From Ktedonosporobacter rubrisoli (GTDB taxonomy: Bacteria; Chloroflexota; Ktedonobacteria; Ktedonobacterales; Ktedonobacteraceae): a DNA stretch of 64,000 nucleotides. Under the pieces are notes generated by a model. That model was given only the letters and a program-made list of their open reading frames with translations. It made no database searches and was not told the DNA's origin. Positions within the stretch are counted from its first letter, which is position 1. Every line of letters begins with the position of its first letter. Positions 1 to 64,000 of the stretch are shown in pieces. The stretch is from contig NZ_CP035758.1 in NCBI RefSeq assembly GCF_004208415.1, forward strand, positions 6,324,001 to 6,388,000, in the 5' to 3' direction. A program made the translations under genes and the position numbers.

Positions 1-123
1 TGCATGCAATAAGCGGCTCTTTGCTATCTTACACGATTAAATTTACATTAAATAGAGGTATAGGTGTCAAGCGCTTTCGCAGAAAAGGCTATATTTTGCA
101 TATTATGGCTAGGTATTATTACG

Positions 124-212
124 TAGCTGGGGAGTAAGAATGACTAACAAAGCCTGCATGCAATCCATAAACCGCAAGGTTTCTGCAGGCCTGGAGCCAG
201 GAAGCTATTTTT
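124..212 (+). promoter_or_regulatory. structured leader upstream of the decarboxylase
   Basis: The first 390 bases hold no convincing gene. Within them is a nested fold: GCCTGC at 152-157 pairs with GCAGGC at 185-190 and encloses AAACC-GCAA-GGTTT (169-182), a perfect 5-bp stem with a GNRA tetraloop. An outer TAGCT (124-128) can pair with AGCTA (203-207), and a T-rich run follows (208-217). It could be a leader or attenuator of the decarboxylase at 391, or a short terminated RNA. I do not recognise a known riboswitch class in it. Confidence 0.35.
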
Positions 213-390
213 CTTTTCGAGACTTTCTAGCGCTACCCATGCAGCGCAGCAGGCGACAAAAGAGGCTGAGGCAACGCTAGTAGAAAGTAGTTTGCAAAGC
301 AAGAATCAGATAGTTTTTCCTCCTCTGCTCCACTATTCTCTCTAATGAGCATGAAGACAAGCTCCTCACACAACAAAAGGAGGGAAAACC

Positions 391-1827
391 ATGACCTCAC
401 CTTTTCGCCAAGTTTTGCGGCAGGCGCTGGGTCACGCGCTTGAGTATCTAGAGCAACTTGAACAGTTACCTGTCGGCGCCACGGCCTCTCTTTCCCAACT
501 CCGTCAACGCTTAGAGCTACCACTTCCCGACACAGGGATGGAAGCAACGCAAGTGATCGACGAGCTGGTAGAAGCGACGCGCGGAGGCATTATAGGAAAT
601 GCTGGCGGTCGCTTTTTTGGCTGGGTCATTGGGGGTGCCTTGCCGGCAGCCCTGGCTGCCGACTGGCTTACGGCAACCTGGGACCAGAACGCGGCATTAT
701 ATGCGTGTGCTCCGGCGGAAGCTGTGATTGAAGAAGTCTGCGGAAGCTGGCTCAAACAACTGCTTGGGCTTCCGTTAGGAGCTAGCTTTGCCCTGGTTTC
801 GGGCTGTCAAATGGCGCACTTCACCTGTCTTGCGGCCGCGCGCCACGCTCTTTTAGCCAGACGAGGATGGGATTGCGAACAGGATGGATTGAGTGGAGCA
901 CCGCGCATGCGTATCTTAAGTTCAGGCGCGCGCCACGGCTCCATTGAGAGGGCAATACGCTTGCTAGGCCTGGGCAACCGTTGTGTGCTTGATTTACCCA
1001 CCGACGAACATGGACGTCTGCAAGCGACAACACTCAACAATGCCCTTGCTGAAGATACCAATCGCCCGACGATTGTCCTGCTGCAGGCAGGGGATCTCAA
1101 TATTGGAGCGTTCGATCCCTTCGCCGAGCTCATTCCGTTAGCACAGCAGGCCGGAGCCTGGGTCCACATCGACGGCGCTTTCGGATTATGGGCGGCCACC
1201 AGTCCAGCCTATCGCCATCTGCTCGCTGGTGCCGAGCAGGCAGATTCCTGGGCCACAGACGGCCATAAATGGCTTAACGTCCCTTACGACTGCGGCTATG
1301 CCTTTGTGGCCCATCCCCAGGCCCATCGTGCTTCAATGTCGCACCGGGCAAGCTATCTGAGCCATGAGGAGGAGGCCCGCGACCAAATCGACTGGAATCC
1401 CGAATGGTCCCGGCGCGGACGTGGCATAGCGACATATGCAGCCTTGCGACAACTGGGTAGAGAAGGAGTAGCCGATCTAATTGAGCGCTGCTGCCGTCAC
1501 GCCCAGGCTCTGGCACGCCAGATTGGAGACTTGCCAGGGGCTGAGCTGGTGTGGGAACCACAGATCAATCAGGGCCTTGTGCGCTTTCTAGATCCGAGCC
1601 CACGGGCAAGCGCTGCCGATCACGACAGCCATACCGACGCGATAATTGCCGCTATTATGGAATCAGGTGAAGCCTTTTTCAGCGGAACTACCTGGCAAGG
1701 ACAACGCTGCATGCGGATCTCGGTTTGTAACTGGCAAACCAATGAAGCTGATGTAGCAAGAGCGTTTGCCGCCACCGCACAAGCGCTCAAGCAAGCACGA
1801 GAAAAAAGGGATCAGGCAGGCTTATAG
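391..1827 (+). CDS. PLP-dependent group II decarboxylase family protein
   Basis: A 478-residue fold-type I PLP enzyme of the pyridoxal-dependent decarboxylase family (glutamate, aromatic amino acid and related decarboxylases). The cofactor lysine is K293 in the motif DGHKWLNVPYDCG. Upstream, HIDGAFGLWA supplies the aspartate that pairs with the pyridine nitrogen. The start is well supported by AAAAGGAGGG a few bases before the ATG. It stands alone, preceded by a structured leader, and its 3' end overlaps the stop region of the convergent methyltransferase by 16 bases. The substrate cannot be read from the sequence: aromatic or acidic amino acids are both possible, and some relatives are annotated as aspartate aminotransferase family proteins. 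Cytoplasmic; no signal peptide. Confidence 0.85.
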   Translation: MTSPFRQVLRQALGHALEYLEQLEQLPVGATASLSQLRQRLELPLPDTGMEATQVIDELVEATRGGIIGNAGGRFFGWVIGGALPAALAADWLTATWDQNAALYACAPAEAVIEEVCGSWLKQLLGLPLGASFALVSGCQMAHFTCLAAARHALLARRGWDCEQDGLSGAPRMRILSSGARHGSIERAIRLLGLGNRCVLDLPTDEHGRLQATTLNNALAEDTNRPTIVLLQAGDLNIGAFDPFAELIPLAQQAGAWVHIDGAFGLWAATSPAYRHLLAGAEQADSWATDGHKWLNVPYDCGYAFVAHPQAHRASMSHRASYLSHEEEARDQIDWNPEWSRRGRGIATYAALRQLGREGVADLIERCCRHAQALARQIGDLPGAELVWEPQINQGLVRFLDPSPRASAADHDSHTDAIIAAIMESGEAFFSGTTWQGQRCMRISVCNWQTNEADVARAFAATAQALKQAREKRDQAGL

Positions 1828-2669
1828 CCCCAAACGGTCTGGAAGAAGAGCACGGCACAGAAGTCGGGAGCCTGCATCTCCTCCATAGCTCGCGCATAGA
1901 GCAAATCAAGCTCTTCCTGTGAGGCCACGCCGGTTTTGCATATAAAGGGCTGGAGCAAAACGAGGGCTGTGCGCCAATCGTCAATGATATCCTGATGAGC
2001 CGGCCCACCGTGCGAATAATTAAGCACATGGGCCGCTGACTGCACGCGTCCAAAGCCTGCCTGCTCCACAAGGCGGAACAGTAGCGGCGTGATACCCCAT
2101 TGGTCGCCAGCAAAAAACGTGCGTCCACTGCGCGCCCAGGCCTCGGCCAGCAAGCTCTGGTAGCGCGAAAACGCAGGACTTGTCGTGAAGCCCATGCCGA
2201 CAGGCTCGGTAACACAGAGTATACCGTTGGGGCCTAGCACGCGCAGGCTCTCGGCCAGCAGCAGCGGCCAGCTCTGACGGTCAAGGAAGCCCGAAACAAA
2301 GCGCGCATGAACCAGGTCGAAACTATTATCGGCAAAGGCCAGCTTGCTACGCGCATCCATAAGCTGAAAGTTCACCTGTCCTAGATTCTGCTCCTGCGCC
2401 AGGTAGCGGGCATAGCCAATCATCGCCTTGCTTGTATCGATGCCCGTGATTGAGAGCCCGCGATAGCGCTCAGCAAGCTCACGTATCCACTCACCCGGCC
2501 CACAGCCAATATCCAGCACTTTTTGACACGTTGTAAGGTCCAGGGGCGTGGGCAGCAGACCCAGCGCCTGCGTCATGAAGCGCGCCTGGCGGGTCAGGCG
2601 GGCCATCTCGGCAACATTCTCAGCATCGATTACGTAGTCAGTCCCTGACTGCTCAGCGGGAGTTGACAT
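1812..2669 (-). CDS. class I SAM-dependent methyltransferase (copy 1)
   Basis: A protein of about 285 residues with the Rossmann methyltransferase motif I VLDIGCGPGEW and a following acidic motif, TGIDTSKAM, expected to bind the ribose of SAM. The start is the ATG at 2669, because TTGGAGGAG lies just ahead of it; an in-frame ATG six codons upstream is less well placed. It is a clear paralogue of the next gene upstream (shared IDAEN..E.ARL..QAR N-terminus and the C-terminal FF.T.WG ending) and is probably co-transcribed with it. The methyl acceptor is unknown. The C-terminal extension typical of this pair is not part of the core fold and may shape the acceptor site. Confidence 0.8.
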   Translation of the reverse strand: MSTPAEQSGTDYVIDAENVAEMARLTRQARFMTQALGLLPTPLDLTTCQKVLDIGCGPGEWIRELAERYRGLSITGIDTSKAMIGYARYLAQEQNLGQVNFQLMDARSKLAFADNSFDLVHARFVSGFLDRQSWPLLLAESLRVLGPNGILCVTEPVGMGFTTSPAFSRYQSLLAEAWARSGRTFFAGDQWGITPLLFRLVEQAGFGRVQSAAHVLNYSHGGPAHQDIIDDWRTALVLLQPFICKTGVASQEELDLLYARAMEEMQAPDFCAVLFFQTVWGYKPA

Positions 2670-2740
2670 CCTGCACTCCTCCAACATTTTATTTTATTTG
2701 CCCAAGTTTCGCTTGTTGCTACATTATCGCTGCAAGCCAG

Positions 2741-3607
2741 TTAGCTCGCGGGCGCTCTTACGCCCCAGATGGTATAGAAATAGCTCACGGCGCGAAATTC
2801 GGGCCTGGCCATATCCTGCATAACTTGCTGATAGAGCCCGTTCAATTCTTCCTGCATGCACAAACCTGAGCGCAAGACAAAGGGCTGCAACAGCTTCAGG
2901 CCTATGTGCATACCATCTCTGGCCGAGGTATGGGCCGGCGCGCCCGCCGAGATATCGAGCTCGACAACGCGTTGACGTAGGCGCGTAAAACCTGACTGGC
3001 GCAAGAGCCGCTCCACGGCCTGGGCATAGCTGAGCTCTTCCCTGGGCGGTACCAGTCCCATACCGGCGCCCTGCGCTGCCTCAAGAAGTAGATCATTGTA
3101 GCGCTCAAGGGCCGGGCTGTTGCTCACACCCAGGCTATTCATCTCCATGCAACACATAATGCCACCCACGCGCAGCAGGCGTGTGCACTCATGCAGGAAT
3201 TGAGGCCAGAGCGCCGTAGGAATAAAAGAACTGGCTATGCTTGAGTAGATCAGGTCGAAGGAGGCGGGAGGAAATTCCAGCGGAAGGCTTATCGCATCCA
3301 TCCTCTGGAAGCTAACATTCTCGAGCCCCTGCTCGTCGGCCAATCGATGCGCGTAGCCAAGCATAAGCTCGCTGATGTCGATTCCGGTAACCGAACACTG
3401 CGGATGGGCACGCGCGGCCGCGCAAGCCCATTCTCCCGGACCACAGCCAACATCCAAAATTGTCTGCACTTGCGAAAGATCAAGATTTGCAGGGACGAGC
3501 CCGATATGCTCCAGAAGTGTGCGCGCTTGTCGGACCAGGCGGGCCAATTCGGCAGCATTCTCGGCATCCAGAATATAACTTGACCCTTGTTTATCAGGGA
3601 TTGCCAC
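2741..3607 (-). CDS. class I SAM-dependent methyltransferase (copy 2)
   Basis: A 288-residue paralogue of the downstream methyltransferase, with motif I ILDVGCGPGEW and the SAM-binding TGIDISELM. The start is GTG at 3607, preceded by AAAAGGAGC at normal spacing. The pair lies in the same direction with a 71-base gap, so a tandem duplication within one transcription unit is the simplest reading. Both copies keep the SAM-binding residues, so neither looks dead, and they may act on different acceptors. No partner gene points to a pathway. Confidence 0.8.
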   Translation of the reverse strand: MAIPDKQGSSYILDAENAAELARLVRQARTLLEHIGLVPANLDLSQVQTILDVGCGPGEWACAAARAHPQCSVTGIDISELMLGYAHRLADEQGLENVSFQRMDAISLPLEFPPASFDLIYSSIASSFIPTALWPQFLHECTRLLRVGGIMCCMEMNSLGVSNSPALERYNDLLLEAAQGAGMGLVPPREELSYAQAVERLLRQSGFTRLRQRVVELDISAGAPAHTSARDGMHIGLKLLQPFVLRSGLCMQEELNGLYQQVMQDMARPEFRAVSYFYTIWGVRAPAS

Positions 3608-3963
3608 AACACTGCTCCTTTTAGGATATGAAGTCTATTTCAATCCCCTACGGGCAAGCTTTGTTCTTCAGCAAATAAGAGGCAAACAAATACAGCTTGC
3701 AAGGTGTTGCAAGCATGATACCTCTCCTACCTCTTCTATGAAAGGAGTATACCCGATAACTTCCGGCTTTGCAATGACTATCTATCCTGCTGCAGCAGGC
3801 GCCCTTAGCTCTCTTTCTTGCTCACTTGCCGCAGACTACAGGGAAGGGAGGGCGCGACGAACTGGCGCAAAACGCTTATAATATGAGGCGAGGATATACT
3901 CTCGCTATTATCTTCTTTATATCCAGCTGATAAAAGAGGCACGAAAGGATTTTAGAAAAACAC
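3608..3963. other. intergenic region between divergent genes
   Basis: About 355 bases without a coding signal, between the divergent methyltransferase pair and the lipoprotein gene. A TATAAT at 3877-3882 on the plus strand is a candidate -10 box for the lipoprotein gene, but I see no good -35 at the right distance. Nothing else stands out. Confidence 0.4.
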
Positions 3964-4491
3964 GTGTTTGGTAGAATAACGAAATATAGCATGTGGGCCT
4001 TGCTGGCCCTGGGCATACTCGCACTCGTAAGCGCCTGCGGCATCGCGGAGGCCCAGATCCATACCACCTATGCCTTTTACTCGCCGATGACGCTTCCCAA
4101 GGATCGCCATACCATTCCTGATGATCCCTCCTTTGTCTATAGGACAGGCGAGCAGATAGGGCTTACCTGGACACCTCAGCCCAATGGAGAGACGCAGAAC
4201 GACCAGCCGCAGCAAGTGACAATCGAGGCTGGCCTTGTTGGTCCCTTCGCCAGCGTGGCCGATCTCAAGTCAGCCGAGAGCTTCGACGGCAATACGATCA
4301 GTGGGCGCGTGGCAATCTTTACGCCACCCATCAAAACCAATAACTGGGCCAATAAGTCCCAGGGTCTCAGTCTGGCTTTGCCAAATGCGCTGGCGCCGGG
4401 CTACTATATGCTGGTTCAACGCATCAGGGTCGGCGATCAGGGTCCCAAACAGCCCATCCCAACTGGCAGCATCATTAACATTATGAAGTAG
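3964..4491 (+). CDS. small secreted lipoprotein, function unknown
   Basis: A protein of 175 residues starting at GTG (3964), or possibly at the in-frame ATG at 3991. The N-terminus is a lipoprotein-type signal: a hydrophobic stretch WALLALGILALVSACG with a lipobox-like ending, so the cysteine is the likely lipidation site. The mature part has no motif I recognise; it looks beta-rich and contains a GEQIGLTWTP segment and a hydrophobic strand near the end. It stands alone between divergent promoters and the AraC regulator gene. No function can be assigned. Confidence 0.65.
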   Translation: MFGRITKYSMWALLALGILALVSACGIAEAQIHTTYAFYSPMTLPKDRHTIPDDPSFVYRTGEQIGLTWTPQPNGETQNDQPQQVTIEAGLVGPFASVADLKSAESFDGNTISGRVAIFTPPIKTNNWANKSQGLSLALPNALAPGYYMLVQRIRVGDQGPKQPIPTGSIINIMK

Positions 4492-4728
4492 CTTCTAGAG
4501 CAGGCGCGGCCAAGCTCTTGTACTGCACCCGCGCCGGGCAGCTACATTCATTACAGCCTCGCCAATCTGCTCAGGCCAGGATGAGTCCAACAAGGCAAAC
4601 TCGACTTGACCCGCTGCACTTTTTCTGACATACTTTTCAGGAAGGGGAAGACAAACAGCGTCGCTCCTTCCCCAACGCTTGAGAAAGCCCGAAACATTCA
4701 CAGACAGCCGCAGAGGAGGGAGCCAGCT

Positions 4729-5649
4729 ATGCTTAAGCAATTTGCCATATCTGAACAGCCGCCGCGAAAAGAAAAGCTCAAAGAGCCCGAACTCTTCCTC
4801 TCCAGCGCTGGCCAGGGCTGGAAGGGGCTGGAAGTGGAGGCCTTTCACGAACCTCTGGAGATCAAGGATTGGGTATCAGGGCCGCCACAGGACGATATCT
4901 TGCTAGTCTTGCTCTCGCAGGGCTCGATGCTTATGGAGCGACGGCCAGTGCGAGGCTCCTGGAAAATGCTACCTATGCGGCGCGAAGATCTCATCTTGTC
5001 TCCCCCCCAGGGCGAGCAGCAAGAGGTGCGCTGGAGAAGCCTCACTCCTGACTATATGCAGACTGTCCATATTCATTTGAGCCAGGAGCTTATCGCGCGC
5101 ACTGCCGAAGAAGTGGCGAACCGGGCCCCGGGACAAACTACCCTGGTTGGGCGGACCTGCTTCCAGGACCCCTTGCTTGCCCAGATTGGCTTCGCGCTCT
5201 ATCGCGAACTGGAGCTGGGAGCACACACTGGCAAGCTTTATGCCGAGACTGCCGCGCAAATGCTCGCAGTTCATCTCCTGCGCCACTACACAGCGCCGGG
5301 GATCGAGATAAAAGAGCTGGGGCAGCGTTTATCAAGTCGCCATCTCAAGCTCGTGACAGATTTTGCTCTGGCCCACCTCAGTCAGGATCTGCCCCTAGAG
5401 GCTCTGGCGCACCAAACTGGCTTCAGCCCTTACCACTTTGCGCGCCTGTTTCGCGAGACAACCGGCGAGAGCCCGCATCAGTTTGTGCTACGTCTGCGCG
5501 TTGAGCGGGCCCGACATTTGCTGCAGCAGACGGATATGCCTCTTGCTCACGTGGCCCTGGAAAGCGGCTTTGCCAATCAGAGCCATCTCAGTCGCATCTT
5601 TAAGCAGCACCTTGGCCTCACGCCCCGCGCTTACCGCCTGGAACACTAA
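4729..5649 (+). CDS. AraC family transcriptional regulator
   Basis: A regulator of about 306 residues. The last 100 residues carry the two AraC helix-turn-helices: LPLEALAHQTGFSPYHFARLF for the first and the canonical A..SGF.NQSHLSR.FK..LG.TP..YR signature for the second. The N-terminal 200 residues are a cupin-like ligand domain without close markers. I choose the ATG at 4729 because GAGGAGG stands directly before it; the frame is open upstream but lacks a better start. The MFS exporter gene follows convergently only 14 bases downstream, so shared regulation is possible but not shown. The ligand is unknown. Confidence 0.85.
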   Translation: MLKQFAISEQPPRKEKLKEPELFLSSAGQGWKGLEVEAFHEPLEIKDWVSGPPQDDILLVLLSQGSMLMERRPVRGSWKMLPMRREDLILSPPQGEQQEVRWRSLTPDYMQTVHIHLSQELIARTAEEVANRAPGQTTLVGRTCFQDPLLAQIGFALYRELELGAHTGKLYAETAAQMLAVHLLRHYTAPGIEIKELGQRLSSRHLKLVTDFALAHLSQDLPLEALAHQTGFSPYHFARLFRETTGESPHQFVLRLRVERARHLLQQTDMPLAHVALESGFANQSHLSRIFKQHLGLTPRAYRLEH

Positions 5650-5663
5650 GGCCACGCGGCGGG

Positions 5664-7010
5664 CTAAGCTGAGGCATCTTTCAACATGCCAAGGCGCCGC
5701 AGCTCAGGCCAGAGCAGGGCTACCAGCACGACTATGAGCAGTGTGCCAAGGCCACCACTCACGACAGCAAAAATCGGGCCGCACAATTGCGCCACCAGGC
5801 CCGATTCAAAGCCACCTAACTGCCCTGAAGCGGCAATAAACAGGCTATTAACCGCCGAGACGCGCCCCCGCATGGCATCGGGCGCACCTGTCAATAATAG
5901 TGTGCTGCGAATTACGACACTGATATTATCAAGGCCGCCAAGGATAAAAAGGGCAAGCAGCGAAAGCCAGAACATGTGCGATAAGCCAAAGATGAGCGTT
6001 GCAAGACCAAAGCCGGCCACGGCAAGCAGCAGCGTCTTCCCGGCCTTCTTAAAGGGCGGAATATGCGCAATCGCCAGCGCCATACAAACTGCCCCTATCG
6101 AGGGCGCGGCCCTTAGCCAACCCAGGCCTTCGGGACCAACGTGCAAGATATCTTTGGCGAAAATTGGTAACAATGTGGTAGACCCGCCTAAAAGGACTGC
6201 AAACAGATCAAGGGTGATCGCCGCCAGCAGAATACGCGAGCCGCGCAGAAAGTTTACACCCTCACCCAGAGCTTGCAGGGACATTTTTGAGCCGGCTGCC
6301 GAGCGCTCCCGAGCCTGGATGCTTAGCAGGAAGAGCAGGAGGGCACAAAGCAGGCAAGCTCCAGCATCGAGCGCGTACACAAGCGTCGCTTGCTGCTCTA
6401 TGGCAATGACGATGCCTCCAAGGGCCGGTCCGAGCACAGAGGCAAGTTGCCAGGCGCTACTATTCCAGGTCGCGGCATTCTCATAAATCTGGTTGGGGAC
6501 AGTCTGGGCCGCTAAGGCCGAATTGGCCGGCCCAACAAATGCCATGACCGCGCCCATTAAGAGGAGGCAGGCATAAATCAGCGGAATCGATGCATGCATA
6601 TACGACAATACAGTTAAGCCAAGCGAGCCAGCCCCAAGCGCTATCCGGCCACTGAGCGTAATATATTTGCGGTTGAAATGGTCGGCCAGGTGCCCGGCTG
6701 GAAGCGAGAAGAGCAGAATCGGAATGATCTGCACAAGGCCAACGCCAGCCAGCACCAGGGCCGAGTTCGTACGCTCGTAGAGCTCCCAGCCAATTGCTAC
6801 GCTGATCATCTGCTCGCCGAGCGAGGCCACAAATGTACCGATTAAGTACAAACGAAAATTGCGAAAACGTAAAGCTCGATAGGGATCATGGTCAATCTGG
6901 GATGCTGCAGGCTCAAGCAGCTTGTTAGACATCCTGGTCTCCACGGACAGGCCGTGAGCGTTCTCTTCAGTCGTCGGGATATCCCCATGCGTTTGCTGGC
7001 TATCTTTCAT
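5664..7010 (-). CDS. MFS transporter (EntS-like, MFS_3 type)
   Basis: A membrane transporter of about 448 residues with around 12 hydrophobic segments. Its N-terminus, YRALRFRNFRLYLIGTFVASLGEQM, and the loop GHLADHFNRKYI (MFS motif A region) are typical of the MFS_3 exporters related to enterobactin exporter EntS. Start at ATG 7010 with AAAGGAAG upstream; an ATG seven codons earlier is less likely. It is divergent from a PadR-type regulator whose promoter region carries a palindrome, which fits drug- or metabolite-induced export controlled by that regulator. The substrate is unknown. Confidence 0.85.
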   Translation of the reverse strand: MKDSQQTHGDIPTTEENAHGLSVETRMSNKLLEPAASQIDHDPYRALRFRNFRLYLIGTFVASLGEQMISVAIGWELYERTNSALVLAGVGLVQIIPILLFSLPAGHLADHFNRKYITLSGRIALGAGSLGLTVLSYMHASIPLIYACLLLMGAVMAFVGPANSALAAQTVPNQIYENAATWNSSAWQLASVLGPALGGIVIAIEQQATLVYALDAGACLLCALLLFLLSIQARERSAAGSKMSLQALGEGVNFLRGSRILLAAITLDLFAVLLGGSTTLLPIFAKDILHVGPEGLGWLRAAPSIGAVCMALAIAHIPPFKKAGKTLLLAVAGFGLATLIFGLSHMFWLSLLALFILGGLDNISVVIRSTLLLTGAPDAMRGRVSAVNSLFIAASGQLGGFESGLVAQLCGPIFAVVSGGLGTLLIVVLVALLWPELRRLGMLKDASA

Positions 7011-7224
7011 CGGACTTCCTTTCAGTTCCATCTTTCAGCGCTCGGGCATCTACATGGTATTTTTGTCGCTCAGTCTCACTACACAAGGGGAAATATGCGG
7101 GATATGCCATTTTACTGCACTCTCCTCAATCTATTGTCAGCAGCCGGCTTTGTAACGATTACAGCCTGCCCTTTTTGCATCAATACATCTTCATAATATA
7201 TCTGTAAAGAATATAACTTGAAAA

Positions 7225-7261
7225 AATATACTTGTCAAGCATATTCTTGATATGTTAGAAT
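7225..7261 (+). promoter_or_regulatory. padR promoter with overlapping palindromic operator
   Basis: A 21-bp imperfect palindrome at 7225-7245 (AATATACTTG/TCAAGCATATT) overlaps the -35 TTGTCA (7232-7237) of a plus-strand promoter whose -10 is TAGAAT (7256-7261), spacing 18. It lies between the divergent MFS and padR genes. PadR proteins usually bind such AT-rich inverted repeats and repress both themselves and a neighbouring exporter, so this is the probable operator. Confidence 0.6.
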
Positions 7262-7311
7262 GAAACCAGCGTACGATCCTGAGCACAAGCCATTAGAAAG
7301 GAACCTGGCGG

Positions 7312-7970
7312 ATGGAGGAACATTCGACGTATCCAATTACCTATGCAGTTCTAGCATTTCTTGAGATGTGGGGCCAAGCAGTGGCTATGATCTCAAGCGA
7401 GGCTTTGATCACGCCTTGATCCCCTTCTTTGGCGCCGTCTACAGCCAGATTTACCACGAGCTGAACCGCTTGCACAAGCTGGGCTGGGCCGAGATGGAGA
7501 TGGAAACCTCATCCCAACGGCCGGCACGCAAACGCTACACGATCACCCAGGCCGGCCGCGAAGCCCTGGCCGCCTGGCATAACCAACCGCTGGAGAAGCC
7601 GCAACTGCGCGACGAGCTCTTCCTCAGAACGATCTTTGGACACGCGGCACCTCCGGAGGCGCTGCTGACAAGTTTTCGCAACGCCATTGCCGACCATGAA
7701 CAGCGCCTGGCCTTCACGCAAGAGGAAGTACGCACGCATGGCGATCCGCTAACCGGGCGCCCCTCCGAAAAGGGCAGGGATTCCGATTATGATCGCTACA
7801 TCGGGCTTGTAATCCAATTTGAGCGGCGCTTCGAGGAAATGTATCTGGGCTGGCTGCGTGAGTCGCTCGCCTTTCTGGAAAGCGGCGCAAATCAGAACCC
7901 GGCACCTGCAGAAGGGCACGCCACAGCTAGAGAAGAGCCACGCGAAGCGCCGGCTCCCGTTGATAGATAA
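7312..7970 (+). pseudogene. PadR family regulator, interrupted by a one-base frameshift
   Basis: The ATG at 7312 has AAAGGA at good spacing and encodes EEHSTYPITYAVLAFLEMWG, the expected first helix of a PadR winged helix. After the four-G run at 7370-7373 this frame loses the motif, and the next frame continues with GPSSGYDLKRGF and IYHELNRLHKLGW, the rest of the PadR domain, then a C-terminal helical region. Adding one G to the run restores one protein of about 219 residues. So this is either a broken gene or a one-base sequence error; a shortened protein from GTG 7368 would lack helix 1. It is divergent from the MFS exporter and is its likely repressor. Confidence 0.75.
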
Positions 7971-8110
7971 GCAAGCATTCTAAGCTCATGTTTTGGAAAA
8001 AAGTAGAAGCCGCTTCTTGAGAGGCTTGTGCCCGGTTTTCAGGAAAGAGCAGAGAAACCGTTGCGTGACATAATGGAAGTATGATCATCGAGAGAGCAAG
8101 GAGGTTAGCG

Positions 8111-9696
8111 ATGCGCATCTCCAGACGAGCGTTACAAGAAGATGTTTTGCAGTTGGCGAAACTGCTTATTGAGTCCCATCCCGATCCCTACAGCGCAGGT
8201 GGAGGATCGCTTGCTTTCCATCGTCGAATTCAGGGTCTTCTCGAAGCCATTCCAAAGGAAGGCAGCACTGCCAGGGAGCTCCTGCGTCTTTTACGCCCAC
8301 TTGTAGCCTCGATCCAGGACGGCCATACTTCTATTGACCTCCCGGCAAGCGCTGAGGAGCAAACGTCTCATTTGCGCTTCTGGCTTGATTGGGAGGTTGT
8401 AGAGGGACAGTTGTACATCTCGGGCGTCTACAGCCCTCAAGACACCCCATTGCTGGGGGCACGTCTTCAGACGCTGGAAGGGGTGCCTTTCGCAGAATTG
8501 ATCGAACGCATCAGCCAGGTCCGGGGGTGCGACAACGACTCTCACAAGCTGGTCCACCTGAGCCGCGCTTTCGCCTATCCTGATCTGCTTACCGATATTC
8601 TCGGGTATCAAACACTTCCGCCCCTCCTCCACCTGAGCCTGCTCCTCTCCAACGATAATGTGCATGAGGTCATTCTCCCTCTCAGTGAAGAAGCACCAGC
8701 AGAGATGGTGCAGCCCGCCAGCGCTCTCGCTATTCCCGCCCTTAATGCCGCACAGATGGGCTGGTCCTTCCTCGATGAGGAACACAAAATTGCCTGCCTG
8801 CGTGCAACCTCCATGAGGTACTACCGTGAGGCTTTCGAGTTTTCACAGGCCATCGGCAACCAGGTCCTGCTTAACGCTCGCCTGGAGCAGGCGATACACA
8901 CAACTATGACAGAGCCGCTTCCTGAAGGGATCGAGGCACGGATTAGCGCAATCCCTTCAGCGACTGATCTGTTGTGCGATCTTTTCAGTGCGATGCGCCA
9001 GGCTCAATCAACTCACCTGATTGTTGATCTGCGCCACAATGGGGGTGGCAACTCCATCTTTGCAGCTATGTTGCTCTACTTTCTCTACGGCCTGGACAAG
9101 GTCCTGACAATTGATGATGGTTATCAAATTCCGCGTTACTCGCCGCACTTCTTCCAGACCAACAAGAAGCTGAAGCCAGAGGACTATCAAGAGGCGCTTG
9201 CCAACGGCGGCTATGACTTCTCAGAGGAAACAGCCTGGCAGAAGCATCAGCACCAGGGATGGAGTGCTGAGGAGCTAAAGAGGAAGTATGAGAATTTGCA
9301 TTCCTTGATCGCCCGTATGCCCACGTTTGCTCCCATTTTCGAACAGCGCCTCTGGGAGGCAAGCTGGACTCCACAGGTCCTGGTACTCATATCAGCCGAT
9401 ACCTATAGCGCCGGATTCGATCTGGCTGTGAGTCTCTATCATCAGGGGCTGCGCTTCTTGGTGTTCCCTCGGCACAAGCGGCTAACTGTTTTATCGATAG
9501 TCTATGGTATCAACTAGAGCACTCCCAATTGGAAGGGGAGATCTCTTATAAGCGCAGCCTGGGCTTTCCCAATGATCGAGCACGTGGCAGGCTGTTGCGC
9601 CCCCATCATGAGCTCACTTATGCCTATCTCGCGTGCCAGGGCTTCGATCCTCATGCAACGGTTAAGCTTGCCTTGGAATATATCAAAGCACAATGA
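8111..9696 (+). pseudogene. S41 family peptidase, interrupted by a one-base frameshift
   Basis: The ATG at 8111 follows AAGGAGG. The frame shows the S41 (tail-specific protease) features LIVDLRHNGGGN and LISADTYSAGF, the latter holding the candidate nucleophile serine. It then goes out of frame near 9458-9461 and stops at 9517. The next frame continues from there with GVPSAQAANCF...LWYQLEHSQL and a conserved-looking C-terminus ending in LALEYIKAQ at 9696. One extra G at 9459-9461 would join the two parts into about 528 residues. No signal peptide is visible, which is unusual for S41 peptidases but common in this cytosolic-looking subgroup. Stands alone. Confidence 0.75.
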
Positions 9697-10061
9697 CAGA
9701 ATGAGGAAAAGCGAAGGCATTAGTTTTCGCTATCCTCTTGGGATTCGAGGAGGATAGACGCAATAACCCCCACATACTTCCTATCTCCTGACTGCTCGCG
9801 ACGAAAGGTCTGCATGCAACGTTTCTAGTAGCAGAAGAGCTATGCACAAAGAAAAATATATATTTATTAACTCGGCCTGAATAAAATGAGCAGGCCTGCG
9901 CTTCTTATGCGGATCGAGAAGCCAGAATTTTATTTAACCTCAGCTGTGACGATCGATGTCCGGGAAGCTGCCATACCATTTGCTTCCCCGGTGTAATTGC
10001 CTGTTCTATTGAGCCGCCGAGCCATGTGCTCGGTGGTACATAGAGAAAGGATTCTAAGCTG
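9697..10061 (+). promoter_or_regulatory. leader region of the lectin gene with two stable hairpins
   Basis: No gene in these 365 bases. On the plus strand there is a 9-bp hairpin between CCGGGAAGC (about 9961) and GCTTCCCCGG, and a second 9-bp hairpin between CCGCCGAGC and GCTCGGTGG (about 10014-10036), followed by GAAAGGA and the lectin start codon. Further upstream, AT-rich arms ATAAAAT/ATTTTAT enclose GCTTCT/AGAAGC. They may form a structured 5' untranslated region; I cannot match it to a known riboswitch. Confidence 0.35.
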
Positions 10062-11210
10062 ATGCGTAAGCTCGCGTATATATTCCTGCTGGCTACAGGT
10101 TTTGCCCTTTTCCTTCTGGCCTTCACGCCGCACACATTAGCAGCATCCTGGCGGGCCAGTGTTGGCAACCTGCCCGCCGGCTTTGTGCATAGTCCGGCCG
10201 CAGTTTCCTGGGGCTCAAATCGTACAGATCTCTTTATCGTCGGCAGCGATCATGGCGTATACCATAAATGGTGGAACGGCTCCCGCTGGGCTCCCAGCCT
10301 CACCGGCTACGAAAGCCTGGGCGGCTATGCTATTTCCAGCGCTGCGGCCGTCTCCTGGGGTCCTGGCCGTCTTGATCTTTTCGTCGTTGGCCGCGACCAC
10401 GCCCTCTACCACAAATGGTGGAACGGCTCCCGCTGGCTGCCCAATCTTACCGATTACGAAAATCTCGGCGGGAACATCAGCTCGAATATCGCCGCAGTTT
10501 CCTGGGGCCATAACCGTATCGACCTCTTTGTGATTGGCCTCAATCATGCCCTCTACCACAAATGGTGGGATGGCTCCCGCTGGGCTCCTAGCCTCACTGG
10601 CTATGAAAACCTCGGTGGCTATGCAATCTCAGATCCGTCAGTGGCCTCCTGGGGTCCTGGCCGCCTTGATCTTTTCGTCGTTGGCCGCGACCACGCCCTC
10701 TACCACAAATGGTGGAACGGCTCCCGCTGGGCTCCTAGCCTCACCAGTTATGAAAACCTCGGTGGCTACATAAGCTCAAACGTTGCCACAGTAGCCCAGG
10801 GCAACAATCGCCTCGACACGTTTGTGCTCGGCCGCGACCACGCCCTCTACCACAAATGGTGGGATGGCTCCCGCTGGGCTCCTAGCCTCACCAGTTATGA
10901 ACGCCTGGGCGGCAATTTTATCTCTGACGTCACAGCCATCTCGCGTGCAGCCAACAATCTAGAGATCTGGGCTATTGGCCCGGATCACGCCGTGTATCAC
11001 CAATCGTGGTTGGCCAACCGCTGGCTCAATGGCTTCGAGAATCAGGGCAGCGACGCAATATCAGACGTCACGCCAACTAAATGGGGTCCATCCCACATCG
11101 AGACCTTCGTCGTCGGTCGCGATTACGCCATTCGCCACAAATGGTGGGACGGCCTGAGATGGCGGCCCGCGCCACACACAGATGAGCCTATGGGTGGTTA
11201 TGCCATTTAA
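10062..11210 (+). CDS. secreted seven-repeat beta-propeller lectin-like protein
   Basis: A 382-residue protein with an N-terminal signal peptide (hydrophobic core IFLLATGFALFLLAF, cleavage probably after HTLAA). The rest is seven tandem repeats, mostly 49 residues long, of the pattern WG..R.DLFV.GRDHALYHKWW.GSRW.PSL..YE.LGG. This is the DUF346/PLL-type lectin repeat; characterised PLL lectins of Photorhabdus form seven-bladed propellers that bind fucose or methylated sugars. Repeats 2 to 5 are nearly identical also at DNA level (147-bp period), which points to recent expansion, while repeats 6 and 7 have diverged. Probably an extracellular glycan-binding protein; the ligand is not predictable. 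Confidence 0.85.
   Translation: MRKLAYIFLLATGFALFLLAFTPHTLAASWRASVGNLPAGFVHSPAAVSWGSNRTDLFIVGSDHGVYHKWWNGSRWAPSLTGYESLGGYAISSAAAVSWGPGRLDLFVVGRDHALYHKWWNGSRWLPNLTDYENLGGNISSNIAAVSWGHNRIDLFVIGLNHALYHKWWDGSRWAPSLTGYENLGGYAISDPSVASWGPGRLDLFVVGRDHALYHKWWNGSRWAPSLTSYENLGGYISSNVATVAQGNNRLDTFVLGRDHALYHKWWDGSRWAPSLTSYERLGGNFISDVTAISRAANNLEIWAIGPDHAVYHQSWLANRWLNGFENQGSDAISDVTPTKWGPSHIETFVVGRDYAIRHKWWDGLRWRPAPHTDEPMGGYAI
10207..11207 (+). repeat. 147-bp tandem coding repeats of the propeller lectin
   Basis: Seven tandem units, five with a 147-bp period, each encoding one propeller blade. Units 2 and 4 share long identical stretches, such as the segment beginning GGTCCTGGCCG. The array is therefore prone to recombination and to assembly collapse. 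Confidence 0.8.
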
Positions 11211-11386
11211 GAGCGCTATCGGTTGGCAGGTCCAGGGCGCTTGCGCGTGCCGAGCAGCCCAATCCCGGCATCCAGCAGCATCTAGCCGCCGGTCAAGACA
11301 GGGCCTGCACATACCCCTCAGACCTGAGCATGCTCGTGAACCTGTCTTGACCCATTTTTCAGGCCTCTGGATCTTAGCTTATTGAG

Positions 11387-14300
11387 CTAATCATCAAGCA
11401 GGGGCGTCACCTCATCTGGCGTGAAGATCGAGACCACGTGAGACGCGTGATCAAGCCGCACGCCGAGCGTGCCGGGTCCGATATAGACCAGCCAGCCCGG
11501 ACCACTGCTCGTGCAGACGCGCATCAAATCGCAATAGTAGTCAAGCAGCTCATAGGGCGCGTTTTCATCTATCTCCACATCATAAGGATTGCTCAACAGA
11601 TCATAATCACCTGCCTCGATAAGCGCAGAAATCATATCGGTATCATCATTGATGCGCGTAACAAAGCCCTTTGGCGGCCAGTTTGGATCGCTGTAGCGCT
11701 GCGACTGCCTTTCTAACGGCTCAGAACTTGTCTCCAGCTTTATTGTTACTGCATCCTCCTGCAAGGGTATGGTCTCCTCCCGCTCCACATTCTGTTTGAC
11801 TATCGTAGCCTCCCGCTCGTCTTCAGAAAGTGCCGCAAGGTGCCGGGCAGCCTCTGCAAGCGGCACAGGAGCTAAACCAGCCTGGGAAGCCTCTTCAGCG
11901 CCGTTTTCCTGTTCAGAGAGTGCCGGATCAAAATCGCCACATTCTTGATTTTCGGCAAGGCTTAAATCAGCTTCTAGCGCCATTTCATCCCCATCTACAT
12001 TCCCTATTGGTGCCGGCAGTGCCGGGTTTTGACAAGAAATTGATAAACCCTCAACAGTAGAATCGCCAATTTGACAATCTGAAAAAACTTGCGTATGGAC
12101 GGCACTAACGGCACTGCCATGGCCTGAAACGGCCTGGGAAGCCGTGTCACCCTGAGTGCCGCCAGAGGCAACAGGCGGCACCATTTCTTCTATAGAGTCA
12201 TCAAAGGTATAGCTATCGTCATCAGTATCAAGTGTTGAGCAAGAAGAGAGCTTAATGCCTGAATAATATTTTCCTTTATTATTGCGCTTCCAGGCAAAGC
12301 GCTTGCTCATCTCCTCTTTAAAAAGCCTGCCATTGAGGACGACGAGCTGATTCTCTTTGCCCCACTCTTTATAGGCGTTGTAGAGTTCGCTGGCCCGCAC
12401 CTCCGCATCGGGCCGTACGATACAGCAGTCGCCAATAAAGGCCAGCAGATTATCCTCCTCTTCGCGATAGCGCTCAGTCCACAGCAGGACCGAAGAGGGA
12501 GTATTCAAGCCAACCTGCTGCCAGCGCAGGCAGCCGCGCACCAGCCAGGCCAGAATGCCGCTACGCTCTGCCTTGAGGCGTCCCAACAGCGTGCTATCCT
12601 TCTTGCGCTCATACGTCTCCTTTGGCCGATCGACAAAGCGCATCTTAAAATCTATAAGGCAGGCGCGCTCCCAGAAGGCCTTATCGCGCGCATCGGCTTG
12701 TGGCTTATAGTTGGTCATCAGCAACATAAGATGTGTGGGCTGAAACGAAAACTGCTCGCCGTGGAGCTGACGGGCCGAGATCTCGCTCCCGCCGGTCAGC
12801 CATTTGATCTGGGCCACGTTGAGGCACTCGCCCTGGCGCGTCTCGTTGCCCCAGATTAAGCGCTTGCCCTGTAGATCGCAAAGATGAGGCGTAGGCGCGC
12901 CGCCTGAACGAAAACGGTCGCTACTCGTAAAGACATCGTGACTCACGGCTCCGGCATGCGGTCCTAACACCTCTCTTAGCACGTTGAGCAACGTATCCTT
13001 GCCGTTGCGGCCCTCCTCACCAAACAGAATGGGAAAAACTGCCTCGCAGGTCAGCCCCGTAATGCTATAGCCAAAGAGACGCTGCAGGAAAGCAATTACG
13101 CTCGTGCGATCGGGCTTATCCTCGAAGATCTCCTGCAGGAATTGCTCAAAGCGCGGGCAAGGCGTCTCAAGGCCGGTCCACTTTGTCGGACATACCGTGC
13201 GGATGAAATCCTCGGGCCGTCCAGGGCGCAACTGTCCAGTGCGCAGATCTAGCACGCCCGAAGGCGTGGCCAGCAGCCAGGGATCATGGTCCCAGACGTC
13301 CGAGACAACCCCCAGCTCCGCCTGTACATAGTGCAGCACGCTCATGCTACGGTTGAGTGTACGCAGACCATTGGCGCGCTTCTGCAGGGCCAGCTTCACC
13401 TTTTGCAGCTTATTTACCTGAGATTTCAAGTGAAAGAGTGCAGCGCCTTCCTGCTCATTTTCCTTATAGAAACGGTGCCCCTCTTTGAGCATAATGCGCT
13501 CTTGCAGCCCCTCTTGATGGTCCGAGAGTTGCCGATGGGCATCGAGGTAGATCTCGCCGAGCGCATCCGAGATCAGGACCAGGACTTCGTTGATGCGATC
13601 GCGCTTCCAGTAATGCTCTTCCCAGAAGTACCAGGCCTTCTCTGTGTGATCGTAGCAGAGCTGGTCGCCAAAGGCCGCCACAAAGAGCCTGGCATCGCCT
13701 AACTCGTTTTGCTCAAGATGCTCAAGAACCGTCTTCAGTTCCAGCGGCTTCGCCTGCAAGCGATAGTTGTGCACAAGCCGCTGCGTTCGGTGTTCCAAAA
13801 GTGCCTGCAGTTGCGTCAGCGCCTCAGCCTGGCCCCCTGTCGTCATCTGTGGCTGATACGTCGTTGTACAGTAGGTCAAGGCCATCTGGATCGTCGCTTC
13901 ACCATAGGTTTGTTCGCCGCGCCTGGCATCCCATTTAAGACGATAGAGCGCGCTTGTCCTGAAGATGCGATCTATGCGTTGGGCATCCTTGCCCGTCCAG
14001 AAGGCCAGCAGGATGCACAGGGCCAGATCCGCTTCAGAAGCGGAAATGTAGCCAAACAGGTTGCCATCCTGATAGAGCCGGCGAAACTTCTCGCCATTGG
14101 CTGCGTTGAACGCCTGCTCGATCAGAGATGCATCAGAATCCAGGGTGCGGCAAGAATCATCAGAATCAGGCTGCCCGCCAGTAGGAGCGGCAGGGCGCGT
14201 GGAATTCTGCGCTGGTAGCTGTAGAGCGTCTCGATCATTCCCACCAGGGCGATGATCAAGGCTGACATGGCAAGAATCGAGGCTAGTGCGGCCAGACGGA

Positions 14301-14983
14301 GCAGGAGTAGCGATTCCATCTTGCGGAGTTCCTTTCGTAGTGTGGGAAGCTGGGGAGTTGCGCGGAGGACGTGGAGAGCTCGGTTGCTTAAACTGTTTCA
14401 CTTCATTGAAGAGCGCATCCATAACTTCTTGCTTCCCGTTGATCCCCTCCGGCGTACCTGCCAGGTGCCGACCGGTTATCGTAAAGTAGCGTCCCTGGCT
14501 GTACATCTCGATCGCGGCCTTAGGATGGGAGGGATGCATATGAGGGGGGATGCTGCGGCGCAAGCCGCGCGGAATGGGCAGGCCAATATAGATGTGCAGG
14601 CCTTGGCCGCTTGGCGAGATCTCGGTATAGCTATCGAGCCGCTCGACAATTGCCCGCGCCCAGGGCTCAACCTCGCCTTGCGCATCTATACAGTGGTCAA
14701 GATCGATGCCTGTATAATCGCCCCGGAACATAAAGCCTGTTCCTTCGTAGGGCTGCTCACTGCCCTGTGAGCGCCTGTAGGCATCAAGGGCCTGGGCATA
14801 GCTGGCCCAGGTGCGCGGCTCATTAGAGCGCGCTTCGCGGCCGCTGAGAGCATTAAAGGGGACTTTGGTATATTGGCCGTTGCGCTCGACATAGCGCCAG
14901 ACGACCCATTGTTTACGGGAACACAATTCGTGAAGAGCATGGATGCTTCTAGCCAGTTCACTGAGGGGAGGTAATTCGTCCAC
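11387..14983 (-). CDS. phage/plasmid-type primase-polymerase and SF3 helicase fusion protein
   Basis: A 1198-residue replication protein starting at GTG 14983 after AAAGGAT. The N-terminal part (about 1-200) has primase-polymerase motifs like those of NrS-1 type PrimPols: GIDLDHC with the DxD metal ligands, then SPSGQGLHIYIG with the conserved histidine. A middle helical region (about 290-560) leads into a D5-type superfamily 3 helicase with Walker A GEEGRNGKDT near residue 655 and the following MTNYKP segment. After about residue 900 comes an acidic, low-complexity linker and a conserved-looking C-terminal domain of about 100 residues. Such proteins replicate plasmids, phages and integrative elements, yet no integrase, capsid or mobilisation gene is nearby. 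It could be a relic or a domesticated orphan. Confidence 0.85.
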   Translation of the reverse strand: MDELPPLSELARSIHALHELCSRKQWVVWRYVERNGQYTKVPFNALSGREARSNEPRTWASYAQALDAYRRSQGSEQPYEGTGFMFRGDYTGIDLDHCIDAQGEVEPWARAIVERLDSYTEISPSGQGLHIYIGLPIPRGLRRSIPPHMHPSHPKAAIEMYSQGRYFTITGRHLAGTPEGINGKQEVMDALFNEVKQFKQPSSPRPPRNSPASHTTKGTPQDGIATPAPSGRTSLDSCHVSLDHRPGGNDRDALQLPAQNSTRPAAPTGGQPDSDDSCRTLDSDASLIEQAFNAANGEKFRRLYQDGNLFGYISASEADLALCILLAFWTGKDAQRIDRIFRTSALYRLKWDARRGEQTYGEATIQMALTYCTTTYQPQMTTGGQAEALTQLQALLEHRTQRLVHNYRLQAKPLELKTVLEHLEQNELGDARLFVAAFGDQLCYDHTEKAWYFWEEHYWKRDRINEVLVLISDALGEIYLDAHRQLSDHQEGLQERIMLKEGHRFYKENEQEGAALFHLKSQVNKLQKVKLALQKRANGLRTLNRSMSVLHYVQAELGVVSDVWDHDPWLLATPSGVLDLRTGQLRPGRPEDFIRTVCPTKWTGLETPCPRFEQFLQEIFEDKPDRTSVIAFLQRLFGYSITGLTCEAVFPILFGEEGRNGKDTLLNVLREVLGPHAGAVSHDVFTSSDRFRSGGAPTPHLCDLQGKRLIWGNETRQGECLNVAQIKWLTGGSEISARQLHGEQFSFQPTHLMLLMTNYKPQADARDKAFWERACLIDFKMRFVDRPKETYERKKDSTLLGRLKAERSGILAWLVRGCLRWQQVGLNTPSSVLLWTERYREEEDNLLAFIGDCCIVRPDAEVRASELYNAYKEWGKENQLVVLNGRLFKEEMSKRFAWKRNNKGKYYSGIKLSSCSTLDTDDDSYTFDDSIEEMVPPVASGGTQGDTASQAVSGHGSAVSAVHTQVFSDCQIGDSTVEGLSISCQNPALPAPIGNVDGDEMALEADLSLAENQECGDFDPALSEQENGAEEASQAGLAPVPLAEAARHLAALSEDEREATIVKQNVEREETIPLQEDAVTIKLETSSEPLERQSQRYSDPNWPPKGFVTRINDDTDMISALIEAGDYDLLSNPYDVEIDENAPYELLDYYCDLMRVCTSSGPGWLVYIGPGTLGVRLDHASHVVSIFTPDEVTPLLDD

Positions 14984-15078
14984 AAGAGCTATCCTTTCTG
15001 TGGTAGAGAAGCTAGCTCAAGCCGACCAAAAAAAGGTCAAAGTGTCCCCGTAGCGCACACTTGTGCAACGCTGACCAT

Positions 15079-15107
15079 TTGACAGTTCCCAGAAAAAGTG
15101 CTATAAT
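15079..15107 (+). promoter_or_regulatory. consensus sigma-70-type promoter
   Basis: TTGACA at 15079-15084 and TATAAT at 15102-15107 are separated by exactly 17 bases, which is a perfect match to the housekeeping promoter consensus. It points away from the primase gene and leads into a stretch with no plausible reading frame that ends in a strong terminator. Confidence 0.85.
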
Positions 15108-15113
15108 ATAATA

Positions 15114-15283
15114 GGTTTCTATACAGTTATAGCGCCTTTTGCGGCGAGCTATCTTCTATAACAGTGCCTCGGCAGAGAGGCGGATAATGTTCCCAGAAGC
15201 TGCATTATCCGCGTCTGTTAGAGCACAGGAATCAAAACTGAGACCTCTTAGTAATCAGGGTGTTTTACTAAGAGGTTTTTTTT
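15114..15283 (+). ncRNA. candidate structured small RNA of about 170 nt
   Basis: The unit runs from the start predicted by the consensus promoter to an intrinsic terminator. It contains a perfect 10-bp stem GCGGATAATG/CATTATCCGC (15180-15189 with 15203-15212), a flanking TAACAG/CTGTTA stem (15159-15164 with 15215-15220) and a competing GCCTC/GAGGC hairpin (15166-15170 with 15177-15181). No open frame with a ribosome binding site lies inside. The two competing stems allow a switch, so a regulatory or antisense RNA controlling the adjacent replication gene, or a free-standing small RNA, are both possible. I do not recognise 6S, tmRNA, SRP or RNase P features. Confidence 0.65.
15244..15283 (+). 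terminator. intrinsic terminator of the small RNA
   Basis: CCTCTTAGTAA (15244-15254) pairs perfectly with TTACTAAGAGG (15265-15275) over 11 bp, followed at once by eight T residues (15276-15283). This is as good as an intrinsic terminator gets. Confidence 0.92.
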
Positions 15284-16605
15284 GTGCGTCCGGGCGGCCG
15301 CGGTCCGGTAGAGCAGGCAGGGGCCCTTCTGTACAGCGGCAGGGACGCGCGGCAACACGGATATAACCTGCGCAAAAGAGAGTTGAATTTAACACAATCC
15401 ATGGCCTATTTCTATGACTAAAAACGTAACGCACTACGCTATTTCAGAACAGGCTTGCGCTTATTTCTAGTGCAGGTCCTCCTGGCCAGCAAGCTGATCG
15501 TGGACGCAGGCTCACCCCAGAAATGCAAGCCGGCGATTACTGATCAATCGCTGTAGCAGAAGTAAGATCAAGTCGAGTTGCGGGCAGACATAGTATCCAT
15601 GAGCGCAACTTCCGTCAGTAAAAAAGCCAGAGAAGGAGAGAGGTCTCGCATACTGTTTGCACCTCCTGTGTACAGGTACAAGACTCGTGCCTGAGTGCTC
15701 AGGCAGTGAGGATAAACAACAGACAAAAGAGTAAGGCGTCCCTGCATGCAGGGTATTGAGCGCCAGCGAGCGCACAATGGTGGGCTATGCTAACCACGAT
15801 CCACGTTCGCGCACGCTACCCATCCGGCCCGGCGCTACGGTATGCTTGCCAGGACAGGAGGAGAGCAACCGGCCCCAATAAGCATATGAGCCGTCGATAC
15901 CAGGCGGCGCTCGCTGCCCCGTTGCAGAAGCAAGCAACGCGCACCAGAAGCGTAGGGTGGTCAGCATAGCCCGGGCGGCCGCCGCTGAGCTGACCGCGTG
16001 CGAGAAAGGCCCGGCTGGCATTCTGCTGTTAAAGATGCAGACCCGGCTGACAGCGCCGGACATAGTTGTGGTGCTATGAACCTTGCTCTTGTAACCAGGA
16101 GAACCGGCGAGCAGCGCGAGTCTATAAGTATAGTGTATATCTCTATACAAATGGCGTGCTTAGATACATAAATGCAAAAGACTATTATTCAAGATGTAGA
16201 ATTGCTTGCACAGGCCTGTAGAGCGCACTGATGAGCTTTGCAAGCAAAATACTGCAGGCCATAAAATTGGGCAAAACTGCTCTATTTCGTGATAAAACGT
16301 GATACATTGAAGATTGTTTGCTGATGCTAAGAGAGGCCTGCTGTGCTACTCTATGGGTGGTGGTGATTGCATCCTATTTGGTGCGAATTTGGGGGGAAGA
16401 GTACCGAGGGGCCAGCATCTATCTCTGCGCGTGCATTCTGATGCTGGCCCCTCTTTTCACATTGGCACAGGATTTTACTGCAAATTGCACAGGCTTGACC
16501 GCGCTTGTAACGTACCGATTGTATGTCTCAGTCTCACCGAAGCCCGCTTCTCTTTGCTCAGGGAACTGGCTTCGTTATGCTCTGTGGCTAGCAATAAGCT
16601 GAAGC
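15284..16605. other. gene-poor region downstream of the small RNA
   Basis: About 1.3 kb in which I find no convincing coding region on either strand. The longest frames have atypical composition and no ribosome binding sites. It contains a few short palindromes (for example around 15740, CCTGCATGCAGG). It may be decayed DNA linked to the primase element or the non-coding end of such an element. Confidence 0.5.
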
Positions 16606-17217
16606 TTATTGCTCTTCTTCGGCAACTTCCTCAAGATAGTAGGGATGCCGGCGCGTAGCCAGCCAGCCGCCCCAGCGTCCAAGTAGGCCACCAATCATGC
16701 ACCAGATCAGGAAAAAGACGATGGTCAGCACGATACCACCGGTGAAGGCGCCAGCATTGAGCCCTGGCGCGGTTGAGCTGATATCGCCAGGATAGCCGGG
16801 AATATAGCGCGTAACAAAGCTGCCCAGATAGAGGATAATACCAGCAATGGCCCCACAATAGAAGCTTAGCGTGCGCTGCAGGGTGATCTTGCCAATCACA
16901 AAGCCGGCGATAAAACAGATAGCCAGGCTTATCACAAAATTTAAGCACTGTACGCCAAGAGCCATATAGGCCGTGGTCAGGCTCATAGCTTTGCCCTGGA
17001 CCGCTGCCTCTGTCAGCACTGGATCGTTAAAGAGCGTCAGCGCTACATTGATCAACATTTCGAGGATGCCGGCCACGATGCCACCAATGAGCGCATAGCC
17101 AAAGCCTCTGTTCGGCAAGGTGGTCTCTTCAAGGGGCACGCTCTTGCGCCGCCTGGCCCTTGACGACGATACTTCTGCTTCAAGCTGCTCCGGGTAATGT
17201 TTCTCTGAATCTTGCAT
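16606..17217 (-). CDS. four-TM membrane protein, function unknown
   Basis: A 203-residue protein with a basic N-terminal tail (SSSRARRRKS) and about four transmembrane helices rich in glycine and alanine (GYALIGGIVAGILEMLINVAL; VISLAICFIAGFVIG; FYCGAIAGIILYLGSFV; GGIVLTIVFFLIWCMIGGLLG). The C-terminus is acidic (EEVAEEEQ). It lies just downstream of the signal peptidase gene in the same direction, with only a 22-base gap, so the two are probably one transcription unit. I do not recognise the family. The name membrane protein is as far as the sequence allows. Confidence 0.65.
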   Translation of the reverse strand: MQDSEKHYPEQLEAEVSSSRARRRKSVPLEETTLPNRGFGYALIGGIVAGILEMLINVALTLFNDPVLTEAAVQGKAMSLTTAYMALGVQCLNFVISLAICFIAGFVIGKITLQRTLSFYCGAIAGIILYLGSFVTRYIPGYPGDISSTAPGLNAGAFTGGIVLTIVFFLIWCMIGGLLGRWGGWLATRRHPYYLEEVAEEEQ

Positions 17218-17239
17218 GCTCCATCCCTCTATCTATGGC

Positions 17240-17836
17240 TTACTTCTTAATTTGTGCATAAACTGACTGATAGGTATTGATCAACTCCCACGCGCTCACC
17301 GGCCAATAGATTGCCACCGCCTTACCCACGATGTAATCTTTCGGGACAAAACCCCAGTAACGCGAATCGTCACTTTGCAGCCGATTGTCTCCCAGGACAA
17401 AGTACGAACCTGGAGGCACTTTCCATATTTTAGCGAGCGGATTAGTTGGCCCCGTGATATATGGCTCATTCAACTCTGTGCCATTCACCCAGATATGGGT
17501 GTTATCGGTACGAATCGTATCTCCAGGTAAACCTATCACCCGCTTGATGAAATCCTGACTGGTATCCAGGGGATAGTGAAATACTACCACATCTCCACGC
17601 TGAGGCGAGGCCGAGAATATGTAGGCCATCTTATATACCAGCACATATTCATCATTCTGCAGCCCTGGCTGCATACTTACTCCTTCTACGTGATATACCT
17701 GCACTACCAGGCGCACGGCAAAGAAGATGAGCAGGGCCAGTATGACTAACTCTATAAGTTCTCGTACTAATGAAGAACGACGTTTCAACTTACAAACCTT
17801 GCCTGTCTTGCTGTACATCTGCAGTTGGTACAGCAT
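17240..17836 (-). CDS. lepB: signal peptidase I
   Basis: A type I signal peptidase that removes signal peptides on the outer face of the cytoplasmic membrane. It has one N-terminal membrane helix (about residues 27-46). The catalytic serine is S54 in VEGVSMQPGL, and the general base is K98 in FIKRVIGLPGD. The C-terminal box GDNRLQSDDSRYWGFV is also typical (GDNR.S.DSR). The length of 198 residues fits the Gram-positive-type enzymes. The start could be 17836 or the methionine six codons later. It is followed closely by a membrane protein gene. Confidence 0.93.
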   Translation of the reverse strand: MLYQLQMYSKTGKVCKLKRRSSLVRELIELVILALLIFFAVRLVVQVYHVEGVSMQPGLQNDEYVLVYKMAYIFSASPQRGDVVVFHYPLDTSQDFIKRVIGLPGDTIRTDNTHIWVNGTELNEPYITGPTNPLAKIWKVPPGSYFVLGDNRLQSDDSRYWGFVPKDYIVGKAVAIYWPVSAWELINTYQSVYAQIKK

Positions 17837-18216
17837 CTATTCCTTTTTAAAAGGCCAGGACCAATAGCCAGAGCAAATCTATAGTCTCAGGAGCCTTTCT
17901 TGTTGCTACTGCCCGTTTCCTGCTCCTCTTCGCTATTGGTATCAGCGGTAAATGGCAAGCCTGCATACGGTATAGCAACTTACCGCTTTGAACATTATAG
18001 CTGATGTACGCCAATGCTTCCACGTCTCTTTTCTCTCTGCAGAATTATCCAAGATTGATTTTGTGGCCGCATGACTACGATAGAGGGGAACGAAAGATTG
18101 GAGAGGGGCGCGATCCAATAGACTACGCCCCAGATCAGAAGCTTGCAAACGCTATCCATATGCTGCTCAGCCTGCCTCATGCAGGCAAAGCTAACATGCC
18201 GCGCCAGAAATCCAGG
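17837..18216. other. intergenic region
   Basis: About 380 bases upstream of the signal peptidase gene and downstream of the SMP-30 gene. No coding signal or recognisable RNA was found; it should hold the promoter of the signal peptidase unit on the minus strand. Confidence 0.4.
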
Positions 18217-19077
18217 TTACGGCCATCCAGCATGTGGCGCTGGCGCACGCAAGGTAAACACCTGACCTGTTCGCCTTGCCTCACCCATATTCTCCTCAGC
18301 ATCTTTCCACTCGGTTGCCACTATGTAGAGCGTCTTACCGTCATCTCCGCCAAGCATACATGCAAAGCCGCCACGATCAAGCTCAATCGTTTGTAACACC
18401 TCTCCTCCTTCACGGATACGCACGCAACGCCTGTTTCCAACGTCGGCGTACCAGATAGCACCTTCGGCATCGAGGCAAATTCCATCGGGATGATCATTGC
18501 CTGTCTCTGCCCATACGCGTCGATGTGAGAGGCTGCCGGAAGCTTCAATATCAAAGGCCGTGAGCTTATTGCCATAGGATTCAGCCACAATCAGCGTGGA
18601 GTTGTCAGCGGTCACCGCCATGCCGTTGGGAAAGGCCAGACCATCGGCGACCTGGCGCTTTGTTCCATCTGGCGAGAGCAGGGCAATGGTTCCGGGTGCG
18701 AACGCGCCGGCGGGAAAGTCAAAGCCTGTGTTATTCAAATAGATGTTACTCCTGCCGTCTACGACAATCTCGTTCCAGGGAAGCCCTTTCCTTGCCAGGT
18801 CGCTTAAGTCGGCATGAGTCACAAGCTCTCCATCAGCTTCCATGCGTAGCAGCAGCCCATTACGAGATGAAACGAGAAGTAATTGCCCATTGGGCAACCA
18901 GTCGAAGCACATGGGGAATGCTGGAAAATCGACCTTGACGATGCTTTCACGCCTGCCCTCATGGTCGACGGCAAGAATCTCTTGCGCTCCCCAATCGGCC
19001 ACCCACAGGCGCCCGGCGTGCCAACGTGGTGACTCGCCGAAAGCGAGATCGGCCAACAGGGTATGCAGTTCGGGCAT
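18217..19077 (-). CDS. SMP-30/gluconolactonase/LRE family protein
   Basis: A 286-residue six-bladed beta-propeller hydrolase of the regucalcin/gluconolactonase family. The diagnostic residues are present: FGESPRWH at the start (metal-binding glutamate), NEIVVDGRSNIYLNNTGF, ADNSTLIVAESYGNKL and GNDHPDGICLDAEGAIWYADVGNR, which includes the catalytic-site aspartate region. It probably hydrolyses a sugar or other lactone in a divalent-metal-dependent reaction in the cytoplasm. It stands alone, with no sugar catabolism genes beside it, so the natural lactone remains open. Confidence 0.87.
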   Translation of the reverse strand: MPELHTLLADLAFGESPRWHAGRLWVADWGAQEILAVDHEGRRESIVKVDFPAFPMCFDWLPNGQLLLVSSRNGLLLRMEADGELVTHADLSDLARKGLPWNEIVVDGRSNIYLNNTGFDFPAGAFAPGTIALLSPDGTKRQVADGLAFPNGMAVTADNSTLIVAESYGNKLTAFDIEASGSLSHRRVWAETGNDHPDGICLDAEGAIWYADVGNRRCVRIREGGEVLQTIELDRGGFACMLGGDDGKTLYIVATEWKDAEENMGEARRTGQVFTLRAPAPHAGWP

Positions 19078-19187
19078 AGGAAGACTCCTTTCCTTGACCA
19101 GCTTTACAGCTACTCTTTACTGGGTGCATTATGTACACAGAAAGAGCATATGCGAAGTAGGGTAGAAAAACTTCTTGCATCTTGCTC

Positions 19188-20939
19188 TCATGCAAGCATG
19201 ACCAGGCCCGCAGCCACTTCCTGCCGCCCCAGGCTTACAGGACGCTCCGGCAAAAAGATGGCATAGCCCGCGAAGGTATAGCGCTGGCAAGCAATCTTAA
19301 GTTCGGCCAGTTTGCGCGCAAAATTTGTGATCTGCTGCGAGCCCAGCGGAAAGACATAGGCCGGGTGAGCAGCCGCGCGTACAATATCGCGATAGGGGGC
19401 GTAACGATCAAAGCCTGGCGCTAGATTAGCCTCCAACGCGCTACAAATAACCTTCTCCTGACTATGAAAGGTCAGACGGTTGCAGGTCCAGTACTCAGAA
19501 TAGATGCGTGTGGCTCCCAGGCTCTCAAGCTTGTGGATCAGGGCCCCTTCCTGCCGATAATAATCTTGTGCCATAGGGATCTCTGCAAAGGTTCTGAAGG
19601 TGCCGAGCACAAAGACGGCAAGGATTACTAGCAAGATCCCGGCCGAGGCGATACGTCTGGCCTGTCCCCAACCTGTCTGGACCCGGCGCAGACCACGCCA
19701 TAAAGGCCACAAGAGCGCCGGCACAGCGATGAGCAGGCAGGTCAGGTAGCGCGCCGAGGTAAAGGGCACGACGGCCGGACTGGGACTGATCAGGTACAGA
19801 AGCAGGGTTAGGCCCGCGCTCAGCAGCACCATCAGCCGGCTGCACTGCAAGATGAGCTCCTGGCGCTCCTCTAGCGTCAAGGCCTGCGCAGTTCTTTGTT
19901 CCCGCCACAGTTTCCAGGCCACGCCGGCCGCGCCCAGGACGGCAATTACGCCAAGGGCGAGATAGCCCAGACCCCAGCCGCCTTGCAGAATGCTGCACTG
20001 CGCCATCAAGGGCGAGGACGCGCCAAACATGGGAATAGCTTCCAGCGGACAGAGCGGATTGGCTCCCGTGGCTAGAGGCAATGCAATCATGACGGTGCCG
20101 ATAATCTGCTTGAGCCAGGGCAGCTCAACGCCCACTAATGCCTGCGCGCCTGCATGATGAATATCCAATAGTACATTGAGCGAATTGCGATCCAGCGGCG
20201 CCGTGACATTATAGACAATAAGTGGAAAAATGCCGATGATGCAGCCGATCAGCAGGCTTAAGCCCATTAAGGAGAAGAGTTCTTTGCGGCAGAAAAGCAG
20301 CAGGAGCAGTCCGGCCGAGGCCACAAAGGGCAATATCAGAAAATCGACCCACAGAGCCAGTCCGATCACCAGGCCCAGCAAGCCATAGGCCAGCAGGCGC
20401 TTCCACCATTCCCTTCTGCTTGCGGTTGCGCTAAAGCGCGCGTAGGAGAGGGCAAACCAGGCAGCAAAGAGGCAGATCAGAGCCGCAAACAGCTCAGTCT
20501 CGGGATACTCGCCAACAGCCTTGAGCTGACGAGAGATAATATCCAGCGAGCCAAAGCTAAATAATACGACGATCAGCAGGGCCAACTTCTCGGAATAGAG
20601 CAGGCGCGTAAGATAAAATAGCGCGGCGATAAACAGCACGAACAGCGGGATGAGGGCAAGGCGCAGGGTAAAGAGCGACGGTCCCAGTATATGAAAGAGG
20701 GGCGCGGCAAGATAGCCCTCCACCGGCCCCATATAGGGCAGGCCATAGAAGAAGATGGGCAGCTCTCCCCGGTAGGCGACATGGAGAGCCACCAGGCCCA
20801 TGTTACCTTCATCGCTGTTCGTCGTAGGCCAGTTATTATAGATCAAGACAAGGCGAGCCAGCGTGGCCAGCGCGACAAGCCCGAACATCCATAGCTCGTA
20901 GCGGCTGGGATGCCAGCGCTTCAAACTTAAACGTAGCAT
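19188..20939 (-). CDS. GT39-like polytopic membrane glycosyltransferase
   Basis: About 583 residues with roughly ten or more transmembrane helices. After the first helix comes NNWPTTNSDEGNMGLVALHVAYRGELP, an extracytoplasmic loop with the acidic pair typical of GT-C enzymes (GT39, ArnT and related). Such enzymes transfer a sugar from a polyprenyl-phosphate donor to a protein or lipid outside the membrane. I take ATG 20939 as the start because GATGGAGT precedes it; the upstream 23 codons lack a ribosome site. The acceptor and donor are unknown. It is not in an obvious operon. Confidence 0.75.
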   Translation of the reverse strand: MLRLSLKRWHPSRYELWMFGLVALATLARLVLIYNNWPTTNSDEGNMGLVALHVAYRGELPIFFYGLPYMGPVEGYLAAPLFHILGPSLFTLRLALIPLFVLFIAALFYLTRLLYSEKLALLIVVLFSFGSLDIISRQLKAVGEYPETELFAALICLFAAWFALSYARFSATASRREWWKRLLAYGLLGLVIGLALWVDFLILPFVASAGLLLLLFCRKELFSLMGLSLLIGCIIGIFPLIVYNVTAPLDRNSLNVLLDIHHAGAQALVGVELPWLKQIIGTVMIALPLATGANPLCPLEAIPMFGASSPLMAQCSILQGGWGLGYLALGVIAVLGAAGVAWKLWREQRTAQALTLEERQELILQCSRLMVLLSAGLTLLLYLISPSPAVVPFTSARYLTCLLIAVPALLWPLWRGLRRVQTGWGQARRIASAGILLVILAVFVLGTFRTFAEIPMAQDYYRQEGALIHKLESLGATRIYSEYWTCNRLTFHSQEKVICSALEANLAPGFDRYAPYRDIVRAAAHPAYVFPLGSQQITNFARKLAELKIACQRYTFAGYAIFLPERPVSLGRQEVAAGLVMLA

Positions 20940-21087
20940 GCTACTCCATCTTTTTTTCAGCACAATATAGATCCACAAAACTATACTATAGATTGTGCTT
21001 CTGAACAAGACAAAGTGCGCAGGCTACGTTCAGTTTGCAAGAGCATAAGGCTACAGGCAGGCGCCTCTATTCTTTTCTACCATTGCT

Positions 21088-21124
21088 AAAAAAGGCCGAG
21101 ACCTTGTGACAAAAAGCCCCGGCC
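21088..21124 (-). terminator. intrinsic terminator of uvrA
   Basis: On the minus strand, GGCCGGG pairs with CTCGGCC (7 bp including one G-T) and is followed by six T residues (21088-21093). It lies 11 bases beyond the uvrA stop. Confidence 0.75.
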
Positions 21125-21134
21125 ACACACTTAC

Positions 21135-23984
21135 TCAGGCCAGGAGAGCCTGCAAAAACTTTCCGGTATAGCTTTGCGCGCTGGCTGCAACCTGTTCAGG
21201 CGTGCCCTCGGCGATAATGCGCCCGCCGTTGCGGCCACCCTCGGGCCCCATATCGATAATCCAGTCGGCGGCCTTGATGACGTCGAGATGGTGCTCAATC
21301 ACGATAACCGTGTTGCCCCGCTCGACCAGGCGTTGCAAGACATCCAACAAGCGCTGCACGTCGGCAAAGTGCAGCCCAGTCGTCGGCTCGTCGAGGATAT
21401 AGAGCGTGCGCCCCGTCGCCTGTCGGCTCAATTCCCTGGCCAGCTTGATGCGCTGCGCCTCGCCACCGCTAAAGGTTGTGGCGCTCTGCCCCAACTGGAC
21501 ATAATCAAGGCCCACATCGCTTAGCGTTTGCAAGACGCGCGTGATCTTAGGCGAAGCGCCAAAGAAGTCAATCGCCTCGCGCACGTCCATGGCCAGCACC
21601 TCGGCGATATGCTTGCCCTGATAACGTACGGCCAGGGTCTCATTATTGAAGCGCGTGCCCTGACAATCCCTGCACGGCACCCAGACATCGGCAAGAAAGT
21701 GCATCTCGATACTGATCTGTCCCTGCCCCTTACACGTCTCGCAGCGTCCGCCCTCAACGTTAAAGCTAAAGCGATCGGCCTTATAGCCGCGCTTGATTGC
21801 CAGCTCGGTGCCGGCAAATAGCGTGCGAATCTCATCAAAGATTCCGACATAGGTTGCTGGATTGGAACGCGGCGTGCGCCCGATGGGGTCTTGCGTGACA
21901 TTGACCAGCCCTTTGAGCTCTGAGAGGCCCGTGAGCCGCTCAAAGGGTCCGCCGGGCTCATCCTCTCCATGCAGATGGCGCTTGAGTGCCGGCGAGAGCG
22001 TGCCGTTAATCAGGCTGCTCTTGCCGCTGCCGCTGACGCCGGTCATACAAATGAAGAGCCCGAGGGGGAAGCGCGCCGTGACCTGCTTGAGATTGTGCAG
22101 GCGCGCACCCTCAAGCGCGAGCCAGCCGCGCGTAGGCTGACGTCGCTTTGCAGCCCCGGGCGCGCTGATCCGTAGCTCGCCACGCAAGTAGCGCCCGGTC
22201 AGCGAGGCAGGGTGTCGCGCCACCTCTTCTGGCGTTCCGGCGGCAACAATATTTCCTCCGGCCACGCCAGCGCCCGGTCCCACATCGATAAGCCAATCGG
22301 CGGCACGCATAAACGTCTCATCGTGCTCAACCACAAGCACAGAGTTGCCCATATCGCGCAACTGCAGGAGCGTCTTAAGCAAGGCTTGCTGATCGCGCGC
22401 ATGCAGACCAATTGAGGGCTCATCCAGCACATAGAGCAGACCGGTTAAACCACTGCCCAACTGACTTGCCAGGCGCAAGCGCTGCCCTTCACCGCCCGAG
22501 AGCGTTGGTGCCGTCCGATTTAAGCTCAGGTAGTGTAGTCCAACATCCAGCAAGAAACCCACGCGCAAGCGGCTCTCCAGCAAGATTTCGGCGGCAATCG
22601 CCAACTCTTCATCACTCAAGCTTTCCTGCAGCTTGTCAAGCCATTTGCGCAACTCAGCAATAGAGAGCTCGCCGATCTCAATGATGCTCAGCCCGCCCAG
22701 CGTTACCTTGCTGGCCGCCGCCATTAGCCCGGTGCCCTGACAGGTGCTACATGTCTGATGACTCATAAAGCTGCTGCTCCAGCGTTTAGAGTGCTCGGAG
22801 GTGGTCTGACGGAAGAGGCGCGCAATCTCGTTGACCACACCTGGCACGCTATCAGTCACCTCATAGGTACGCCCCGAGCTCTCCAGAAGCGACTTGATAC
22901 GAATGCGCTCCTCGCCCGAGCCATACAAAATGACCTCGCGTACGCGCGCGGGCAAATCCTGCCAGGGCGTATCGATATCGGCGCCATAGTGCTGCGTTAC
23001 CGATTCCACAAAGCCACGTTTATAGCTTCCCTTCTTGCGCATGTCACCGTACCAACGCAAGGCACCCTGGCGAATGGTAAGCGTGGGATCGCTAATAATC
23101 TGGCCAAGATCGATCTCCATGCGCGTTCCCATACCATGGCAGTCGGGACACATGCCCACCGGCGAAAACTGGCTGAAGTGCTGCGAGCTCAAGAATGGTA
23201 CTTGCGTTCCACAATAGGCGCAGACCAGCTCCTCGCTAAGAAAGACTTCAAGGCCTTGGCCCAGCTCCACGATCAGCGTTCTGTCGCTCAGGCGCAAGGC
23301 ACGCTTGATGGTCAGCGCCAGTTGTTCGCTCCAGCCGTCCAGCTCTGTCTCAGGCACACTATCCTGTTTCACAAGCAGCTCGACGCTATATTCGCGCTCC
23401 TGCTCTAAGCGCACATCTTTTATCGTTTGTATGCGCCCGGCGAGACGCACAGCAGTGTAGCCCTGAGCCGCCAGCCTGGCCAGGCGCGCCGTTAGCTCTT
23501 CTCCCCTCCGCGCCGAGAGCGGCACCAGCAGACGAAAAGTCGTTCCAGCGGGCAAGGCGCGCAAGCGCTTGAGCATCTCGGTCGCCGAACGGCGCTTGAT
23601 CTCGTTGCCACATGCTGGACAATGTACATGGCCAACGCGCGAATAGAGCAGCCGCAAGTAATTGATAATCTCGGTAATCGTACCCACAGTTGAGCGCGGA
23701 TTCTTGCTCACCGTCTTCTGTTCGATCGCTACCGCCGGACTCAAGCCGGAGATGCCGTCAAGCTGTGGCTTGTCAACCTTCTCAAGAAAACGCCGCACAA
23801 ATGGCGATAAGCTCTCGACATAGCGGCGCTGCCCTTCGGCATAAATGGTATCGAAGGCCAGCGATGATTTACCGCTGCCGCTGACGCCGGTCAGAACTAC
23901 AAGTTTGTTGCGCGGAATCTCAAGATCAATGTTCTTGAGATTGTGCTGCCTGGCTCCCTGAACACGTAAGGTCTCTGTATCCAT
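21135..23984 (-). CDS. uvrA: excinuclease ABC subunit A
   Basis: UvrA, the damage-sensing ATPase of nucleotide excision repair, which loads UvrB on damaged DNA. It has two ABC modules: Walker [10 protein letters not shown] in both halves, and signature motifs [12 protein letters not shown] and [12 protein letters not shown]. Three zinc modules are visible (CPACG; CAYCG...CPDCHG; CETCKG...CRDCQG), including the C-terminal finger. The 949 residues from ATG 23984 match the usual UvrA length. The frame stays open for 74 more codons upstream to 24206, but that extension has no UvrA homology and is serine- and arginine-rich, so I exclude it. No other uvr genes are nearby. Confidence 0.93.
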
Positions 23985-24511
23985 CAGGCCTGAGCGCGAG
24001 CCGCTCAACGTAGTGGCGCGGCTCTTAGGGCTCTGGACAATCTCGCTTCTATTTCCCAGCAAGCACGCAACCAGCTCTGAGCGCCGCCAGGCCTGCTGCT
24101 CGACCCTCTCTTCGCGCGTACTGTGTGCTAAAGTGGCAGTACCGGCTTGACTCGTTAAGCTATGTGCCTCTCCCTGTTTATCCTCCATGAGTTTATAAGC
24201 CTCCAACCAATGCTAAAGCAATCTTACAAAGGGCAAAGAATGCGAGTGGCCAACAATAATCCTTGCCACTCGCACAGACTTTGAGTATAGCGCACGAACC
24301 TGACATCTTCTGTCAGATTCTTTCTCAGGTTGGGAAAAGGTAACGCTTCAGCATGAGGGAAAGCTTGCCTGCTTTATTTCTGTGAACAAGCGGGTGAGAG
24401 CTGGGAATGATTGATGGGGCGATGCGCAGCTATTTTCTTGTGTATGAGGGAGGGCTAAGCATTGCCTGGCCCGGTTCTTCTTTTGACTCAAGGCAAGCCG
24501 GGCCAGCATAT

Positions 24512-25411
24512 CTATTTTGCAGGTGCTTCTGGAAGACGAACAAGGATTTGGGTGAGCATAGACTCCATATTCCCCATACGTGTGTCCATACCGCCTAGAT
24601 GCATGTCCATACCACCTAGACGCGTGTCTACATTGTCAAATCGCGTATCCATGCGATCCAATCGTGCATCCACATTGTCAAATCGCGTATCCATGCGATC
24701 CAGCCGCGTGTCTACCTTGTCTAGCCGAGCATCTACATGGTCAAACCGCCTATCTACTTCGTCTAACCGCATATCCACCTTGTCCAGCCGAGCATCTACG
24801 CGATCAAATCTCACATCCATCTGATCCAGCCGCGTGTCTACCTTGTCAAACCGTATATCCATCTGATCTAACCGCGTGTCTACCTTGTCAAACCGTATAT
24901 CCATCTGATCCAAACGGGCATCTACTTGCTGCATATGGCTATCCAGGCTATTCACCTGCGCTTTGACTTGCTGCATATCCTGGCTCAAAGCCTGTGTGAT
25001 CTTCATATGTTCGGCTGCTTGCGCTTTGACCTGCTGAATCTCCTGGCCCAACTCTTCTTTAGTTTGCTGCAAGTCCTTCCCCAGCGCTTGCGTAATCTTC
25101 ATGTGTTCGGCTGCTTGCGCTTTGACTTGCTGGATCTCCTGGCTTAATTCTTTTTTAGTTTGCTGCAAGTCTCTATCCAGGGCTTGCGTGATCTTCATGT
25201 GCTCGGCTGATTGTATTTTGACCAGTTGGATCTCCTGGCCCAGCTCTTCTTTAGTTTGCTGCAAGTCCTTCCCCAGCGCTTGCGTAATCTCGACCTGCTT
25301 AATGGTTAAGCCCTTAACCATGCTTAACTCATGGGCAATATCGCTAAGAACTGGCCGTAATTGGACCATTGTCTTCTCCAGTGCACTCAGGCGCTCTTCC
25401 TGCGTCGGCAT
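24512..25411 (-). CDS. long coiled-coil protein built from two kinds of repeat
   Basis: A 299-residue, almost entirely helical protein. Residues about 60-160 consist of three to four 31-residue repeats (AEHMKITQALGKDLQQTKEE and so on), and residues about 165-275 are tandem heptads of the form RFD.VDTRLD.MD, often paired as 14-mers. The N-terminus (ERLSALEKTM) and C-terminus also fit a coiled coil. There is no membrane segment, signal peptide or catalytic motif. It probably forms a long parallel rod. Proteins like this are usually annotated as hypothetical; a structural or scaffolding role is only a guess. Stands alone. Confidence 0.75.
   Translation of the reverse strand: MPTQEERLSALEKTMVQLRPVLSDIAHELSMVKGLTIKQVEITQALGKDLQQTKEELGQEIQLVKIQSAEHMKITQALDRDLQQTKKELSQEIQQVKAQAAEHMKITQALGKDLQQTKEELGQEIQQVKAQAAEHMKITQALSQDMQQVKAQVNSLDSHMQQVDARLDQMDIRFDKVDTRLDQMDIRFDKVDTRLDQMDVRFDRVDARLDKVDMRLDEVDRRFDHVDARLDKVDTRLDRMDTRFDNVDARLDRMDTRFDNVDTRLGGMDMHLGGMDTRMGNMESMLTQILVRLPEAPAK
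24590..25290 (-). repeat. 42-bp and 93-bp tandem coding repeats
   Basis: Two adjoining arrays inside the coiled-coil gene. Roughly 24590-24920 has a 21/42-bp period (the block CGTGTCTACCTTGTC recurs at 42-bp spacing). Roughly 25000-25290 has a 93-bp period (TTTAGTTTGCTGCAAGTC recurs). Both keep the frame. Confidence 0.75.
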
Positions 25412-25634
25412 ATAAGGTTCCTCTCCTCATTATTCTGTCAATCATCGACCTTGACCCTAACCTTATGCCTTGCCCTAACTCTTAACAACTTCTTATGTAA
25501 ATCTATTGATAGAGTCAGATACAAGAACTAGTAGATACAGCAATAGTAGCATGCGATCCCAGGAAATACAAGCATTTTCCTGGTTGAGTCTCGGCAACTA
25601 ACGAAGAAGCTAACGCTAAACTATCGAGTTCATC

Positions 25635-25894
25635 CTAAACTGCCACGCCTCCCTCATCTTCCAAACCGCTTTCTAACAAAAGCTCCTGCGGTACCTGCAA
25701 GCGCCTGGCTATGATCGCCAGGACTTTCGCAGACATGTTAATTTTTCCTCTCTCAATGGCTGAAATATACGCTTCGGTAAATTCAGGGTCTCCCAACTGC
25801 TCTTGCGTCAAACCAGCTTTGTGCGCTCCCTGCAGACGTTTTTGCCAACACGCTCTCTTTTTTCCTGTGGCGAATTTTCATTATCCTTTATCAT
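25635..25894 (-). pseudogene. XRE-type HTH regulator, frameshifted in an A-run
   Basis: The ATG at 25894 opens a short frame (IKDNENSPQEKRERVGK) that stops after 28 codons. A neighbouring frame continues with LQGAHKAGLTQEQLG, then EAYISAIERGKINMSAKVL, a clear Cro/C1-type helix-turn-helix, up to the stop at 25635. Adding one base to the five-base run at 25839-25843 joins the two as VGKKRLQGAHKAGLTQEQ, giving a regulator of about 86 residues. So it is a decayed gene or a homopolymer sequencing error. It is a single-domain DNA-binding protein with no neighbour that reveals its target. Confidence 0.65.
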
Positions 25895-26100
25895 CGCAAT
25901 TTTCCTATACACTATGATATATCTTTGAGCACTTTATATACTAATAAGCAAGCTATAACATATTTTTGGAAAAGGTAAGCACATATACGCGAAATGTAAC
26001 GTTACAAATGAGCGACAAAGCTGAGGGAAAGAGAGCGAAGCGATTGAGCTCCACTAATAACCTGGGAAGCTTGCAGACTGAACATTTAGGGGCTAAGCAG

Positions 26101-26149
26101 ATTGGCCCGGGACAAGCCTTGCTTTCCAACTTGTCCCGGCTAAGCCAAT
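26101..26149 (-). terminator. terminator hairpin after the AICAR transformylase gene
   Basis: CGGGACAAG (26108-26116) pairs with CTTGTCCCG (26130-26138) over 9 bp, flanked by ATTGGC/GCCAAT (26101-26106 with 26144-26149) that starts at the stop codon. The T-run is weak. Confidence 0.5.
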
Positions 26150-27327
26150 TAGTGATGGAACAGGCGCACGCCATTAAAGACCATGACCATGCCATAGGTA
26201 TCGCAGGCTGCAATGACATCCTCGTCGCGAATAGAGCCACCGGGCTGCACAATGTATGAAACGCCATACTGGGAGGCGAAATCCACGTTATCGCGGAAAG
26301 GAATGTAGGCATCGGAGCCCAGCGAAACGCCCTGCAGACCTGACAGCCAGGCCCGCTTCTCCTCGGCGCTAAGGCGTTGCGGCACCTTCTCAAACAACTG
26401 CTGCCACTCCTGCTCCTCGGCGGCCGTTAGATCGTCGCGCAGGAAGAGATCAATGCCGTTCGTCCGATCGGGTCGCTTCACGCCCTGCTTCCAGGGCAAG
26501 TTCTGTACAGTGGGATGCTGGCGCAAATACCAGTTCGCAGCTTTACCGGCGGCCAGGCGCGTGCAATAGATGCGCGATTGCTGGCCGGCTCCGATCCCGA
26601 TGCACTGGCCATCATAGGTAAAACAGATAGAGTTGGATTGGGTATACTTCAAAGTGATCAGGGCCAGCAAGAGGTCCCGTTTGGCCTCCTCCGGCAAATG
26701 ACGATTCTTCGTTGGGATCTCGCTCAGTTGCTCGGCGCCTGGCACATAATCGTTGCGCTTCTGTTCAAAGGTAACGCCAAAGACCTCGCGCCGCTCGCTT
26801 TCCTGCGGCTGGTAGTCTTGATCGATCTGCAGGACAGTGTATCTGCCCTGGTGCTTCTTGCGCAAAAGCTCCAGCGCTTCCGGTTCATAGCCAGGAGCAA
26901 TAATCCCATCGGAGACCTCGCGGCGTATCAACTGCGCCGTTGGCACATCTACAACATCGCTCAGGGCCACCCAATCGCCAAAGGAAGCCTGACGGTCGGC
27001 GCCGCGCGCGCGGGCATAGGCTGAGGCCAGGGGAGATAATTCCAGGCCATCGACGCCATTGGCCTGTTTCAAGGTCTCGCTCAGCGGCAAGCCCAGGGCT
27101 GCCCCTGCCGGGCTAACGTGCTTAAAAGAGGTCGCGGCGGGCAAATGCAAGACCTGTTTCAGCTCGCGCACTAACTGCCACGAGTTGAGAGCATCCAGCA
27201 GATTAATATAGCCGGGCGCGCCGTTAAGGACCTGAAAGGGCAGGGCACCTCCTGAGCGCATAAAGACTCTCGCCGGCTTCTGATGTGGATTACAGCCATA
27301 ACGCAAGGCAATTTCGTTCTCAGCCAT
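26149..27327 (-). CDS. stand-alone AICAR transformylase (PurH C-terminal-domain type)
   Basis: The protein of 392 residues matches only the transformylase half of PurH; the IMP cyclohydrolase half is missing. It would convert AICAR and 10-formyl-THF to FAICAR in the ninth step of purine synthesis. Diagnostic segments are LRYGCNPHQKPA, SFKHVSPAGAA (catalytic K-H), YTQSNSICFTYDGQCIGIGAGQQSR and SDAYIPFRDNVDFA. Start at ATG 27327, preceded by AAAAAGGAAT; the open frame upstream is the riboswitch leader. A ZTP riboswitch lies directly upstream, which fits because its substrate AICAR (ZMP) is what this switch senses. The cyclohydrolase must be encoded elsewhere. Confidence 0.9.
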   Translation of the reverse strand: MAENEIALRYGCNPHQKPARVFMRSGGALPFQVLNGAPGYINLLDALNSWQLVRELKQVLHLPAATSFKHVSPAGAALGLPLSETLKQANGVDGLELSPLASAYARARGADRQASFGDWVALSDVVDVPTAQLIRREVSDGIIAPGYEPEALELLRKKHQGRYTVLQIDQDYQPQESERREVFGVTFEQKRNDYVPGAEQLSEIPTKNRHLPEEAKRDLLLALITLKYTQSNSICFTYDGQCIGIGAGQQSRIYCTRLAAGKAANWYLRQHPTVQNLPWKQGVKRPDRTNGIDLFLRDDLTAAEEQEWQQLFEKVPQRLSAEEKRAWLSGLQGVSLGSDAYIPFRDNVDFASQYGVSYIVQPGGSIRDEDVIAACDTYGMVMVFNGVRLFHH

Positions 27328-27467
27328 CTGTATTCCTTTTTGGATATGAGCAAAGCCAGCCCCTCGACACAGGGCCGGAGCAAGCAGTACGCTTGCGCTT
27401 GTAAAGTTGTGAATATGCACCAGGAAAAGTTCTTTCATCCCCGGCGCTCCGTCAGTTGTTTCCACAC

Positions 27468-27590
27468 AAAAAAGGGCCACGAGACGTATAGTAAGCATAA
27501 CGTCTGTGTCCCAGCCCAGGCGAGCGGCTCTAGCATCTTACCTCCTGGCTTCCCTGTGGTGCTCCACATAGATCGCCAGTTACCAGGAGG
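27468..27590 (-). promoter_or_regulatory. ZTP (pfl) riboswitch with terminator platform
   Basis: Read on the minus strand, P1 is CCTCCTGG/CCAGGAGG (27583-27590 with 27541-27548). It encloses the conserved AACTGGCGA, a P2 hairpin TGTGG-AGCA-CCACA and GGGAAG. After a short linker comes GCCGCTCGCCTGGGC, the P3/pseudoknot element. This order and these bases match the ZTP-sensing pfl consensus. The expression platform follows: GGGACACAGACG (27501-27512) pairs with CGTCTCGTGGCCC (27474-27486) and is followed by six T residues (27468-27473). The terminator abuts P3, so ligand binding should prevent it and switch the AICAR transformylase gene on when ZMP/ZTP builds up. Confidence 0.88.
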
Positions 27591-27905
27591 ATTTTTTCAA
27601 TTGTCAAATCTCTCCAGCAGCCAGCACAGCGCTTTACAGTTTAAGCCAGGCTGGAACTGCCAGAAGATGGAAAGAAGTTTCTCTCTAAAGTCTAGCACAT
27701 TGCGCCAGAAATGGGCAACCAGGCTGACGAATTGCATATACATGTGTTATTATGTTTCATATGCATCTTTTACGGCACCTATGAACATAGCTCGGCTCTT
27801 GATCTTGACTGCCGTTTTGGCCAATAAATAGGAAAAATCCAGGCAAGCGGAGCGCCGAGAGCCCGGCCGGTCTCCACGCCAGTTTACGCGCAACAAGGAG
27901 GTTTC
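27591..27905. other. divergent promoter region
   Basis: About 315 bases between the riboswitch and the TPR gene, with no gene. On the minus strand TTGCCC and TAGACT spaced by 18 (around 27690-27720) are a possible promoter for the riboswitch transcript. AACAAGGAGG at 27891-27900 is the ribosome site of the plus-strand TPR gene. Confidence 0.35.
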
Positions 27906-29276
27906 ATGTCCCCATCAGACGATAAGGAAATCACCAGGCTGCAGCGCCAGCGCAGAGCGCAGCTGTGGATTATTGGGTTCCTCGTTTTGCTGGTCCTCAT
28001 CGTGCTTATCATCACCCCACTCTCGCAGGTCCTCACCCAATTCGCCTTTAAAACCGCTCAGCTCAGCACGAGCAATCCCAGCGCCGGCTCGGTGCTTGAT
28101 CAAGCTAACGTTGCGGCCCAGAAAGCCGATTTAGAGGTAGCGCAGACCCAGAACGTCCTCAACCTTATGAATGCTATGCTTGTAGTTCTGGGCGTGGCGG
28201 CAGGCGCGCTTGGCCTCTTCGGCTTCTCCACAACCAGCGGCTTCCGTGATCTTGAAAAAGAATGGCGCGAGCGCCTTAGCAGCGTAGGCCGGCTGCAGAG
28301 TGAGACTGAAGCCAAAAGCAGGGCCATTGAGCAGCTGCAACAAGAGATGGAAGAGAAGAGCAAAAGTATCGGCGACCTGGAGACGCTTGTGAATAACGTG
28401 GCAAGGCTTCAGGAGTCAGTCAAAGAGCGCTTTGATCGCAGCAACACAGCCCTGGCCTATCTCATTCTTGGGAGCCAGCTCTGGCAGCGCCGCGAATATA
28501 ACGAAGCTATGGCCTCCTATGAAAAGGCCCGCCATCTGCTGGCCAACAACGCGCAAATGAACTATGTTCTGGGGCGTATTTATCAGAGCATCGGGCGCTA
28601 CAATGAGGCAATTACGTCCTTCAGCGACGCCCTCAAAGCCAGGAGCGATTACCCCGAGGCCCACAAAGAGCTAGGCCTTACCTATCGTCTGCTGGGAGCG
28701 CTGCAGGAGCAAGAAACGCAGCGCCAGCACTACTTTGGCCTGGCCCAGGAGCACTTGCAGCGCGCTATTGAGCTCAAAAATGACTATCTGGAAGCGCTTG
28801 GCTCGCTTGGCGGATTGCATCGGCGTCTTGGTGAGTATGAGAAGGCTCTTGACTGTTACAGGCAGGCCTACGCCCTTGATCGCACCAGCGCCTATGGCCC
28901 TGGCAATATTGCTAGCCTTGCTTTCTATCTGGGCCAGATGGAGGAGGCCCGCACTTACTTTGAGCGTACCGCGCGCCTGACTCAGGAGCGTATTGAGACC
29001 GGACAATGGGAGCCCTATTGGGACTATTATGATCTCGCTACGGCCCAATTGGCCCTGGCCACTCTCGCAGATAAGCCCGCAGAGCTTGCCACAGCTATGA
29101 AAACCTATCAGAAAGCCATTGACAATACACCAAGGGTCTCGGTTTTTGAAGGCGTGTTGAGCAATCTTTTCTTACTACAAAAAGCCCAGCATAAGCTAGA
29201 GGGTCTGCCACAAGCCGTCGAGATGATACAAGAGGCCCAGGATCGTTTGCGCGCCTCCATGCATATCGATGCCTGA
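27906..29276 (+). CDS. two-TM, coiled-coil and TPR repeat protein
   Basis: A 456-residue protein with two N-terminal membrane helices (about 22-42, LWIIGFLVLLVLIVLIITPL, and about 90-110, MLVVLGVAAGALGLFGFS). A charged coiled coil follows (about 115-175), then a series of TPR units (A..SYEKARHLL; GRIYQSIGRYNEAITSFSDAL; GGLHRRLGEYEKALDCYRQAY and further). The TPR part should face the cytoplasm and bind partner proteins. The 2TM-plus-helical layout resembles membrane effectors or scaffolds, but no catalytic domain is present. Its neighbour, 40 bases away and convergent, is a SLOG-family protein. The function is unknown. Confidence 0.75.
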   Translation: MSPSDDKEITRLQRQRRAQLWIIGFLVLLVLIVLIITPLSQVLTQFAFKTAQLSTSNPSAGSVLDQANVAAQKADLEVAQTQNVLNLMNAMLVVLGVAAGALGLFGFSTTSGFRDLEKEWRERLSSVGRLQSETEAKSRAIEQLQQEMEEKSKSIGDLETLVNNVARLQESVKERFDRSNTALAYLILGSQLWQRREYNEAMASYEKARHLLANNAQMNYVLGRIYQSIGRYNEAITSFSDALKARSDYPEAHKELGLTYRLLGALQEQETQRQHYFGLAQEHLQRAIELKNDYLEALGSLGGLHRRLGEYEKALDCYRQAYALDRTSAYGPGNIASLAFYLGQMEEARTYFERTARLTQERIETGQWEPYWDYYDLATAQLALATLADKPAELATAMKTYQKAIDNTPRVSVFEGVLSNLFLLQKAQHKLEGLPQAVEMIQEAQDRLRASMHIDA

Positions 29277-29316
29277 GGATAGTATAGGCTGGCAAGCGGC
29301 GAATAAACTGCTAAGC

Positions 29317-30075
29317 TCAGGATTCTTCAGATCCCAACAGTTGGAGGATAAGTTGCTTCAAGGCAGTCGCTGAGGCGCCAATATGAAAGGGCACAATGCG
29401 TCCACGCCTCACCACTTCGCGGAGCCGCTCATCAGCAATCTGCGCCGCCTGATCGCGCCACAGACGCACAACATCATCGGCGAGACGCCCGCTTCCCTCG
29501 ATCACCAGCAGAGGCCAGCCATGCCGTACCGTGGTCAGCGCCTCATCGAGCGCAATCGATCCACCGTTGGCCAGCAACGTCAGAGCTCCTTTTTCCCGCG
29601 CGATAGCCCGACCCAGCGCATACATCATCTCGGTCTCACACCCCCACTTGTTACCCTCAACCAACACAAAATGCGAATGATGCGGATCAAGCGAAACAAG
29701 CTCTTCAGTAAGCGCGCTGCTGGGTCTACCTGGATACGTCACCAGGCCTGTCGGTGCCACACCCAGCAGTGGCCTGCGTTGCCCATGCCGAAGCAGAGCC
29801 TGTCCCATGACCTGCATAATCCCCACATGCGAACCGCCGTCGATAATTACTGCTCCTGCCTCGACGGCTGCTGGCACAATGCTCTCGGTCCCCAGGTGCG
29901 TAAGCAGAGCGGCGTACTGACCCGCAAAGTTGCCGGCGCCACCGGCAATCATGATCAGCGGCGCCGGATATTCCAGCTCAAGCGCTTCAAGAATGCTCTC
30001 AACATGCCCTGCTAGCGTGGTAGAGACCACGCGCGCATGATTGCGCTCCGAAAAGAATATTCTACTGCTGTGCAT
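29317..30075 (-). CDS. TRPM-like SLOG domain protein (LSDAT, prokaryotic type)
   Basis: A 252-residue, single-domain protein of the SLOG superfamily, in the branch shared with the N-terminal region of animal TRPM channels. Matching segments are IMIAGGAGNF, AVIIDGGSHVGIMQVMGQAL, GVAPTG, SLDPHHSHFVLVEGNKWGCETEMMYALGRAI and VIEGSGRLADDVV. The glycine-rich loops are expected to bind a nucleotide or nucleotide-derived ligand. Comparative genomics places SLOG domains in nucleotide-centred signalling and conflict systems, often with small membrane proteins, so the adjacent 2TM/TPR gene is of interest although convergent. Ligand and role are not known. Confidence 0.8.
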   Translation of the reverse strand: MHSSRIFFSERNHARVVSTTLAGHVESILEALELEYPAPLIMIAGGAGNFAGQYAALLTHLGTESIVPAAVEAGAVIIDGGSHVGIMQVMGQALLRHGQRRPLLGVAPTGLVTYPGRPSSALTEELVSLDPHHSHFVLVEGNKWGCETEMMYALGRAIAREKGALTLLANGGSIALDEALTTVRHGWPLLVIEGSGRLADDVVRLWRDQAAQIADERLREVVRRGRIVPFHIGASATALKQLILQLLGSEES

Positions 30076-30179
30076 AGCTTCCTGGCCTTTCCTCTACAAA
30101 AGGGTCCTCGGCAGAAGGACCCTTGAAGCAGCGTATTCACCTTATGTTGCTTAAACTATAACACAACACATAGGCATAT

Positions 30180-31901
30180 TTAGACGTTGAGCGCCTCCAA
30201 CTTACCAGTAGAGGATTTGCGCATATTGCGCCGCCAGGAAGCCAAGGAAGCGCGCGCCGTGCTCAACAGCGAAGCATCGCGCTGATGAGCGCTGTACAAC
30301 GCCAGGCCAATCTTGGGCAAGCTTAACGCATCCGAGTATACAAGATAGCGGCTCTCCCAGATAGGATGAAACTTCTTTTTAAAGTTAAAGAGCGAGCGAT
30401 TCTTCTCGGGATCGCCGAAGCGATGGGTCAAGAAATCTATGCTTGAGCCCAGGAAGGTCTCGTCATCTTTATTGGTATTACCCAGCGGAGCCAGGCCAAG
30501 GCTAATCGTCTGCGCGCCGCAGCTCTTCAAGTATTCAATCGAGCGCGCCAGCAGCAATTCCATCGTCCCGGGCGCACAACGCGCGGCCCGCCGCATAAGA
30601 TCAAGTCCCCAACCCTCGCGGCCATAGATCGGCACAAAGTTCACAAAAGCATGCACCCGATTCGTCTTATCCACAGCTACTGCATACATTAACTCAGGAT
30701 TGCTCTGCGGATCAAAGTGCCCCATGCTAAAGCCCATCTCCATGCCGCCCTTACTGACCAGCCAATCGTGCGATATGCGCTCCATTTGCGCAAGCTGCTC
30801 AAAGTCACTAATGCGTCCCCGATAGAAGACAACGTGCACATCTTCTTTCTCGGCCCGCTTCGCACTTGAGCGCACGTTCGCCATAGCTCCGCCCTTGAGG
30901 GTAAACTTCTCGGTGTTGATAATCGCGTCCTCGCCGATCTTCAGCAAGTGCAATCCGGCCTCCCGATACAGGTCCGCGATCTCCGCGCGCACCTGCCAGA
31001 AAACCGCAGTCCAGCTTTGCACGTGGCAGAAGTTCATAAATTGCTCGATGACCGCCGCCGTCTCATGGTCAGGACCAATCGGATCGCCGGCCACCACAGC
31101 CGTGCTGCCGACCAGCACATAGCTAATTACCGACTTGCCAGACTCCGAGAAGAAGTAGGACTTATCAAGGCCCATAGCAAAGTAGGAAATTGAGCTCTTG
31201 CCATACAGGCGCGTCAGTTGCGCGACCTCATAGCGCTCCTCGGTATCTGGCAGCAGGACAGCCGCCACCGGTCGAAAGAGCTGAACCATGCCATAGAGCA
31301 CAGCACTGATACAGAGCACAGGCAGCGCGTGACCAAAGAGAAAGGCTGGCGTGCCGCGCGCAATATGGACCATATGCGCATTGGTAAGGATGCGCAGGGC
31401 GAAGACCTCAATACCAAAGCGATCAATCAAAGGATTGAAGTCATCATAGAGAGCGATAAAGCCCCCGATCGTATAGAACACTACCACGCCAAGGCCCAGC
31501 GTCAGGGCAATATATCCCCGCCAGACCGAAGGCGGATCACTTCTCGCTAGAAAAAAGTTGCGCAAACAGCAGAGCACTAGCGCCAGGCCCAGGGCTACAA
31601 CGGTGGCCAGAATGGAGCCTCCGCGCAACACATGCAAGAGGCCCGAGAGCAAGAGCAGCACAAGGGTCAGGTGCCAGGCGTGGGCCTTACTACGCATCAA
31701 GCCATACGAGAGCATAATAAGGAAAAAGCCTACAACCACCGTAAGCGTCTGCGCCGGAATTTTATGCGCCACAAACGGCCATGCGCCAAGCAGGATATCC
31801 CAATTGAGCTTGGGCACGATGGCCGAGAGCATATCAGCAATACCTACAAACCCTGCAATCAGCCCTATTGTATAGCACACAAGCGGACGAATACGATTCA
31901 T
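30180..31901 (-). CDS. MprF-like DUF2156 membrane protein
   Basis: About 573 residues. The N-terminal 210 or so contain six membrane helices. The C-terminal 330 are a DUF2156/LPG-synthase C-terminal domain with the markers GKSSISYFAMGLDKSYFFS, VISYVLVGSTAVVAGDPIGP, FVNFVPIYGREGWGLDLMRR and ISLGLAPLGNTN. In MprF this domain moves lysine or alanine from aminoacyl-tRNA to phosphatidylglycerol, lowering surface charge and giving resistance to cationic peptides. The large flippase domain of full MprF is shortened here. I prefer the start at 31901 (MNRIRPLVCYTIG), although 31937 is possible. The amino acid transferred is unknown. Confidence 0.8.
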   Translation of the reverse strand: MNRIRPLVCYTIGLIAGFVGIADMLSAIVPKLNWDILLGAWPFVAHKIPAQTLTVVVGFFLIMLSYGLMRSKAHAWHLTLVLLLLSGLLHVLRGGSILATVVALGLALVLCCLRNFFLARSDPPSVWRGYIALTLGLGVVVFYTIGGFIALYDDFNPLIDRFGIEVFALRILTNAHMVHIARGTPAFLFGHALPVLCISAVLYGMVQLFRPVAAVLLPDTEERYEVAQLTRLYGKSSISYFAMGLDKSYFFSESGKSVISYVLVGSTAVVAGDPIGPDHETAAVIEQFMNFCHVQSWTAVFWQVRAEIADLYREAGLHLLKIGEDAIINTEKFTLKGGAMANVRSSAKRAEKEDVHVVFYRGRISDFEQLAQMERISHDWLVSKGGMEMGFSMGHFDPQSNPELMYAVAVDKTNRVHAFVNFVPIYGREGWGLDLMRRAARCAPGTMELLLARSIEYLKSCGAQTISLGLAPLGNTNKDDETFLGSSIDFLTHRFGDPEKNRSLFNFKKKFHPIWESRYLVYSDALSLPKIGLALYSAHQRDASLLSTARASLASWRRNMRKSSTGKLEALNV

Positions 31902-31937
31902 AGACAATACTGAGGCAACTTTCATCTCTTTTTGCAT

Positions 31938-32457
31938 AGGGAACCTTCAATTCCGGTATCTTTTGTATGTCACAGTTTGGAAATTTTCGTAGCAGTTCAT
32001 ATGCAACATCCAATTGCTGCGAAATGATAGCTCTAGCGGGCTTTGCTTTTTCCCTGCGTATTTTAGCATATCTTGTGAAGAACTGCCTGCATCACTGCCA
32101 GATATAAGACTATTGATCTATAACAAGCTCGCAATTCGTTAAACCTGTATCAAATTCCCCGGTGAGTGGATTCTCTTCTATTGCTATAGAATAGCTCTTC
32201 TTCTCGCTGGTTCCAGCTTTCGTGGAACTAAGCAATAGTGCAGGACAGGAAATTCTATGTTGTCCGCAAATCCATCTCCAAACATATAGACGCTCCAGCC
32301 ACCAAAAAAATCGCGTCAGAGCTAAAAATCAGTACAAAATTTTGCCGAGCTTTTGCAACACACATCCTGGCAGCACGTATATGTGATAGTATTGCAAACG
32401 AAACAGTTACATTTCAATGCTGAAATGTGGCTGTTAAGAACAAGAGAGGCATGTTTA
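31938..32457. other. intergenic region with a palindrome and a possible tiny frame
   Basis: About 520 bases between divergent genes. A perfect 8-bp inverted repeat ACATTTCA/TGAAATGT (32409-32428) sits 30 bases before the small membrane protein gene and may be an operator. On the minus strand 32110-32235 a 41-codon frame starting with TTG encodes a protein-like sequence ending NPLTGEFDTGLTNCELVIDQ, without a visible ribosome site. It may be a gene remnant or chance. Confidence 0.35.
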
Positions 32458-32823
32458 ATGATGAAGATGACGACTCTAGGGATGGACGAGCGCCTGGAAC
32501 GCGTACTGGCCTATGCCTTCTGGTGGGTCTCGGGCCTTGGGCTGTTTCTAGTAGAGAAAAATCGCAATGTGCGCTGGCACGCGGTACAATCTATGGTAAC
32601 CTTCGGGGGACTTTGCTTACTCATGTTCGCAGCAACCATGCTGAAGGCTATGCTGGGTTGGATACCGCTGCTCCACATCTTAACCGATTTTGGTCTTGGC
32701 CTGCTGCTCAACGTGCTTATGTGGGCCAGCCTCCTGCTGTGGATCTGGCTTATGGTCATGGCCTGGCTACGTCCAGATTATCGTCTTCCGTTTATCAGCG
32801 ATTGGGTTCGCCGTATCGTCTAA
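32458..32823 (+). CDS. small membrane protein, DUF4870-like
   Basis: About 121 residues. The segment WWVSGLGLFLVEKNRNVRWHAVQSMVTFGGLCLL carries the K-N-x-x-V-R-x-H-A-x-Q-S signature of the DUF4870/YtmI-like small membrane proteins, flanked by three to four hydrophobic helices. The start may be ATG 32458 or 32461; both follow GAGAGG. Members are widespread and of unknown function. It is monocistronic, with a palindrome upstream. Confidence 0.75.
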   Translation: MMKMTTLGMDERLERVLAYAFWWVSGLGLFLVEKNRNVRWHAVQSMVTFGGLCLLMFAATMLKAMLGWIPLLHILTDFGLGLLLNVLMWASLLLWIWLMVMAWLRPDYRLPFISDWVRRIV

Positions 32824-32958
32824 GACCTATCACAAGGCAAGCTAATTTCTTTTATCCACGGACTTTTCCTGGCCATCGTGCTACCTCTGGCTGTACACCT
32901 GACTGTCTCGGGCCCGAAAGGAGCGACTTGAGCGCCAGGCGTACAGCAAAAAGGTGCT

Positions 32959-33459
32959 CTATCTTTCCTCTCGACTGCGATATAACCAGCCCAGGGTAAT
33001 ACCAAAGGCCAGGTGGCGCAATATATTTTGCCAGAAGGATTTCCAGGTGGCCAGTTTAGGCATCTCGCCGTCCTTAATCAAGGGGTGGTATTTATCGGCA
33101 AGCGGGGTCAGGGTCCAAGCCGCAGCAACAAAGCCGCTAGCAAAAAGCGAGCCTTTTAGCCAGCCTGGACCGGGCAGCCAGCGCTTGGCCAGGGCGGCAT
33201 AGACCTGGGCCAGGGCCACACCGTTAAGCAGGTGAACGCCCCAGGAGAGCAACCAGGACCCCTTGCTGCTCTCTTTACCGACAAGCATGCCCTGGATAAA
33301 CTGTACGTCGTTAAAATAATTCCCTATAATATACCTGTCCTCTTCCATGAAGACGCTATAGACCAGCGTGGCAACCAGGCCAGCCGCCGCAGCTCGGCGC
33401 GGGCACCAATCGGGCGCCAGCACTTTCCATAATATTTTCACAGCTTTTCTTCTTTCCAT
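32959..33459 (-). CDS. membrane protein of unknown function
   Basis: About 166 residues from the methionine at 33459, with an upstream alternative at 33495. Hydrophobic segments at AAAAGLVATLVYSVF, WGVHLLNGVALAQVYAAL, GSLFASGFVAAAWTL and NILRHLAFGITLGWLY suggest three or four membrane helices, and basic residues lie at both ends. The pattern recalls DUF1440/DUF6789-like bacterial membrane proteins, but I cannot place it with confidence. It lies downstream of the aldehyde dehydrogenase gene in the same direction. Confidence 0.6.
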   Translation of the reverse strand: MERRKAVKILWKVLAPDWCPRRAAAAGLVATLVYSVFMEEDRYIIGNYFNDVQFIQGMLVGKESSKGSWLLSWGVHLLNGVALAQVYAALAKRWLPGPGWLKGSLFASGFVAAAWTLTPLADKYHPLIKDGEMPKLATWKSFWQNILRHLAFGITLGWLYRSREER

Positions 33460-33515
33460 ACAAGTCACACGCTTTTGAGCCCGCCTGCGCTCCAACTTTT
33501 CTCAAACCACAAGTA

Positions 33516-33541
33516 AGCCCGGCTTTTCTGCTTGCCGGGCT
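33516..33541 (-). terminator. hairpin after the aldehyde dehydrogenase gene
   Basis: AGCCCGGC (33516-33523) and GCCGGGCT (33534-33541) form a perfect 8-bp stem just beyond the stop of the dehydrogenase gene. On the minus strand it is followed by TTACTT, a weak T-run. Confidence 0.5.
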
Positions 33542-33559
33542 GCTGGTCTGCTCAAGCTT

Positions 33560-34990
33560 CTACTGCTGGCTGGGCGCCGGAAAGGGAAACCACCAGGGAT
33601 CATTGATACCAGGATTGGTCAGCAGGGCACGCGTGCGCAAGAAGCGCTTGATGGCCGCCGGTCCCATGCGCGAGCCGCCCAGGCCGGAATATTTAAATGA
33701 GTGCTCTTCGCCATCATGCACAAAGGCTGTCAGCGAGACATCGTTAATGCTCACAGCTCCTGCCTCCAGGTGATGGGCCACGGCCTCGGCCTCTTCCGCG
33801 CTGCCGGCAAAAACTGAAGCGCTCAAGCCATACAGGCTATCGTTAGCCAGGCTGATCGCCTCTTCGAGCGTATCAAAGGCCATGACAGGCAGCAGAGGCC
33901 CAAAGCTTTCCTCGCTCATATTCAGCATAGTATGCTTGACATTCGTCAGAACCGTGGGCAGACACCACAGCCCGCCGCCATGCGTCTCAATCGCGCCACC
34001 ACAATGAATTCGGGCACCCTTCTCTACTGCATCGCGCAGGTGTCGCTCAATGGTCCCGGCCTGGCGCACGGCCATAATGGGTCCGATCTGGCCGCTTGTG
34101 TACTCGGGATAGGCCAGCTTGAGCTGCCTGGCCTTCTCAACCAGGCGCGCGACAAATTCGTCAAAGATTGTGCGCGCGACATAGATGCGCTCGATCGATT
34201 GGCAGGACTGTCCGGTATTGACAACCGATCCCCACAGTAGAGCCGTTGTCGCACGCTCCAGGTCCGTGGAAGGCAGTACGATGGCCGGATCTTTTCCGCC
34301 CAGTTCAAGAAAAGCTGGGATAAAACGCCGGGCAGTGGCTTCGGCAACCTTGCGCCCGTTTGCCACGCTGCCAGTAAAGCAGAGGGCGTCCACGTACTCG
34401 ATAAGGGTCGCGCCCGTAGTACCATCGCCAACCTGCACATAGAACACATCGCGCAGCTCAGGTACGCGGGCAATCGTCTCCAATAGGGGAGCGACAAAGC
34501 GCGGCGTGACTTCGCTGGGCTTGATCAGCACAGCGCAGCCGGCCAGCAAAGCCGGGATGGCATCGATAAGGGAGAGCAGCAGCGGAAAGTTCCAGGGACT
34601 AATGATGCCTACCAACTGATGAGGAACGTAATCGCTACTGATCTGAATGAAGGGGACCACCTGCGAGGGCTTGCGCTCCTCAACATAGCTAAGTGGCGCC
34701 TGTTGGCACCAGCGCTCAATTGTTCCCAGCACGCCTTCAAGTTCCAGGACCGATTCGCCTAAACGCCCGGTATCGGTAGTCACGGCCTGGATCAATGGCT
34801 CGCGCGCCTGGCTTAGCTCTTCCTTCCAGCGCTGAAGCACGATACTGCGACCCGCGACGCCCAGCGCGGACCAGGCTGACTGCTTCGCGCGCAGCTCAGC
34901 ACAGCGTCTGGCCAGCTCATGCGCTTCCGGTAAGGTGATACTGTAATCTTCTCTGCCTGTCCGTGGATTACGAATACCCAGTGTAGTCAT
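33560..34990 (-). CDS. NAD(P)-dependent aldehyde dehydrogenase
   Basis: An aldehyde dehydrogenase superfamily enzyme of about 476 residues that oxidises an aldehyde to the acid. The cofactor and active-site markers are present: IISPWNFPLLL, IKPSEVTP, CFTGSVANGRKV, FLELGGKDPAIV (general-base glutamate), NTGQSCQSIERIYV (nucleophile cysteine) and EESFGPLLPVMAF. The start at ATG 34990 has AAAGGAT upstream; the open frame before it has no homology. The sequence resembles succinate-semialdehyde or aliphatic aldehyde dehydrogenases, but the neighbours do not identify a substrate. Confidence 0.9.
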   Translation of the reverse strand: MTTLGIRNPRTGREDYSITLPEAHELARRCAELRAKQSAWSALGVAGRSIVLQRWKEELSQAREPLIQAVTTDTGRLGESVLELEGVLGTIERWCQQAPLSYVEERKPSQVVPFIQISSDYVPHQLVGIISPWNFPLLLSLIDAIPALLAGCAVLIKPSEVTPRFVAPLLETIARVPELRDVFYVQVGDGTTGATLIEYVDALCFTGSVANGRKVAEATARRFIPAFLELGGKDPAIVLPSTDLERATTALLWGSVVNTGQSCQSIERIYVARTIFDEFVARLVEKARQLKLAYPEYTSGQIGPIMAVRQAGTIERHLRDAVEKGARIHCGGAIETHGGGLWCLPTVLTNVKHTMLNMSEESFGPLLPVMAFDTLEEAISLANDSLYGLSASVFAGSAEEAEAVAHHLEAGAVSINDVSLTAFVHDGEEHSFKYSGLGGSRMGPAAIKRFLRTRALLTNPGINDPWWFPFPAPSQQ

Positions 34991-35200
34991 TTTATCCTTT
35001 ACTCCCTCTACTGCATCTAAACATATGCATCTCGCTTTATCCTTACCGCAAAATAGCGTTACCGGGCTTTCCCGCTTGACATTATACGGCCCGCGTAACA
35101 AAAATATCCAGCTAGCTTATCAAGAGACACAAGAAGGCATTGTACGTATTTCCTCATTCATCCTCACGAATCGTTAGCCAGTCCGCAAGATGAGTGCATC

Positions 35201-36165
35201 CTAAACAGAACTGCTGGCTTTGAAGCGTTCATAAGCCGTAACGATACTCTCTAACGCGTCAGGATCAGTTGGGATTGTGACTGATATCTTCTCCCCTTCA
35301 TCGGTACGTGGAGTTATCGAGAGGGCCCTTTGGGAAGACGTCACTTCAAGTGCGGCAACATGCCCAAAATTGACAACATAAGCCCCCATTGGAATGTGGT
35401 GTCCCCATAAACAAATCCATCCGGGAGAAGGGCCAGAACCGGTCGCTCCTGGAAGACCCATGCCACTACGCCTCCAAACACAGCTCCAATAGCCCCTATC
35501 AGTAGCGATGCCGAGACGAGCCAGTCGGGGGGAGTATCTCCTGCAGCGCCTATCTGCAGCAAGAAATTGTGGATGGAGAGGAAAGAATTCCCAGCACCTA
35601 TAGCCAGCCCTATGAGCATACTGGAGCCAACCAGGCCTATGAGGCCCCAACCACAGCCAGACACGAACATAGGCCATACGAAATCGGCGAGAGAGAAGAG
35701 GGGAATGACGCGCCAGTTAGAAGGGACACTTCTCTTACGAACTCTTGTGAGGACATCTTTCCCGTTGAGACCTTCAGACAGTGCTTGCCAGATACGCCGT
35801 CGCTTTTGCTCTTGTTGCCAGGAAAAAAACCGTGGGTCTCTGCTGAAAAAGTGAGCAGAAGAAACAGGTTGATGAGGCTGTACGGCAGGCATGGTAGCCT
35901 CTGGCGACGCTGATGTCATATCAGGCGTGCTGACTTCTGGCAATGCTGGCGCCGGAACAGGAGGCGCCTTGCCAGGCTGCGCCAGTTGTTCTCTCACTTG
36001 TAGGAAGATTAAGGCAAGAAGGCAGAGAGCCAGGAACGCCAGGAGAAGCCATATATTATCCTTTACGAAAGCAGGAAGGGGAACAGCGTTTCCCAAAATA
36101 CCGCTGATCGAGGTGAGAATTACCGCTAAAGTTACAGTACTGGTAATTTGGCTTCTTCTATTCAT
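35201..36165 (-). pseudogene. membrane protein of unknown function, frameshifted in a G-run
   Basis: From ATG 36165 (GGGAG upstream) the frame has two N-terminal hydrophobic segments (about 8-25 and 38-56) and a Pro/Ala-rich linker. A basic helical region (RDPRFFSWQQEQKRRRIW) is followed by three more hydrophobic segments. It then reaches LPDGFVYGDTTFQWG and stops at 35341. The neighbouring frame carries on with AYVVNFGHVAALEV...LSITPRTDEGEKISVTIP and ends at 35201. One extra G in the five-base run (C5 on the plus strand, 35383-35387) joins them as one protein of about 320 residues ending in a PH-like or beta-rich domain. Family unknown. Confidence 0.65.
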
Positions 36166-36177
36166 AAAAGCTCCCAT

Positions 36178-37020
36178 TACCTATCATAAATAAATCTATG
36201 CAAGATTGCTTTTTGCTATTTGTGCTCTTTGAGCCCCACAAGCGACGTGAGTAGGAAAAATGGTTCTTTCATGACATGTTACTTCTCGTGTGAAGGAAGC
36301 CAACAACACCATCTTCCTTTAGTATATCTGATCAGCATGATGTTTGCCAGGAGATCATCAGCTTATTTTCAGATTTTACCTCTTAACCCAGAAAAATAGT
36401 GAGGTGGGTCTACGCTGCCCACATTTCATATTAACTGGCGCGCGCTCAGCCCTACTTCTCTTCAAGGCGCAAATCGCCAAAAAATTTGCGCAGGGGATGA
36501 ACTATTTTGGCAAGCATGCATTTGCTGCACGTACTTTGGTACCTCTATCAAGGCTACAGGTTGAGAATATCGTAAAAATAAGATAGAGAATAAAGTAATA
36601 CCTTTTGCGGAAGCACGTCTACGAGCACCATTAAGTCACAGTCTCCAACAATAGAGGCAGCCGCGAAAGGTATTTGTCTTTGCTCTGCACACATTTCTCT
36701 CCCTTCCCCCTCTTGTCTTTTAGTGCTTTGGGAGGAGTGCGCCGCCTGCGGGCGGCAGGAAAAGGAGAAGCTGGGGCTTTCACCCATCACTTCAAGCTTG
36801 CCAGCACATAGACGATTACCATGGTACTGTTTGAAGCAAATATATTGAGGATGACAAATAAAGTATAGTAAAAGAATAAGTGTGATCAAGCTTGCGGATG
36901 TCTCCTACGTCCGTCCTACCACCATAGAGCTAAACCCCCTGAGACAGGGCGTCCGCAAGCCACCCCTTCAATGCAGCCCGATCGCCACACTTCCCACACA
37001 ACCCTCCTCACGATCCAAAG
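36178..37020. other. 843-base gap with one nested stem-loop
   Basis: I see no convincing gene here; the open frames have poor composition and no ribosome sites. At 36890-36960 there is a two-part stem: GCTTGCGGA/TCCGCAAGC (9 bp) outside and TGTCTC/GAGACA (6 bp) inside. It may be a terminator remnant of the glycosyltransferase transcript, though no T-run follows. Confidence 0.4.
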
Positions 37021-38265
37021 CTAGCCCGCCGAGCGCTGTCGCTCATTGTGATACTGGCGACCCCGCCAGTCTACGCCCCTGCGCGTCACGATGCGCCAAG
37101 CAGATTGGGCCAGAATACCCTCAAAGATGGCTCCGGCCAGCGGATGGGTCAGTGCCGTGTACCACGGGACGCTCATCTGTCTGTTAAGCCAGGTTCGGTA
37201 GGCAAAAATCGCCCCAAGTTCCAGACCCATAGCCGCCCCCACCTCGCGTAAACCGATACTCACGCTGCGCTTTGTACGCACCAGGCGCGCCAATAAAGGC
37301 AGCAAAAAAGGCACGATAGAGATCATCGGGAGACCAAAGAGTTGGGTCAGGACAAACGCCAGCCCTCCGCGATTGCCCAGGAAGGCATTTTTGCGCCAGC
37401 CGCGCCAGGTATCGCGCAGCCCATGATACATGCGTACGCGTAGCAGGCCGCTGCCCTCCACAAATTTGAGCTTGAAACCGTTCTCTTTGACTACCCGCGC
37501 CAGGTCGCGATCGTCAAGCAAGGTATCGCGCAATTCGGGACGCGCATAGCCGCCGATCTGCTCATAGGCTTGGCGCCGAATGAGGATGTATTGCCCATTC
37601 GCTACGGCTACCGGGCTGCTGGGATCATTGACAAGCCGCGGCGGATAGAGCATGCTGATCCCCAGAAAGGCCATCGGCATCAAGGTCTTTTCCCAGAAGG
37701 TGGGTAGTTCCTGGGTAGAGGCGATGGTAAACAAGTCTACCTGTTCTTGCCTGGCTTGGGCAAGCGTCGAGCTCAAAGCGTTGGGGGCGTGCCAGGTGTC
37801 AGCATCGGTAAAGAGCAGCCACTCACCGCGCGCTTCCTGCACGCCCTGCTGAATGGCATGCGGCTTGCCGGCCCAACCTGGCGGTAGATCGCGCAGGCGC
37901 AAGATCCATAAGCGTTCCCCGCGTGGGTGGCTCGTGACCAGCTCATCAAGAATGCTGGCAGTCGCGTCGGTAGAGCCATCATCAACGACAATCACTTCAT
38001 AATTGGGATAATCCTGCTCCAGGAGCGAAGTTACGCAGCGCCGAATATTGCGCTCTTCGTTGCGCGCCGGCACAATGATCGAGACGCGCGGCTGCAAGGG
38101 GGAAGATGCTGGCTCCTGAGCCGGCTGAGGCGGTAATTTTCTGACATAATCATTTTTGTCAGGTGCTGTACGCCACCAGATTACAGCATAAAAACCGACC
38201 ACGCCAATCACATGCGACCAGAGCAGGAAGCGTGGCCAGCTATTCAACCAGTTATATTTGCCCAT
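37021..38265 (-). CDS. family 2 glycosyltransferase with C-terminal membrane segments
   Basis: A 414-residue GT2 enzyme. The N-terminus has one membrane helix, then the GT-A fold: VSIIVPARNEERNIRRC, VIVVDDGSTDAT, LLFTDADTWHAP (metal-binding DAD) and the acceptor-side DDRDLARVVKENG. Near the C-terminus hydrophobic segments anchor it in the membrane. It resembles the CrtQ-type and other lipid-linked-sugar transferases (AARNE, EQDYPNYEVIVVDDGS). The donor is probably a nucleotide sugar and the acceptor a lipid or carotenoid, but neither can be read here. It is monocistronic. Confidence 0.85.
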   Translation of the reverse strand: MGKYNWLNSWPRFLLWSHVIGVVGFYAVIWWRTAPDKNDYVRKLPPQPAQEPASSPLQPRVSIIVPARNEERNIRRCVTSLLEQDYPNYEVIVVDDGSTDATASILDELVTSHPRGERLWILRLRDLPPGWAGKPHAIQQGVQEARGEWLLFTDADTWHAPNALSSTLAQARQEQVDLFTIASTQELPTFWEKTLMPMAFLGISMLYPPRLVNDPSSPVAVANGQYILIRRQAYEQIGGYARPELRDTLLDDRDLARVVKENGFKLKFVEGSGLLRVRMYHGLRDTWRGWRKNAFLGNRGGLAFVLTQLFGLPMISIVPFLLPLLARLVRTKRSVSIGLREVGAAMGLELGAIFAYRTWLNRQMSVPWYTALTHPLAGAIFEGILAQSAWRIVTRRGVDWRGRQYHNERQRSAG

Positions 38266-38570
38266 TTACTTTGCCTTTTTGCAGGTTGTTTCCTTGCTAT
38301 TATAGCTAATATGTGCACGCAGCAACAAATCAGATTGCCGGGGCTCAGCTCCGCCTGTTTCCTCTGCAAACCCGCACACAGCAGCACCCGAGCGCCTTGC
38401 AGCCCTGCACCTTTGCCATCCCAGATCGAGGCGCTCATCTGTCTCGGCCACGAATTTGCTCTGATCCCAGGAATTTTGCATCCACTTAGCCTCATCAATC
38501 GTATAATACACAGTGAGCGCTAGAATGGCATTTGTAAAATCTAGTAATTATTCCCACAGAGGAGGCATTA
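38266..38570. other. divergent intergenic region
   Basis: About 305 bases between the GT2 gene and the GlsB-like gene, with no gene found. The plus-strand ribosome site AGAGGAGG lies at 38559-38566. Confidence 0.4.
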
Positions 38571-38870
38571 ATGGTAAATGCAGCATTAGTTCTTGGTATT
38601 GTGTTGGGCTCAGCTTTTAGCCCGACAGGACTTATCATCTGGATTATTATTGGACTGATAGCCGGCTTTGTCGCGAGCAAGATTATGTCAGGCGGCGGAT
38701 ATGGTCTTATCGGTGATATCATTGTTGGCCTGGTAGGAGCCCTTATCGGCGGCTTCCTTGCCAATCTGCTAATTCCCGGAGCTACCTTTGGCCTTATAGG
38801 CAGTATCATTGTCGCTATCATCGGCGCATGTATATTAATCGCTATTCTACGGGCTGTAAGAAGGGCCTGA
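38571..38870 (+). CDS. GlsB/YeaQ/YmgE family stress-response membrane protein
   Basis: A 99-residue protein made of three short hydrophobic helices rich in glycine. LIIWIIIGLIAGFVASKIMSGGGYGLIGDIIVGLVGALIGG is the transglycosylase-associated (GlsB/YeaQ) signature. In other bacteria these small membrane proteins are induced by general stress; their molecular role is not established. The start has a strong AGAGGAGG. Three hairpins follow the gene. Confidence 0.9.
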   Translation: MVNAALVLGIVLGSAFSPTGLIIWIIIGLIAGFVASKIMSGGGYGLIGDIIVGLVGALIGGFLANLLIPGATFGLIGSIIVAIIGACILIAILRAVRRA

Positions 38871-38904
38871 GCCGGCTAAGGACGCTCACTAATCATAAAG
38901 GTAC

Positions 38905-39023
38905 AGACCGCAGAACCCGACGCGGGGAAGCGGGTTCGCACAAAGGCGTGGCGAGCCCGCTGGCGGGCGAAGCCTGTACTATTGCGCATAACCTACGAAG
39001 GACCGGCATTGATCCGGTCCTTC
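38905..39023. terminator. cluster of three hairpins between convergent genes
   Basis: GAACCCG/CGGGTTC, GCCCGC/GCGGGC and the perfect 10-bp GAAGGACCGG/CCGGTCCTTC (38997-39006 with 39014-39023) lie in a row between the GlsB-like gene and the convergent NTF2-like gene. The last may end transcripts from either side, although no long T-run follows. Confidence 0.55.
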
Positions 39024-39122
39024 AGCCTATGAGCTCCCCACTTTGTGCGCGCTCTGACAACTCTTCTTTAGGAAGAGCCGCATGTTGGAAAATGGTCAGG
39101 TGCCAGCCTTCCTTGCCCAGGC

Positions 39123-39524
39123 TCAGGCCAGCGAGCCGCCAAAAGGATGATCAATCACATACAACCAACGTCCATCTGGCTGCCGGCGCACAACCTCTGA
39201 GGAAGTGCCTTCAAACTCGACAGGCTCTCCGTCCTCTCCTCTGGTAACCAGATGCCATTTAGCGCGCAAGAGCGCAATATCGCCAACTCTATAGGCGTAC
39301 TGATTTTCAGAGACCATCTGGCCCCTAAAGGCCAGCAGCCCTTGCAAGTGTTGCTTAAGCGCGTCTTCGCCTATACTTACTTCACCACTTAGCTCTACGG
39401 CGCCGGCCTCCGGCTCATATAAGGCTAACAGCTTCTCAAGCTCGCCCGAATTAAAGGCAGCTGCAAAAAAGCGATTCATTTGCTCTGGCGAACTCACAAA
39501 AAATGGACCCTTCGAGCCTGGCAT
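39123..39524 (-). CDS. NTF2/SnoaL-like domain protein
   Basis: A cone-shaped NTF2-like fold protein of about 133 residues. EQMNRFFAAAFNSGELEKLLALYEPEAGAV is the typical N-terminal helix pair with a beginning strand, and LRAKWHLVTRGEDGEPVEFEGTSSEVVRRQPDGRWLYVIDHPFGG forms the curved sheet. ATG 39524 follows AGGAGGAAG. Such proteins are usually ketosteroid-isomerase-like or SnoaL-like, and many are stress or detoxification genes. It is divergent from an HxlR regulator, which probably controls it. Confidence 0.8.
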   Translation of the reverse strand: MPGSKGPFFVSSPEQMNRFFAAAFNSGELEKLLALYEPEAGAVELSGEVSIGEDALKQHLQGLLAFRGQMVSENQYAYRVGDIALLRAKWHLVTRGEDGEPVEFEGTSSEVVRRQPDGRWLYVIDHPFGGSLA

Positions 39525-39731
39525 ACGTTTCTTCCTCCTATCTATACTTGCATAGCAAATCTCAGCTTGTAGATAAACAGTCAACACGAGCACAGTCAGG
39601 TGTTCTCCTCTGCTCAGATTGGCGCTCTCTACCCGCTCATAGGAAGTATGTGGGATAATACGTTTGCAAACAAGTACGCAGAATTGTCAGACATAGTACT
39701 GTATAGCAGACTAACATGCGCAGAGGAAACT

Positions 39732-40103
39732 ATGCCCTATCAACATAGCATTTATGGTTGTCCAGTCGAAGCCGCTCTGGCGGTGATCGAGGGAAAATGG
39801 AAGCCCCAGATCCTATATCTGTTATTTCAAGGTACCCGGCGCTTCGGCGCGTTACAGCGCGGCTTGCCACATATAACGCGCCACGTGCTCTCAACTCAGT
39901 TGCGCGAACTGGAACATGCTGGAGTGATAAAGCGCCAGGTATTTGCCGAGGTGCCCCCACGCGTAGAATATTCTTTAACCGAATTTGGCAAGAGCTTAGA
40001 GCCAGCTCTGACCAGTCTCCTTGCCTGGGGCGAGCAATATATCAGTCGCCAATCTGCTCATGAGCAAGCAGACGCTCCAGAGGACCAGGCGCGCGGGTAC
40101 TAA
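39732..40103 (+). CDS. HxlR family transcriptional regulator
   Basis: A winged-helix regulator of about 123 residues with the HxlR signature: CPVEAALAVIEGKWKPQILYLLFQGTRRFGALQRGL, LSTQLRELEHAGVIKRQVF and VEYSLTEFGKSLEP. The cysteine just before the first helix is the one that senses redox or aldehydes in several relatives. I choose ATG 39732; the upstream frame is promoter DNA. It is divergent from the NTF2-like gene at 39123, a standard arrangement for an inducible detoxification pair. Confidence 0.88.
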   Translation: MPYQHSIYGCPVEAALAVIEGKWKPQILYLLFQGTRRFGALQRGLPHITRHVLSTQLRELEHAGVIKRQVFAEVPPRVEYSLTEFGKSLEPALTSLLAWGEQYISRQSAHEQADAPEDQARGY

Positions 40104-40196
40104 CGCTCTCCCGCTATCGCCTCCTTGAGGCTTGCTTTGACTCCCCGCTCTACGCGCCAGGGCCTCCTTGCCCCCAAGGCGCGCAAGCTGACAAGG

Positions 40197-40499
40197 CTAT
40201 TCGCTTACCAATGGTCCTGGCTTCTCAGGAGGCTCGCCTACTGACGAGGTAATTTCCTCAATCTCAATTACATCGGCTTCGCGAATGACCGTTTGCTCGA
40301 CATCCTGGGACATCTCTTCGATTTCCACCATGACCATCGCAGCATAGCCTTCCTCTCCCGGCAAAATTTGGAAGCTGACAATCCTGCGCACTCTATAGCC
40401 GGGCGTTCCGGGAAACTCTTTCCCGGGCAAGGCATTGGCCCAATCAGCGATCTCTGTCATGTTGGCGGCCTTATCATAGCCTAATAGGCGTGTCTCCAT
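40197..40499 (-). CDS. hypothetical protein
   Basis: About 100 residues from METRLLGYD (40499), with alternative starts upstream to 40553. The middle (VRRIVSFQILPGEEGYAAMVMVEIEE) looks like beta strands, and the C-terminus is acidic and proline-rich. There is no membrane segment or motif I know. It is monocistronic and sits beyond the HxlR gene, convergent with it. Codon use looks normal, so it is probably a real gene. Confidence 0.5.
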   Translation of the reverse strand: METRLLGYDKAANMTEIADWANALPGKEFPGTPGYRVRRIVSFQILPGEEGYAAMVMVEIEEMSQDVEQTVIREADVIEIEEITSSVGEPPEKPGPLVSE

Positions 40500-40710
40500 G
40501 TCTACTCGCTTTCTAGCTCTTCTCATAGCATTCTGGCATAGTAACCAGACCATATCTATCTATGTCACGACCCGCAAGCTCGTTTCGCTTCCTCGCCAGC
40601 CGCCTCTTAGTTCAACTCACCTCTTTCTAATCCATTCTATTTCATGAGCATAGCTATAGGATGCTCTATTATACTTCAGTTTATTTAACTCCCCTTGTTT
40701 CCCCTATTAT

Positions 40711-40739
40711 TTGACATAAATATATATCCATGCTACCAT
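40711..40739 (+). promoter_or_regulatory. promoter with extended -10
   Basis: TTGACA at 40711-40716 and TACCAT at 40734-40739 are spaced by 17 bases, with a TGC just before the -10 (extended -10). It leads into the structured region upstream of yceI. Confidence 0.7.
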
Positions 40740-40745
40740 CACAGC

Positions 40746-40948
40746 CAAATAGATGGGGCTCGTCAATTCTTTTTGTTCTAGCGCGTGCAGCTGGGAACTA
40801 CAACATTGGGACCTGTGCTTAAGGCTTCGTCCTTTAAGCAGTCCTCTCCTGTGGGAATTGGCAAGCCCTGGCCAAATGGAGGGTAAGCTCTCATATTAGA
40901 GACTTCACCAGGCACGGGGAGAAATTTCGTGCGATTACAGCTTTTTTT
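40746..40948 (+). ncRNA. candidate structured RNA or long leader upstream of yceI
   Basis: This stretch, from the predicted start of the promoter at 40711 to a seven-T run at 40942-40948, has no credible frame. It folds into a chain of hairpins: GGAC..GCTTAAGG-CTTCGT-CCTTTAAGC.GTCC (about 40809-40844), TTGGC/GCCAA (about 40858-40875), GGT.AAG..TCT/AGA..CTT.ACC (about 40892-40920) and GCACG/CGTGC (about 40913-40932). Either it is a free small RNA of about 200 nt or the 5' part of a 500-nt leader of the YceI gene. The stretch GTGGGAATTGGCAAGCCC is loosely reminiscent of IS200/IS605 ends, but no transposase gene is here. Confidence 0.45.
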
Positions 40949-41256
40949 GCCTTTTCAGCGCCCAGAGGCAGCAGCATCCTCTGGATGGTCTCGTGTGCCG
41001 CTCTGTGACTGGCTCCTCGCCCCGCCTTTCGGGGCACGAGCAGCCTCGCTTCGGCCTATATTCTACCCAGGCGACCTCTACACCTATTTTCCATTATGCC
41101 CTAAGGGCAGACTGAAAGTGCTGCCAGCCGGCCGTCTCCCCATTGTCTCTATTGGCGCGTCCACAAGACAGACCTGCGTACACAGTATCGTCAGGAACAC
41201 ATTCTATATTTATGCCAGCCGATCTGAAAAAGAGAAGCTAGAGAGGAGACTCTTGC
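40949..41256. other. untranslated stretch before yceI
   Basis: About 300 bases between the structured RNA and yceI. Frames cross it, but their composition is not protein-like and one overlaps yceI in the wrong frame. I count it as leader or spacer. Confidence 0.4.
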
Positions 41257-41778
41257 ATGGCCTGGGAAATCGATCCATCCCATACATTAGTCGAGTTTGC
41301 TGTTGTTCATCTCATGATTAATACGGTTAAGGGACGCTTTACCGATATAAGCGGCACCATCCATCTCGATGCGCAGCAACCCGAAACCTCCTGGGTGAAG
41401 GCACAGGTAAAGGCGGCCAGCATTCAGACAGGCGTGGCCCAACGAGATGCCCATTTACGCTCCGCCGACTTCTTTGACGTTTCCAAATTTCCGCTCATTG
41501 CCTTCGAGAGCACTCGCATAACCAACGTGGAGAAAAATCACTGCACCCTGCACGGAAATCTTTCGCTGCATGGCGTCACACGGCCAATAGAGTTTCAGGC
41601 CGAATACACAGGCCACAACCGCGACCCTTTCTCCGGCGGCTGGCGCGCCGGCCTGTATGCCACCACAGTCATCGATCGTCGCGATTTTGCCATGAGCTTT
41701 GAGCAGACCCACATGGGCATCGCTACGGTTGGCTACAAGGTGCGCATCGAGATCAATGCCGAAGCCATCTTGCTCTAA
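41257..41778 (+). CDS. YceI family protein
   Basis: A 173-residue lipocalin-like beta barrel. WEIDPSHTLVEFAVVHLMINTVKGRFTDISGTI is the family's N-terminal signature, followed by V.AASI.TG...RD.HLRSADFFDV..FP and the C-terminal strands. Relatives bind long isoprenoids such as octaprenyl pyrophosphate, mostly in the periplasm. This copy lacks a signal peptide, as in many Gram-positive and Chloroflexota versions, so it may be cytosolic. GAGAGGAGA precedes the ATG. A perfect 13-bp hairpin ends the transcript. Confidence 0.9.
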   Translation: MAWEIDPSHTLVEFAVVHLMINTVKGRFTDISGTIHLDAQQPETSWVKAQVKAASIQTGVAQRDAHLRSADFFDVSKFPLIAFESTRITNVEKNHCTLHGNLSLHGVTRPIEFQAEYTGHNRDPFSGGWRAGLYATTVIDRRDFAMSFEQTHMGIATVGYKVRIEINAEAILL

Positions 41779-41800
41779 CGCGCTCCCATGAACAGAGAAA

Positions 41801-41836
41801 CGGCGGCAAGGATTGTCTAGTATATCCTTGCCGCCG
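41801..41836. terminator. bidirectional terminator between yceI and a sulfotransferase gene
   Basis: CGGCGGCAAGGAT (41801-41813) pairs perfectly with ATCCTTGCCGCCG (41824-41836) over 13 bp. A short T-run follows on the plus strand and A residues flank the other side, so it may serve both convergent genes. Confidence 0.75.
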
Positions 41837-41870
41837 TTTACGGACCGCAGCAGATTAGCTTTGGCCAGCG

Positions 41871-42653
41871 CTAGCCACGCTTGGGGAGCTTTTGCCGTCC
41901 CACCTGTCGCATAAGGAGCAGCAGGGCCGCCAGCAGGCCGGCCAGCACTACGCCGCTTACCAACAAATTCTGACGCAGCCTCTGCTGTCTTCTGGCCATA
42001 AAATCTTCGCGATCGTTGATATGAGGAAAGGGCGTCGAGGGCACTGGCACGCCAAGAAAGGCGCACAGCGGCTCCCAGCCCTCCTTGACGTTATAGATTA
42101 GCAGCCGCTCCGCCGGCACGGAGCGCTTTACCTCTTCGATATGCCGCTCAAAGACGGCGATCGCATGAGCTTTATCGGGAAACTCTCCGCCGAAGGTTCC
42201 ATTCCAGATAACTGCCTTTATCATCCTTACAAACCTTCTCATGTTCGGCATCATGAGCCCCATTATATTCTGCACGAGTCCTCTACGCTCGGCTGATTGG
42301 TAAATGGTGCTCATGGCGCTTTCATACCATTTCTCGGGATCGCGCACCGTCAAGAGAACTTTAGCCTCTGGATAGACCTCCATCAACTCCTTATAGAATG
42401 TACAGCCGGGCCAATCTACGGTAGCTTGATATTCTTTTAACAATGCGCGCCAATTCACAGGTTCTCCCTGCGCGGCAGCATACCAGATATCCGCATGCTC
42501 TCGATGCTTAAATACCTCAACCATGTGATAACAAGGATTAAAGCCCAACTCCTCCAGGGCCGTTTTCAGGGATAACGTCCCCGTGCGCCCAAAGCCGGCT
42601 CCGATGATCTTCACTCCTTGTTTTACGGTTTCTGCTGAATGAGCCACATACAA
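41871..42653 (-). CDS. membrane-anchored sulfotransferase family protein (copy 1)
   Basis: A 260-residue PAPS-type sulfotransferase fold protein. VKIIGAGFGRTGTLSLKTALEELG contains the 5'-phosphosulfate-binding loop, and KVLLTVRDPEKWYESA is the 3'-phosphate site. Unlike classic cytosolic enzymes it ends in a membrane helix (LLVSGVVLAGLLAALLLL) followed by basic residues. It is most similar to the second copy just upstream. The acceptor is unknown. GPCYHM/NPCYHM and the catalytic region between are kept, so both should be active. Confidence 0.85.
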   Translation of the reverse strand: MYVAHSAETVKQGVKIIGAGFGRTGTLSLKTALEELGFNPCYHMVEVFKHREHADIWYAAAQGEPVNWRALLKEYQATVDWPGCTFYKELMEVYPEAKVLLTVRDPEKWYESAMSTIYQSAERRGLVQNIMGLMMPNMRRFVRMIKAVIWNGTFGGEFPDKAHAIAVFERHIEEVKRSVPAERLLIYNVKEGWEPLCAFLGVPVPSTPFPHINDREDFMARRQQRLRQNLLVSGVVLAGLLAALLLLMRQVGRQKLPKRG

Positions 42654-42838
42654 CTCCTTTGCATTTGAAAACCTTAAACTCTCTTAGGATGTATACTCAT
42701 TATACTTACACATGTAAATATATCATCAATACGCTATTGACGCCTATCTTTTGCCTTTCTCGGGCACGCAGAGCAGAGGTAATAAGGAGAGCGCATAAGG
42801 CAGGAGGCAGGGTGGGCGCGACGAAAGTGGGGAACCTG

Positions 42839-43600
42839 CTAAGTGCGGCGCTTCAACAGCCCTAGCAAAGCAACAAGCGCAACAAGGCCGGCCATCCCGA
42901 GCCCAAGCCACTGCAAGCGGCTCTTCCAACGTCTGGCCCGATTAGCAATAAAGTTTTCGCGATCGTTGACATGGGGAAAGGGCGTCGAGGGCACCGGCAC
43001 GCCAAGAAAGGCGCACAGCGGCTCCCAGCCTTCCTTGACGTTATAGATCAGCAGCCGCTCCGCCGGCACAGAGCGCTTCACCTCTTCATTATGTTCTGCG
43101 AAGATCTCCAGCGCCAGCTCTTTGTCAAGGAAATTCCCGCCGAAGGTCCCATTCCAGATCAGGGCATCGATCATGCGAATGGTGCGCCGCATACGCACAA
43201 AAAAGAGGCGGGCTGCAAACAGCGAGAAGGACATAAAAGGCGAGCGCGTGGTGGTCGTCACCTGGTAGATAGTCTGGTACGCGCTCTCGTACCATTTCTC
43301 GGGATCGCGCACCGTCAAGAGAACTTTGGCCTCCGGATAGGCCTGCATAAGCTCCTTATAAAAGGTACAGCCGGGCCAATCCACGCAGGCCCGATACGTG
43401 CCAAAGATGGCATTCCAGGCAACGTCGCGGCCAGCAATCGCCTCATTCCAGAGCTTAACATGCTCAGGGTGTTGAAAAACCTCGCGCATATGGTAGCAAG
43501 GACCAAAGCCCAGCAATTCAAGGGCCACCTTCAGCGAGTAGGTGCCGGTCCGGCCAAAGCCGGCGCCGATGACCTTCAGTCCACCATGTACTTCTTCCAT
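42839..43600 (-). CDS. membrane-anchored sulfotransferase family protein (copy 2)
   Basis: A 253-residue paralogue of the neighbouring gene, with VIGAGFGRTGTYSLKVALELLG and KVLLTVRDPEKWYESA as PAPS-binding elements, and a C-terminal membrane helix (LQWLGLGMAGLVALVALLGLL). The two genes share long identical stretches also at DNA level (for example around the GGGAAAGGGCGTCGAGG block), which shows tandem duplication. The region between the PAPS sites differs most (SAERRG against TTTTRSP), so the acceptors may differ. Confidence 0.85.
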   Translation of the reverse strand: MEEVHGGLKVIGAGFGRTGTYSLKVALELLGFGPCYHMREVFQHPEHVKLWNEAIAGRDVAWNAIFGTYRACVDWPGCTFYKELMQAYPEAKVLLTVRDPEKWYESAYQTIYQVTTTTRSPFMSFSLFAARLFFVRMRRTIRMIDALIWNGTFGGNFLDKELALEIFAEHNEEVKRSVPAERLLIYNVKEGWEPLCAFLGVPVPSTPFPHVNDRENFIANRARRWKSRLQWLGLGMAGLVALVALLGLLKRRT

Positions 43601-43716
43601 AGATGGGTCAGCTTTCTGTGTTTTTTCTTGCGGATTCCCCTGGCTCCCTTTCCCCAGCTAAGCTTGAGAAGGCCAAAGCGCCTCAAGGCTGCGCGCGCGG
43701 GCAGGCCCATCTTGAG

Positions 43717-44406
43717 TTACGCGGGATAGAGCGTGCTGCGTAACGCTTCAAGAGTCGTTACCAGCCGATAGGCCACCTGCTCCTGTTTATCATAGACCGT
43801 CGCCCATTCCTGCCAGAATATCAGCAGCGTCATACAGACCCAATGTAAATCCACCTCATTTTCGCAGGGCACCAGCAGAGCTGCCTCCTCATAGGCCTCT
43901 TCACCTCCACCAAGCGCATAGATGCTCACTTCCAGGCATGATCCTTGCCAGCTTCCCTGACGCTGCAATACTTTGCGCACCTGCGCCGCCGAGAAACATT
44001 CTCCCGAGAAGCCCTTCCCCAGTCCAATAAGCACACAAAACCTTTGTGGCTGTGGAGGCATTGTATATATCTGCTGTGTATAAGGAATGCCCCATTCGCT
44101 CAATTGCTGAGTAAGTGTGGCAAGCTGTAACTTTAACTCCTGATCGCTGAGCACTTTCTGGGCCGGTCCGGGCACGCGATTGAGCTGATAAACGACGGTT
44201 TGTTCATGTTGAGAGCTCAGGTAATCCAAAAAATAACCCGAGAGGCGTAGATGAGGAAGCAGCTCCGCAGTTGCCTGGAGAGCCTGTAGCAAGCTCTCAC
44301 GATACCTGGCCTGGACCTGGATGCTGGCTGCCCAGAACTCGACAATATCAGAAGAGACAAAACCCATAAGTTTCAGGCTATGGGGGAGTAGGCGTATATC
44401 TAACAT
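43717..44406 (-). CDS. hypothetical protein
   Basis: A 229-residue soluble protein with no signal peptide or membrane helix. It has a helical N-terminal half (SIQVQARYRESLLQALQATAELL) and a segment CVLIGLGKGFSGECFSAAQVRKVLQRQG in the second half that looks like a small alpha/beta domain. No known motif is visible. It lies alone downstream of a PadR-like gene, in the same direction but 300 bases away. I cannot assign a function. Confidence 0.6.
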   Translation of the reverse strand: MLDIRLLPHSLKLMGFVSSDIVEFWAASIQVQARYRESLLQALQATAELLPHLRLSGYFLDYLSSQHEQTVVYQLNRVPGPAQKVLSDQELKLQLATLTQQLSEWGIPYTQQIYTMPPQPQRFCVLIGLGKGFSGECFSAAQVRKVLQRQGSWQGSCLEVSIYALGGGEEAYEEAALLVPCENEVDLHWVCMTLLIFWQEWATVYDKQEQVAYRLVTTLEALRSTLYPA

Positions 44407-44707
44407 CGTTAATTCCAGACTATTCCTTACTTTTCAGACAGAGAAAGAAGGATAGATCGGCTCTGCCTGTAGCTTGACGAAATTTTGGGATTCTGAACAT
44501 TCCACGTTTCACGCGGGCAATTTTTTTCAGATCCGCTCCCTCCGCTTCAGGCCAGGTAGGGTGCGCATTTCCTCAACTTCCCTATATCATCAATATTGTA
44601 GCATGAAGTAGCAGGCCTTAGATCACTATCCTGATCTCAAATGGGAGCCAGAACCACATACGGCTCTATCTGCACGGCAGCGATGACCGGGGGAGCAGTT
44701 CCGCCGT
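44407..44707. other. intergenic region
   Basis: About 300 bases between two minus-strand genes, without a coding signal. Nothing recognisable beyond the expected promoter of the hypothetical gene downstream. Confidence 0.4.
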
Positions 44708-45607
44708 TTATATCCCAGCCTTGGCAGTCAGGCGGGCAAAGGTGCCCTCTATCCAGCGCCGCTCCACCTCTAGCATGACTTGGCGATGGCGATGAATCAG
44801 CCTCGTTAGCGCATCGCGCTCGGTATGCTGATCCTCTTCCAGGAGCGTGAGCAAGCGCTCCAGCGTCTCTCTGCGCCTCGTCAGAGCTTGCTTCGCCCTC
44901 TCCGGCGGCAGCATGGGCAAAAAATAGAGTACAAAATCAACACGGCTTAAGCCCACACCGCGCACGCTAAGAACATTGTATGCAATGGCAAGAATATCAT
45001 GTTGCGCTCTCTCGGCCAGGAGCGCAGGAGCTAACTTACCAGCATCCGGCCGGCTCTCACTTCTCGGCGCCTTGATAAGCCGGGCATAGAAATCCTCTTC
45101 CTGTACAATACACGCAATAAACTTATCTGTCCAGTCTATCTCTGCATCCAGCAGGGTACAGAGATGATCATAGACAAGCTGATGTTCCTCGTTATCTGGA
45201 AAGCGCCGCATCGAGAGGCTAGCCACGCGCGTATAGGCTCGCCCAAGCTGCCCGCGCCGCGTCTCCAACAAGGAAAGGCTCTCTTCCTGAGAGAAATAGC
45301 GCAGGAGTAGAAGGCTACTATCGAGGCTCCCCGCATACGGCGTATAGATGCTCAAGCCATCCTCAACCAGGCGCCCAAATTGCTGCCGTCCCGGCTCTGT
45401 TACTTGATACACACCTTGCGAAAGCGAGGAAGCATCGCGCCAGAGGTAGCCGGCCTGAGTGAGCCGCTCAAGCTGAAAAAAGACAGCCTGGGGCTCAAGG
45501 AGATCATAAAAGAAGCGCTGCTGCTTCTCTACTATCTTATGGATAACATGCCCTGGTAAAGGATGAGCAACCAGCAGGCCTAGAAAGAAGAGATCCTGGT
45601 AGAGCAT
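44708..45607 (-). CDS. PadR-like transcriptional regulator, long form
   Basis: About 299 residues from ATG 45607, which has AGGAGG at a 9-base spacing. The N-terminus (YQDLFFLGLLVAHPLPGHVIHKIVE, then VFFQLERLTQAGYLW and YQVTEPGRQQF) is a PadR-type winged helix. The C-terminal half repeats a helical pattern and may serve as an effector and dimerisation domain, longer than in ordinary PadR proteins. It is monocistronic, and no target gene is evident next to it. Confidence 0.75.
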   Translation of the reverse strand: MLYQDLFFLGLLVAHPLPGHVIHKIVEKQQRFFYDLLEPQAVFFQLERLTQAGYLWRDASSLSQGVYQVTEPGRQQFGRLVEDGLSIYTPYAGSLDSSLLLLRYFSQEESLSLLETRRGQLGRAYTRVASLSMRRFPDNEEHQLVYDHLCTLLDAEIDWTDKFIACIVQEEDFYARLIKAPRSESRPDAGKLAPALLAERAQHDILAIAYNVLSVRGVGLSRVDFVLYFLPMLPPERAKQALTRRRETLERLLTLLEEDQHTERDALTRLIHRHRQVMLEVERRWIEGTFARLTAKAGI

Positions 45608-46110
45608 GCTTGTTTGCCTCCTAACTGCCTTTTCTCGTTTGCCAACCATTAATACCTATTCATCTGTCAGCAAGCCAGCTCTCTCGACGCCAAATGCTTA
45701 TCAGGTGCCTGACCTACTATAGGCCCTCTACCTGAATGCCAGCTAAACAAAAGATATCTGGCCTGACAACGACCTGAGAGCAACGCTTTGCTATACATAG
45801 AACGGCCTGCGCTTCCCTTCTGTGACAGGCAGCTCGCGCGCATAGTACCTCTATGTGTCGCCCTTGTTGGCAGCTAGAGCATAAATTTCAGCTTATATAG
45901 ACGAAACATCCAACAAATTTGAGGCGCGGAAAAGGACGTATACCTCAACAAAGTAGTATCATAGCTTAAAGCATCTTTCTGCATATCTTGCTCATATTAC
46001 CATTTCCTTTGAGATGAGAGGCTGGAAATTGTAAAGCTCAAGCAGCTTGTAACACATGCAGAACAAAAGGGGACAGTACCAAAACATATAGAAGGGATCA
46101 ATAGACAAAC
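45608..46110. other. intergenic region between divergent genes
   Basis: About 500 bases with no gene found on either strand. The region is A/T-rich toward its right end, where the promoter of the small HTH gene should lie. Confidence 0.4.
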
Positions 46111-46362
46111 ATGTGGCAACCTCCGGAGCAAAAGCCAACATTCTATCAGTTAAGGCTCGCACATGGAGTCTCGTTATTAAAGCTTGCTCAGGCCAGCAAC
46201 CGGCATCCTTTCGTGATCTGGGACATACTCCTTGGCCGCGAGGTCGAGCTTGCCGACGCCATACAAGTGCTGGGTGCCTTCAACGAGCTCTGTGGAACTC
46301 ACTACACACTGGAACAAATCAAGCTACCTTACAAGCAGACGAATGATCCCGCTTCCAGCTGA
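46111..46362 (+). CDS. small HTH-like protein
   Basis: An 83-residue protein. RLAHGVSLLKLAQASNRHPFVIWDILLGREVELADAIQVLGAFNEL reads like a Cro/C1-type helix-turn-helix with a following helix: the order of turns is right, although the sequence diverges from the XRE consensus. It may be a DNA-binding regulator; small proteins of this kind are common in this phylum. No ribosome site of note; it ends before a strong 12-bp hairpin. Confidence 0.55.
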   Translation: MWQPPEQKPTFYQLRLAHGVSLLKLAQASNRHPFVIWDILLGREVELADAIQVLGAFNELCGTHYTLEQIKLPYKQTNDPASS

Positions 46363-46474
46363 AGCAATTCCACGCAGGAGGTCCCGCCCCTTGCAGGCAA
46401 GGACCTTACTCTTGCCCACAAGTTTCTCTAACCGTACAACGTTGTGCCGCAGCGTGGGAATCCTACATAAAGAA

Positions 46475-46508
46475 CGTGCCTGAGAGCGGGGGAACACTCT
46501 CAGGCACG
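46475..46508. terminator. 12-bp terminator hairpin between convergent genes
   Basis: CGTGCCTGAGAG (46475-46486) pairs perfectly with CTCTCAGGCACG (46497-46508). It separates the small HTH gene from the convergent iron permease gene. Confidence 0.7.
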
Positions 46509-46593
46509 CCAGCATCTAGAGGGAACTATCGATCTTCTTTTTTTAGTGAGACTTGAGTATCAAAAGCAGGGATACAGGCCAGCCTGCTACGCC

Positions 46594-47703
46594 TCAGTTT
46601 CCTTCCTGGGCGGGCGCGCTTACGGTAGCACTCATCGGCGTGAGCAGTTCAGCGCCGGGTACGCTCTCAGGACGCTGCGCCGGTCTAGCTCCACGCATGC
46701 GAGGTCGCCAGACCCGGATATACTCGGCCAGGAAGTAAGAACCGACGACGAAGAGCGCGGCAAATGCTTGAGCCGCGAGCGACTCTACGGTCGGGAAAAC
46801 TGCAAACCATATACCCATCCAATCGGGGATCGGGATAGGCAAAGTCGTTGTTGAAATCCAGTGGGCAAGTTGGAGCTCTTGCGCGCTCTCACCAACCATA
46901 ACTACCAACACGATGCCCAGCAGCACGCCGGTGAGCACCAGCATCTTCTTATACGGCAACTTCTGATGTGCAAAGAACGTCAAGACAGCGACTATGGCCG
47001 TAAAGAATAGACCGACCGCGACACCTTGCAGCACGGTCGCCGATCCTACCTGCAGGCGCAGATTTTGCAAGAAGAGCACGACTTCAAAGCCTTCACGATA
47101 CATCGCGCTAAAGCCAAGCAGGGCCAGCCCCAGGGTGGTACTCGAATGATCTTCATTTTTTGCGCTGGCCATCAAGCTGCGCTTGCGCTTGTTGTGCATC
47201 GAGATCCAGCCCGTCCAGTAGATTTTGTGGAAGAACCAGTTCATGATGACCAGAAGCACAACGATGGCTAACAAGCCGGTGGCGGCCTGGATATCCAGGG
47301 CGGGCGCGCTTACTGCACTAATCACGGCTATGGCGATAAACCAGGTAATAACTGTGGCAATCAGGCCTAGCCCGGCTCCAGCCGCGATGGGGCGCCGGTA
47401 GGACTGATTGGTCCCCATCATGCTAGCCGTAATGGCCGCGATAACCAGAATGGCCTCTAGCCCCTCACGAAATACGAGTAAACCTGTGTTTACGATGACT
47501 GCATTGTGATCAAGATGAGGTATCGAGGGATCAGGATTCCCCCCAGAGGTAATTCCCTGCCAGACCAGAGCTCCAACAACGATAAGACCCGCTAGCCCGA
47601 GAAAAACGCCTATTCCAATACGCACGGGCTTGGCAACTGTTGGTAAGAAAGTCTTGCTCAACGTATCAAAACCTTTCCGATAGAGACTTGAGGAAGATAA
47701 CAA
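46594..47703 (-). CDS. FTR1 family iron permease
   Basis: A 369-residue membrane protein with about seven helices. Two REGxE motifs carry the iron: LVFREGLEAILVIAAI and MYREGFEVVLFLQNL, as in yeast Ftr1 and bacterial EfeU. It should move ferric or ferrous iron across the cytoplasmic membrane. In EfeUOB systems an EfeO/EfeB pair goes with it, but none is beside this gene, so it may act alone or with distant partners. The upstream region (47704-48298) is a candidate place for iron-responsive control, but I cannot see a clean Fur box. Confidence 0.88.
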   Translation of the reverse strand: MLSSSSLYRKGFDTLSKTFLPTVAKPVRIGIGVFLGLAGLIVVGALVWQGITSGGNPDPSIPHLDHNAVIVNTGLLVFREGLEAILVIAAITASMMGTNQSYRRPIAAGAGLGLIATVITWFIAIAVISAVSAPALDIQAATGLLAIVVLLVIMNWFFHKIYWTGWISMHNKRKRSLMASAKNEDHSSTTLGLALLGFSAMYREGFEVVLFLQNLRLQVGSATVLQGVAVGLFFTAIVAVLTFFAHQKLPYKKMLVLTGVLLGIVLVVMVGESAQELQLAHWISTTTLPIPIPDWMGIWFAVFPTVESLAAQAFAALFVVGSYFLAEYIRVWRPRMRGARPAQRPESVPGAELLTPMSATVSAPAQEGN

Positions 47704-48298
47704 GCAGCCTTCTCACTCAATGGTTCCATCCAAGATGAAAAGCAAATATACGATACTTCCCCTACTATGATTACTCCTGGATACCATGCTCGGGCCGACG
47801 TCCCGTTTCTCTTTTTCGTCTAAGCCAGAGCCTATATCCTAGTCTGCTACTCAGATATTAGCATGGCCTAAAGGCGACTGTCAAGATATACATCTATCAA
47901 TTCTTATGTCTTGACTCAGATATCCTGATCCTGGCCGAAGCGTGGGCGGCTCGCGGGCCGGAAATTCTGGCAAGGGGAGTAGTACTACAGTCATGTTAGC
48001 CTGGCATAAAGCTCTTCTACACTACTCACCATATTGGATTATAAAGAAGATTTGCCAATTGTGCCACCCGTAAATGCGGCCATTTCGCCAGAGAATTGTT
48101 AAGTGACTTGCTGCGCTCGCCGCACAGCCCTCGCACTGTGCGCCTCCTTTCCAATACTATCAGGTGGGGCAAAAACAGAGCTGGCAATCCCTGTAATAAA
48201 GCATCCAAGACTTGAGCTACTAACTGAGCGGCGCTATAATTGGGAGCGTATGTTATAATACATGTATTCAATTTGCTTCATATCTAGAGAAAGAGAAT
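47704..48298 (+). promoter_or_regulatory. divergent region with the padR promoter and operator
   Basis: About 595 bases between the iron permease gene and a PadR gene. On the plus strand TTGAGC (48212-48217) and TATAAT (48235-48240), spacing 17, form a good promoter. Just after it ATGT-TATAAT-ACAT (48250-48263) matches the ATGT-N-ACAT core of PadR operators, overlapping the likely transcription start and suggesting autorepression. I see no gene in this stretch. Confidence 0.55.
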
Positions 48299-48913
48299 AT
48301 GCGCGAACAACTTGACGATCTCGCTCTGGCAATCGAAGATCGCATAGACACTTCCTCGCGTAATACGTTACGCTACATCATCCTGGGCTTGCTCTGGGCG
48401 CATCCCATGAGCGGCTATGACATCAAGCAAGCCTTTGATCGCGCGCTGGCCAGCTACTGGAACGCGGGCAACAGTCAGATCTACACGACCCTCAAACGGT
48501 TGAGCCAGGAGAAGCTCGTCGAGTCAGAAGTCATTGTCCAGACCACACGCCCCAACCGTAAGGTCTATCGTCTCACCGACGCCGGTCAGCTTGAGCTCGA
48601 CCGCTGGCTCCAGGAAGATGTTCCGGCCCGCTTTACCAAAGACGAGTTCCTTACCAAGCTCTTCTTTTGTGGAGAAACTTCCGATGAGATAGCCCTCAGA
48701 CATTTACGCGAGCATCATGAGAGCCTGCACAGCCAGCTTACCCATATGGAATGGGTTCGCCAGCAATATGCCACACGCCCTACACGGCGTCCGCGCTTGC
48801 TCGAATATCAAATGCTGGTACGCGAGTATAAAGAAGCCTTGCTCAAGACCGGACTGGAGGTCACCGAGCGCTTCATTACACGAATAGAGGATCGAGCCAA
48901 TTCGCCCGATTAA
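48299..48913 (+). CDS. PadR family transcriptional regulator
   Basis: A 204-residue PadR/Vir-type regulator. NTLRYIILGLLWAHPMSGYDIKQAF, then SQIYTTLKRLSQEKLVESEV and YRLTDAGQLELDRWL form the winged helix, and the C-terminal 90 residues are the helical dimerisation region of the s2 subfamily. An ATGT-N6-ACAT motif lies over the promoter. The iron permease gene is divergent from it, so it is a possible target, though iron genes are not typical PadR targets. Confidence 0.88.
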   Translation: MREQLDDLALAIEDRIDTSSRNTLRYIILGLLWAHPMSGYDIKQAFDRALASYWNAGNSQIYTTLKRLSQEKLVESEVIVQTTRPNRKVYRLTDAGQLELDRWLQEDVPARFTKDEFLTKLFFCGETSDEIALRHLREHHESLHSQLTHMEWVRQQYATRPTRRPRLLEYQMLVREYKEALLKTGLEVTERFITRIEDRANSPD

Positions 48914-49231
48914 ATAGGAGCTTACGAAGCCACCTTGCTCTACTCATTACTGATATGGGGTAATTCGCTTGTTCGCGTCACCCCACTGCAAACCTTTTTT
49001 CTTTGGTGTAGGGAAAAGGGGAAGGGATATTGCCACCATCCTGCTCCCTTCATGGGATGCGCGCCATTGTTTTGCTATTGAGAGGCAGGGCTACAAGCTG
49101 CCTTCGGCAAAAACTTGAAGGACCCCTGGCATGGCAGGGTCTTGACCGTGCTAAAAGAGAAGGTTATCATAGCGGAAAGTATTGAAGGCTTCATTCGGGG
49201 TTATATAAAAAAGGAGTATCGTTAAGCACTC
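48914..49231. other. intergenic region with a hairpin before the cyclophilin pair
   Basis: About 318 bases. A hairpin GACCCCTG/CAGGGTC (49120-49140) is the only structure seen. It has no T-run and precedes the first cyclophilin by about 90 bases. Confidence 0.4.
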
Positions 49232-50125
49232 ATGCCTAAAACGTCCAAACGCGCCGAGACCAGGCGCGCAGCCAAAATCGCCAGGGCGCACTCCACCGAA
49301 CTGCCAAAGCTGGAGGCCAAGGAAGCTCCTCCCAGACGTTCCGGCGGCAACAAACCGCCAGCTCGTGGCATCGCGCGTTATCCCTGGGCAACAGTCATCG
49401 TCGTCGCACTCATCATCCTTGGGGTATATGGCCTTTACGCAACTCATACCTGGCCTTTCACGCAACCCAAGCCCCCGGCCAAAGCAGCCAATAAACCAGT
49501 CGCAGCCTCGCCGTGCCTTGACAAAAATATGCTCAAACAAATCACCGACACCTCGGCTGCTCCCGACGCCGATGCCTTCAAAAAGATTGAGCACACCTAT
49601 AAACAGGCGCCAGAAATGAGCATCAATTCCCAGAAACTCTATTGCGCCGGCATCAATACTAATCGCGGACTTATCGTCGTAGAGCTCGATCCCAAACTGG
49701 CCCCTCAGACCGTCAATAACTTTGTCTTCCTGGCCCAGCACCATTTCTATGATGGCATCGTCTTCCATCGCGTGATCCAGAGTGGCAACGGTCTTCACAT
49801 CATCCAGACCGGCGATCCACAGGGCAGCAATCCTAAGGAGCGCGGCAAAGGTGGCCCCGGCTACAAGTTTAACGATGAGCCTGTGAAGGGCGATTACACG
49901 GCGGGCACTCTCGCCATGGCCAATTCGGGACCCAATACCAACGGTAGCCAGTTCTTCATCAACGTCACTGATAATACCTCCTTGCCAAAACAATATAATC
50001 TCTTTGGCCATGTTGTGCAGGGGTTGGATGTTGTGAAGAAGATTCAGGGTCCTGGAGACGATCCAGCAACTCAGAATACTACCCCTGATGTCATGAACCA
50101 CGTTGTCGTGGTTCAGGCACCTTAA
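49232..50125 (+). CDS. membrane-anchored cyclophilin-type peptidyl-prolyl isomerase
   Basis: A 297-residue protein with a basic N-terminal tail, one membrane helix (about 52-70, ATVIVVALIILGVYGLYA) and a cyclophilin domain from about residue 145 to the end. The catalytic arginine lies in IVFHRVIQ, and NTNGSQFFIN and LFGHV are the other active-site segments. It probably helps fold exported proteins at the outer membrane face. A long frame exists antisense to it, but it is a shadow. It is followed by a second cyclophilin gene, so this is a tandem pair. Confidence 0.88.
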   Translation: MPKTSKRAETRRAAKIARAHSTELPKLEAKEAPPRRSGGNKPPARGIARYPWATVIVVALIILGVYGLYATHTWPFTQPKPPAKAANKPVAASPCLDKNMLKQITDTSAAPDADAFKKIEHTYKQAPEMSINSQKLYCAGINTNRGLIVVELDPKLAPQTVNNFVFLAQHHFYDGIVFHRVIQSGNGLHIIQTGDPQGSNPKERGKGGPGYKFNDEPVKGDYTAGTLAMANSGPNTNGSQFFINVTDNTSLPKQYNLFGHVVQGLDVVKKIQGPGDDPATQNTTPDVMNHVVVVQAP

Positions 50126-50143
50126 GTTACACCGAAAATATAG

Positions 50144-50167
50144 TGGTAGCTCCACGTGGAGCTACCA
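50144..50167. repeat. perfect 24-bp palindrome between the cyclophilin genes
   Basis: TGGTAGCTCCAC and its exact reverse complement lie back to back (50144-50167), followed by a second hairpin GCGTGA/TCACGC. The second gene's ribosome site AGGAGG is next, so the hairpins may act as a terminator, an RNase processing site or a translation-modulating structure between the two genes. Confidence 0.7.
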
Positions 50168-50205
50168 GCGCGTGATTCATTCACGCCTATTATCAGGAGG
50201 TTTTT

Positions 50206-50718
50206 TTGGCTAAGAAGTATAACCAGCCACCAGCAATGCAGATCGATCCTAACAAAAAGTATAAGGCGATCCTGCACACAAGCAAAGGTGACATTACTGT
50301 AGAGTTATTCGCCGATAAGGCGCCAATTACCGTCAACAATTTCGTCTTCCTGGCCCGCGAAAAATTTTATGACAACACGACGTTCCATCGTGTGATTAAA
50401 GGCTTTATGGCCCAGGGCGGCGATCCAACCGGTACAGGCACAGGCAGCCCCGGCTATCGCTTCAATGACGAGCCCGGCGCGCTGGCCCTTAAGCATGACA
50501 AGGCCGGTGTGGTGGCGATGGCCAATGCTGGCCCCAATACCAATGGTAGCCAGTTCTTCATCACTCACGGGGCACATCCCCATCTCAACGGCGGCTATGC
50601 GGTCTTTGGCCAGGTCGTCGAGGGGCTTGACAATGTGCTTGCGATCCGCGTACGCGATCCCCAGGCCGATCCCAAGCCCGGCGATACTCTCAAATCGGTA
50701 GAGATTATCGAAGGCTAG
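50206..50718 (+). CDS. cytosolic cyclophilin-type peptidyl-prolyl isomerase
   Basis: A 170-residue cyclophilin that starts at TTG (50206), seven bases after AGGAGG. The core is complete: TTFHRVIKGFMAQGGDP, NDEPGALALKHDKAGVVAMANAGPNTNGSQFFITHG and GYAVFGQVVEG, with R and F in the active site. No signal peptide or membrane helix is present, so it works in the cytoplasm. It is the paralogue of the membrane-anchored gene upstream. Confidence 0.92.
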   Translation: MAKKYNQPPAMQIDPNKKYKAILHTSKGDITVELFADKAPITVNNFVFLAREKFYDNTTFHRVIKGFMAQGGDPTGTGTGSPGYRFNDEPGALALKHDKAGVVAMANAGPNTNGSQFFITHGAHPHLNGGYAVFGQVVEGLDNVLAIRVRDPQADPKPGDTLKSVEIIEG

Positions 50719-51048
50719 ACTTTAGGAGACGAGTCGCGCCCACCTCCATCGGTGGAGATCCGGTGCGGCTCGTTTCTCCTCTCGCTTTGCCTCATAGTCA
50801 GCCCTTTTGTCTCGACAAAGCAGCAAAATCGCTTAGCAATCTTGCGCCAATGCGCGTTTGCGCTCTTCCCAGGCCAGAATATCCGCTCCCTCTTGCCCTT
50901 TTGAAACGTGTTATGTATAGAGAAGGCCAGGGAGCACGGAACATTTGCTCTCTTGTAGAGTATGCGCACCTCCCCCAAAGGTTTGCATGGTCCCTCTTCC
51001 TGCTTCTCTTTACTATTGACCCGGCCTGAAACGTTGAAGGAGCTCAGT
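50719..51048. other. intergenic region with a long imperfect stem
   Basis: About 330 bases. A long stem pairs AGGAGACGAG.CGC (about 50722-50735) with GCG.CTCGTTTCTCC (about 50764-50779), with CTCCA/TGGAG inside; it follows the cyclophilin stop by a few bases and probably ends its transcript. Confidence 0.45.
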
Positions 51049-51561
51049 ATGGATAGGCTTGAAACTGCCAGGACACTGGTGACGGCCCTGCAGTCTAATG
51101 ATATGGAGACGGCAGCCCGGCTATTAGCCGATAGCTTTAAGATAGATGGTCTGACGCCAACCCCACTCGATCGGGGTCAGTTTCTGGCTGTGCAGAGCGA
51201 GCTGCTCGATGCTCTGCCCGATTTTTCCTACAATTTCGCTAACGAGCGCGCGGAACAGGACGCGATTACTGGCACGATCAGGATTAGCGGCACCAATCAG
51301 AAAGATCTTTCCTTGCCGCTCTACGACCTTGAAAGCATACCGGCAACCGGCCTGGCAATCTCGCTGCCAGAGGTGCCCATCAAGTTCTCTTTCCAGGGTG
51401 AAAGGGTGACGGCGCTGACGATCGAGGCGGTGCCAGGCGGCGGCCTGGGTGGCCTTCTGCAACAGATTGGGGCCGAACTACCAGTGCAGCCGCGCGAAAG
51501 TACGTTCTCCGATCCCGCTTATATAGAGCTGCAGAAACATATTCCGCCATCCGACAAATAA
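51049..51561 (+). CDS. NTF2/SnoaL-like protein
   Basis: A protein of 170 residues. The first 60 (ARTLVTALQSNDMETAARLLADSFKIDG, then FLAVQSELLDALPDFSYNF) look like the helical part of a SnoaL-like NTF2 fold, with a sheet following. ATG 51049 has GAAGGAG upstream. No active-site residues are identifiable, and a small-molecule binding or isomerase role is possible. It is convergent with the MarR gene. Confidence 0.65.
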   Translation: MDRLETARTLVTALQSNDMETAARLLADSFKIDGLTPTPLDRGQFLAVQSELLDALPDFSYNFANERAEQDAITGTIRISGTNQKDLSLPLYDLESIPATGLAISLPEVPIKFSFQGERVTALTIEAVPGGGLGGLLQQIGAELPVQPRESTFSDPAYIELQKHIPPSDK

Positions 51562-51670
51562 GCGAGCCGGCGGCGCTGCATAAGCGCAGAAATGATCAAG
51601 GCGGCGAAGTCTCTTGCAGGTTGAGCTAAACCTGGCAAGACGATTTTCGCTCCCCTGCTTGCGGCCTGGC

Positions 51671-52105
51671 TTATAGCCGTTCCGGCAGTCTGCGCAGCTC
51701 TTGCAACATTTGCTTCAAGGCGGCGAAGCGCTCCTCGCCTAGCTGTGCAGCCCACTCTTGCTCCAGGAGCACAAGCTTGCGCCGCGCGACGGCCACCACG
51801 CGCTCACCACGTTCGGTAAGCTGAATGATCCGGGCCCGGCGATTGTGCGGGTCCACACCACGCGTGAGGTAACCCAGCTGTTCAAGGCTGTGTAGCAGCT
51901 GATTCATGGCTTGCTTACTCATGCCGTGACGCTCGGCCAGCGCTCCGGGACTTAAGCCCTCCGGCCCGGGATACAGGAACACGATTACGTGCGCCTGCTG
52001 CAGATCTGTAAAGCCTTCTTGCGGCAATTCGCTAAGGATGGTTTTCATCACGCGCTGCCAGCCATAGCGCAAAAGGGCTCCAATCATCGGCTCCACTTTC
52101 TCCAT
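51671..52105 (-). CDS. MarR family transcriptional regulator
   Basis: A regulator of about 144 residues with the MarR winged helix: LSPGALAERHGMSKQAMNQLLHSLEQLGYLTRGVDPHNRRARIIQLTERG. The flanking helices form the dimer. The start is probably ATG 52105, preceded by AAGAGG; in-frame starts at 52111 or 52123 are less likely. It is divergent from the rubredoxin/MBL gene, and two near-identical inverted repeats between them look like its operators, so it probably represses both genes. The ligand is unknown. Confidence 0.88.
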   Translation of the reverse strand: MEKVEPMIGALLRYGWQRVMKTILSELPQEGFTDLQQAHVIVFLYPGPEGLSPGALAERHGMSKQAMNQLLHSLEQLGYLTRGVDPHNRRARIIQLTERGERVVAVARRKLVLLEQEWAAQLGEERFAALKQMLQELRRLPERL

Positions 52106-52127
52106 GCCCATACCTCTTGACAAAATG

Positions 52128-52171
52128 GTAAATTTTGTTTACTATTCTCTCGGACAGTAAATTTTATTTAC
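52128..52171. promoter_or_regulatory. two MarR-type operators between divergent genes
   Basis: GTAAATTTTGTTTAC (52128-52142) and GTAAATTTTATTTAC (52157-52171) are near-identical inverted repeats, the second perfect, 29 bases apart centre to centre (about three helical turns). They lie directly upstream of the MarR gene and in its shared region with the MBL gene, as expected for MarR dimers bound on one face. Confidence 0.8.
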
Positions 52172-52282
52172 CATAGTATAGCAGAATCGGGGGCACTTGA
52201 ATACCTGCCTTGCGGGATCGCTAAGGGTCTTATTGCCCTCGATCTGCTCAAGATACAAGCGCGAGTTAGAAGGACATATCAC

Positions 52283-53107
52283 ATGGAACACTGGATTTGC
52301 CTCACCTGTGGAACCCAATATGCCGCCAGCGAACAGCCGCCAGCGCACTGCCCATCCTGCGAGGATGAGCGCGGCCCCTTCACGTATCGAGGGCCGGCCT
52401 GGACAACGCTTGAACAGATGCGTCAGGCTGGTTACCACAACACTATTCAGGAGCACGAGCCAGGCCTGTTAGGGATCGGCATTGAGCCGGCCTTTGGGAT
52501 TACGCAGCGGGCCTTGCTGGTGCGCACGCCGCAGGGCAACGTGCTCTGGGATTGCATCTCTTACCTTGATGACGAGACACGAGAAGCCGTGAAACGTCTG
52601 GGTGGTATTCAAGCCATCGCCATCTCTCACCCACACTACTATGCCAGCATGGTCGAGTGGGCGCACAACTTTAATGCTCCTATCTATCTGCACGAAGCCG
52701 ATCGAGAATGGGTCATGCGGCCCGACAAGTCTATCAAATTCTGGTCAGGTGAGACACTCGTGCTTATGCCAGGTATTGAGCTGATCAGGCTTGGCGGCCA
52801 TTTTCCCGGCGGCAGCGTTCTTCACTGGAAACATGCAGCAGACGGGAAAGGTGTTCTGCTCGCCGGAGATATCATCTCCGTCGTGCCCAATCGGCCCAAA
52901 GTCTCGTTTATGTACAGCTATACAACCGGATTGCCCTTGCCCGCCTCGGAGGTTCGCCGCATCCGAGACACCATTGGAGCTTACGAGTTCGAGCGCATCT
53001 ACTCTGCCTGGTCCAGGCGCGAGATCCTTAACGATGCTTCGCGTGTCGTGCACAGCTCGGCCGAGCGCTACCTGAGCATCCTTGAGCACTTTCCCGGCAC
53101 AGACTAA
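52283..53107 (+). CDS. MBL-fold protein with a rubredoxin-like N-terminus
   Basis: A 274-residue protein. The first 30 residues are a small zinc- or iron-binding knuckle (CLTCG at 6-10 and CPSC at 23-26). The rest is a metallo-beta-lactamase fold with SHPHYYASMVEWA in place of the usual HxHxDH, GGHFPGGSVLHW and LLAGDIISVVP. So two ligands of the second metal site (Asp and His) are missing. It probably binds one metal or has another chemistry. It is divergent from and probably controlled by the MarR regulator. Confidence 0.8.
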   Translation: MEHWICLTCGTQYAASEQPPAHCPSCEDERGPFTYRGPAWTTLEQMRQAGYHNTIQEHEPGLLGIGIEPAFGITQRALLVRTPQGNVLWDCISYLDDETREAVKRLGGIQAIAISHPHYYASMVEWAHNFNAPIYLHEADREWVMRPDKSIKFWSGETLVLMPGIELIRLGGHFPGGSVLHWKHAADGKGVLLAGDIISVVPNRPKVSFMYSYTTGLPLPASEVRRIRDTIGAYEFERIYSAWSRREILNDASRVVHSSAERYLSILEHFPGTD

Positions 53108-53333
53108 CAATTGCCCTGGTCCGCGCAGCTCACCATAAAGCAACATGGTCGGGCCTCGTTTTTGCGCAGCGCCTGGAGCCGCAGGCCTGCTGATGCAGAG
53201 GATAGGCTAAGCTCCTTGCGCCCTTTGCGCAAATTCTTTGGGGGATGACTCATATCAGGGCAATATTATGTAAGACAGCCAGCGCTTCTCCGCCTTACAA
53301 TAAACTTTACATCAATCTTTGCGGAGGAGCGCT

Positions 53334-53744
53334 GTGAAATTTGATACTAAAATTGCCGTCGTCCTGCGCGACGACCTTATGCCCTGGCAGGCCTTAAATG
53401 TAACTGCCTTTACGGTCAGCGGAATTGCCGGAACCGTCGAAGGCCTCGTCGGCGAGCCCTATGAAGACGGCTCAGGCAATACCTATCTTCCCATGTTCAG
53501 GCAGCCGGTAATGATTTTTCAGGCCAGCGCCGCACAAATGAAAACCGTCTATGCCCGCGCACGCAGCCGGGAGGTCAGTTTCTCGCTTTTCACCGAAGAG
53601 CTCTTCGCCACCGGCAACGATCTTGACAACCGGGCCGCAGTCAAGGCCTATACGCAAGAGGATCTAAGGATTGTGGGCATGGCTATGTGGGCCGAGAAGA
53701 AAAGCGTGGATAAGGTGCTCAGCGGCCTGCCCTTGCATCCTTGA
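53334..53744 (+). CDS. DUF2000 family protein
   Basis: A 136-residue protein starting at GTG 53334 with GCGGAGGAGC before it. KFDTKIAVVLRDDLMPWQALNVTAFTVSGIAG and EEPYEDGSGNTYLPMFRQPVMIF-type segments mark the DUF2000 family, small alpha/beta proteins related to peptidyl-tRNA hydrolase 2 folds. No function is established for the family. Monocistronic. It is followed by an 8-bp hairpin between this and the next convergent gene. Confidence 0.8.
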   Translation: MKFDTKIAVVLRDDLMPWQALNVTAFTVSGIAGTVEGLVGEPYEDGSGNTYLPMFRQPVMIFQASAAQMKTVYARARSREVSFSLFTEELFATGNDLDNRAAVKAYTQEDLRIVGMAMWAEKKSVDKVLSGLPLHP

Positions 53745-53777
53745 TAGACCTGCACACATCTCATAGACAGAGCGCAG

Positions 53778-53822
53778 GCTGGAGAAAGATGGCAGGCTGC
53801 AAGAGCCCGCTTCCTCTCCAGC
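53778..53822. terminator. hairpin between convergent genes
   Basis: GCTGGAGA (53778-53785) pairs with TCTCCAGC (53815-53822) across a 29-base loop that holds its own pairing segments. It lies between two convergent genes; no T-run. Confidence 0.45.
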
Positions 53823-53857
53823 TTGCCTATCTGGCTTGCTAATACCCCCTGGCTAAC

Positions 53858-54124
53858 TTAATAAGTGTAAGCAAAAACGTGCTCGGTTTCCGAGTAGTCA
53901 AGCACAAAGATTTTTCCCAGGTGGCCGCTCTCCAGGACATGCGCAGTATTTTGCAGCATCTGCGGGAGCGCCGCCCGCAACCGTTGCAAGGTCTGAGCAA
54001 ATGTGCCAACCGGCAACTGTACATGTTGGGCGTGCAAGACATCTTCATTGGCCTCGACGCGCGCCCTTGCATGCTTTTTCTCCAGCTTAAGTAAGCAATT
54101 TTCCAGCGTATCTTCTAGTTCCAT
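53858..54124 (-). CDS. small hypothetical protein
   Basis: An 88-residue acidic protein, MELEDTLENCLLKLEKK at the start, with two helical stretches and a beta-like end (IFVLDYSETEHVFAYTY). There is no known motif. The ribosome site is weak, but the composition and lack of a competing frame suggest a real gene. Alone between DUF2000 and GyrI-like genes. Confidence 0.5.
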   Translation of the reverse strand: MELEDTLENCLLKLEKKHARARVEANEDVLHAQHVQLPVGTFAQTLQRLRAALPQMLQNTAHVLESGHLGKIFVLDYSETEHVFAYTY

Positions 54125-54534
54125 AGTGGCTTATCCTCAATGGGCAAACTATTGTGTCTCATAGGTAGAGCGAATAACTTTGCTCTCTACACGAAACACT
54201 GGCCTATCTGGACGCGCCCCAAAGCTCAAACGTTAAGTTTGGATGAGAATCAAGGCTTGCCGGCGATGATATGGTAAACATGCAAGTGCTTTGCAGCGCC
54301 ATTCGCCGTTGTGCCATCCTGATCTTCCTCCGCAAATTGGATAAAACCAACTTGCCGCCGCGTGATTGAAATCGTCAAGAGTTCTGCTTGCAGTTCCCTC
54401 CTGCTTGACTCTCCCCTTACTGGAGGGGCTAAGATTGTGGCATCCCGCAAAGGATGCACCCTTTTTGGAGTGTCTTCAGCACTCACGACACGCGAGAAAA
54501 AGCCAGCAGATATATGAGACAGGAGAGGCAAGTT
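54125..54534. other. intergenic region
   Basis: About 410 bases. A minus-strand frame of 93 codons (54250-54531, TTG start) has no ribosome site or known motif, and I do not count it as a gene. No RNA element was recognised. Confidence 0.4.
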
Positions 54535-55188
54535 ATGGACGAGTTCATATTAACTTTAGCCCAAAGCACAGGCCAGAAGGTCGACTTTAAGAAACAGTTG
54601 AGACATCTTTACAATCCTTCGGCGAACGAAGTGATGGTGGTAGATATCCCTGCCATCAAGTTTCTTATGGTTGATGGAATGGGCAACCCCAATACCGCGC
54701 AAGCATATCAGGAGGCGGTCGAAGCATTGTACGCGACGGCCTATGCCCTGAAATTCCTGTTCAAGAAGGAGCAAGAGTTCGATTACGTGGTCATGCCTCT
54801 GGAGGGGTTATGGTGGGTCCCCGATATGCGAGAGTTCAGCATTGAGCACAAAGAGGTCTGGCAGTGGACGATGATGATCGCGCAGCCACAAGAGGTAACT
54901 GAGGCTTTGTTTGAGCAAGTGCGCGCGCAGGTGCAGCGCAAGAAGCCATCCCCGGCCCTGGCGAAGCTGCGCCTGGAACAGTTCCGCGAGGGTGTTGCCG
55001 CCCAGATCATGCATCATGGCCCGTTTGCGACGGAGGGTCCGACCATAGCCCGCCTGCATGCCTTCTTACAAGAACAGGGGTATACTCCTGGCGGGAAACA
55101 CCATGAGATCTATCTCAGCGATCCGCGCCGAGCCGCCCCGGAGAAAATGCGCACGGTGATTCGGCAACCGATGGTCCCCATCGTGTGA
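54535..55188 (+). CDS. GyrI-like small-molecule-binding domain protein
   Basis: A 217-residue stand-alone GyrI-like (SRPBCC-adjacent, AraC effector-type) protein. IPAIKFLMVDGMGNPNTAQAYQEAVEALYATAYALKF opens the domain, and VVMPLEGLWW, MHHGPFATEGPTIARLHAFLQEQGY and GKHHEIYLSDPRRAAPEKMRTVIRQPM close it. The HEIYLSDPRR...E..RT.IR signature is typical. Such single-domain proteins bind or hydrolyse small cyclic compounds in some cases. ATG 54535 has GAGAGGC upstream. No partner gene is seen. Confidence 0.85.
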   Translation: MDEFILTLAQSTGQKVDFKKQLRHLYNPSANEVMVVDIPAIKFLMVDGMGNPNTAQAYQEAVEALYATAYALKFLFKKEQEFDYVVMPLEGLWWVPDMREFSIEHKEVWQWTMMIAQPQEVTEALFEQVRAQVQRKKPSPALAKLRLEQFREGVAAQIMHHGPFATEGPTIARLHAFLQEQGYTPGGKHHEIYLSDPRRAAPEKMRTVIRQPMVPIV

Positions 55189-55332
55189 CCTGCGTTCCTA
55201 CTCTCAGGACGCGTGATCTTTGAGCTGGATGTACAGCGCTCAGGCCTTACTCCATCTTTGCCAGGAGCCCTGGCCGCCTGGAAAGCCCAATGTGCGCCTC
55301 AAGCTTAGTAAGAAGCTAGCTGCTAGAAGGAC

Positions 55333-56163
55333 TCATTGCTCCTTACTGACGACAAAGACCAGCTCGCTGGCAAACTCGTAGCGCCGCCAGCTCCAGGGCT
55401 CGGCGGCCAACAATTCCCGAAAGTGCCGCTCATAGTTGCTGAGCATACCCTTGCTATGGCCGCCCAGGCTGTGCAAGGGAAAAGAGACGACAAGATGCCT
55501 GGCCCTTACCGCGCGTAAAAGCTGATAGCCTGCCTGCTTATCCACCTGTTCCAGGCAGGGAATAATCTTGAGCAGAAAGGCCACATCTACCTCCTGCTGC
55601 GGCGTGGATTGCAAGATATCCCCGGCCCAGGCCTGGCCCGGCACGCCCATAAGCTGCATAGCATCGTGCAGAAAAGCCATCATCCGCACATAGATATCGC
55701 AGGCATAATAGCGCGCTCCCGGCGCCAGCGGTAGCCAGGGAATGGCCAGCGGATTGAGACCACAGGCCAGATCGAGCACGCTATGGACGGGGGCCAGTTC
55801 GGCCAGCAGGGTCGTATAGAATGTATCAAGGATGGGCAGACGCTCGCGCGTCGAGGTATGGTTGCTCATAATCTGCTGGCAGGCCTGACGCAGCTCCTCA
55901 ACCTTGCCAGTCTCGGCCGCCTGCGCCAGAGCACTCAGCCAGCCCGTATAGGGCTCGTGGCCGCCAGTAACCAGGTATGCCCCGGCAACCTGGTGCAGCT
56001 TGTTGCGCGTGGACTTGACCGCCTCCTTAAACTTGCGGCGCTTGTAGAGCTCCTGTGCGCCAATCCGTCTGATCAGGTCGGCGCAGACATCGCGATATTT
56101 AACGCTCGCCTGCACATCCTGCACCAGCCTGTCGAGCTCAGTTCCTTCATCAGCCACGCGCAT
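55333..56163 (-). CDS. 16S rRNA m7G1405 methyltransferase (ArmA/Rmt family)
   Basis: A 276-residue protein that matches the aminoglycoside-resistance rRNA methyltransferases throughout: VKYRDVCADLIRRI, AVKSTRNKLHQVAGAYL, HTSTRERLP (102-110), SVLDLACGLNPLAIPWLPLAP (SAM site), DVAFLLKIIPCLEQVDKQAG and LVVSFPLHSLGGHSKGM. Enzymes of this family methylate N7 of G1405 in helix 44 of 16S rRNA and give high-level resistance to 4,6-disubstituted deoxystreptamines such as gentamicin and kanamycin. It overlaps the upstream Tgt-like gene by 14 bases, so translation is coupled. In this chromosomal context it may protect against soil actinomycete antibiotics or modify its own ribosomes. Confidence 0.9.
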   Translation of the reverse strand: MRVADEGTELDRLVQDVQASVKYRDVCADLIRRIGAQELYKRRKFKEAVKSTRNKLHQVAGAYLVTGGHEPYTGWLSALAQAAETGKVEELRQACQQIMSNHTSTRERLPILDTFYTTLLAELAPVHSVLDLACGLNPLAIPWLPLAPGARYYACDIYVRMMAFLHDAMQLMGVPGQAWAGDILQSTPQQEVDVAFLLKIIPCLEQVDKQAGYQLLRAVRARHLVVSFPLHSLGGHSKGMLSNYERHFRELLAAEPWSWRRYEFASELVFVVSKEQ

Positions 56164-57301
56164 AATAGCCTTCGCGCAAGCGCTGCGTGAGCATAGTCAT
56201 AAAGCGCAAATTATGAATAGTGGCAAGGCGGAAAAAGAGGCTATCATTGACCTTGAAAAGATGGCGCAGATAAGCGCGCGTATAGCGTGTACAGCTCAGG
56301 CAATCGCAAAGGTTAGAGATCGGCGCGCTATCCTTAATATACTTGTCATCGTTGATATAGACATAGCTGAACCATTTGCCCTTGCCCTCGATCTCGCTGG
56401 CCTGGCGATTAAAAACGTAGAGCCGAGCATGGCGCGCGTCTCGCGTGGGCATGGCGCTATCGAACATGCCATAGCCCAGCCGCGTACACTCAACAACGTT
56501 GTCGGGGTGCCCGACGCCAAGGGCGTGCATGGGAAATTGTGCGGGGATCAGCTCACGCGTATAGCCGATAATATCCGTGAGCAGCTTGCCTTGCGCATCA
56601 AGAGGCCAGCCACCATAGCCATAGCCATCAAAGCCGATCTCCAATAAAGCCTCGGCACAGCGTTTGCGCAGCTCGTGGGAGCCGCCGCCCTGGATCACAC
56701 CAAAGAGGTGCGGACGCTTCTCAGGCGCCAGGCGCTTCTGTTCAACCAGGCGCACAAACTCGCTCTTGCAGCGCTTGGCCCAGGCAATCGTGCGCAAGAC
56801 TGCCTCCTCCTGCGTCGCAAAGGGCGCGTCAACGTGCGTGCAGTAGTCAAGGCACATCACCACATCAGTATCATAGCTCATTTGCAGCTGCACGGCCTTC
56901 TCGGGCGTGAGATGGAATTTGCGCTCGGCGCCTTCTGGCTTAAAACTAATACCATCGGCATCTAGCGAGCCAAAGCGGGCATTCTGCTGAATCAGCGAGT
57001 AGGCCTGAAAGCCGCCCGAATCCGTCACGATTGGATGTGGCCAGGAGCTCATAGTGTGCAGGCCGCCCAGAGCTTGAACCGTTGAGGAGCCGGGATGCTG
57101 CATGAGATGGAACGTATTCATTACCACGGCCTGTACGGCGTGCCGCTCAAGGTCGCTACTATCGATTGAGCGCACCACCCCTAGAGTAGCATCGGGCATA
57201 TAGACTGGCAACTGCAACTGCCCATGTGGGAGTTGCAAGCTACCATACTGCTGTTGCGTTGCTGTAGCTTCGTGCGGCGTTTTAGAGAGAGCCTGGTCCA
57301 T
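56150..57301 (-). CDS. divergent tRNA-guanine transglycosylase family protein
   Basis: A 383-residue TIM-barrel protein of the Tgt family, which exchanges a guanine in RNA for a 7-deazaguanine. The general base D94 (VTDSGGFQ), D152 (base recognition), the nucleophile D281 (MFDSAMPTRDAR) and the zinc ligands C332, C334, C337 and H363 are all kept. The base-pocket loop, LAVGE in bacterial Tgt, reads GWPLD here (231-235), so the base it accepts may differ from preQ1. The gene overlaps the rRNA methyltransferase downstream. No queC/D/E/F genes lie in the window. A canonical Tgt may exist elsewhere; the possibilities include queuine salvage or a new substrate RNA. Confidence 0.85.
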   Translation of the reverse strand: MDQALSKTPHEATATQQQYGSLQLPHGQLQLPVYMPDATLGVVRSIDSSDLERHAVQAVVMNTFHLMQHPGSSTVQALGGLHTMSSWPHPIVTDSGGFQAYSLIQQNARFGSLDADGISFKPEGAERKFHLTPEKAVQLQMSYDTDVVMCLDYCTHVDAPFATQEEAVLRTIAWAKRCKSEFVRLVEQKRLAPEKRPHLFGVIQGGGSHELRKRCAEALLEIGFDGYGYGGWPLDAQGKLLTDIIGYTRELIPAQFPMHALGVGHPDNVVECTRLGYGMFDSAMPTRDARHARLYVFNRQASEIEGKGKWFSYVYINDDKYIKDSAPISNLCDCLSCTRYTRAYLRHLFKVNDSLFFRLATIHNLRFMTMLTQRLREGYYARG

Positions 57302-57712
57302 AGATCATCCTTCGCCGGTTCGCCACCGGTTTTCCCCTTATTTAGAACATATATATCCGCGTCGCGCTCGCCCGCACCCGGATGCATGGTCGAGTAATCT
57401 TCGCAGCCTTGGACATTCTGCCTGGCTTTGCCACTCGGCAAGATCGGAGCTCGGGCGCATTTTGCCATTATACATCAGATCGCAGATTGTGCCTATTTCC
57501 TCCTTACGGCAGCCGGACTTTCCCCTTCTCCTCGCGCCGTCAGCGACGGACAAGCAGAGCTGGCAAGCCCTATCACTGCCACGAACAAACATTTTGTCAA
57601 GGTCTATTACTATGTTATAATCTCAAAAATATCTAACTTCTCAACAAGAGATATTTGCCATCTTTCGTTTTTCAGCTTCATAAGCTCTATTATTCCAAAT
57701 CGGAGTATTTAC
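57302..57712 (+). promoter_or_regulatory. divergent region with the TMEM175-like gene promoter
   Basis: About 410 bases between the Tgt-like gene and the channel gene. TTGTCA (57594-57599) and TATAAT (57616-57621), 16 bases apart, form a strong plus-strand promoter with a predicted start near 57628. No gene is seen in the stretch; the long frame that runs into the channel gene is not likely to be used before ATG 57713. Confidence 0.65.
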
Positions 57713-58366
57713 ATGCAAGTAGAAAAATCTTCTGTGACGAGTCCCGAGAAGCCACACGACTCCTCTAAAGAGCGTCTCATCATGCTTAGCGATGGCGTCT
57801 TTGCCATTGCCATCACCCTGCTGGTTATCGACATTCACCTGCCTGAAAAGCTTAGTGCCGGCGCAGTGCAAGATGCTTTTATCAAGCTTTTCCCCCAGTT
57901 CCTCGGCTATGTCATTAGCTTTGTCATTATCGCCACTTACTGGGTAATCCACCGGCGTCTCATGGACCGCGTAAAGATCGCTGATCGCAATATTACATTC
58001 CTTAACCTGACTTTGCTCTTTTTTATCGCCCTGCTGCCCGTCTCGACCAAATTTATCGGGCCTTATTATGGCATCCCCATTATCACAGCTTTCTATGCGC
58101 TCAATCTGGCGGCCTGTGGCTTTGTCTCCGTAGCCACCTCGCTCTATCTCAAGCAACGCCGAGAGATTGCCGTAGACGATCTGAATATAGCCGACGTTGA
58201 TCGCGGCCTGCGCAGCGCGCTGCTGGCCTCAGTGGTCTTTGTGCTCTCGCTGCTGCTTATGCTGCTGCCCAACGGCGCGCGGTGGGTGCTTCCCTCCTGG
58301 TGTATATTATTCTTTACGGACCCTATTGCTCGCCTGGTTCAGCGTTTGCAGTCACGCAAGGCCTGA
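57713..58366 (+). CDS. TMEM175 (DUF1211) family membrane protein
   Basis: A 217-residue six-helix membrane protein. ERLIMLSDGVFAIAITLLVIDIHLP is the signature of helix 1 in bacterial TMEM175 proteins (R-xxx-FSD; here LSD). Bacterial members are potassium-permeable channels with weak selectivity. GGAG lies eight bases before ATG 57713. The other helices contain YWVIHRRLMDRV and LALPVSTKF-like segments. Alone in its transcription unit; a role in membrane potential or osmotic balance is possible. Confidence 0.85.
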   Translation: MQVEKSSVTSPEKPHDSSKERLIMLSDGVFAIAITLLVIDIHLPEKLSAGAVQDAFIKLFPQFLGYVISFVIIATYWVIHRRLMDRVKIADRNITFLNLTLLFFIALLPVSTKFIGPYYGIPIITAFYALNLAACGFVSVATSLYLKQRREIAVDDLNIADVDRGLRSALLASVVFVLSLLLMLLPNGARWVLPSWCILFFTDPIARLVQRLQSRKA

Positions 58367-58474
58367 TCTTCCTTGCCAACACTTTAGCTATCTTTGCACA
58401 ATAGGATGCTACACTATCATCATCAGGTTTGCATAATGTAAGCTCCCATAGTTTTTGCTAAAGGATGTGCAGCG

Positions 58475-59350
58475 ATGTTAGAAACTTTCGTTCCTATGCG
58501 GCTCACGACCAGCGGAGCCACGATTCATCTTGTCAAAGCTGGAACCGGCTATCCGCTGCTGATGCTGCATGGCTATCCTCAGACGCACGTAATGTGGCAT
58601 AAGATCGCGCCACGCCTGGCCGAAGAGTTTACGGTGATCCTGGCCGATCTGCGCGGCTATGGCGACAGTTCCAAACCAGAGGATGGACTCGATCACTATA
58701 ACTATTCCAAGCGCGCGATGGCTCAGGATATGGTAGAGGTGATGAGCCAGCTAGGCTACAAGGAATTCTTTGTTGTGGGCCACGACCGGGGCGCACGCGT
58801 GGCCCATCGCATGACCCTTGACCATGCCCAACGCGTCAAGAAACTTGCCGTGCTAGATATTGCGCCAACTTACAAAATGTTGATGAGTGCCGATAAAGAA
58901 TTCGCCACAGTCTACTATCACTGGTTCTTTCTCATTCAGCCCGCCGACCATCCCGAGCGCCTGATTGGAGCTCAGCCTGAATATTATTTGCGCAGCCGCC
59001 TTGAGCGCTGGGGCGCCAATAGCATGGAGGTCTTCACGCCCGAAGCCATGGCCGAATATGTGCGCTGCTTTAGCGATCCGACCTGCATTCATGCTACCTG
59101 CGAAGATTATCGCGCGGCGGCTGGCATCGATTTGCTTCACGACGAGGCCGATATGCCGCATAAAGTGCAATGCCCGCTGCTGGCTCTGTGGGGTGAGAAA
59201 GGCTTTGTGGGACACAAATACGATGTGCTGGCGACCTGGCGCGAGCGCGCTACAGATGTGCACGGCCACAGCATTTCCAGCGGGCATTTCCTGGCAGAAG
59301 AGGCGCCTGGCGAGACCTATAGCGCCTTGCGCGGCTTCCTGCGCGGTTAG
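58475..59350 (+). CDS. alpha/beta hydrolase, fluoroacetate dehalogenase-like
   Basis: A 291-residue alpha/beta hydrolase. The nucleophile elbow is GHDRGARV with D104 as nucleophile and R105/R108 as carboxylate-binding arginines. YHWFFL supplies the H149/W150 halide site, CEDYRAAA the third halide-site tyrosine, and SGHFL the catalytic histidine. D128 in LAVLDI is the third catalytic acid. All these positions match characterised fluoroacetate dehalogenases, so hydrolysis of a 2-haloacid, possibly fluoroacetate, is a fair prediction. AAAGGA lies before the ATG. No transporter or dehydrogenase for the products is adjacent. Confidence 0.85.
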   Translation: MLETFVPMRLTTSGATIHLVKAGTGYPLLMLHGYPQTHVMWHKIAPRLAEEFTVILADLRGYGDSSKPEDGLDHYNYSKRAMAQDMVEVMSQLGYKEFFVVGHDRGARVAHRMTLDHAQRVKKLAVLDIAPTYKMLMSADKEFATVYYHWFFLIQPADHPERLIGAQPEYYLRSRLERWGANSMEVFTPEAMAEYVRCFSDPTCIHATCEDYRAAAGIDLLHDEADMPHKVQCPLLALWGEKGFVGHKYDVLATWRERATDVHGHSISSGHFLAEEAPGETYSALRGFLRG

Positions 59351-59489
59351 GCAGCCGGCAGCAACAAAGATCCGCACCATAAGTGCATGCTTGCTCTTGA
59401 GCTGCCAGGTGCCAAAGGCAGTGAAGCGAAGCTCATTATGCAAGCGTCCTTCCGCCAGATCTCGGCCTTTTCAGGCTGAGGCATAATTT

Positions 59490-59520
59490 GCCTGGATCGG
59501 CTTTTAAAGCAAATCCAGGC
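59490..59520. terminator. hairpin between convergent genes
   Basis: GCCTGGAT (59490-59497) pairs perfectly with ATCCAGGC (59513-59520). It separates the dehalogenase-like gene from the convergent oxidoreductase gene. Confidence 0.5.
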
Positions 59521-59529
59521 TCCATTTGC

Positions 59530-60501
59530 TCAGGGGATGAGCAAGACTTTACCCACATGTTTGCGCGCTTCGATCAGCTCATGAGCCCGGGCTGCCTGTT
59601 CCAGGGGGAAACGCTGCTCAGTCACGGCCAGCAGGCGCCCGGCCGCAGCCTCGCGCAAAGCGGTCTGCATATCGGCAAGCAATTCCTGCTCTGTCCTGGC
59701 CATCGCCAGCCCCAGGGCGCCTATCGCCGTCACCCCGCGCATAGCTAGCTCTCCCAGCCCTATCGTAGCCTCGACCCCAGAAGAGGAGCCGTACACAGCT
59801 AAGCGACCGTGGCCATCCGCTACCAGCGCAAAAACCTGGCGTCCAAGCGTTCCTCCCACCGCATCTATAGCCACATCAACTCCCTTGCCCTCCGTCGCAT
59901 TCAGTATCTGTTCCACCCAGCCTTCTTGCGAGTAATCAACAATTACATCAGCGCCAAGCCGCGAAACTACTGCAAGTTTTTCGGCTCCGCCGGCGGCCCC
60001 AATGACCATACCCGCGCCCGCAGCTTTCGCCAATTGGATGAGCTGCGAGCCCGTATTGCCAGAGGCAGCAGTAATTAAGACCGTCTCACCCGGCGCAACA
60101 CGCGCTATCTTCAGGAGACTAATAGCCGTCCCTCCAGCCAGCAAGACGCCCAAGGCCTGCTCAACTGCCAGATTTTCGGGGAGCGGAAAAACGTTGCTCG
60201 CCTCGGCAAGCACACGTTCACTATAGCCGCCTCCTGACGCGGTACGCGCCACAACAGGCTTTCCTAATAGGGCGCTATCGCCACCTGCGCCAACCTCGAT
60301 AACCCGACCCCCTACCTCCCAGCCGGGTACAAATGGCAGCGGAAAGGGATACTTTCCCGCTCGTACCGACGTATCTCCGAAAGAGACTCCCGCCGCCTCC
60401 ACGGCAATAACTACCTGTCCCGCACCGGCTTGCGGCTCTGCTTGCTCGACAAGCTGCAACACTTCTGGCAGCCCGAACTGCCGAACCTGGATACTACGCA
60501 T
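59530..60501 (-). CDS. quinone oxidoreductase-like (zeta-crystallin/MDR) enzyme
   Basis: A 323-residue medium-chain dehydrogenase/reductase without the structural or catalytic zinc ligands. It has MRSIQVRQFGLPEVL at the start, PFVPGWEVGGRVIEVG, ITAASGNTGSQLIQLAKAAGAGMVIG (NADPH fold; one mutated G position), GADVIVDYSQ and GVDVAIDAVGG. It probably reduces quinones or enones with NADPH. The start at ATG 60501 has AAAGGAGA upstream; the frame before it is leader. It is divergent from a TetR gene whose operator lies between them, so it is likely to be its target. Confidence 0.85.
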   Translation of the reverse strand: MRSIQVRQFGLPEVLQLVEQAEPQAGAGQVVIAVEAAGVSFGDTSVRAGKYPFPLPFVPGWEVGGRVIEVGAGGDSALLGKPVVARTASGGGYSERVLAEASNVFPLPENLAVEQALGVLLAGGTAISLLKIARVAPGETVLITAASGNTGSQLIQLAKAAGAGMVIGAAGGAEKLAVVSRLGADVIVDYSQEGWVEQILNATEGKGVDVAIDAVGGTLGRQVFALVADGHGRLAVYGSSSGVEATIGLGELAMRGVTAIGALGLAMARTEQELLADMQTALREAAAGRLLAVTEQRFPLEQAARAHELIEARKHVGKVLLIP

Positions 60502-60629
60502 CAATAATCTCCTTTTAGCTTTCTCTGGCGTGCGTGGCCTGGAAATGTCATCTTCCCACGGCTTGAACTTCATGCCACACGCTTCATTCAGCCTTGCTAA
60601 GTTGACAGTTTCGCCCATTTGGGTCATAC

Positions 60630-60723
60630 TGTCTCAAATGAATAAATTTGTCTCTTCCCAAGTGTAGCCAGGGAGGCTCCCAGGAACAAGTAGCAAGTCA
60701 GAAAATCTGTCTCGAACGAGACA
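60630..60723. promoter_or_regulatory. TetR-type operator region
   Basis: TGTCTCGAACGAGACA (60708-60723) has 7-bp perfect arms around an AA centre, 11 bases before the TetR start. Two further TGTCTC half-sites lie at 60630-60635 and 60649-60654, toward the oxidoreductase gene. The shared half-site suggests one regulator acts on both divergent promoters. Confidence 0.7.
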
Positions 60724-60734
60724 AAAGGCAGAAA

Positions 60735-61319
60735 ATGACTCCTCAATCAAACAATTTACGCGTGCGACGAACGCAGAAGCTGTTAAGGGAGGCGCTCATT
60801 GCGCTCATTGAGGAACGTGGTTTCGACACCCTCACTGTCGGCGAGATCGCCCAGAGGGCCATGGTAAGCCGGGCGGCTTTCTATCGCAATTATCAGGACA
60901 AATACGATCTGGTTGAGCGCATCTTCGAGGAAGCCCTTGATACTCTGCTCAATGCCCTTGGCAACTTTGGCCCGGAACGTCCTCCCCAGCAATGGATCAA
61001 TCTCTTTGAGCATGTGGCAGAATATGAGCGCCTCTACCGGGCGCTGCTCGGTCGGCAAGGCAGCCCCTGGTTCGCCACGAAGATGCGTTCGTCTTTAAGT
61101 GAACTGGTCACGAGGCATGCCAGCATCCCGGAGAAACGGCCCATCGTAGAGCGCCGCGTGTTTGTTGATGGCTTTGTACCTATGTTGCTGGCCTCCCTAT
61201 TTGTAGATGCGATCACCTGGTGGCTTGAGCAGGATAGGCCCTATACGCCGCGCGAGATGGCGATCTACTGTTCGCAGCTGGCCGCCTCAATCTATCAGGA
61301 AGCAGGCACGTGGGAGTAG
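60735..61319 (+). CDS. TetR family transcriptional regulator
   Basis: A 194-residue regulator. RTQKLLREALIALIEERGFDTLTVGEIAQRAMVSRAAFYRNYQDKYDLV is a clear TetR N-terminal DNA-binding domain. The C-terminal ligand domain is of the TetR_C_7/AcrR-like kind. I choose ATG 60735 (AAAGGC upstream); the frame before it is the operator region. The operator TGTCTCGAACGAGACA lies just upstream, so it is likely to repress itself and the divergent quinone oxidoreductase. The inducer is unknown. Confidence 0.88.
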   Translation: MTPQSNNLRVRRTQKLLREALIALIEERGFDTLTVGEIAQRAMVSRAAFYRNYQDKYDLVERIFEEALDTLLNALGNFGPERPPQQWINLFEHVAEYERLYRALLGRQGSPWFATKMRSSLSELVTRHASIPEKRPIVERRVFVDGFVPMLLASLFVDAITWWLEQDRPYTPREMAIYCSQLAASIYQEAGTWE

Positions 61320-61500
61320 CTCTTGTGCCTGCCGGGCCCAAGGCGCGTTTTGTGTCCCCTGGAAATAAGGAAATGGGGGCAACGCTGCAATTTTTTAAAG
61401 AAGCGAAAAAGGCAAGGAATTGTCGTTTAGGCAAAGCACAAAAAGATCCAGGAGGTCCCAGCAGTAGACTTCCTGGATCTCATGCAAGCGGGGCACAGGC

Positions 61501-64000
61501 TTAGCGGAACTTTCCAGATAATTGAAGTATCTGGATTACATCCTTGCCATCTGCATTGATCACGATCTGCAAGACAACCAGCGCCTTATCTACAGGATTG
61601 CCCTGATTGTCAAAATGGATCTGGCCGGTAATGCCTTGATAGGCCGGGATAGCTCCCTGTCCCAGCGAGGCCAGGGCGTTGCGTACCGACTCTCCCGTTA
61701 ATGGTCCCTGAACATATTTGCAAGCCTCGGTAAACACGCGCACAGCGTCAAATGACAACAACGAATTAAATGTGGGATCGGGGGCTGGACTGCTCATCGT
61801 TGAGCTTTGATAAGTTGAAGCCCACTCAGAAAAAAACTGTGGCTGCTGGTCAGGCGGAACGCCCTCGAAATTCCACTCGTTATGATCGGCAAACGAGGTA
61901 AAGATCAGCCGCGCCATATCCTGGGGATAATTGCGTACAATAGCAGCATCCGCATCAGCACCATTGCCAATGCCCAGCGTGGAAGCCAGCGTATCGCCGC
62001 CAACAATGCGCAGGCGGGCCAGCACAGTGTTGGCAGGCTGGGCCCGCGCGGCTATTCCCACCGCGTGGGCGAGCCGCAGGGCATCAACATTATAACCGGC
62101 CAGATAGATAGCATCGACGTTATTTTCTATAGCTTCCTGTACCAGGCGGCCATAGCCCTCAACCGTCGTTTTAGTCTCATTAAATGTATCCTGGACAGAT
62201 GCTACCCCCTGGGCTTTGATCGATTTGGTAAAAGCATCGGCCAGCGACTGACTATAGATATCATTGGGATCACGCAAGACAAGAATTTTCTTCGCCTGCA
62301 GGTTTTTCACTACAACCTGTCCCATCATATTACCCTGCTTGTCATCAGGCGGATTGACGCGGAAAAAATACTGACTGCTTCCGCTCAATTTCACGCTTGA
62401 GGCGCTTTGCGAAATCAGAGGAATGTGCACGCCGGCCAGAATATCGATGGCGTTGATTGATTGCGAGCTGTAGGGCCAGCCCATGACGCCAATAATATGG
62501 TCGATATTGCCAGCCCTGGTTACACGATTGGCTACAAACTGCGCAACTTTGGCGACGTTATCGTTACTGGTGCCCGAGCTTGCAATGAGCAAACGCAGCT
62601 TCAATCCGTTGGGCAGAAGGTTGCGCGAATTAATCTCATGTTGGGCCAGATATTCGCTCTGGAACTGGCCGCGATCCGACTCAAGATTAACGGGACTGTT
62701 ATCCAACGCCTGGGCGATTACGATGGTTACATAGGGGGCGTTCTGTTGGAGGATGTGCAGATTCTCGTTATAAATCTGGGACTCGCCATCAGTTGGATCA
62801 GCGCTTACCACACGATTGTATAAATTGACGGCGCTGCTCACATCTCCATGCAGTAAAGCCTGGGCAGCTTCTTTCTTCAGCTCTACGTTCGTACGTCCTG
62901 TGTAAGCGTCGAAGACGATGCGCCCATCGCTGATACCGATGCCGTTCTGTTTGAAGGCCTGTAGCTCTGTCTGCCACTCTTGATTCAATGCCGCCTGGTT
63001 CTGCGCATTCTGCCTGGCAGTTGCTGTGGCCTGCATATCGGCCGGAGTGAGCTTGCTAGTTGACAGCCAGGGCAGGCCGTAGAGGAAAAATAGCGCTAAG
63101 AGGATAAGGAGCGTTCCCAGTCCACCTACAGTAGTCAGGCTGCGCACCATCGAGCGGCGGCTGCGCGCGCGTATCTGTTCCGGGCTGATGGGAGCTGCTT
63201 TTACGGGTATGGGACTGCTGGGAGGGCTGGTCAGGTCAGGGGGCGGATAAGAGGCTATCAAATCCTGAAGAGCGCGCAACATCTCGCTGGCATCGCTATA
63301 GCGCTGGGGCACCGAGAGCCGTAAGGCGCGCGCTAGAATCGTTTCCATCCCGGTGCTGATGACAGGATTGAGGCGGCGCGCCGGTGGATAGAAGAAAGCC
63401 ACGCGTTCGCGCGGGTCAAATCCGGTGACTGCGTGGTGCATCGTACAGGCCAGAGCATAGAGATCTATCGAGGGCTGTATCTCACCATGCACCTGCTCTG
63501 GAGCGACGTAACCAGCCGCAGTCGCTTGCGGGGCCTGGGGTAAAAATAACGGCATATAGATCAGCGAGGCGCTGCTTCTATCCTGACTGATGATAATCGT
63601 ATCAGGGCTGATTGCCCCATGAACAAGGGCCGGCTGCTGATGGGCAAGAATAACTAGCAGTTCACATAACTGCCGGCCATAGATAGCTACTTCCTGTTCG
63701 GGCAAGGCGCCACTCTGCTGGCGCAGCAATACCGATAGGCTCTCACCCTCGGGATACTGAAAGATAATATACTGGGACGTTTCCTCCTGAAACACATCGA
63801 TGATGTGCGGGAAACCCGGATGGGATATTTCCATAAGGCGCGAGGCAAGCGTACGCACAGCCTGGGCCATATCCTGTGGTGGATTACCAGGAAATTCTAC
63901 GCGACGTACCAATACTCGACGCCTGGTCATAGCTTGTGTATCCAAAGCGAGCCAGGCCTGGCCCTGGTCCTGCTGGTTTTTGGGTAAAGTGGCGTGCTCT
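61501..64000 (-). CDS. pseudokinase, membrane helix and LIVBP-type receptor fusion, 5' end outside the window
   Basis: The frame is open to the right edge, so the protein begins beyond base 64000; 833 codons are inside. A protein-kinase-like domain comes first (to about residue 235 of the visible part). The catalytic loop reads VHGAISPDTI instead of HRDLKPEN, no DFG is seen, and the lysine of strand beta-3 seems replaced by arginine (VLVRRVEF), so it is probably a pseudokinase. One membrane helix follows (about 285-308, LGTLLILLALFFLYGLPWL). The extracellular part is a branched-chain amino acid/amide-binding type 1 periplasmic-binding fold (VIAQALDNSPVNLES, IIGVMGWPYSSQSINAIDIL, KKILVLRDPNDIYSQSLADAF, AIYLAGYNVDAL). 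The layout suggests a receptor that senses a small molecule outside and signals inside. Confidence 0.85.
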   Translation of the reverse strand, partial: EHATLPKNQQDQGQAWLALDTQAMTRRRVLVRRVEFPGNPPQDMAQAVRTLASRLMEISHPGFPHIIDVFQEETSQYIIFQYPEGESLSVLLRQQSGALPEQEVAIYGRQLCELLVILAHQQPALVHGAISPDTIIISQDRSSASLIYMPLFLPQAPQATAAGYVAPEQVHGEIQPSIDLYALACTMHHAVTGFDPRERVAFFYPPARRLNPVISTGMETILARALRLSVPQRYSDASEMLRALQDLIASYPPPDLTSPPSSPIPVKAAPISPEQIRARSRRSMVRSLTTVGGLGTLLILLALFFLYGLPWLSTSKLTPADMQATATARQNAQNQAALNQEWQTELQAFKQNGIGISDGRIVFDAYTGRTNVELKKEAAQALLHGDVSSAVNLYNRVVSADPTDGESQIYNENLHILQQNAPYVTIVIAQALDNSPVNLESDRGQFQSEYLAQHEINSRNLLPNGLKLRLLIASSGTSNDNVAKVAQFVANRVTRAGNIDHIIGVMGWPYSSQSINAIDILAGVHIPLISQSASSVKLSGSSQYFFRVNPPDDKQGNMMGQVVVKNLQAKKILVLRDPNDIYSQSLADAFTKSIKAQGVASVQDTFNETKTTVEGYGRLVQEAIENNVDAIYLAGYNVDALRLAHAVGIAARAQPANTVLARLRIVGGDTLASTLGIGNGADADAAIVRNYPQDMARLIFTSFADHNEWNFEGVPPDQQPQFFSEWASTYQSSTMSSPAPDPTFNSLLSFDAVRVFTEACKYVQGPLTGESVRNALASLGQGAIPAYQGITGQIHFDNQGNPVDKALVVLQIVINADGKDVIQILQLSGKFR

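What the first reader, a model, noticed from the sequence alone, without database searches (positions are those of the whole stretch)
15079..15283. Candidate 170-nt small RNA beside an orphan primase gene
A perfect TTGACA-N17-TATAAT promoter leads into a non-coding unit with two competing hairpins and ends in an 11-bp, eight-T terminator. It lies about 100 bases from the start of a phage/plasmid-type primase-helicase, facing away. A free-standing structured RNA that regulates replication or stress is a real option.
Basis: partly seen in the sequence, partly recalled or inferred. Interest (0 to 1): 0.7.

Follow-up and report, generated by a model that had tools for sequence, protein, structure and literature searches.

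The report
Lone small-RNA gene beside a primase
A short stretch of DNA carries all the signals of a free-standing small RNA gene (a textbook-perfect start signal, a stable fold and a strong stop signal) next to a virus-type DNA-copying gene, but it was found in this one genome only, so its function is still a guess.

Summary
15079-15107 is a perfect TTGACA-N17-TATAAT promoter with an extended -10; it is one of 28 in an 11.34-Mb genome and the only one of these with the TG-n motif. It leads into a ~170-nt unit without a credible ORF. The unit folds far better than shuffles (z = -5.3; -3.35 without the terminator) and ends in the only perfect long-stem, T8 terminator of the 64-kb window.

No relative was found: no Rfam match; no DNA match in about 100 relatives, phages or plasmids; no covariance-model match in 47 genomes of the order. 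The closest primase homologues (47-54% identity) have no such unit upstream. Covariation is therefore untestable. The unit and the primase are absent beside the conserved right-hand gene block in six relatives, so they are lineage-specific.

Best reading: an orphan, intrinsically terminated sRNA, perhaps acquired with the mobile-element-type primase. A weakly supported link: an 18-nt sRNA segment matches (15/18) the arm of a leader hairpin that masks the primase Shine-Dalgarno, and could pair 8 bp with that site. Chance is about 1% per orientation, found after the fact; the accessibility-corrected pairing energy is no better than chance. Replication or stress control is unproven.

The parts
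15079..15107 (+). Perfect sigma-70 type promoter TTGACA-N17-TATAAT with extended -10 (TGC)
   Evidence: 28 perfect copies in the genome vs 2 for the reversed control; the only one with TG-n
15114..15283 (+). Predicted ~170-nt non-coding transcript
   Evidence: promoter and terminator positions; fold z -5.26; the only long ORF in it (TTG 15139-15366) runs through the terminator
15114..15233 (+). Core fold: 7-bp closing stem GGTTTCT/AGGAATC joining 5' and 3' ends around two hairpins
   Evidence: minimum-energy structure; no covariation evidence
15126..15162 (+). Hairpin 1 (GTTATAG...CTATAAC) with an unpaired internal-loop segment GAGCTATCTT
   Evidence: unpaired probabilities
15164..15226 (+). 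Hairpin 2, long imperfect stem with a perfect 10-11-bp tip stem GCGGATAATG/CATTATCCGC
15146..15163 (+). Segment GAGCTATCTTCTATAACA, 15/18 identical to the anti-Shine-Dalgarno arm of the primase leader
   Evidence: 5 of 400 shuffles as good; 0.8% of 1,332 control tiles as good
15243..15283 (+). Intrinsic terminator, 11-12 bp stem, 10-nt loop, T8
15097..15136 (.). Imperfect nested dyad over the -10 and start site (GTGCTATAAT-ATA-ATAG-GTTT-CTAT-ACA-GTTATAGCGC): possible repressor operator, or a weak minus-strand terminator-like hairpin
   Evidence: dyad p about 0.05; 11 of 28 perfect promoters in this genome have dyads with p < 0.05; single copy in the genome
14981..15018 (-). Primase translation start: leader hairpin GAGCTA...TAGCTC enclosing Shine-Dalgarno AAAGGA (14992-14997), and GTG start (14983)
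   Evidence: fold
11387..14983 (-). Primase-helicase, 1198 aa: NrS-1-polymerase HBD, D5_N, DUF5906, Pox_D5 domains; TIGR01613 phage/plasmid P4-type primase

Best explanation
It is an orphan gene for an intrinsically terminated small RNA of about 170 nt. Transcription starts near 15114 from an exceptionally strong promoter and stops at the T8 terminator at 15283. The RNA folds into a compact form: its ends pair and two hairpins project, which would make it stable. The gene and the adjacent phage/plasmid-type primase form a lineage-specific segment beside a conserved operon. Shown: the signals, the fold statistics, the absence of relatives. Inferred: that it is transcribed, and that it acts as a regulator. 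The most likely specific action, held at low confidence (about 0.2), is to keep the neighbouring primase off. The exposed GAGCUAUCUU segment would pair with GAUAGCUC and the AAGGA Shine-Dalgarno of the divergent primase mRNA, doing in trans what the primase leader hairpin does in cis. The promoter dyad suggests that a repressor tunes the amount of RNA.
For: Perfect extended promoter, unique among the 28 perfect ones in the genome for TG-n. Terminator unique in the window. Fold z -5.26 full and -3.35 core. No credible ORF. No gene for 1.3 kb downstream, so it is not a leader of an existing gene. Segment absent beside the conserved right-hand genes in six relatives. For the primase link: 15/18 match to the SD-masking leader arm, 5 of 400 shuffles and 0.8% of control tiles as good, and the leader hairpin itself.
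Against: No homologue anywhere searched, hence no covariation and no purifying-selection evidence. No expression data. The accessibility-corrected sRNA-primase interaction ranks 11 of 29 genes, and 53 of 120 shuffled sRNAs do as well. The similarity was found after the fact and in two orientations. Primase homologues have no such unit upstream.
Confidence: 0.72

Rival explanations
1. A leftover leader or attenuator: the RNA was the regulated 5' leader of a gene since lost or displaced, and now only makes a short terminated transcript.
For: Promoter, structured region and terminator is the layout of an attenuator; weak sub-threshold Rfam similarities are to leaders of that layout (trpB motif 23.8 bits vs cutoff 59; PyrR site 22.5 vs 54); 1.3 kb of gene-free DNA follows.
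Against: No trace of a protein in the 1.3 kb by Pfam in six frames. Nascent folding shows no antiterminator able to compete with the 11-12 bp terminator stem. The Rfam scores are far below threshold.
Confidence: 0.13
2. A DNA-level element: the dyads between the primase and the terminator form an origin or operator region for the mobile element, and the transcript is incidental or a replication primer.
For: Several dyads lie in about 280 bp next to a replication primase: GACC-A7-GGTC at 15024-15038, GCACA-CT-TGTGC at 15055-15066, and the promoter dyad. The minus strand folds about as well as the plus strand (z -5.5), as expected if structure is a DNA property.
Against: The asymmetric signals (directional promoter and T8 terminator on the plus strand only) fit a transcript. 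No iterons or direct repeats flank it. Other perfect promoters in the genome carry dyads that look like ordinary operators.
Confidence: 0.1
3. A chance assembly or a dead gene: the signals are real sequence but nothing is made, or the RNA is transcriptional noise without function.
For: No conservation anywhere searched; lineage-specific segment.
Against: Perfect promoter, unique terminator and extreme fold coincide in order and spacing; each is rare. A decayed gene would be expected to lose these first.
Confidence: 0.12
4. A lineage-specific global regulator of the 6S or RNA-polymerase-decoy type, not related to the primase.
For: Size (~170 nt), paired 5' and 3' ends, very strong promoter; RF00013 finds no 6S RNA in this genome or 40 relatives, so the slot is formally empty.
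Against: The fold is a branched two-hairpin form, not a single long helix with a central bubble. A 6S RNA would be expected in relatives, but the covariance model finds nothing in the order. No 6S match in Rfam even at E 10.
Confidence: 0.04

Closest known systems
Intrinsically terminated intergenic bacterial sRNAs (general class, trans-acting, often pairing at Shine-Dalgarno sites)
   Same: Own sigma-70 promoter, ~170 nt, structured, Rho-independent terminator, non-coding, exposed segment complementary to a Shine-Dalgarno
   Different: No homologue, no shown expression, chaperone or target; single-genome distribution
Phage P4 CI immunity RNA (controls the P4 alpha primase operon)
   Same: Small structured RNA next to a P4-type primase gene
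   Different: From established knowledge, CI RNA comes from the primase operon leader on the same strand; this RNA is transcribed away from the primase from its own promoter and ends at its own terminator
Plasmid counter-transcribed RNAs (RNAI, CopA, ctRNA)
   Same: Strong constitutive-type promoter, compact hairpins, terminator, near a replication gene
   Different: Those overlap their target on the opposite strand; here the predicted RNA starts about 130 bp upstream of the primase start and diverges, so overlap needs a primase transcript starting beyond 15114, for which no promoter was found
6S RNA (RF00013)
   Same: Length and paired ends
   Different: No match, wrong architecture, not conserved in relatives

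Membership tests
Intrinsically terminated bacterial sRNA | Own promoter directly upstream of the transcribed unit | tested here: met
Intrinsically terminated bacterial sRNA | Rho-independent terminator at the end | tested here: met
Intrinsically terminated bacterial sRNA | No protein-coding frame | tested here: met
   the only frame of length (TTG 15139, no Shine-Dalgarno evident) crosses the terminator
Intrinsically terminated bacterial sRNA | A discrete transcript is made | not testable with these tools
   no RNA-seq or northern data
Intrinsically terminated bacterial sRNA | Conserved structure or sequence in relatives (supporting, not strictly defining) | tested here: not met
   common for young sRNAs, so it lowers certainty of function rather than excluding the class
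Phage P4 CI-type RNA | Derived from the leader of the primase operon, same strand | tested here: not met
   opposite strand, own promoter
Counter-transcribed antisense RNA | Overlaps the target mRNA on the opposite strand | tested here: inconclusive
   no primase promoter found on the minus strand in 14900-15450 at the scan's threshold; overlap only if the primase transcript starts beyond 15114
6S RNA | Match to the RF00013 model | tested here: not met
   (no match at E 10)
Riboswitch or attenuator leader | Regulated gene directly downstream on the same strand | tested here: not met
   no gene for 1.3 kb, and the next gene is on the opposite strand
Retron msr-msd RNA | Adjacent reverse transcriptase | tested here: not met
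   adjacent genes are a primase and an unassigned 203-aa protein

The most novel reading that the evidence does not exclude
A trans-acting small RNA that copies the anti-Shine-Dalgarno arm of the neighbouring primase-polymerase leader. It would silence the replication enzyme of a mobile element by standing in for the cis hairpin: a self-limiting switch for a chromosomally resident NrS-1/P4-type replicon, in a lineage for which no sRNA study was found in the papers searched.
Probability: 0.15. Interest if true: 0.55.

Novelty: new member of a known kind. Interest (0 to 1): 0.33.

Why it matters
If transcribed, it would be a very strongly promoted sRNA gene in a group of large-genome bacteria for which the literature searches here turned up no sRNA study. 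It would also offer a simple test of whether orphan mobile-element primases are kept silent by RNA. If it is only an orphan sRNA of unknown target, it is one of many.

Tried and rejected
Rfam at gathering and permissive thresholds: nothing above threshold at the site. DNA search in own genome, 101 genomes (own plus relatives), all 47 held genomes of the order, phages and plasmids: no real match; the short hits are chance-level. Single-sequence covariance model over the order: only itself. Hairpin-2 pattern over 84,980 genomes: 2 matches in unrelated Firmicutes, about the number expected by chance. Hairpin and promoter-dyad patterns over viral contigs: none. Primase relatives by peptide patterns in genome and viral contigs: none confirmed. 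Primase relatives by whole-genome search exist, but their upstream regions hold small genes or coding sequence, not a similar unit. 6S RNA: rejected. Attenuator of an existing gene: rejected, no gene downstream. Decayed gene in 15284-16605: no Pfam match in six frames. Integration site by direct repeats or tRNA: none found. sRNA-primase pairing with opening energies: not better than chance. Antisense identity to the primase leader: 8 nt, chance level. Literature on sRNAs in the presumed group: nothing relevant.

Full report
OBSERVATION. The sequence at 15079-15283 is as described. The promoter is a 12-of-12 match with a 17-bp spacer and an extended -10. Exact TTGACA-N17-TATAAT occurs 28 times in the 11.34-Mb genome, against 2 for the reversed control pattern. 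The other 27 mostly sit before coding genes (several regulators among them, judged by eye) or tRNAs, so such sites are likely real promoters in this organism. Only the present one combines the perfect hexamers with TG-n. The terminator (11-12 bp, T8) is the only perfect stem of at least 9 bp followed by T7 or more in the window, against 0.05 expected by shuffling. The predicted RNA has MFE -62.7 kcal/mol, z -5.26 (15112-15285). Without the terminator the core still has z -3.35 and lies in the lowest 0.3% of same-length tiles after GC correction.

ANATOMY. The 5' and 3' parts of the core pair (GGUUUCU/AGGAAUC) and enclose hairpin 1 and hairpin 2. Step-wise folding of growing 3' ends shows that both hairpins form without competing and do not interfere with the terminator. 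The 'competing' dyad includes the -10 and start site; its left arm is upstream of the predicted start. Eleven of 28 perfect promoters in this genome have a dyad with p < 0.05 (1.4 expected), as for repressor-controlled genes; here p is about 0.05. The dyad has no second copy in the genome: the one other pattern hit has unrelated inner sequence.

SURROUNDINGS. The divergent gene (GTG 14983) encodes a 1198-aa primase-helicase with NrS-1 polymerase HBD, D5_N, DUF5906 and Pox_D5 domains and a TIGR01613 match, a kind carried by phages and mobile elements. No integrase, tRNA or flanking repeat was found close by. To the right, 15284-16605 has no gene or Pfam trace. Beyond it lie genes at 16606-17217 and 17240-17836 (signal peptidase I), which stay together in six relatives; in two of these the 19188-21008 gene is there too. 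The primase does not match in any of the six regions. The primase/RNA segment is thus lineage-specific. Homologous primases at 47-54% identity exist in four relatives, but their upstream DNA holds no similar unit.

RELATIVES. None: Rfam, own genome, 101 genomes, order, covariance model over the order, phages and plasmids, 84,980-species pattern scan (two chance-level hits). No other genome of the same genus appeared among the relatives held, so close relatives, the only place where covariation could be seen, could not be examined.

FUNCTION. The absence of a downstream gene argues against a riboswitch or attenuator. The architecture and the lack of relatives argue against 6S RNA (one search shows none detectable in 41 genomes, which is an RF00013 limit as much as a biological fact). 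For the primase, the leader is predicted to fold into a hairpin that encloses the Shine-Dalgarno. The 5' arm of that hairpin (GAGCUAGCUUCUCUACCA) is 15/18 identical to the sRNA segment 15146-15163 (GAGCUAUCUUCUAUAACA), much of which is unpaired in the predicted fold. Five of 400 leader shuffles and 0.8% of 1,332 control tiles reach this score. The sRNA segment would pair perfectly over 8 bp with GAUAGCUC next to the Shine-Dalgarno. However, an interaction energy that charges both RNAs for unfolding ranks the primase only 11th of 29 genes, and 53 of 120 shuffled sRNAs do as well. I therefore hold the primase-silencing model at about 0.2 within the sRNA reading.

VERDICT. Regulation of replication is a specific, testable but weak hypothesis, and stress regulation has no evidence. 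It is a new member of a known kind. The host group (Ktedonobacteria-like Chloroflexota) is my inference from memory of genome size and gene content and was not tested.

Noticed in passing
27507-27593 (-): ZMP/ZTP riboswitch aptamer (RF01750, 65.3 bits), directly upstream of the 449-aa gene at 26149-27498.
   Followed up: no
G000 and 40 relatives: No 6S RNA detectable with RF00013, although the same search rings in 5 of 14 control genomes; 6S RNA in this group is either very diverged or missing.
   Followed up: partly
L031-L058 (28 perfect promoters): Perfect consensus promoters in this genome number 28 against 2 for the reversed control, and often overlap inverted repeats (11 of 28 at p < 0.05): a possible handle for finding repressor-controlled genes.
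   Followed up: partly
10062-11210 (+): Protein made of 49-aa repeats (147-nt units; DUF346, PF03984) beside the primase.
   Followed up: no
15024-15066: Two further small inverted repeats (GACC-A7-GGTC at 15024-15038 and GCACA-CT-TGTGC at 15055-15066) in the primase upstream region: possible operators or origin features.
   Followed up: no
15085-15094 and 15189-15198: GTTCCCAGAA occurs both in the promoter spacer and in the loop region of hairpin 2, 104 bases apart.
   Followed up: no

What the first reader, a model, noticed from the sequence alone, without database searches (positions are those of the whole stretch)
55333..57301. Tgt-like transglycosylase translationally coupled to a 16S G1405 methyltransferase
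Two RNA-modifying enzymes overlap by 14 bases. I know of no standard operon that joins a 7-deazaguanine transglycosylase with an ArmA/Rmt-type rRNA methyltransferase. It could be a ribosome-protection module in which both act on the decoding machinery.
Basis: partly seen in the sequence, partly recalled or inferred. Interest (0 to 1): 0.72.

Follow-up and report, generated by a model that had tools for sequence, protein, structure and literature searches.

The report
Guanine-swapping enzyme tied to ribosome methylase
A soil bacterium carries an unusual version of an RNA base-swapping enzyme that almost always travels with the ribosome methylase behind high-level aminoglycoside resistance, in many Chloroflexota and on some hospital plasmids, which suggests an undescribed modification of the ribosome's decoding machinery.

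Summary
A Tgt-family gene (56150-57301, minus) overlaps an FmrO/Rmt-type 16S G1405 methyltransferase gene (55333-56163, minus) by 14 bases. The pair is deeply conserved. The Tgt is not the housekeeping one, which lies elsewhere in the genome. It belongs to a separate, well supported clade ("TGT-R") that keeps the catalytic residues. Its base pocket differs: GGWP[LIM] instead of GGL[AS]V, with the switch Glu lost.

In 400 Chloroflexota genomes, all 70 with TGT-R also have an Rmt, and none of 323 Rmt-less genomes has TGT-R. In some genomes the two are unlinked yet still co-occur. TGT-R also sits beside rmtB2, rmtD1, rmtE2 (truncated) and rmtG on clinical plasmids. In about half of the loci the neighbours include other enzymes for 16S decoding-centre nucleotides: RsmI, RsmH, RsmF-like, RsmE.

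I conclude that TGT-R and Rmt form a decoding-centre modification module. TGT-R most likely swaps a guanine for a 7-deazaguanine, with 16S rRNA slightly favoured over tRNA. The RNA target is not shown. Earlier reports noted a tgt beside rmtG; I found no description of the subfamily or the general pairing. "Ribosome protection" is only partly supported: TGT-R is dispensable for plasmid resistance.

The parts
56150..57301 (-). TGT-R: tRNA-guanine-transglycosylase-family paralog, 383 aa
   Evidence: PF01702 315 bits, TIGR00430 323 bits; separate clade from canonical TGT; confident AlphaFold2 model, best PDB match Z. mobilis TGT
55333..56163 (-). Rmt: FmrO/Rmt-type 16S rRNA (G1405-N7) methyltransferase, 276 aa
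   Evidence: PF07091 191 bits; NF000466 Rmt model 236.6 bits, just under its cut-off of 250; Sgm 3lcu E 1.9e-49
56150..56163 (-). 14-base overlap of the end of TGT-R and the start of Rmt
   Evidence: read directly; 71 of 104 homologous loci also overlap
56169..56173 (-). GAAGG Shine-Dalgarno-like stretch for Rmt, inside the TGT-R gene
   Evidence: sequence
57308..57313 (-). GAAGGA Shine-Dalgarno-like stretch for TGT-R
   Evidence: sequence
57467..57495 (-). promoter-like site (TAGGCA-17-TATAAT) upstream of TGT-R; no such minus-strand site found between the two genes
   Evidence: consensus scan only
56597..56614 (-). codons of the GGWPLD base-pocket motif (residues 230-235), in place of GGL[AS]VG
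   Evidence: 86/87 TGT-R have Trp, 87/87 Pro; 8/8 canonical have Leu and Ser/Ala
57020..57022 (-). Asp94, counterpart of catalytic E. coli Asp89
   Evidence: 87/87 conserved
56459..56461 (-). Asp281, counterpart of nucleophile E. coli Asp264
   Evidence: 87/87 conserved
56213..56308 (-). zinc-site residues Cys332, Cys334, Cys337 and His363
   Evidence: Cys332, Cys337 and His363 conserved in 87/87; Cys334 position in 80/87

Best explanation
TGT-R and Rmt are two parts of a conserved module that modifies the ribosomal decoding centre. Rmt methylates N7 of 16S G1405 (inferred from family). TGT-R is an active base-exchange enzyme of the Tgt fold with a remodelled base pocket and RNA-binding surface. 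It replaces a guanine with a 7-deazaguanine base on an RNA that works in the decoding centre, in cells whose ribosomes carry m7G1405. The most likely target is a guanine of the 16S decoding region (G1494 is one candidate); a tRNA wobble guanine is the next choice. Shown: the conserved pairing, the one-way dependence of TGT-R on Rmt, retained catalytic residues, the changed pocket, and the company of other 16S decoding-centre enzymes. Inferred: activity, the inserted base, the RNA target, and the effect (fidelity and/or drug binding).
For: TGT-R never occurs without Rmt in 400 genomes, even when the two are on different contigs or 320 kb apart. A canonical Tgt coexists in the same genomes, so G34 queuosine is already covered. 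Neighbours in 44 loci are RsmI, RsmF-like, RsmE or RsmH, which modify 16S C1402, C1407 and U1498 around G1405. Catalytic Asp pair, Asp143 and Gln187 are kept in 87/87, while L215W, A/S216P, V217L and loss of Glu219 rebuild the guanine/preQ1 switch (PMC3660597). tRNA-contact positions change: loop 98-104 longer with R102G 87/87, K285Y 87/87, K292 mostly Ile/Val. A 7-deazaguanine link: QueT directly upstream in L111 and QueA upstream in L052 and L071. TGT-R is better conserved than Rmt in 99.5% of pairs and the two distance matrices correlate at r = 0.77.
Against: No activity or RNA target is shown. All described TGT-fold enzymes that I know of act on tRNA or DNA, not rRNA. The R270 and R273 equivalents are retained. 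TGT-R is absent from most plasmids with rmt/armA genes and from some chromosomal Rmt loci, so Rmt works without it. Many operon partners are general translation genes. K285 is also not conserved among canonical TGTs.
Confidence: 0.45

Rival explanations
1. TGT-R acts on tRNA. It places a different 7-deazaguanine, or the same one under different control, at wobble G34 of GUN tRNAs, tuning codon reading on ribosomes that carry m7G1405.
For: Family precedent; catalytic site and the R270/R273 equivalents are conserved. G1405 methylases make translation error-prone in E. coli (PMC12406665). In V. cholerae tgt, the que genes, rsmI, rsmF and rsmH are all needed for fitness in low tobramycin (PMC10117853), and Q34 alters decoding under tobramycin (PMC11703503). 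QueA next to TGT-R in two loci.
Against: A canonical Tgt is present in the same genomes. Stem- and loop-contact positions are altered. The pocket is neither the preQ1 nor the queuine type. A second QueA does not track TGT-R.
Confidence: 0.35
2. TGT-R directly adds drug resistance: its modification itself lowers aminoglycoside binding, so the pair is a resistance cassette.
For: Pairing with four acquired rmt families on clinical plasmids. G1494 contacts the central ring, and N7/O6 of G1405 contact the third ring, of a 4,6-disubstituted aminoglycoside (PMC8195987), so a change at N7 of G1494 could matter.
Against: 15 plasmid records with TGT-R against 1,595 with a G1405-methylase match; truncated in rmtE2 plasmids; no drug gene cluster recognised at the window locus; rsmI beside the pair is usually the genome's only copy.
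Confidence: 0.08
3. The genes are only co-inherited or co-regulated translation genes, without functional dependence.
For: Other translation genes lie near some copies (SmpB in L079, an MtaB-like methylthiotransferase in L081, assigned by eye). On plasmids the Rmt gene usually travels alone.
Against: Zero TGT-R without Rmt in 400 genomes; joint gain/loss inside genera g5, g9 and g13; unlinked co-occurrence; reversed gene order in L120-L122 and L126.
Confidence: 0.07
4. TGT-R exchanges the m7G1405 base itself: the methylated base is a good leaving group and is replaced by guanine or a 7-deazaguanine.
For: TGT-R depends on Rmt, not the reverse. The invariant Pro removes the backbone NH that in Z. 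mobilis TGT serves guanine N7 via a water (PMC3660597), which fits a base without an N7 acceptor.
Against: A purely structural argument without precedent; the Pro also fits a preQ1-type incoming base.
Confidence: 0.05

Closest known systems
Bacterial tRNA-guanine(34) transglycosylase Tgt (TIGR00430; E. coli b0406, Z. mobilis structures)
   Same: Fold, catalytic Asp pair, base-recognition Asp and Gln, zinc site
   Different: Separate clade; GGWP[LIM] pocket, lost Glu219, longer loop at 98-104, about 15-residue insert after position 282, tied to Rmt and not to queuosine genes
Acquired Rmt/Arm and producer Sgm/FmrO G1405 methyltransferases
   Same: Rmt of the window matches PF07091 and the whole length of Sgm and RmtB
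   Different: Just under the NCBIfam Rmt cut-off (236.6 against 250); chromosomal, not seen in an antibiotic gene cluster here
rmtG operon of K. pneumoniae plasmids (rsmH-tgt-rmtG-rsmI fragment, pKP13f)
   Same: Same gene pair in the same order with a short overlap, TGT of the same clade
   Different: Mobile element on a plasmid; contains RsmH and an RsmI fragment; TGT only 44% identical to the window's
RsmI/RsmH/RsmF/RsmE decoding-centre methyltransferases
   Same: Neighbours of TGT-R/Rmt in about half of the loci; act around 16S h44
   Different: None is a transglycosylase; not adjacent in the window genome, whose only RsmI lies about 80 kb away
DpdA and archaeal TgtA
   Same: TGT superfamily
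   Different: Weak or partial profile matches only (22 and 84 bits against cut-offs of 200 and 350)

Membership tests
TGT superfamily (PF01702) | profile match and TIM-barrel fold | tested here: met
   315 bits against a cut-off of 26.3; Foldseek E 3.6e-35, TM-score 0.83 to Z. mobilis TGT
TGT superfamily (PF01702) | catalytic Asp89/Asp264 and base-recognition Asp143/Gln187 (E. coli numbering) | tested here: met
   87/87
Canonical bacterial Tgt (preQ1, tRNA G34) | equivalog profile score | tested here: met
   323.1 against 306.75 for TIGR00430, a narrow pass
Canonical bacterial Tgt (preQ1, tRNA G34) | GGLAVG(E)-type base pocket | tested here: not met
   GGWPLD; Pro in 87/87, Glu219 lost
Canonical bacterial Tgt (preQ1, tRNA G34) | groups with canonical Tgt sequences in a tree | tested here: not met
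   separate side of a fully supported branch (quick tree, 8 canonical rows)
Canonical bacterial Tgt (preQ1, tRNA G34) | inserts preQ1 at tRNA G34 | not testable with these tools
   needs enzymology
Queuine-type TGT | GG[LS][AS]G pocket | tested here: not met
Rmt/Arm 16S G1405 methyltransferases | FmrO profile over the whole protein | tested here: met
   191 bits, residues 20-271
Rmt/Arm 16S G1405 methyltransferases | NCBIfam Rmt equivalog cut-off | tested here: not met
   236.6 against 250; best hit by far, but an FmrO relative rather than a named Rmt
Rmt/Arm 16S G1405 methyltransferases | m7G1405 formation and resistance | not testable with these tools
   needs rRNA mapping
Producer self-resistance gene (Sgm, Grm) | lies among aminoglycoside biosynthesis genes | tested here: not met
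   neighbours are GyrI-like, DUF2000, TMEM175 and a hydrolase-like ORF; only the last 16 kb of the window were inspected

The most novel reading that the evidence does not exclude
TGT-R is a ribosomal-RNA transglycosylase: it inserts a 7-deazaguanine at a guanine of the 16S decoding centre next to m7G1405, a class of rRNA modification that I have not found described, and modules of this kind are the source from which clinical rmt resistance genes were mobilised.
Probability: 0.35. Interest if true: 0.93.

Novelty: new variant of a known kind. Interest (0 to 1): 0.74.

Why it matters
G1405 methylases make bacteria resistant to most clinical aminoglycosides, yet their native role outside antibiotic producers is unclear. 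A transglycosylase subfamily that never occurred without them in the survey gives a direct handle on that role, and on whether m7G1405 is a normal decoding-centre modification in Chloroflexota. It predicts either a new modified base in rRNA or a ribosome-specific change of tRNA. It also accounts for the unexplained tgt genes beside several distinct rmt genes on plasmids.

Tried and rejected
Chance adjacency: rejected. Canonical Tgt displaced into a new operon: rejected by pocket, tree and presence of the canonical gene. A second QueA paralog working with TGT-R: rejected, because the about 255-bit paralog is found in genomes with and without TGT-R. QueT as a general partner: found only in L111. 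TGT-R widespread in archaea: 1 of 398 genomes of that phylum. Unusual h44 sequence in the own genome: it is standard. Operonic RsmI as a duplicate adapted to m7G1405 ribosomes: it is mostly the only RsmI. Phage homologues: best 36% identity, canonical-like. Literature naming the subfamily: none found in the open library. Actinobacterial Sgm/Grm loci could not be surveyed, as no genome handle from that phylum was available.

Full report
Observation. The Tgt-like gene runs from 57301 to 56150 and the methylase from 56163 to 55333, both on the minus strand, overlapping by 14 bases. Each has a plausible Shine-Dalgarno stretch; that of the methylase lies inside the Tgt gene. A promoter-like site lies upstream of the Tgt, and none was found between the two genes on that strand (consensus only). 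Profiles and structure searches give TGT (PF01702, TIGR00430) and FmrO/Rmt (PF07091; closest structure Sgm).

The Tgt is a paralog. The same 11.34-Mb genome holds a canonical Tgt at 8.294 Mb (500 bits against 315). The Rmt is the only FmrO protein of the genome.

Conservation. In the window's class, 29 of 47 genomes have FmrO, and exactly those have a second TGT of the window type (some as fragments at contig ends); the others have one canonical TGT, or none found in one poor genome. Presence and absence switch together inside genera g5, g9 and g13 and inside families f3 and f4, so the match is not one clade counted many times. In 400 Chloroflexota genomes FmrO occurs in 77 and TGT-R in 70; all 70 are among the 77. 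Of the seven exceptions, three show TGT-R fragments or pieces (G003, G094, G310), two have FmrO at a contig edge (G142, G287), and G202 and G381 appear to lack TGT-R. A scan of one genome per species found 407 relatives of the Rmt. Of the best 80, 67 have TGT-R on the same piece and six more elsewhere in the genome, two of those as fragments. They include Armatimonadota, a Poribacteria bin, a cyanobacterial bin and one Bathyarchaeota chromosome. In 79 of 104 same-order pieces the spacing is -30 to +60 nt (some genomes are represented by more than one locus). Some genomes hold both genes unlinked: G130, G174, G221 and G249 on different contigs, and G371 about 320 kb apart. That argues for a functional tie rather than simple co-transfer. 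Pairwise distances of the two proteins correlate at r = 0.77, which co-inheritance alone would also give.

Clinical plasmids. The best plasmid matches of the Tgt are next to acquired resistance genes: rmtB2 (one gene between), rmtD1, rmtE2 (truncated Tgt) and rmtG. Earlier authors noted a tRNA ribosyltransferase beside rmtG (PMC3904158), and a review calls rmtG part of an operon with rsmH, tgt and 'rsmL' (PMC9311965). In pKP13f the gene fragment after rmtG matches RsmI. I found no paper that treats the pairing as general. TGT-R is missing from nearly all of the 1,595 plasmid records with a G1405-methylase match, so it is not needed for resistance.

What kind of TGT. TGT-R forms one side of a branch with full support against eight canonical TGTs (a quick tree with long branches, so the root is not shown). 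All 87 proteins keep the catalytic Asp pair, the base-recognising Asp and Gln, two of the zinc Cys and the His; the third Cys is kept in 80. The loop that switches between guanine and preQ1 in Z. mobilis (Leu231-Ala232-Val233, Glu235; PMC3660597) is Trp-Pro-Leu without the Glu. This is neither the preQ1 type GGLAVG nor the queuine type GG[LS][AS]G (PMC11570991). The loop that stacks on A37 of tRNA in E. coli TGT is longer and loses its Arg. K285 is Tyr in all, and K292 is mostly Ile or Val; in E. coli, K285D or K292D abolishes the covalent intermediate (PMC13416341). The E. coli R270 and R273 equivalents are retained. An AlphaFold2 model is confident (mean pLDDT 89.6) and matches Z. mobilis TGT best. 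So TGT-R looks catalytically competent, with altered base choice and an altered RNA surface; this is inference from sequence.

Company. On 44 pieces the operon or its flank also holds RsmI (31), an RsmF-like enzyme (22), RsmE (8) or RsmH (2). These modify C1402, C1407, U1498 and C1402 of 16S rRNA, all around G1405. In 15 of the 17 checked genomes with rsmI in this position it is the only rsmI. Such lineages look as if they use m7G1405 and the TGT-R product as part of normal ribosome maturation. In the window genome RsmI lies about 80 kb away, so this linkage is seen in relatives, not in the window. Links to 7-deazaguanine supply exist but are sparse: QueT directly upstream in the Bathyarchaeota locus, whose genome lacks QueA, and QueA upstream in L052 and L071.

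Mechanism. The dependence is one-way: TGT-R needs Rmt, not the reverse. With the 16S company and a coexisting canonical Tgt, I favour a target in the 16S decoding centre over tRNA G34, but only modestly. For tRNA speak the family precedent, the retained active-site residues, and V. cholerae data in which tgt, rsmI, rsmF and rsmH are all needed in low tobramycin (PMC10117853). For 16S, G1494 is a candidate because it is followed by U, as tRNA G34 is in the UGU motif, and contacts the central ring of aminoglycosides, while G1405 offers N7 and O6 to the third ring (PMC8195987). This is a suggestion, not a result. Exchange of m7G itself is a remote option that would explain both the one-way dependence and the invariant proline.

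Limits. Actinobacterial Sgm-type loci were not surveyed. Co-occurrence statistics are not corrected for phylogeny. Mis-binned contigs could affect single rare lineages (the Poribacteria, cyanobacterial and Bathyarchaeota cases). No activity is shown.

Noticed in passing
L100:5792-6610 (also L053, L072, L081, L086, L106, L114): A second FmrO paralog follows Rmt in tandem in many Anaerolineae loci (PF07091 136 bits in L100), then an RsmF-like gene; its target is unknown.
   Followed up: partly
L111:3294-3872: QueT-family transporter gene directly upstream of TGT-R in a Bathyarchaeota chromosome that has no QueA match; TGT-R found in only 1 of 398 genomes of that phylum.
   Followed up: partly
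G000:C1:4689279-4690316 (L181) and relatives: A second, divergent QueA paralog (about 255 bits) in most Ktedonobacteria, with or without TGT-R; function unknown.
   Followed up: partly
L099:3208-4338, L103, L109, L115: An ATPase-like ORF (judged by eye) sits between TGT-R and Rmt in four related loci.
   Followed up: no
L034:7149-7958: A metallophosphoesterase (YaeI/LpxG-like profile) lies between TGT-R and rmtB2 on a Providencia plasmid.
   Followed up: no
L004, L031 and five other TGT-R proteins: 7 of 87 TGT-R lack the second zinc Cys (Gly or Ala instead; an adjacent Cys is present in L004 and L031, motif CDGLCC).
   Followed up: no
window 57428-58366 and 54454-55188: Flanking genes are a TMEM175-type channel and a GyrI-like protein on the opposite strand; no sign that they belong to the module.
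   Followed up: no
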